DNA of 20,072 nt, from positions 1 through 20,072 of IMG/VR virus record IMGVR_UViG_3300025892_001356. The stretch is one strand, 5' to 3'. The DNA is from a virus. Positions 1 to 20,072 of the stretch are shown one piece after another. The position numbers and the translations under genes were made by a program. The notes under the pieces were generated by a model. The model was given only the letters and a program-made list of their open reading frames with translations, searched no databases and was not told where the DNA came from. Position 1 is the stretch's first letter. Every line of letters begins with the position of its first letter.

Positions 1-1041
1 GGGCAAGCGTTAAAGCTGGAACTGATACACCGCTTTGGTAAAGACCGTTGTTGGACTATTGAATACCCAAACCTTCATGATGTGCAATGCAAGGATGCGA
101 ATGAATGTTTAATGGAGCATGGAGCCGAGGTTTTAAGGGAGATAATAGGATTGGCGGCTCCACACCCCATAGATGGATTATACACTGTCAGGGATTATGA
201 GAAAGAGGTTTTGAATATTTATGACGGCAATGTGCAGAAGGCATTGTCTACAGGGTTCAAATCTTTGGATAATATTTACAAGGTGATGCCATCCACATTT
301 GCTGTCGTTACTGGCGTTCCCAACCACGGCAAATCAAATTTTATAGACCAGCTTGCGGTAAACCTCGCGAGAAATCACGGTTGGAAGTTTGCTGTATTCT
401 CACCAGAGCATAGCACCGCTAATCATATAAGGCGGCTTTCAGAAAAGGTAATAGCCAAGCCATTTGATATTGGTCCAAGCCAGAGGATGAGCAAGAGCGA
501 ACTTGTTGATGCTATGATGTTTCTGGATGACAAGTTTCATTTTATTGAAGCAGAGGAATCTGTGCCTAGTATTGATTGGTTGCTTGCCAAGGCTAGAGCC
601 GCTTGTTTAAGGCATGGCGTGAAGGGCATAATCATTGACCCATACAATGAGATAGATGCAACTAGGGATGGGAACAAAAGAGAAGATGAGCATATCCGAG
701 ACCTGATAAGCCGATGCAAACAGTTTTGTCGGACGCATGAGGTTGCGATGTGGATGGTTGCCCACCCCGCTAAAATGCAGAGAACGCAAGAGGGTATTAT
801 CCCGCCGCCTAGCCTGTATGATGTCAGCGGGTCAGCCCATTGGAATAATATGGCGGATGTTGGGCTTGTTATTCACAGAGACTTTGAGACTGATGAAACT
901 AGAGTGATAACCCGCAAGATTAGAGAGCAAGGATTATATGGGAGTATTGGGGAGTGTTTTTTCAAGTATAATTTAGCCAAGCACGTTTACGAAGAAACAG
1001 AACATCAGACAGTGCAAAACTACTGGACAGACAGTGATTAG
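1..1041 (+). CDS. Replicative primase-helicase (T7 gp4/Twinkle-like), 5'-truncated by window edge
   Basis: The frame is open from base 1, so this is the C-terminal 346 residues of a longer protein; the GTG at 82 is an internal valine, not a start. The first part has the sequence KDANECL, typical of the end of a TOPRIM primase domain. A RecA/DnaB-type helicase core follows: Walker A GVPNHGKS (bases 313-336), a hydrophobic strand ending in an acidic Walker B-like GIIIDPYNEID, a sensor-like VAHPAK, and the late motif DVSGSAHWNNMADVGLVIHR. Family members unwind DNA at the phage replication fork as hexamers and prime lagging-strand synthesis. The protein ends just before a microORF and a terminator, so it probably closes a replication operon lying to the left. 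The family is certain within the SF4 helicases. Whether the missing N-terminus has a zinc-binding primase domain cannot be seen. Confidence 0.93.
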   Translation, partial: GQALKLELIHRFGKDRCWTIEYPNLHDVQCKDANECLMEHGAEVLREIIGLAAPHPIDGLYTVRDYEKEVLNIYDGNVQKALSTGFKSLDNIYKVMPSTFAVVTGVPNHGKSNFIDQLAVNLARNHGWKFAVFSPEHSTANHIRRLSEKVIAKPFDIGPSQRMSKSELVDAMMFLDDKFHFIEAEESVPSIDWLLAKARAACLRHGVKGIIIDPYNEIDATRDGNKREDEHIRDLISRCKQFCRTHEVAMWMVAHPAKMQRTQEGIIPPPSLYDVSGSAHWNNMADVGLVIHRDFETDETRVITRKIREQGLYGSIGECFFKYNLAKHVYEETEHQTVQNYWTDSD

Positions 1042-1049
1042 GTGATATT

Positions 1050-1100
1050 ATGTTTACGACTGCCAATTATGCTCCCAAGCGTTTTGGTTTTCGTGGTTAG
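1050..1100 (+). CDS. Possible 16-residue microprotein
   Basis: A short ORF, MFTTANYAPKRFGFRG, starts nine bases after the helicase stop. It is preceded by an AGGTGAT ribosome-binding site at 1040-1046 at near-ideal spacing and ends three bases before the terminator stem. The peptide is basic and aromatic-rich, with no recognised family. The good ribosome-binding site and its position inside the same transcript argue for translation; the very short length argues for caution. Its last codons (CGT GGT TAG) overlap a sequence that recurs elsewhere in the window as part of a hairpin-linked repeat, so the ORF could be incidental. Confidence 0.33.
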   Translation: MFTTANYAPKRFGFRG

Positions 1101-1102
1101 AG

Positions 1103-1136
1103 AGGGGGGTTTGGTCGCCCCCCTTTCGTCTTTCCC
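1103..1136 (+). terminator. Rho-independent terminator after helicase
   Basis: A seven-base-pair stem, AGGGGGG (1103-1109) with CCCCCCT (1118-1124), encloses an eight-base loop and is followed by a T-rich tail (TTTCGTCTTTCC). It lies downstream of the helicase and upstream of the methyltransferase, so it would separate the replication operon from the next unit. Confidence 0.85.
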
Positions 1137-1149
1137 TTATATCTAAGGC

Positions 1150-1178
1150 TTGCCGCATACCCCATTATGGGTTATCTT
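1150..1178 (+). promoter_or_regulatory. Candidate promoter for methyltransferase, possibly giving a leaderless mRNA
   Basis: TTGCCG (1150-1155) and TATCTT (1173-1178) are separated by exactly 17 bases. Transcription would start at about 1184-1186, on the ATG at 1185, and no Shine-Dalgarno sequence is visible before that ATG. The odd palindrome CCCATTATGGG (1161-1171) fills the spacer, a placement used by some spacer-binding regulators. The hexamers are only moderate matches to consensus, so this is a hypothesis. Confidence 0.3.
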
Positions 1179-1184
1179 TGTTAG

Positions 1185-1865
1185 ATGAAACTAATAAATA
1201 TTTATAATGAAATCGCTTCAAATTATGATTCGTTTTACAAAAGCCCACGGCATTTTGTAGAAGAAGAAATAATCTCTAGGTTTTTACCAGAGATTGACAA
1301 AAATAGTTCTGTTTTGGATATAGGCTGTGGAACTGGAAACATGATAACGGTTGGTCAAATACCAACAGAAAACTATTTCGGCATTGATATCTCTGTTGAG
1401 ATGTTGAAATCAGCTTCTCAAAAATATCCTGATTATAAATTCCAACAAGCTGATGGCAGTGAAATGATACTTCACGGATGCTGGGATTTGGTTCTGACTG
1501 TATTTGGTCAGTTAAATTATATGGGGCTTTCGGATTGGTGCGAATCAATGATTCAGAATATGCACCATGATGAAAATATTGTTGAACAGAAATCTAGGTT
1601 TCTTTCAGTGATGTACTCTAATCAATACAGACCTAATTATTTAGATTCGCAAGCAAGCGGGTACACTATTGAACACATAAAGCGCACCCTTAATGATAAT
1701 CAGCTTTCATGCAATATATGGGGTCTTTCATATCCATTGCCATCAGAAAATAAAATGAGTTTCAAAGAATTGCTCCAAGCGCAGATGCTATTAACTGAAT
1801 CGGGTGATTTAACAGGATGTCGTTATTGGCTTATAGAGGGCGGGTGGGCAGGGTCATATGATTAG
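1185..1865 (+). CDS. SAM-dependent class I methyltransferase
   Basis: The protein has 226 residues. The S-adenosylmethionine-binding motif I is clear (VLDIGCGTGN, residues 43-52), followed by an acidic strand end (YFGIDIS, about residue 70) and a QADGSE segment matching motif III-type positions. The N-terminal NEIASNYDSFY resembles the small-molecule methyltransferases of the UbiE/Methyltransf_25 type more than DNA methylases; no DPPY or other base-methylase motif is visible. The substrate is unknown. The stop overlaps the start of the glycosyltransferase-like gene by eight bases (ATGATTAG), so the two are translationally coupled and may act on the same glycan or nucleoside. There is no convincing ribosome-binding site; a leaderless start is possible. 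Confidence 0.82.
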   Translation: MKLINIYNEIASNYDSFYKSPRHFVEEEIISRFLPEIDKNSSVLDIGCGTGNMITVGQIPTENYFGIDISVEMLKSASQKYPDYKFQQADGSEMILHGCWDLVLTVFGQLNYMGLSDWCESMIQNMHHDENIVEQKSRFLSVMYSNQYRPNYLDSQASGYTIEHIKRTLNDNQLSCNIWGLSYPLPSENKMSFKELLQAQMLLTESGDLTGCRYWLIEGGWAGSYD

Positions 1866-2565
1866 GCTATCTGTAACAGTCATGACTGCATCATTCGACA
1901 CAGAAAGAAGGCTGTCTGTTGAAAACCTAATAAGGGAAATACACCCCGAAAGAATTAAGAATCTTACTATTGATTTTCAAATCATATCTGATTGGTGGAA
2001 ATCTGGACCATGGCCTACTGCAAAAAGATGCTGGGAGCATGGGGTCAGGATTGATGGAACTCATCACATGATACTCCAAGATGATATAACAGTCTGTGAT
2101 GATTTCTTATTGGGTGTCCATGAAGTAATACGAGCGTGTCCTGATTCTCCTATTTCTCTTTATGCTAATCGTAAAATTTGCGAACAGGCAAAAGAACAGG
2201 ATGCAAGATGGGTGAGAATACCAGATGGAATTTGGGGTCCAGCGGTTATCATGCCAACCGACCATATTCCCTTGTTTCTTTCTTGGGAAGAACAGCATAT
2301 CAAGCCATCTTTCAAGCATGATGACAGTCGACTTGCAATGTGGTGTGTCAAGACAGGCAACAAGGTTATGTGTCCGCAACCTTCTTTAGTCCAGCATAAG
2401 GCGGCGCAGAAATCCTTGTTAGGGCAGAGCCACCCATCAAAAGTAGCGAGGTGGTTTGAAAGACAAACCCCACTTTCCAGAGATTGGAAAAATGGGGCTA
2501 TCCTTGATGCGCCTAATGGTTTGTCGAAGGGCTATTATGAATATTACATCAACCCCATTGCCTAG
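1858..2565 (+). CDS. Glycosyltransferase-like protein (GT-A type, putative)
   Basis: The protein has 235 residues and overlaps the upstream methyltransferase by eight bases. It begins with a short hydrophobic strand (LSVTVMTA). It has a QDD acidic motif within HMILQDDITVCDDF (about residues 70-83), as expected for the metal- and sugar-nucleotide-binding site of GT-A glycosyltransferases; the GIWGPAVIMP segment also fits phage glycosyltransferases. No signal peptide or membrane segment is seen, so it should act in the cytoplasm. Possible targets are modified DNA bases, virion proteins or a host surface glycan. Coupling to a methyltransferase suggests one modification pathway. The fold assignment is by motif only. 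Its 3' end overlaps the convergent leftward gene by 17 bases. Confidence 0.6.
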   Translation: MIRLSVTVMTASFDTERRLSVENLIREIHPERIKNLTIDFQIISDWWKSGPWPTAKRCWEHGVRIDGTHHMILQDDITVCDDFLLGVHEVIRACPDSPISLYANRKICEQAKEQDARWVRIPDGIWGPAVIMPTDHIPLFLSWEEQHIKPSFKHDDSRLAMWCVKTGNKVMCPQPSLVQHKAAQKSLLGQSHPSKVARWFERQTPLSRDWKNGAILDAPNGLSKGYYEYYINPIA

Positions 2566-2989
2566 AGATGTATGCATCATCAGAATGGTATTCTTTTGTA
2601 AAGGCAAGGGCATCAGTTAAGTAGGTTTGGTCAATACCGAAATCTTTATAGCCGTTAAGGATTCCCTCGTAATATTGTTTTGGCGGTAAGCCTAATCCGT
2701 GGCTATTCATAACGTAAGCCATAAACTGTTTACCGTCCGCGTTTACAAAATACTCCTTTCGGTACAGGCTGGGGTATCCCTCATAGCGGTCAAGTGCCTT
2801 TTCACACTGGTCAGTTATAGTCCAAAGGCCGACAGGGCAATGCAATCCTTTGGCTGGTATCATATCAGCAACGCCTTTGAATACTAATCGGTAGTCAGGC
2901 AGTAATATAAATCCCATTGGTTTTGCCGCAGGGCAACGTATCGCCATTTGGTTTTTATTCAAGTTTGATCCGTAAGCTAAATATATCAT
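2549..2989 (-). CDS. Gamma-glutamylcyclotransferase / AIG2-like protein
   Basis: The protein has 146 residues, the usual length for the family. It opens with the substrate-binding YGSNL loop (residues 6-10) and has the catalytic glutamate in DRYEGYP (E70), followed by the conserved Y-x-K-x-x-x-V strand and an AYVM strand. Family members cleave gamma-glutamyl amides, releasing 5-oxoproline. The gene lies 15 bases downstream of the amidoligase on the same strand and has the AACCACGGAGA leader, with GGAGA five bases before the ATG. The pairing suggests that it removes or trims gamma-glutamyl-type bonds made by the amidoligase. The true substrate is unknown. The family call is strong; the partnership is inferred from position and from known gene associations. 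Confidence 0.9.
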   Translation of the reverse strand: MIYLAYGSNLNKNQMAIRCPAAKPMGFILLPDYRLVFKGVADMIPAKGLHCPVGLWTITDQCEKALDRYEGYPSLYRKEYFVNADGKQFMAYVMNSHGLGLPPKQYYEGILNGYKDFGIDQTYLTDALAFTKEYHSDDAYISRQWG

Positions 2990-2994
2990 TGGTC

Positions 2995-3025
2995 TCTCCG
3001 TGGTTTATGCCGCAAGCTGCGCGGC
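2995..3025 (-). promoter_or_regulatory. Repeated leader AACCACGGAGA plus hairpin before the cyclotransferase
   Basis: On the minus strand AACCACGGAGA occupies 3005-2995, five bases before the ATG. A GCCGC/GCGGC stem (3009-3013 with 3021-3025) lies exactly three bases further upstream, inside the end of the amidoligase gene. GGAGA is the ribosome-binding site; the AACCAC part is not explained by pairing with 16S rRNA. Confidence 0.6.
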
Positions 3026-4003
3026 TCTGTTGTTTAGGTAATCTTGAACCTCTGGCTCAACTTGGTTGAACATAGAATCGGCTGTTGCGAAAAAGTAAGT
3101 GGCAAACCAATCCGAGAAATTCTGGTTAAGCTGGCGAGTGGCTGGCTCATACATATTTTCTAATTGGTCGAGTGTGAGAAAATCGCGCAACGCACCATTG
3201 GAATCAAACAGCTTGTACCCTGTATTTGCAAAACGCAAATCCCAACCTTGTGCGGCAACCTGTTCACGAATCTCACCAAACGCAATCTTTTTTCTGCGCT
3301 TGTAAGTGAGGCTTGCACCTTGAGTCGGGTTTTTGCTGGCCTCAACAAACGCCATTAGGAACTTAATCCAGTTGCCAATTTTAACATGGTCATATGAACC
3401 CGCGTGTTGGCGGAACTCAACAGTCCCATATTCAACAATCTTGGCTAGGCTCACTTTGTGGTACTTGCTAGCAATGGTGGGGAGCGAACTAATCCTAGTA
3501 GCGGCTTGAATACGAGAGAGAGGGTATCCGTGCCGAGAACTAGGTTTGATGCTGTAACACCATTGGTTCGCATCCCCACGTCGAGAACGAGGAAGAAACG
3601 TATCAATCTGTTCCTCGTAATCTCCATATCTTGTAACCACATTTTTTACATGGTCAATCGTCATATCCGCCCAACTTAAATGAACGTGAACACCACACTG
3701 GTAATCAACATAAAGTCCATCCATTTGGCTGAGAACAAAAAGCACCTTGCGAAGCTGAACAAACGCATCCTCACCTCTCATTGGTGGGCTTACTAACTCG
3801 CCACCAATAGGGTCTGAATAGCCATTTGTGGAAACCGTTGCATCGGTTACAATCTTCCAATATGGCTGGGTGCGGTGGTTATAGCCTTCTCTGCGAACCT
3901 CAATATCCGTTAGGTTGTTACGCATGAATCTCTCAACCTCTGCAAGTCTAACGCCTTTAAACTCAATCTCAACGCCAACTTTAAAATTATTATAAATATT
4001 CAT
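3005..4003 (-). CDS. Amidoligase (Amidoligase_2 family, glutamine-synthetase-like fold)
   Basis: The protein has 332 residues. Family motifs appear in order: GVEIEF (10-15; metal-binding acidic residues), GGELVSPP (67-74), CGVHVHLS (103-110) and TVEFRQHAGS (194-203). Together these are diagnostic of the ATP-dependent COOH-NH2 ligases related to glutamine synthetase and glutamate-cysteine ligase. They join a carboxylate to an amine, making peptide-like amides on small molecules or proteins. No signal peptide or transmembrane segment is present. It is the first gene after the strong leftward promoter at 4044-4075 and precedes the gamma-glutamylcyclotransferase. The ATG is set by GGAGA five bases upstream inside the repeated leader. 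The biochemical class is well supported; the substrate cannot be read from sequence. Confidence 0.93.
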   Translation of the reverse strand: MNIYNNFKVGVEIEFKGVRLAEVERFMRNNLTDIEVRREGYNHRTQPYWKIVTDATVSTNGYSDPIGGELVSPPMRGEDAFVQLRKVLFVLSQMDGLYVDYQCGVHVHLSWADMTIDHVKNVVTRYGDYEEQIDTFLPRSRRGDANQWCYSIKPSSRHGYPLSRIQAATRISSLPTIASKYHKVSLAKIVEYGTVEFRQHAGSYDHVKIGNWIKFLMAFVEASKNPTQGASLTYKRRKKIAFGEIREQVAAQGWDLRFANTGYKLFDSNGALRDFLTLDQLENMYEPATRQLNQNFSDWFATYFFATADSMFNQVEPEVQDYLNNRAAQLAA

Positions 4004-4008
4004 TTCTC

Positions 4009-4036
4009 TCTCCGTGGTTGTTGGGGTTACAGCCCC
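4009..4036 (-). promoter_or_regulatory. Repeated leader AACCACGGAGA plus hairpin before the amidoligase
   Basis: On the minus strand AACCACGGAGA (4019-4009) lies five bases before the ATG. A GGGG/CCCC stem (4023-4026 with 4033-4036) sits three bases upstream of it. Transcription from the predicted promoter would begin at about 4037-4040, so this hairpin would form the very 5' end of the mRNA, where stems are known to protect messages from decay. Confidence 0.6.
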
Positions 4037-4043
4037 TTACTCA

Positions 4044-4076
4044 ATTATAATGGCACAACTGTTTACCATTGTAAAC
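4044..4076 (-). promoter_or_regulatory. Leftward promoter with palindromic operator over the -35 box
   Basis: On the minus strand TTTACA (4075-4070) is followed after 17 bases by CATTAT (4052-4047), with a perfect TATAAT (4049-4044) overlapping it. A perfect palindrome, GTTTAC-CATT-GTAAAC (4061-4076 on the plus strand), covers the -35 box. The same arrangement recurs at 12783-12812. A repressor bound here would block the polymerase. Confidence 0.7.
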
Positions 4077-4113
4077 ACCTAAGATGCAATAAAACGCATT
4101 TTTTTAATTTTTT

Positions 4114-4425
4114 TTATTTATTAAAGATAAAAGATTCCAATTCATCATCTGACATACTGTCAAAATCTGGCTCCACCTCTACAGATGGCATGGGCTTTCT
4201 AGGGGTTAGCTTGCGCTTTCTTGGGCGTTTAAGCGGCTGTGAAGGCTGTTTAGTCTTTTTTGTTGGTTTGGGTAGCTCTGGCAAGATAAAGACGCTCTCA
4301 AGCGTGGTAAATTTGGTATCGCATTTCAGGCATTGCCGCCATCTAGTTTTGCCTTTTGGTATATCTCTGGGCTTGAGTGCTACGACTTTTAGCTCTGTTG
4401 ATTTGCATTTTGGACATTCTAGCAT
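4114..4425 (-). CDS. NrdR-like zinc-ribbon protein (putative DNA-binding regulator)
   Basis: The protein has 103 residues. The N-terminus has a four-cysteine zinc ribbon: C4-x2-C7 (CPKC) and C32-x2-C35 within RWRQCLKCDTKFTTLE. Its spacing and wording match the zinc ribbon of NrdR, the repressor of ribonucleotide reductase genes. The ATP-cone domain of NrdR is absent; instead there is a lysine/arginine/proline-rich linker (about 54-80) and an acidic tail. It may bind nucleic acid or act as a phage transcription factor. It is the first leftward gene of this region, followed by a separate promoter for the amidoligase. It lacks the AACCACGGAGA leader and has only a weak ribosome-binding site (GTGAAGA). 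The zinc ribbon is certain; the function is inferred. Confidence 0.75.
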   Translation of the reverse strand: MLECPKCKSTELKVVALKPRDIPKGKTRWRQCLKCDTKFTTLESVFILPELPKPTKKTKQPSQPLKRPRKRKLTPRKPMPSVEVEPDFDSMSDDELESFIFNK

Positions 4426-4473
4426 TTTATCTTCACTTGTTTTTGTGGCTTGATGTGGTAATGTTTATTTAAC

Positions 4474-4484
4474 CCCAAAATGGG
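4474..4484. repeat. Palindrome CCCAAAATGGG, a partner of one at 1161-1171
   Basis: An 11-base inverted-repeat element lies 32 bases before the first ParB-like gene. It matches the CCCATTATGGG element before the methyltransferase at 9 of 11 positions. Both lie upstream of the first gene of a rightward unit. A weak TTGTGG-17-TATTTA promoter (4443-4471) ends just before this copy. Confidence 0.35.
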
Positions 4485-4516
4485 ATGAACTGCAATGCCA
4501 TAAGGTAGGAAGATAA

Positions 4517-5104
4517 ATGTCAGATATAAAATGGGCGGCAGATAAAGTAGAGCGTAGACAGCTTTCAGAGATTATCCCTTATGATAGAAACTCCAAGCTA
4601 CATCCCGATACTCAAATTGACCAACTGGCTAACAGTATCCGTGAGTGGGGTTGGACTATCCCAATCTTAATTGATGAGAAGGACACTGTGTTAGCTGGTC
4701 ATGGGCGTTTGTATGCGGCTCAACAGCTTGGCTTGTCTGATGTACCTTGCATGGTAGCAGAGGGTTGGTCAGAGGAAAAAAAGAGAGCTTATGTCATAGC
4801 GGATAATAAGCTGGCAGAAAAAGGCGGCTGGGATAATGCCTTGCTTTATTCTGAGTTAAAGCAAATCAAGAGCAGTAGCTTTGACCTCTCCCTAATGGGC
4901 ATGGACGATGAATTTGATTTGATGGATTTCAGCCCGAATCTTGAGCCTATGACAAGCTACGATGAGATAACTGAAGGCGATATCAACAAAGCTAGTGATG
5001 GCATTAACTCATCTTTTGCTGAAAGAGGCATGGACAATTCACAAAAGGGGCATGAAGTAATGTGTCCACATTGTGCAAAATCATTCAGATTTGAAGGAAT
5101 GTAA
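4517..5104 (+). CDS. ParB/Srx-domain protein with C-terminal CPHC knuckle
   Basis: The protein has 195 residues. The N-terminal half is a ParB N-terminal (ParB/Srx fold) domain: a VERRQLSEIIPYDRN strand, the helix QIDQLANSIREWGW, and the signature AGHGRLYAA (60-68), which forms the nucleotide-binding loop in the family. The sequence after it (ADNKLAEKGGWD) matches the phage ParB-like proteins often found with or fused to DNA methyltransferases. The C-terminus ends in CPHCAKSF (183-190), half of a zinc knuckle. It probably binds nucleotide and DNA, but partitioning is unlikely because no ParA is seen. The start is supported by AGGAAG. It overlaps the IbrA-like gene by one base (TAATG) and forms an operon with it. 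Confidence 0.85.
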   Translation: MSDIKWAADKVERRQLSEIIPYDRNSKLHPDTQIDQLANSIREWGWTIPILIDEKDTVLAGHGRLYAAQQLGLSDVPCMVAEGWSEEKKRAYVIADNKLAEKGGWDNALLYSELKQIKSSSFDLSLMGMDDEFDLMDFSPNLEPMTSYDEITEGDINKASDGINSSFAERGMDNSQKGHEVMCPHCAKSFRFEGM

Positions 5105-6297
5105 TGAAATTCTATTTGGATGAGAATGTTTATGATGCCGCCATTGAACGGATACAATACCTGTTTGATGAGTTTGATGAGGTTATAGTCTCATTCTCTG
5201 GGGGCAAGGATAGCACCATAGTTCTTAATCTTTGTTTGGAGGTGGCGGAATCCAAGGGTAAATTGCCTATCAAGGTTATGTTTGTTGACCAAGAAGCCGA
5301 ATGGGATGCTGTAATTCAATACGTCCGCAAGGTTATGAATGACCCAAGGGTTGACCCTCAATGGCTACAAGTGCCTATCAAGCTGTTCAATGCGGCATCA
5401 ATGGAATCCTCATGGTTGCATTGCTGGGCAGAGGGTGAAGAATGGATGCGACCTAAAGAGCCTAACAGCATACATGAAAATGTTTATGGTACGGACAGGT
5501 TCACGACTATGTTCACCAAGTATCTCCAATACACCTTCCCTAATAAAACAATAGCCAATGTCGGGGGTGTAAGGGCAGAGGAAAGCCCAAACAGAAGGGC
5601 GGGTCTGACTACAGGGCAGACGTATAAGCATATAACGTGGGGCAAAAGAGAGAGCGAAAAGCTAGGGCATTACACATTTTATCCAATTTATGATTGGAGC
5701 TATAAGGATGTATGGAAGGCAATCCACGATAACCAGTGGGATTACTGTACAATATACAACGAATTTTGGCGGCATGGTATCCAGCCCATGAAAATGAGGG
5801 TATCAAACCTTCATCATGAAACAGCCATTGACCAGCTATTCTATTTGCATGAGATGGAAGCGGACACTTGGAACGCTCTCACTAAGCGGCTAGGGGGTAT
5901 AAACCAAGCCAAGCATATGTCCAAGAAGGATATGTTCTCCATCAAAACCTTGCCGTGGATGTTCTCTGATTGGGTGGAATACAGGGATTACCTTGTGGAT
6001 AACCTTGTGCAGACTGAGGAACGTAGGGAGGTCTTTCGTAAAGAGTTCAAGAAAATGGATGTCAAATTTGCGAACATGGCACTGCCAGAAGAACGTCACA
6101 AGAGCGAAGTCCTATGTATTTTAGCGAATGATTGGCATTTTACCAAGTTACAGAACTTTCTTGGCAGACCCGAAACAATCAATTTCCTCAAGCTACAGAG
6201 AGGTCAAACCATTGATTGGAATAGACCAGAGCGTGATTTGCGCTACATCAAACCAGAACATAGAGGGCAGCATGAGCCAGAATCACCCAATAAGTAA
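5104..6297 (+). CDS. IbrA-like PAPS-reductase-family protein (ATP-pyrophosphatase)
   Basis: The protein has 397 residues. It has the PP-loop SGGKDS (residues 32-37), which binds ATP for adenylation chemistry in the PAPS reductase / DndC / ThiI superfamily, then a MFVDQEAEWD segment typical of the family's second strand. The protein is much longer than assimilatory CysH (about 240 residues) and lacks the C-terminal ECG(I/L)H motif needed for reduction of PAPS, so sulfate assimilation is unlikely. Length and the partner gene fit IbrA, known in E. coli as a regulator of immunoglobulin-binding eib genes together with the ParB-like IbrB. Biochemistry of IbrA is unknown. The start overlaps the upstream stop (TAATG) with GAAGGA as ribosome-binding site; the end overlaps the IbrB-like gene by 26 bases. 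Confidence 0.85.
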   Translation: MKFYLDENVYDAAIERIQYLFDEFDEVIVSFSGGKDSTIVLNLCLEVAESKGKLPIKVMFVDQEAEWDAVIQYVRKVMNDPRVDPQWLQVPIKLFNAASMESSWLHCWAEGEEWMRPKEPNSIHENVYGTDRFTTMFTKYLQYTFPNKTIANVGGVRAEESPNRRAGLTTGQTYKHITWGKRESEKLGHYTFYPIYDWSYKDVWKAIHDNQWDYCTIYNEFWRHGIQPMKMRVSNLHHETAIDQLFYLHEMEADTWNALTKRLGGINQAKHMSKKDMFSIKTLPWMFSDWVEYRDYLVDNLVQTEERREVFRKEFKKMDVKFANMALPEERHKSEVLCILANDWHFTKLQNFLGRPETINFLKLQRGQTIDWNRPERDLRYIKPEHRGQHEPESPNK

Positions 6298-6832
6298 CGT
6301 AATGTGGATGCCGATAGATAAGGTGGAGCCAAACGACTACAACCCTAATTCTGTCGCGGGTCAGGAAATGAAACTGCTACATACGAGCATAAAGCATGAC
6401 GGCTATACCCAGCCAATCGTAACAATTTATGATGAGACCAAGGATAAATACGTTATCGTTGATGGCTTCCATAGGTACTTTACTTGCAAAAACAACAAGG
6501 ACATATACGACAGCACTGATGGCTGTGTTCCAATTGTAGTTATCAAGAAAGACATCAATGAACGCATGGCGGCTACTGTAAGGCATAATAGAGCCAGAGG
6601 CGCACACAGCGTATCAGGTATGTCTAACATGGTTTTCAATATGCTTGATAATGGCTGGGCGGATGCCGATGTATGTAACCACTTGGGTATGGAGCCTGAT
6701 GAACTGTTACGTCTGAAGCATATAACAGGCTTCTCCAAATTGTTTGCAGATGCAGAATATAACAAGGCTTGGGTAAGCAAGCATCAAATACTGCTAAAAA
6801 AGCAAGTGGAAGAAGAAAATAAGATTAACTGA
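6272..6832 (+). CDS. IbrB-like ParB-domain protein
   Basis: The protein has 186 residues counted from the ATG at 6272, which follows a GAGGG ribosome-binding site; an ATG at 6128 in the same frame would run deep into the preceding gene and is not favoured. The domain has the ParB/Srx features VEPNDYNPN, the helix EMKLLHTSIKHDGY and the signature VDGFHRYF (63-70). A conserved RHNRARGAH (104-112) and a helical C-terminus follow. DGFHR plus R-x-N-x-A-R-G-x-H is the pattern of IbrB-type proteins. It overlaps the IbrA-like gene, as expected for an ibrAB pair. It probably acts with that protein in a nucleotide-dependent complex. Whether it cleaves, marks or only binds DNA is unknown. Confidence 0.82.
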   Translation: MSQNHPISNVMWMPIDKVEPNDYNPNSVAGQEMKLLHTSIKHDGYTQPIVTIYDETKDKYVIVDGFHRYFTCKNNKDIYDSTDGCVPIVVIKKDINERMAATVRHNRARGAHSVSGMSNMVFNMLDNGWADADVCNHLGMEPDELLRLKHITGFSKLFADAEYNKAWVSKHQILLKKQVEEENKIN

Positions 6833-6854
6833 GAAATTGTGATAACGTAGAGCT

Positions 6855-7415
6855 ATGACAAACAAAATTACACCAGAGCTTAGACAGACTATCAGGGATG
6901 AGTTCGTGCATGGGTACACCAATGCAGAAGGCCAGCGTGTATATCCAGCCGTTGAAGCCCTTTGCAAGCGGCATGATGTAGCCAGAGCAACCCTTTACAG
7001 GTGGGTTGATAAAGAAAACTGGCAAGCAGAGAAAAACCGTATACAGACTGAATTAGAGCAACGTCAGGACGCAGAGCGTTTAGAACGTATGTTGGCAAGC
7101 GGCAAGCAGTTAGATGACAGGGCTTTAACAATCGCGCAAGGTATGTTGCAGAAGGTTGCAACAAGGATGCGTAGAGGGTTCGCAGACGAAGAAGCCAACC
7201 CGCAACACGGCGGCTTAGAGACTGAGACATTAAGAGAGTTGTCTCAAATCGCTATGAACGCTCAAAAAATAGGAAAACTAGCTTTAGGCCAAGCACAGGA
7301 GATAAGTAAAGTCAGTGCAGACATCAGCAATCCAGAAGCCTTCCGAGAGGTTATGGAGCAACTTGACGAAATTGCAGAGGCAAGGTCATCTCGCTACAAG
7401 CACACTGTACAATGA
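6855..7415 (+). CDS. terS: Terminase small subunit
   Basis: The protein has 186 residues. A helix-turn-helix at about residues 32-56 (AVEALCKRHDVARATLYRW) would recognise the packaging site on phage DNA. A charged helical region with coiled-coil character follows, fitting the oligomeric ring of TerS proteins. It lies directly before the large terminase, with which it overlaps by about 100 bases if the GTG start of that gene is used. The role is inferred from the HTH, size and position; sequence conservation in the family is low. Confidence 0.78.
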   Translation: MTNKITPELRQTIRDEFVHGYTNAEGQRVYPAVEALCKRHDVARATLYRWVDKENWQAEKNRIQTELEQRQDAERLERMLASGKQLDDRALTIAQGMLQKVATRMRRGFADEEANPQHGGLETETLRELSQIAMNAQKIGKLALGQAQEISKVSADISNPEAFREVMEQLDEIAEARSSRYKHTVQ

Positions 7416-8631
7416 GTGGCAATCAACAGCTCGTGATTCTCAATTAACTCCGCCCCGAAGTATATATGGCGATTATAATATATGGCTTATCCTTGCAGGG
7501 CGAGGCTGGGGCAAGACGCGCACAGGGGCTATGGATACAATCCTTTACGCTCTACGCAACCCAGAGGTTCAGGTAGCGGTTGTCACGCCTACATTCGGGG
7601 ATATACGGCGGGTTGCCTTTGGCGGGGTATCAGGGATTATAAAGAATTTGCCTACAGAATGTTTGATGTCAGGCAGGGGCAGGGGATATAACGCTTCAGC
7701 ATCAGAGATAACATTGTACAATGGCTCAAAGATAATGGGATTCAGTGCTACAGAGCCAGACCGTTTGCGTGGTCCTCAGTTTCATAGGGCTTGGTGCGAT
7801 GAGTTAGCGGCTTGGTTCTACCCAGAAACCTTTGACCAGCTTATGTTTGGATTACGTTTGGGGCAGAACCCGCAATGCGTTATCACCACAACCCCGAAGC
7901 CGTCACCTATCATTAGAGGGCTAATGAAGCGCAAGGGCATAGTCATTACCAGAGGAAGCACGTTTGAGAATGAGGCTAATCTTGCGCCAGCGGCATTGCA
8001 ACAGCTTAGAGAGAAGTACGATAACACTAGGCTAGGCAGACAAGAGCTTTATGCAGAGCTTCTTGATGATAGTGAAGGTGCGCTTTGGAATTACAAAAAC
8101 CTAGATGAAACAAGAGTCACCAAGGATGAAGTGCCTGAATTGCGTAGAATTATTGTGGCTATTGACCCTGCCGTGACCAACAATGAGGGGTCTGATGAAA
8201 CTGGTATTGTGATAGCTGGGCAAGCGGATAATGGAAGGTACTATGTCTTAGACGATGTTTCTGGTAAGATGACACCAGATGGGTGGGGTCGATTAGCCAT
8301 TGATATGTACTACAAGTATCAGGCTGACCGCATTGTTGCAGAAGTGAATAATGGTGGCGATTTGGTGGAACGTCTGATAAGAACAATAGACAACGAAGTA
8401 TCATACACACCAGTAAATGCTTCTAGGGGCAAGATGGTAAGGGCAGAACCTATTGCCGCTTTGTATGAACAAAAGAAGGTTTCTCATGTCGGTATGTTTA
8501 CAGAGCTAGAAGAACAGCTTTGCTCATTTACTGTTGGCAGTAGGAAATCACCAGATAGACTTGATGCCTTAGTCTGGGCGTTGACAGAACTGAGCCAATC
8601 CAGTGGGACGGCTACTTGGAGAATCACATAA
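7315..8631 (+). CDS. terL: Terminase large subunit (ATPase and nuclease)
   Basis: The protein has 438 residues from a GTG at 7315. The ATPase domain has Walker A AGRGWGKTRTG (61-71), Walker B ending RAWCDE (158-163) and the coupling motif TTTPKP (191-196). The C-terminal RNase H-like nuclease has AIDPAVTN with the first metal-binding aspartate (D284) and SPDRLDALVWAL with the last acidic pair (D414, D417). It powers DNA translocation into the prohead and cuts the genome. The start is uncertain: GTG 7315 has GGAG 13 bases upstream, while TTG codons at 7363 and 7372 give a shorter overlap with terS; all precede the first conserved motif. The stop overlaps the portal start (TAATG). Confidence 0.96.
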   Translation: MQTSAIQKPSERLWSNLTKLQRQGHLATSTLYNEWQSTARDSQLTPPRSIYGDYNIWLILAGRGWGKTRTGAMDTILYALRNPEVQVAVVTPTFGDIRRVAFGGVSGIIKNLPTECLMSGRGRGYNASASEITLYNGSKIMGFSATEPDRLRGPQFHRAWCDELAAWFYPETFDQLMFGLRLGQNPQCVITTTPKPSPIIRGLMKRKGIVITRGSTFENEANLAPAALQQLREKYDNTRLGRQELYAELLDDSEGALWNYKNLDETRVTKDEVPELRRIIVAIDPAVTNNEGSDETGIVIAGQADNGRYYVLDDVSGKMTPDGWGRLAIDMYYKYQADRIVAEVNNGGDLVERLIRTIDNEVSYTPVNASRGKMVRAEPIAALYEQKKVSHVGMFTELEEQLCSFTVGSRKSPDRLDALVWALTELSQSSGTATWRIT

Positions 8632-10823
8632 TGGCTGGCATCAAAGATTTTTTTAACTTCCTACAAACCAAGACAATAGAGTACAAGGAAGCACCACAGG
8701 TTGTCTTAAGCACAACAAACACTCAACACTACAGGCGGGATAACTATGAAGCCTATGCTGATGAGGGCTATCGACAAAACGCTATTGTGTATCGTTGCGT
8801 TAATGAAATTGCCAATGGTGCGGCCTGTATTCCATTCAAAGCCTACCAAGGCGATATAGAGCTAGACCAGCACCCAATACTAAGTCTGCTTCAACGCCCC
8901 AACCCAATGCAAGCGGGTGTTGAGTATTTCCAAGCTGTTTATTCTTATTTGCTTTTATCAGGTAATAACTACTCAATCCGTTCAGATGTGGCGGGTGAGG
9001 TGCGGGAGCTTTATTTGTTAAGGCCAGACCGCGTGAGGGTTAAGCCAAGCAAGACAACAACGCCAGAAGGCTATGAGTATGTAATCAATGGCAAGGTTGT
9101 CAAAACGTATGATTCAAACCCGCTTACTGGTGAGGCGGAAGTCAAACACATGAAGCTCTACAACCCATTAGATGATTTCTATGGGCTATCCCCGCTTATG
9201 GCGGCGGCAGTAGATATTGACAATCACAACGCTATCAATAAGCACAACATCAGCCTTCTCAACAATGGGGCAAGACCAAGCGGTGCTATTGTATTCAAGC
9301 CAACTAGCGATAGGGGTATGCCTATCCAGTTAAGTGATGGTCAACGTCAACAGCTACAGGATGATTTAGATGTTAAGTTTAAGGGTCCAGCTAATGCGGG
9401 TCGCCCACTCTTATTGGAGGGGGATTTTGATTGGCGCGAAATGGGTCTTAGCCCTAAAGACATGGATTTTCTGCAACAGAGAAACATGGCGGCAAAGGAT
9501 ATCGCTTTGTGTTTTGGGGTTCCAAGTCAGCTTATTGGGATTCCAGATTCGCAGACGTATGCGAATGTCCAAGAAGCGAGACTCGCGCTTTACGAAGAAA
9601 CGATAATTCCATTAGCCAAGCGCATACAATCAGATTTGAATGAGTGGCTTTCGCCGATGTATGGTGATGATATTTATATTGAGTATGATTTTGAGGCAGT
9701 GCCAGCAATGGTGGAACGTCGCAGGCGTATCTATGAAAACGTAACGCAAGCAGTCCGTGAGGGTATCATTTCTCGTAATGAAGCTAGGGAACGGTTAGGG
9801 CTAGAGCCAATTACAGGAGGTGATGATGTCTATATCGCGGCTAATCTCTTTCCACTTGGAACCACAGAAACCGCACCAGCCGAAGGACAGGAGGCCGAAC
9901 AAGATGGTAAAGATGCTTATGGAATGGATGCAGAAGCTAAACAGGAAGTTGAAAAAGACGTATTTACAACTGAAGGTGAGGCTGAAGATAGGGCGGAGCA
10001 AATAGGTTGCGTGGGTACGCACTCACATGAAACAGCCAATGGCACAGTCTTTATGCCATGTGAATCACATGATGATTATGACCGTTTAACCAGTGAGGTT
10101 CTTGACGATGATGCAAAGGCAGAGAGCGATGTTGACACAACGCCTACTGACGCAATGGCGAAAGAGGCTGAACGTGGTCTTGCCATGCGTAAAGAGTTCA
10201 ACAGAGGCGGAACAGAAGTTGGTGTCGCAAGAGCAGTCCAACTTGTATCCAAAGAAAGGCTCTCGCCCTCGACTGTAAGACGGATGCACAGCTTCTTTAG
10301 CCGCCATGAAGTAGACAAAAGAGCCACAGGCTTTAGGCAAGGCGAAGAAGGCTACCCAAGTGCAGGGAAAATCGCATGGCTTTTGTGGGGTGGTGATTCA
10401 GGCCAAACATGGGCAAGGCGTAAAGCGGCGGCACTAGACAAAGAACGTGATGGCAAGAATGAAGCAATGGACATTATGCTACAGGAAAGCCCAATAGCGC
10501 ACAATGAGCTAGACCAAAAGGCTCCTATCAGTGAGGCTGTTAAAAAGGGCTTGGCTAAGAAAGTCAAAGAGCATAACGACAAGCATGGCGACAAGAAGGG
10601 CAAGCGTGTCACACAGCGGATGCTTGAAGCTGTATTCCGTAGGGGCGTGGGGGCTTACAATACAAACCCGCAATCAGTAAGGCCAAGCGTATCAAGTCAA
10701 GACCAGTGGGCTTATGCAAGGGTAAATGTATTCTTGGCGGCTGTCCGTACAGGCAAGTTCAAAAGCGGCAAGTTTGATACTGATTTGCTACCGAAAGGCC
10801 ACCCATTAAGAACAGGGGATTAA
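8631..10823 (+). CDS. HK97-family portal protein with long multi-domain C-terminal extension
   Basis: The ATG at 8631 overlaps the terminase stop and has GGAGA eight bases upstream, so it is preferred to the TTG at 8616; this gives 730 residues. Residues 1 to about 410 are an ordinary HK97-type portal: YRQNAIVYRCVNEIANG, NPMQ...YSYLLLSGNNY, the stem region NNGARPSGAI, and IALCFGVPSQLIG (291-303). It forms the dodecameric DNA gate. Some 320 further residues follow. They include a Cys/His-rich block (C460, H464, H466, C477, H480), a domain with RGGTEVGVARA, LSPSTVRRM and PSAGKIAWLLWGGD (508-602), and a basic domain with AVFRRGVGAYNTNP, QWAYARVN and FDTDLLPKGHP (632-728). These are recognisable recurring phage modules without known function. 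They could be cleaved by the prohead protease or face the capsid interior. Confidence 0.93.
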   Translation: MAGIKDFFNFLQTKTIEYKEAPQVVLSTTNTQHYRRDNYEAYADEGYRQNAIVYRCVNEIANGAACIPFKAYQGDIELDQHPILSLLQRPNPMQAGVEYFQAVYSYLLLSGNNYSIRSDVAGEVRELYLLRPDRVRVKPSKTTTPEGYEYVINGKVVKTYDSNPLTGEAEVKHMKLYNPLDDFYGLSPLMAAAVDIDNHNAINKHNISLLNNGARPSGAIVFKPTSDRGMPIQLSDGQRQQLQDDLDVKFKGPANAGRPLLLEGDFDWREMGLSPKDMDFLQQRNMAAKDIALCFGVPSQLIGIPDSQTYANVQEARLALYEETIIPLAKRIQSDLNEWLSPMYGDDIYIEYDFEAVPAMVERRRRIYENVTQAVREGIISRNEARERLGLEPITGGDDVYIAANLFPLGTTETAPAEGQEAEQDGKDAYGMDAEAKQEVEKDVFTTEGEAEDRAEQIGCVGTHSHETANGTVFMPCESHDDYDRLTSEVLDDDAKAESDVDTTPTDAMAKEAERGLAMRKEFNRGGTEVGVARAVQLVSKERLSPSTVRRMHSFFSRHEVDKRATGFRQGEEGYPSAGKIAWLLWGGDSGQTWARRKAAALDKERDGKNEAMDIMLQESPIAHNELDQKAPISEAVKKGLAKKVKEHNDKHGDKKGKRVTQRMLEAVFRRGVGAYNTNPQSVRPSVSSQDQWAYARVNVFLAAVRTGKFKSGKFDTDLLPKGHPLRTGD

Positions 10824-10824
10824 C

Positions 10825-11544
10825 ATGACTATTCCATCTCTTTTGGGATTGCAGTTCAATCAAGGCAGATTTTACGGTCATTTAACTGAATATAAATTTG
10901 GCTTCAATCCCGCAATAGGCACAGATGAGGAAACAATATGGGATGGCAGTTCATTATATGCCCACCCATCTTCAGCTTCAGTGATGAAGGTATCAAGCAG
11001 TAACGCATCTGATACAGCTACAACCGTTATTGTGTCAGGGTTAGACTCTAATTATTTACCAATAACAGAGACCATTACTTTGAATGGTCAAACTGCTGTA
11101 AATACATCAAATGAATATTTGAGGGTCAATAGAGCCAAAGTAACATCTAATGCTCCACAGGGTGATGTGTATGTTGGCACAGGGGCGGTATCATCAGGCG
11201 TTCCAGCAAATAAGTTTGCCAAGATAATTATTGGTGAAAATCAAACCTTGATGGCTGTTTGGAGTGTCCCCGCTGGATATACAGCGCATTTACACAAAAT
11301 AACACTTTCATCAGGAACAACTGCCGCTAACAAATTTGCAACAGGCAGATTAAAAGTCACACCATTCGGTCAGGTGGCGCAAACAAAAGCTGTTGTCACA
11401 TTACACAATACGCATATCGAGATGGATTTTGGTGTGCCTCTAATGATTGATGAAAAAAGTGATGTTGAATTAAGGGCATTGGTGAGTTCTGGGTCAGATG
11501 CTATATCTGGCACTATGACGTTTGTTTATGTAAAGAATGACTAA
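10825..11544 (+). CDS. Virion structural protein of unknown role (beta-rich)
   Basis: The protein has 239 residues, rich in threonine, serine, valine and alternating beta-strand patterns. It resembles proteins commonly annotated as hypothetical in marine phage head modules. The segment GLDSNYLPITETITLNGQT is typical of such beta-sandwich proteins, and the repeated turn/strand pattern suggests a trimeric or decorative surface protein. It has no signal peptide or catalytic motif. Its place between the portal and the MuF-like head protein points to a head or neck component. It has an AGGGGAT ribosome-binding site and overlaps the next gene by eight bases. Confidence 0.6.
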   Translation: MTIPSLLGLQFNQGRFYGHLTEYKFGFNPAIGTDEETIWDGSSLYAHPSSASVMKVSSSNASDTATTVIVSGLDSNYLPITETITLNGQTAVNTSNEYLRVNRAKVTSNAPQGDVYVGTGAVSSGVPANKFAKIIIGENQTLMAVWSVPAGYTAHLHKITLSSGTTAANKFATGRLKVTPFGQVAQTKAVVTLHNTHIEMDFGVPLMIDEKSDVELRALVSSGSDAISGTMTFVYVKND

Positions 11545-12304
11545 ACTAGCACACAAAGCACCACGCAATCGCATATCCATACGCAGGGAATACATAGAAC
11601 AAAACCGCTTGCGTATTGGGTTTGAGCGTAAACTGCGTCTGCAACTACAGACCTTGTTCGCTGAGACAGGGCAGAAAGCCCAGCAAGACTACAGGGATGC
11701 GGGTAGGCTTATCAACACCCAGCGAGATTTTTCTACTAACCTTAAAGTTATCTTGGACAGCCATTACAGGGCGGTCATAGATGAGTTCGGTCTGCGAATA
11801 CTCAGGTATCAAAAACAAGATAGCCAGTTTGAAATCATCATACGAGAGTACATCAATTTGTATGGAGCAATGCGGGTATCGCAGATAAGCGGCACAACCC
11901 TCGCGCAAATACAAAGGATTATCAGGGCGGGTGAATTAGAAGGCTTGGGTGTATCAGTTATCGCAACCAACATCTTTGAATCAATGCGTGGTTCATTTAG
12001 CAGAATAAGGTCAGCGACCATTGCAAGGACTGAAACTCATTCAGCCGCCAGCTACGCTAATCACGCAGTCAATGCCAGCCTCAAGATACCCAATCAAAAG
12101 AAGCGGTGGGTTTCTGTATCAGATGACAGGGCTAGGCAATGGCACACAGCCATGAACGGCGTAGAGGTTGAGTTAGATGAGGACTTCATCGTTAGGGGTA
12201 TGCCAATGGGATACACAGGAGACCCAAGAGGCGGGGCGGCTAATGTGATTAACTGCCGCTGTGTCACCCTATACGTCACCCCAGAAGATGAAGTAGAAGC
12301 TTAG
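11537..12304 (+). CDS. MuF-like minor head protein
   Basis: The protein has 255 residues. The C-terminal half has the Mu gpF / SPP1 gp7 signature: ARTETHSAAS (163-172), KRWVSVSDDRARQWHTAMNG (189-208) and the closing GDPRGGAANVINCRC (228-242). The N-terminus is basic and helical. Members associate with the portal and are packaged in the head, where they assist morphogenesis and in some phages enter the cell with DNA. No toxin domain is fused at the C-terminus, unlike polymorphic-toxin MuF proteins. It is translationally coupled to the previous gene and is the last rightward gene before the leftward insert. Confidence 0.9.
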   Translation: MTKLAHKAPRNRISIRREYIEQNRLRIGFERKLRLQLQTLFAETGQKAQQDYRDAGRLINTQRDFSTNLKVILDSHYRAVIDEFGLRILRYQKQDSQFEIIIREYINLYGAMRVSQISGTTLAQIQRIIRAGELEGLGVSVIATNIFESMRGSFSRIRSATIARTETHSAASYANHAVNASLKIPNQKKRWVSVSDDRARQWHTAMNGVEVELDEDFIVRGMPMGYTGDPRGGAANVINCRCVTLYVTPEDEVEA

Positions 12305-12316
12305 TCCCTTGCGTGG

Positions 12317-12487
12317 TTAATACATCTTTTTGCCAACGCTGTTTCTGCTAGGGGAAAGGTAAATTTCATATTTGCTAGGGTCTTGCTTGCGTAATTTACG
12401 CATATCCCTTGCAGAGCCTTCTGCTTCAATTATTTGGGTATCTTTGTTTACCAATTTATAAGCAGTGCTTTTAGGAAAATAATTCAT
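12317..12487 (-). CDS. Small protein of unknown function (56 residues)
   Basis: A short leftward ORF begins MNYFPKSTAYKLVNK and ends SVGKKMY. The start follows the shared AACCACGGAGA leader (12506-12496), with the ATG eight bases after it. A hairpin lies three bases upstream of the leader. The protein is basic, lacks cysteines and has no membrane segment; the strand-like and helical stretches (EAEGSARDMRKLRKQDP) suggest a compact fold. It is the second gene of the leftward insert, and its stop is 12 bases from the MuF stop. The family is not recognised. Coding is supported by leader conservation and by tight packing. Confidence 0.65.
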   Translation of the reverse strand: MNYFPKSTAYKLVNKDTQIIEAEGSARDMRKLRKQDPSKYEIYLSPSRNSVGKKMY

Positions 12488-12495
12488 CGTGGTGG

Positions 12496-12525
12496 TCTCC
12501 GTGGTTAGTGGGGGCTTTCACCCCC
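12496..12525 (-). promoter_or_regulatory. Repeated leader AACCACGGAGA plus hairpin before the 56-residue ORF
   Basis: On the minus strand AACCACGGAGA (12506-12496) is preceded, three bases away, by a GGGGG/CCCCC stem (12510-12514 with 12521-12525, six-base loop). The hairpin sits between the two small leftward genes. It lacks a T-tract on the minus strand, so it is not an obvious terminator there. Confidence 0.6.
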
Positions 12526-12531
12526 TTGTTG

Positions 12532-12741
12532 CTATGCGTTACCGCTTAATACTCTAATTGCCATAATCTCTCTTGCGGCATCCAATCTTTTCTGTAGGTT
12601 TTTAATTACCTTTGCGGAAGTGCCAGCAGGGTGTGGGTTATCAATCTCTTGTTGTATCCATGTTGGGTAAACCCGCAACACTCGCTCTAAAGACTCTTGG
12701 CTGTTAATCATAATTTCTTTGTGGCGTTTCATGCTAATCAT
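12532..12741 (-). CDS. Small helical protein of unknown function (69 residues)
   Basis: The ORF begins MISMKRHKEIM and is predominantly helical and charged, with the middle segment VYPTWIQQEIDNPHPAG and a helix KVIKNLQKRLDAAREIMAIR. It has no cysteine and no membrane segment. The start is set by the shared leader AACCACGGAGA (12757-12747), five bases before the ATG. It is the first gene downstream of the strong leftward promoter at 12783-12811. The setting, a short independently promoted leftward unit inside the head operon, is that of a moron gene. No family is recognised; anti-host, regulatory and anti-defence roles are all open. Confidence 0.65.
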   Translation of the reverse strand: MISMKRHKEIMINSQESLERVLRVYPTWIQQEIDNPHPAGTSAKVIKNLQKRLDAAREIMAIRVLSGNA

Positions 12742-12746
12742 TTTCT

Positions 12747-12757
12747 TCTCCGTGGTT
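12747..12757 (-). promoter_or_regulatory. Repeated leader AACCACGGAGA before the 69-residue ORF
   Basis: This is the fourth exact copy of the 11-base leader on the minus strand, five bases from the ATG. Unlike the other three copies it has no GC-rich hairpin upstream; the region between it and the promoter is AT-rich. Confidence 0.6.
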
Positions 12758-12782
12758 TGTGTTAATAACTGCTTACCCTCTT

Positions 12783-12812
12783 AATATAGGGGTGTTGTTT
12801 ACTATTGTCAAC
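12783..12812 (-). promoter_or_regulatory. Leftward sigma70-type promoter with operator-like palindrome
   Basis: On the minus strand TTGACA (12811-12806), a perfect -35, is separated by 17 bases from TATATT (12788-12783). A palindrome, GTTTAC-TATT-GTCAAC (12797-12812 on the plus strand), covers the -35 box. It differs from the 4061-4076 operator at two of 16 positions, and the -35 hexamer sits at the same offset in both. Confidence 0.8.
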
Positions 12813-12857
12813 ACATAAAATGATAATAATTGAAAAAAAGTGAAAATAATTGTAGAT

Positions 12858-12887
12858 GTTGTCTATTGTTCAACATGAGTGTATGAT
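12858..12887 (+). promoter_or_regulatory. Rightward promoter for protease/capsid operon with a diverged operator
   Basis: TTGTCT (12859-12864) and TATGAT (12882-12887) are 17 bases apart, placing the transcription start just before the AGGAG ribosome-binding site of the protease. The -35 lies within GTTGTCTATTGTTCAAC (12858-12874). This sequence resembles the leftward operators (shared CTATTGT and CAACA) and is framed by ATGTTG/CAACAT arms. The promoter diverges from the one at 12783-12811. Confidence 0.55.
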
Positions 12888-12907
12888 GTACCTATTAGGA
12901 GATGCTT

Positions 12908-13777
12908 ATGCCGATACCAAAGCCTAGCTCTGGTGAAAGCGAATCTGATTTTATGGCAAGATGCACAGGTGATAGCACCATGCTTGCCGAATACTCACAG
13001 CGTGACCAGCGGGTTGCAGTCTGTCTGAGCAGTTACCGCGAGGGCGGGAAAGAGGAGACTGTGATGGATGAAGCCCTAGTTGAAGATTTCACTGATGATT
13101 TTGATGATGAGATGAAGTCAGAGACGCTTGATATTCAAGCAGAGCTAAAGGCTTACAACGGCGATGATGAAGAAGAAAAGGGCGTGTTCTCTGGATACGG
13201 CTCTATCTTTGGCAATAAAGACCTCGGCAACGATGTCATGGTGCAGGGTGCATTTGCCAAGTCAATCGCAAGCAAGGGTCCTAAGGGCGTTAAGCTCCTA
13301 TATCAACATGATGCCAAAGAGCCTATCGGGGTATTTGATGAAATCATTGAAGATAGAAAAGGTCTGCGTGTAAAAGGCCGCTTGGCTATGGGTACACAAA
13401 AAGGCCGTGAAGTTTATGAGCTAATGAAGATGGGAGCCATTGATGGCCTCTCCATTGGCTACAGGGTTTCTCCAAAGGGTGCAGATTACGATGAGCGTGG
13501 CAAAAAGCGTATGCTCAAAGAAGTTGACCTAATGGAGATTAGTGCCGTTACCTTCCCGATGAATACCAGAGCGAGAGTTCAGGCGGTCAAAGGGGAACAA
13601 CGGACGGTTCGTGAATGGGAAGAAACCATGCGGGATGCTTGCGGTCTTTCAAGAAGCGAATCAAAGGTAGCGGCAAATGCCGTGTTTAAGGCTTTAGACC
13701 AGCGTGAGGTTGGCGATGAGCAAAAGGAAGTCATTGATTCAATGGCAAAACTCACCAAAATCCTAAAAGGAGACTGA
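12908..13777 (+). CDS. HK97-type prohead protease (U35) with N-terminal accessory domain
   Basis: The ATG at 12908 lies six bases after AGGAG and is preferred to the ATG at 12902, giving 289 residues. Residues 90-225 form the protease: GYGSIFGNKDLGND, the catalytic histidine in LYQHD (H134), the catalytic serine in GLSIGY (S182) and the strand MEISAVTFPMN. It matures the prohead by cutting the capsid delta domain and itself. Residues 1-43 form a separate small module, PKPSSGESESDFMARC through QRVAVCLSSY, with two conserved cysteines, followed by an acidic linker (55-75); this N-terminal module recurs in marine phage proteins with no known function. The stop overlaps the capsid start (TGATGATG). 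Confidence 0.93.
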   Translation: MPIPKPSSGESESDFMARCTGDSTMLAEYSQRDQRVAVCLSSYREGGKEETVMDEALVEDFTDDFDDEMKSETLDIQAELKAYNGDDEEEKGVFSGYGSIFGNKDLGNDVMVQGAFAKSIASKGPKGVKLLYQHDAKEPIGVFDEIIEDRKGLRVKGRLAMGTQKGREVYELMKMGAIDGLSIGYRVSPKGADYDERGKKRMLKEVDLMEISAVTFPMNTRARVQAVKGEQRTVREWEETMRDACGLSRSESKVAANAVFKALDQREVGDEQKEVIDSMAKLTKILKGD

Positions 13778-14997
13778 TGATGTCTGATGATATCAAAAAT
13801 GCAGTCGAGGGTATCGCAACAGCTTTTGAAGAGTTCAAGGCTACTAATGATGCGCGTCTGGCTGACATTGAAAAAAAGGGTTCGTCTGACCCGCTGGTTG
13901 AAGAAAAGCTAAAGAATATTGAAGCTGACCTAGACCGCTTTGAGGACATTAACCAAAAGCTCACACTTGCACAGCAGCAGCAAAAGCAAGTTGAAGAAAA
14001 GATGAATGACTTTGAGGCACTTTTAAAGCGTCCTGAAGCTGGTCTTTCTACTGAGCAAGTAGACACAAAAACAGTGATGTTTGATAAGTGGCTACGCAAG
14101 GGCAAAGAAAACATGGAGCTTGACGAAATCAAAGCTCTTACAGTCAGTGACGATACTGCCGCTGGTTTCTTGGCTCCGCCTGAGTATGTTCGTGAATTGA
14201 TTAAGACACTTACTGAAATTTCATCAATGCGGTCAATCGCTCGTGTTCGTGCAACTTCACAGAAGTCTGTTCAAATCCCATCACGCACAGCAACATTTTC
14301 TGCACAGTGGGTAGCTGAAACAGGCAGTCGCGCTGAAACAACTGGATATACAACTCAGCTTGAAGAAATCCCAACACATGAGCTTTATGCTTTGGTTGAT
14401 ATTTCTGAGCAAGAGCTTGAGGATTCAGTTTTCAATCTGGAAGCAGAAATGCAACAGGAATTTGCAGACCAGTTTGCGAAAGCAGAAGGTAATGCAATGA
14501 TTGTTGGTGATGCTGTAGGGAAGCCCGAAGGCATTATCACAAACTCAAGCGTTGGCACGACTAATTCAGGAGCATCCTCCACCCTTACAGGTGATGGTCT
14601 CATTGACTTGGTTCATGCAGTTAAGTCGCCATACGGCACTAACGGAACATTCATCTTCAACCGTACTACCTTGGCGGCTATTCGTAGCCTAAAAGATACT
14701 GCGGGTCAGTATGTGTTCCAAGCTGGCATGATGCTTACCGCTGGCGTTCCAAATACTATCTTGGGCTACCCATACGTTGAAATGCCAGACATGGCTGACG
14801 TAGGTGCTGGTTCTAAGTCAGTAGCATTTGGTGATTTCTCACGCGGATACATGGTCGTTGACCGTGTTGCTCTTAGCGTTCTACGCGACCCATTCACACA
14901 GGCAACTAGCGGCAATGTTCGTTATGTAGCTCGCCGTCGTGTTGGTGGTCAGGTGGTTCTGCCAGAAGCTCTCCGCATCCAAGTAACTTCAGCGTAA
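13777..14997 (+). CDS. Major capsid protein, HK97 fold
   Basis: The protein has 406 residues from ATG 13777; an ATG at 13780 is equally possible, and both follow AAAGGAG. Residues 1 to about 95 are a charged coiled coil (delta/scaffold domain, with QQQQKQVEEKMNDFEALL) that the upstream protease should remove. The mature part begins near KALTVSDDTAAGFLAPPEYV and shows the standard HK97 N-arm, E-loop and P-domain pattern: SMRSIARVRATS, WVAETG, ISEQELEDS, GDAVGKPEGII and the C-terminal GDFSRGYMVVDRVALSVLRDP. It builds the icosahedral shell. It is probably the most highly expressed gene here. Confidence 0.97.
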   Translation: MMSDDIKNAVEGIATAFEEFKATNDARLADIEKKGSSDPLVEEKLKNIEADLDRFEDINQKLTLAQQQQKQVEEKMNDFEALLKRPEAGLSTEQVDTKTVMFDKWLRKGKENMELDEIKALTVSDDTAAGFLAPPEYVRELIKTLTEISSMRSIARVRATSQKSVQIPSRTATFSAQWVAETGSRAETTGYTTQLEEIPTHELYALVDISEQELEDSVFNLEAEMQQEFADQFAKAEGNAMIVGDAVGKPEGIITNSSVGTTNSGASSTLTGDGLIDLVHAVKSPYGTNGTFIFNRTTLAAIRSLKDTAGQYVFQAGMMLTAGVPNTILGYPYVEMPDMADVGAGSKSVAFGDFSRGYMVVDRVALSVLRDPFTQATSGNVRYVARRRVGGQVVLPEALRIQVTSA

Positions 14998-15009
14998 GGG
15001 AGAACTGAT

Positions 15010-15486
15010 ATGAAAGACCTTTCAAACTCCATCTCCACCGCTTTATCCCATAAGGTTGCTGTTACTACAGCGGCTTCAAACGGCACAGGCGTTGACCTTC
15101 AAGGTTACGAATCAGCGACTGTTGTTGTTAGTGCTGGGGCAGAGGGTGACACACTTGCCGCTAACCTGAATTTTCAAATTGGGTTAGAGCATAGCGATGA
15201 CGATTCAACTTATACTGACTGTGTTCAGGCTGATATTGTTGACGGTACTATTGCCGCTGACGGTGTTTTCCTAATCATGGACGGTACTGGTACTGCTGGA
15301 ACTGGTGGAAATCCAGATACAGCAGGCATGACTTACCGTGTTGGTTATCGTGGCGGAAAGCGTTACATCCGCACAACAATCGCAAAGACAGGCACACATT
15401 CCACAGGTACACCGTTGGGAACAATGGTTATCAAAGGCAATGCGCGTCATACTGGCGATAATGCGTTTGACGCACATAACGTCTAA
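15010..15486 (+). CDS. Small beta-rich virion protein, probable head decoration protein
   Basis: The protein has 158 residues, rich in glycine, alanine, threonine and aspartate. The pattern GVDLQGYESATVVVSAGAEG, then NFQIGLEHSDDDSTYTD, then YRVGYRGGKRYIRTTI, is common to small proteins encoded directly after the capsid gene in many HK97-type phages. It has no enzyme motif or signal peptide. By position and fold it is likely to bind or stabilise the capsid surface. GGGAGAA precedes the ATG, and it is separated from the capsid gene by 12 bases. Confidence 0.65.
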   Translation: MKDLSNSISTALSHKVAVTTAASNGTGVDLQGYESATVVVSAGAEGDTLAANLNFQIGLEHSDDDSTYTDCVQADIVDGTIAADGVFLIMDGTGTAGTGGNPDTAGMTYRVGYRGGKRYIRTTIAKTGTHSTGTPLGTMVIKGNARHTGDNAFDAHNV

Positions 15487-15494
15487 ACAAATAT

Positions 15495-15518
15495 GGGGGC
15501 AGGGGTAACTCTGCCTCC
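15495..15518 (+). other. Intercistronic stem-loop after decoration gene
   Basis: GGGGGCAG (15495-15502) pairs with CTGCCTCC (15511-15518), eight base pairs with one G-U and an eight-base loop. No T-tract follows, so it is more likely an mRNA-stabilising or attenuating hairpin at the 3' side of the capsid and decoration genes than a full terminator. Confidence 0.5.
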
Positions 15519-15539
15519 TAACCATTATGAGGGGAACAT

Positions 15540-15845
15540 ATGTCTGTTAAAATTTTGCAAAATGTAAGAGCAATTTCTGATGAGCGTGGTGTTCAACCTT
15601 TGACAACATACAAAGCTGGCGACACATTCCCTACTGATGAGCCGTGGCAACGTGCCATTGCTGACAATTTAATAAGGGGTGGGATGGCAGAAGAAGCAAA
15701 AGTGGTGTCACCTAGCGAAACAAAGGCTAATACGCCTGAGAGAGCTAGAAATGCCGATGGCACTTTAATTGGTGACGATAAAAGTACCCCAAACAAAAAT
15801 GAGGCTTGGGTAGGCGGCAAAGCTCCTATGAAATCCAAAAAGTAA
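15540..15845 (+). CDS. Small hydrophilic virion-module protein of unknown function
   Basis: The protein has 101 residues. The N-terminal half has a short strand and helix pattern (YKAGDTFPTDEPWQRAIADNLIRGG). The C-terminal tail ARNADGTLIGDDKSTPNKNE, continuing AWVGGKAP, is a recurring phage tail motif found at the ends of otherwise different proteins and is probably disordered. A GAGGGGA ribosome-binding site precedes the ATG. It sits where head-completion proteins are usually found, but no family assignment is possible. Confidence 0.65.
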   Translation: MSVKILQNVRAISDERGVQPLTTYKAGDTFPTDEPWQRAIADNLIRGGMAEEAKVVSPSETKANTPERARNADGTLIGDDKSTPNKNEAWVGGKAPMKSKK

Positions 15846-15858
15846 ACAGGGGGGCTAG

Positions 15859-16431
15859 ATGGGCAGAGGCATAGGAAGCACCCTTGATACAGCCCTTAAC
15901 GGTCAAGTAGTAAGGCCGTTTTTTGCTGTCAAATTTGAATTTGGTGGCGGGGATGCTCTTTTCTGGTCAGGGAATGGCGATAAGGTAATAAACACAGAAA
16001 CCTATGTTGGGGCTGGCGACATCATTGCTTTCGCACCGCAAACGGAATCAGCGGAATTAGAAGCTAATGGCGTTGTGATCACCATTAACGGCATCAGTTC
16101 ATCAAATATTGCCGTTGCACTAACTGACCAATATCAAGGAAGATTTGTTACAATAACGATGGGTGTTCTTGGTGAGGACTCCAGCGTTGTAGCAACGTAT
16201 ATACTTTTCAAAGGATTGATGGATACAATGACCATCTCTGATGATGGCAATTTTTCAAACATATCAATAAACTGTGAAAACATTTTGATTGGCATGAACA
16301 GGAACAAGGTTCAAAGATATACACCAACTGACCATGAAGCCGTAGTTGCTGCAAGGGGCGAAGCTGGTGTTGATAAGGGCTTTAGGTTTGTTCCCGCACT
16401 CCAAGACAAGGCTATCAGGTGGGGGCGTTAA
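15859..16431 (+). CDS. Tail-assembly protein upstream of the hub (minor tail protein-like)
   Basis: The protein has 190 residues. The N-terminal VRPFFAVKFEFGGGDALFWSG and the central SAELEANGVVITINGI are like minor tail or baseplate proteins that contact the central hub. The C-terminal FRFVPALQDKAIRWGR is a recognisable ending of this group. The stop codon lies one base from the start of the gpJ-like gene, which supports a shared complex. No membrane or enzyme motif is present. Exact placement in the tail is inferred. Confidence 0.65.
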   Translation: MGRGIGSTLDTALNGQVVRPFFAVKFEFGGGDALFWSGNGDKVINTETYVGAGDIIAFAPQTESAELEANGVVITINGISSSNIAVALTDQYQGRFVTITMGVLGEDSSVVATYILFKGLMDTMTISDDGNFSNISINCENILIGMNRNKVQRYTPTDHEAVVAARGEAGVDKGFRFVPALQDKAIRWGR

Positions 16432-19416
16432 ATGGCAGTTATTGGCAGTCTTGGGAAAATAATAACAAATACGACTAAGAATATTGGGAAAATTCTTAAA
16501 GACCCAGTATCTTTAGCAACCATAGCTGTAATGGCATGGATTAACCCTATTGGCACGATGGGCTATTTAGCAAGCGCGGCTGTTTATACGGCTGGCATGG
16601 CGGCTATGAACGCCCTTGCCCCAAGCCCAGAGATACCAGATTTAGGTGGGTTGAATACCAATGCTTATGTAAGTGAAGCAACAGGTCGAACTCAAACTAT
16701 TAGACAGCCAACCCAGCCGAAAAGGGTTGTTTATGGCACGATTAGGGTGGGTGGTGTCATAACATTTATTGGTACAGAAGGGGCTAAAAATAAATATCTT
16801 CATGTTCTTGTTACTTTTACAGGGCATCCCATTAAAAGTTTTGATTCATTCCGAATAGATGACCAAAACGTAACACTCTCTGGCAATGCGGTTTCTGCCC
16901 CTGCAAGATACGTCAGAAGGACACCAAGACATTTTTATGTTCATGTATACACTAGACTTGGAAATTTTAATCAAGCGGCTCATACAACGCTCACAAATGC
17001 GTTTGGAAATTTTACCTCAGAATACAAGCAAAGTGGATGTGCAAACGCACACTTTATATTTGAGTTTGATGATGAGGCGTACCCTAATGGATTGCCGAAT
17101 GTAACCGCTGTTATTAGTGGGGTCACTAATATATTTGACCCAAGAACTTCTACTTCAGGATTCACAAGAAATTCAGCCTTGTGCATAAGAGATTACCTTA
17201 CCAATTCTGAATATGGCATGGGTTTATCCTCCGCTGAAATAGATGACACTTCTTTCATCCAAGCGGCTAATGATTGTGAAGATCAGATGGCTCTAAACGA
17301 TGGCACAACACAAAATAGATATGAATGTAATGGTTCATTTACTGTCGACAGAAGCCATAAACAAATCATTACTGAGCTTTTGAGTTCTTGTGCGGGTATA
17401 CTCACATATCAAAATGGTAAGTTTAGTCTTAAAGTCGGCAAGGAAAATCTCAGTTATTCAATGTCATTGGACGAAAGTGATTTTTTATCTGCCGTGGATA
17501 TTAGAACAAAGACATCTATAGGCTATCAATACAATCAAGTAAAAGGCACTTTCACCACTCCATTTGGCAATACATATCTTCCAACTGATTATCCAATTGT
17601 GAAATCAGCCGCATTTTTGGCGGAAGATAACAATATTGTTAGAACGCTAGATTTGCCAGCCCCATTCACTACCAATTCGGTCATGGCTCAAAGATTAGCA
17701 AAAATAGCTTTGTATAGAAGCAGACAGCAAATCACTATTAGCTCTACATTTTCGCTCAAGGCTTTTAACTTAAAAGCTGGGGATGTTGTAGCCATCAACT
17801 TTGCAAGATTTGGATTTACCAACAAGTTATTTGAGGTAGCGTCTTGGACACTTACCCCCATAGCTACTGAAACGCTAGGCGTTGAGATGATGTTGCGTGA
17901 ATACAATCCTAATATTTATGCTTGGTTAAGGGCGGAGGATGAAGTTCTTTTTGAACTTGATGATTCAAGATTACCAGACCCATTCAGTATTCTGCCGCCA
18001 ACGCTTGTGGTTTCTCAAGAAGTTCAAACCATCAATCAAAAAGCCACTACTGTTATAGTCGCTACTGTCACAGCAAGAGATTTATATTCAACAACTTTTG
18101 ATGTGGATGTTCAAAGGCAATCAAGTAATGGGGTTGCGGTAACTGAGGATATAATCTCATTAGGTAGAAGCTCAAGCCAAAGATTTGAATATGCTGATGT
18201 AGAGAAAGGAGATGTTTGGAAAGTCAGGGCAAGATCACGTTCAAATCTTGGCACATTATCAACTTTTGCTTCAGAAGAAATTACCATACTTGGCAAGAGT
18301 GCCATTTCATTCCCAAGCACTGTTTCAGATTTAAAGATTAACTATCAAGGTTCAACGGCTATATTGTCATGGACAGCAATAACAGACCAAGACCTCAGCC
18401 ATTATGAGATAAGGTATGACCCAGCGACATCAAATGCTGATATTGAAAACTCAGTTGTTATTGTTGATAAGGTATCAAGACCTGGAAACTCTGTGATTAT
18501 ACCATCAGCAACAGGCACGTTTTTCTGCGTGGCGGTTGATAAATATGGGGGCAAATCTCAATTTGCGGCATCTATTGTCGGTCAGGTTGAAAGAAATCTT
18601 GTTACTGATGGGTATCAGTTATTTAGGACTGATACTGAATCATTCAGCGAAACCGCCTTTGCTGGCACAAAAACAGACACATATATTTTCTCAGATTCAG
18701 GAACGCCTACATTGAGGTTGTCAACGAGCAATTTGTTTGACTCTGTTTCAGGCAATTTTGATGACCAGTTTGGACGGTTTGATGGTGGTGCGGGGGGTGT
18801 AGCCTCAAGTGGCACATATGATTTTGCAAATGTTGTTGATTTAGGGCAAAAACAAAGGTTCAAAATTCTTTCAACAAACGTGGTCACAGAGAGGATAAAT
18901 TACGGACCATATGTTGCATCGAGTGGACCACAGTTTTATGGCAGAGCTTCTATGGGAGGTACAGATGTCAGAATTCAAATTGCAACCACAGATGATGACC
19001 CAAGCGGCTCACCCACCTTCACAGCTTTCAATGATGTAATAATTTCAGCCGCATATACAGCAAGGGCTTATAAATTAAGGGTTTTGCTCAAGAGTGAATC
19101 CATTACCCCTGATGGGCTTCTGCATTATACCCCTGCCATAACAAGTATCGCTATTGAGGCTCATGGAGAGGTAAGCACACAGGCTGCGCAAGACATTGTT
19201 AGCGGAACAGGAGCAAAGGTTATCACCTTTACTTATGCGTTCAGAACTCTTGGTGGTCTAGGGATTGCCGCACAAAATATGCGAAGCGGCGAATATTATG
19301 ATATAACCAATAAATCATCCACAGGGTTCACAATTACGTTTTATGATAATACAGACACAGCGATAAGCAGAACATTTGATTATAATGCTACTGGGATCGG
19401 CAGAATAGCGGTATAG
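16432..19416 (+). CDS. Tail-hub / host-specificity protein (gpJ-like) with Fn3 domain
   Basis: The protein has 994 residues. It starts with a hydrophobic segment (about 27-63) of the kind seen in tail-tip proteins that interact with the membrane. Next comes the gpJ-like start of the hub, IRQPTQPKRVVYG, then CIRDYLTN and YECNGSFTVDRSHKQIITEL (about 300-320), and a beta-rich central region. A fibronectin type III-like domain lies at about 627-718 (STVSDLKINYQG ... LSHYEIRY ... GTFFCVAVDKYGGKS). The C-terminus is beta-rich and likely binds the receptor. In family members the hub closes the tail tube and carries receptor-binding parts. The Fn3 region is often exchanged between phages. No tape-measure or tube gene precedes it here, which is unusual for siphophages. 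Confidence 0.82.
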   Translation: MAVIGSLGKIITNTTKNIGKILKDPVSLATIAVMAWINPIGTMGYLASAAVYTAGMAAMNALAPSPEIPDLGGLNTNAYVSEATGRTQTIRQPTQPKRVVYGTIRVGGVITFIGTEGAKNKYLHVLVTFTGHPIKSFDSFRIDDQNVTLSGNAVSAPARYVRRTPRHFYVHVYTRLGNFNQAAHTTLTNAFGNFTSEYKQSGCANAHFIFEFDDEAYPNGLPNVTAVISGVTNIFDPRTSTSGFTRNSALCIRDYLTNSEYGMGLSSAEIDDTSFIQAANDCEDQMALNDGTTQNRYECNGSFTVDRSHKQIITELLSSCAGILTYQNGKFSLKVGKENLSYSMSLDESDFLSAVDIRTKTSIGYQYNQVKGTFTTPFGNTYLPTDYPIVKSAAFLAEDNNIVRTLDLPAPFTTNSVMAQRLAKIALYRSRQQITISSTFSLKAFNLKAGDVVAINFARFGFTNKLFEVASWTLTPIATETLGVEMMLREYNPNIYAWLRAEDEVLFELDDSRLPDPFSILPPTLVVSQEVQTINQKATTVIVATVTARDLYSTTFDVDVQRQSSNGVAVTEDIISLGRSSSQRFEYADVEKGDVWKVRARSRSNLGTLSTFASEEITILGKSAISFPSTVSDLKINYQGSTAILSWTAITDQDLSHYEIRYDPATSNADIENSVVIVDKVSRPGNSVIIPSATGTFFCVAVDKYGGKSQFAASIVGQVERNLVTDGYQLFRTDTESFSETAFAGTKTDTYIFSDSGTPTLRLSTSNLFDSVSGNFDDQFGRFDGGAGGVASSGTYDFANVVDLGQKQRFKILSTNVVTERINYGPYVASSGPQFYGRASMGGTDVRIQIATTDDDPSGSPTFTAFNDVIISAAYTARAYKLRVLLKSESITPDGLLHYTPAITSIAIEAHGEVSTQAAQDIVSGTGAKVITFTYAFRTLGGLGIAAQNMRSGEYYDITNKSSTGFTITFYDNTDTAISRTFDYNATGIGRIAV

Positions 19417-19424
19417 GAGTTACT

Positions 19425-19712
19425 ATGGCACAACATGATTATATAATTAGCAATCAAAGTTTTCCCTCAACACGTTCAGACATAAACAATGCTTTGGCGG
19501 CGATTGTTTCAAATAACTCTGGAAGCTCTGCCCCAACCACGACTTATGCTTATCAGTTGTGGTATGACACTACAACTGATATACTCAAAATCAGAAATGC
19601 GGATGATGATGCTTGGATTACTCTATTTTCATTTGACCAAGCCGCTGATTCTGTTGTTGTAAGTGGCGAACAAGACCCACAGGTTGTAGCCCTTGCAATT
19701 GCTTTAGGATAG
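19425..19712 (+). CDS. Short tail-fibre-associated structural protein
   Basis: The protein has 95 residues and starts after a TAGGAGT ribosome-binding site. It follows a widespread phage pattern: MAQHDYIISNQSFPSTRSDI, then NNALAAIVSNNSGSSAPTTT, then YAYQLWYDTTTDILKIRNAD. It is common as the N-terminal virion-attachment part of tail fibres in marine phages; here it stands alone, followed at once by another short-spaced structural gene. The function is presumed to be a tail-tip or fibre connector. Confidence 0.7.
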   Translation: MAQHDYIISNQSFPSTRSDINNALAAIVSNNSGSSAPTTTYAYQLWYDTTTDILKIRNADDDAWITLFSFDQAADSVVVSGEQDPQVVALAIALG

Positions 19713-19716
19713 TATC

Positions 19717-20072
19717 ATGGCAGATGACGCAATTATAACATCAACCAATCAGCTTTTGCCTGATGAGATTTCTGTAGTTATTGATGGCGCAATGCTTGTT
19801 GCTCCTGATGATGCTAATGATAAGTGGTATTACAAGCTAACCAGCATAACTACTACTAGCGCAGATTTGATTGCTGGTTCATTTATTGATTACACGGCTG
19901 TCACAGCGGCTTCCGCGCCAAGTGCTATTGATACGGCTGATAAAGTAAAATTCTTATTTGTTAAAAATGAAAGCACCGCAGACGGTATATATCTTGTTCT
20001 TGATGGCGGCACTGCATCAAATAGTGTTGCGGACGGAATATTTATTGGGGCTGGGCAAACATTTGTGGGGCG
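19717..20072 (+). CDS. Structural protein, cut by window end
   Basis: The ATG at 19717 lies four bases after the previous stop, and the frame stays open to the end (118 residues visible, starting MADDAIITSTNQLLPDEI). It is rich in aspartate, threonine, serine and alanine, with beta-strand alternation (VKFLFVKNESTADGIYLVLD, then GIFIGAGQTF). It has no signal peptide or catalytic motif. Context and composition suggest a tail-fibre or virion surface protein. Its total length and C-terminal domains are not visible. Confidence 0.65.
   Translation, partial: MADDAIITSTNQLLPDEISVVIDGAMLVAPDDANDKWYYKLTSITTTSADLIAGSFIDYTAVTAASAPSAIDTADKVKFLFVKNESTADGIYLVLDGGTASNSVADGIFIGAGQTFVG

Follow-up and report, generated by a model that had tools for sequence, protein, structure and literature searches.

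Gene clusters that contain an amidoligase and a gamma-glutamylcyclotransferase (GGCT) are known from phages or prophages of Pseudoalteromonas, Pseudomonas, Arthrobacter, Terrisporobacter and Clostridium (PMC5498523, PMC11945000, PMC5513430, PMC11253131, PMC11318856), where, following Iyer et al. 2009, they are mostly read as a means of modifying peptidoglycan against superinfection. In the published cassettes the two enzymes are accompanied by a COOH-NH2 ligase, an Ntn aminohydrolase/GATase and an ATP-grasp enzyme, and their proposed role is an alteration of the host wall that blocks superinfection (PMC5498523, PMC11945000); the work of Iyer et al. 2009 and Hardies et al. 2013 is used here as conveyed by citing papers. 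Multi-gene modules of this type have been cited as peptidoglycan modifiers since 2009, and in the literature as far as it was accessible no report of a test of that role was found.

The pair of adjacent minus-strand enzyme genes described here lies in a 20,072-base record of a marine bacterial virus (the window), for which a whole-window nucleotide search of a phage collection gave 0 matches. The original prediction presented the pair as a candidate undescribed system, which is too strong given that clusters with both genes have already been described in the five genera above. Judged from its gene content, the pair is a stripped-down, widely conserved two-gene form of the known phage module. 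What does appear to be new, in that no description was found in the accessible parts of the literature on phage amidoligase clusters, is the occurrence of the two-gene form across the clade, the conservation of the dyad promoter and the apparent exchange of the cassette.

Two enzyme genes and their predicted folds

The amidoligase gene (3005..4003, minus strand) is first in transcription order and encodes an Amidoligase_2 enzyme of 332 amino acids. It is followed after a gap of 15 bases by the GGCT gene (2549..2989, minus strand), which encodes a protein of 146 amino acids with the AIG2/GGCT fold and whose end overlaps by 17 bases the end of a convergent glycosyltransferase (GT) gene at 1858-2565 (phage glucosyltransferase-like, phrog_854). 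The amidoligase matched the Pfam family PF12224 (Amidoligase_2) with E=1.6e-30 and 107.3 bits, which passes the curated cut-off of 22, and the GGCT matched PF06094 (GGACT) with E=1.1e-9 and 39.3 bits, which passes the cut-off of 22.8. PHROGs agreed with Pfam for both proteins (phrog 2443 for the amidoligase and phrog_2520, 3e-28, for the GGCT). The two reading frames, their common strand and spacing, and their complete motif sets are as the original prediction had described them. The residues that it named also lie where it had placed them, E12/E14 in the amidoligase and E70 in the GGCT, and E70 aligns with the glutamate of the human GGCT active-site motif.

AlphaFold2, run on alignments of the window proteins with their IMG/VR relatives, gave confident models of both proteins (pLDDT 94.7 for the amidoligase and 94.2 for the GGCT). 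Comparison of the amidoligase sequence with solved structures gave no meaningful match, so a fold search was used. The best Foldseek matches of the amidoligase were YbdK, Dop (depupylase), PafA (Pup ligase), glutamine synthetase (GS) and gamma-glutamylcysteine synthetase (GCS), with significant E values of 1.7e-6 to about 1e-3, and all top matches were in the glutamine-synthetase-like fold class. The likeness to these enzymes is one of fold class, with modest TM-scores (about 0.28-0.40 by query length) and 8-14% identity, and the phage amidoligase is shorter. Activation of a gamma-carboxylate by ATP and transfer to an amine are established for GS, GCS, PafA and polyamine synthetases, as is gamma-glutamyl phosphate chemistry for several of YbdK, gamma-glutamylcysteine ligase, PafA/Dop and glutamine synthetase. 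The GGCT matched human GGCT (E about 1e-10) and B. subtilis YkqA, with which it shares the fold, the YGSN motif and the catalytic glutamate; however, identity is 22-23%, and the phage protein is shorter and is encoded with a ligase. Both reading frames are real, functional-looking, widespread and intact enzymes, with a chemistry that is predicted from their families and folds.

The amidoligase is made up of a GS/GCS-like catalytic domain (about residues 7-220) and a small C-terminal alpha-beta-beta-beta-alpha region (about residues 236-290). The latter region is common to the marine clade, is without a family match and gives a weak hint of a HicA-like fold. Its assignment as a HicA-like RNA-binding domain was dropped because there was no match in Pfam or PHROGs and the hhalign probability was just 37%.

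Conservation of the pair and comparison with larger modules

The pairing was examined in scans of IMG/VR viral contigs. Among the best 80 of at least 415 confirmed amidoligase-anchored relatives, a GGCT was present at 69 loci; in all 69 the two genes share a strand and the amidoligase is upstream, and in 68 they lie within 400 bases. The reciprocal set, which held the best 80 of at least 591 confirmed GGCT-anchored relatives, had an amidoligase at 63 loci; the two sets overlap and contain near-duplicates, and genes were detected by profiles built in this analysis. Residue conservation was counted after dereplication at 90% identity, in 114 amidoligases and 94 GGCTs plus those of the window. 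The ExE, HxH and ExR metal/ATP residues of the amidoligase are each at least 98% conserved (n=115; E12 99%, E14 98%, H106 100%, H108 99%, E196 100%, R198 100%), as is E70 of the GGCT at 100% (n=95), with Y6-G7-S8-N9 at 96% or more. Rare adjacency of the two genes or mutated catalytic residues would both speak against the original prediction, and both were looked for. Pairing at 69/80 loci and conservation of E12/E14 and E70 at 98% or more instead favor its central claim, a co-directional unit of two intact, complementary enzymes that is kept across many phages.

The situation in cellular genomes is different, as a recognizable GGCT was found within the fetched DNA at only 2/42 amidoligase loci, so that amidoligases also work without a GGCT. 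Across relatives, the distances of the amidoligase and the GGCT correlate with each other (r 0.74-0.93) and correlate more weakly with those of the neighboring PAPS-reductase-like or glycosyltransferase genes (r 0.31-0.60). For the amidoligase, the values were 0.40 with the PAPS-like gene, 0.58 with the GT, 0.80 with the primase-helicase and 0.91 with TerL, and the mutual correlation of the pair is about equal to its correlation with TerL or the primase-helicase.

The cassettes of Pseudoalteromonas RIO-1/PSA-HP1, phiEco32, LUZ24/PaP3 and Vibrio 1.293.O share Amidoligase_2 and AIG2/GGCT with the window pair and likewise lie amid replication genes (PMC5498523, PMC11945000). However, five to seven genes make up the known cassette, among them a COOH-NH2 ligase, an Ntn aminohydrolase/GATase and an ATP-grasp enzyme, whereas the pair has only two genes, is in reverse orientation and has its own dyad-bearing promoter. 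The larger module was seen in Vibrio phage 1.293.O, where the GGCT is beside amidoligase, aminohydrolase and ATP-grasp genes, and Pseudomonas phage O4 is a further carrier. In 21 records (the window fragment, an overlapping contig and 19 relatives), most of which may be incomplete, neither the COOH-NH2 ligase (PF14395; 0/21, control phage O4 positive) nor the Ntn aminohydrolase/GATase (PF13522, GATase_6; 0/21, positive controls 14/14) was detected. For the ATP-grasp enzyme, the R2K_3 (PF14243) model alone found none in 17 marine records, with a match that is weak even in the control phage. The lack of the COOH-NH2 ligase and GATase in about 20 relatives points to a two-gene minimal form of the multi-ligase module. 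With the predicted make and break enzymes nearly always adjacent, the problem comes down to a single ligase, a single candidate bond and 5-oxoproline as the sole cleavage product, so that two purified proteins would suffice for a direct test.

Smaller clusters differ from the window pair in other ways. The Arthrobacter cluster AL phages (Kovu, Laroye) also have an adjacent GGCT and amidoligase on one strand (PMC5513430), but their GGCT comes first and belongs to a divergent branch (18% identity), and a gene with a glutamine-amidotransferase domain comes after, giving the order GGCT, amidoligase, amidotransferase in Kovu. Terrisporobacter phage TPDSL_ph1 and C. clostridioforme prophages have the amidoligase followed by the GGCT, but with two amidoligase ORFs and in Gram-positive hosts (two amidoligases and a GGCT in TPDSL_ph1, PMC11253131), and the TPDSL_ph1 genes are on the same strand as their neighbors, unlike the window pair. 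Bacillus 031MP004 has an amidoligase with the GGCT four genes on. Relative L019, which has a similar PAPS-like gene (55%), carries at 562-2248 a distant amidoligase (21%) on the same strand as its neighbors, and the ORF after it, which starts with MCVI, resembles a class II glutamine amidotransferase on inspection by eye.

Promoter, orientation and probable exchange of the cassette

The cassette promoter (4047..4075, minus strand) has a -35 box TTTACA (4075-4070), a 17-base spacer and a -10 box CATTAT (4052-4047) preceded by TG. Overlapping its -35 box is a palindrome, TGTTTAC-N4-GTAAACA (4060..4077), which is an exact match and, with its conserved dyad, a putative operator; the window dyad reads GTTTAC-AATG-GTAAAC (GTTTAC-N4-GTAAAC) with the -35 box inside it. 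The original prediction had considered this a strong promoter. By itself it has only a 9/12 match to consensus, but the comparison with relatives speaks for a real promoter that carries a conserved dyad. A promoter-like match was found in 45/53 amidoligase upstream regions, and a dyad with at least 5/6 paired bases in the same register in 26 of these 45, compared to 1.5% in shuffled sequence; the 26 loci are from diverged phages that are related to each other and so do not count as independent events. In some relatives the letters differ but the symmetry is kept (GTTGAC-N4-GCCAAC, GTTGAC-N4-GTCAAC), as a site bound by a protein would lead one to expect.

A second copy of the promoter/operator (TGTTGACAATAGTAAACA, -10 TATATT) is at 12783..12813 on the minus strand, upstream of ORFs 12532-12741 and 12317-12487. 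These two minus-strand ORFs (69 and 56 amino acids) match no known families. The overlapping contig, G020 (21,357 bases), shares 9,529 identical bases with the window and extends past its left end, and it has more promoter/dyad copies at 10974 and 17588, in the cassette direction and each toward small ORFs. In the context of this contig an ERF single-strand annealing gene runs in the cassette direction, and Cro/C1-type HTH proteins are nearby; candidate proteins of this type on the overlapping contig are at L208:1983-2183 and L208:7829-8038. We infer early, repressible expression of the cassette by way of a putative repressor, and the conserved dyad promoter offers a handle on the timing of its use. 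The direction of the cassette is opposite to that of the replication and packaging genes around it; counted by cluster, the pair was on the opposite/same strand in 36/2 cases for the PAPS-reductase-like gene, 25/0 for the terminase and 20/2 for the primase-helicase. The opposed orientation and the dyad promoter shared with other small genes of the phage appear to be a new feature.

Comparison of the window with its sister phages (L004/L015) showed 97-99% protein identity in the flanking GT and ParB but 67% in the amidoligase and 70% in the GGCT. Identity at 4-fold sites between the window and L004 was 0.58 for the amidoligase and 0.44 for the GGCT, compared to 0.85 for the GT and 0.87 for ParB. 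Because silent sites in the pair differ too, recombination with another lineage is a better explanation than fast protein evolution alone. This new feature, a diverged pair between near-identical flanks, suggests that the cassette has been exchanged as a unit between phages.

Possible roles of the pair and its genetic neighborhood

The reading that we prefer, with about even confidence, is that this separately promoted two-enzyme module forms a single gamma-glutamyl amide bond and cleaves it again, and that its target is most plausibly a cell-wall precursor amine. The amidoligase would use ATP to activate the gamma-carboxylate of glutamate, which would then be joined to the amine, and the GGCT would cyclize the glutamyl group to 5-oxoproline and free the amine again. 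GGCT acts by attack of the free alpha-amine of a gamma-glutamyl residue on the gamma-amide, which releases 5-oxoproline (PMC12756093). Since this chemistry requires a free alpha-amino group, a bond common to both enzymes would carry a terminal L-gamma-glutamate and not an internal peptide link. No signal peptide was apparent by eye in the pair's proteins, so the substrate is probably cytosolic, and precursors are likelier than the finished wall. Altering such a cytosolic precursor amine early in infection may limit superinfection. The target is proposed by analogy with the peptidoglycan cassettes, an analogy that is weakened by the missing COOH-NH2 ligase and GATase in about 20 relatives.

It is also possible, though held only tentatively, that the two enzymes are an auxiliary metabolic pair that works on small molecules. 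The amidoligase would then add a gamma-glutamyl group to an amine such as a polyamine or an amino acid, which would buffer the compound or make it harmless while the infection proceeds, and the GGCT would recycle or break down gamma-glutamyl compounds, glutathione precursors among them. A GS-like gamma-glutamylspermine synthetase has been shown biochemically, which is a precedent for amine glutamylation (PMC11841054), and a phage with an amidoligase, a GGCT and a glutathione synthase has been proposed to aid nitrogen metabolism (PMC10945688). The nearest solved folds of the amidoligase include YbdK and gamma-glutamylcysteine synthetase, and the GGCT fold is closest to human GGCT. However, the resemblance of Amidoligase_2 to the polyamine and cysteine ligases is distant, at the low identities of the fold matches, and the divergence or exchange of the cassette is faster than that of core genes, which is seen more often in genes involved in conflict than in housekeeping metabolism. 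If two opposing enzymes drew on one pool, ATP would be wasted unless time or substrate kept them apart, so the two may instead act on different bonds. The amidoligase would then attach a peptide or an amino acid to an acceptor that is a protein or part of the envelope, with the GGCT clearing or counteracting a host gamma-glutamyl modification. Such a division fits the lack of a nearby GGCT at 40/42 cellular amidoligase loci and in Porphyromonas phages with an amidoligase, as well as a Heliusvirales phage with a GGCT beside a weakly similar amidoligase-like neighbor. We regard it as unlikely, given that order and adjacency are nearly fixed in the window's phage clade and that the genes co-diverge, which favors one pathway.

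Quite unlikely is a reversible tagging or protecting-group system in which a terminal gamma-glutamyl group would for a time cap an amine of a specific macromolecule of the host or the phage, under early control by a phage repressor at the shared palindromic operator and with exchange driven by an arms race. The original prediction suggested a counter-defense system or a modification of nucleic acid or virions, which we consider highly improbable. The early-type promoter common to other small genes, the nearby methyltransferase and glycosyltransferase genes and the exchange of the cassette would agree with it, but neither the amidoligase nor the GGCT matched the PADLOC defense models at E 0.01, no known amino-acid base-modification genes were recognized beside the pair, and the neighboring glycosyltransferase gene lies on the other strand and took no part in the exchange of the cassette. 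No evidence was found for the virion-protein or DNA-base target that had been suggested.

Upstream of the cassette is a gene for a stand-alone NrdR-type zinc-ribbon protein of 103 amino acids (4114..4425, minus strand; PF22811, E=2.7e-8), which is present in L004 and L005 and was not detected in L018; it was dropped as a third core member because only the nearest relatives have it. The idea that the cassette is a prophage gene of an integrating phage was also dropped, as there were 0 tyrosine integrases in 19 relatives, many of which may be fragments. The methyltransferase gene at 1185-1865 has 48% protein identity and 0.35 identity at 4-fold sites to that of L004, with neighbors about 97% identical, and would be a second exchanged gene. 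A trio at 4517-6832 (ParB-like, PAPS-reductase/DUF3440-like, ParB-like) resembles IbrB/IbrA and has weak similarity to DndC and BrxP, and a PAPS-like gene is near 38/95 pair loci.
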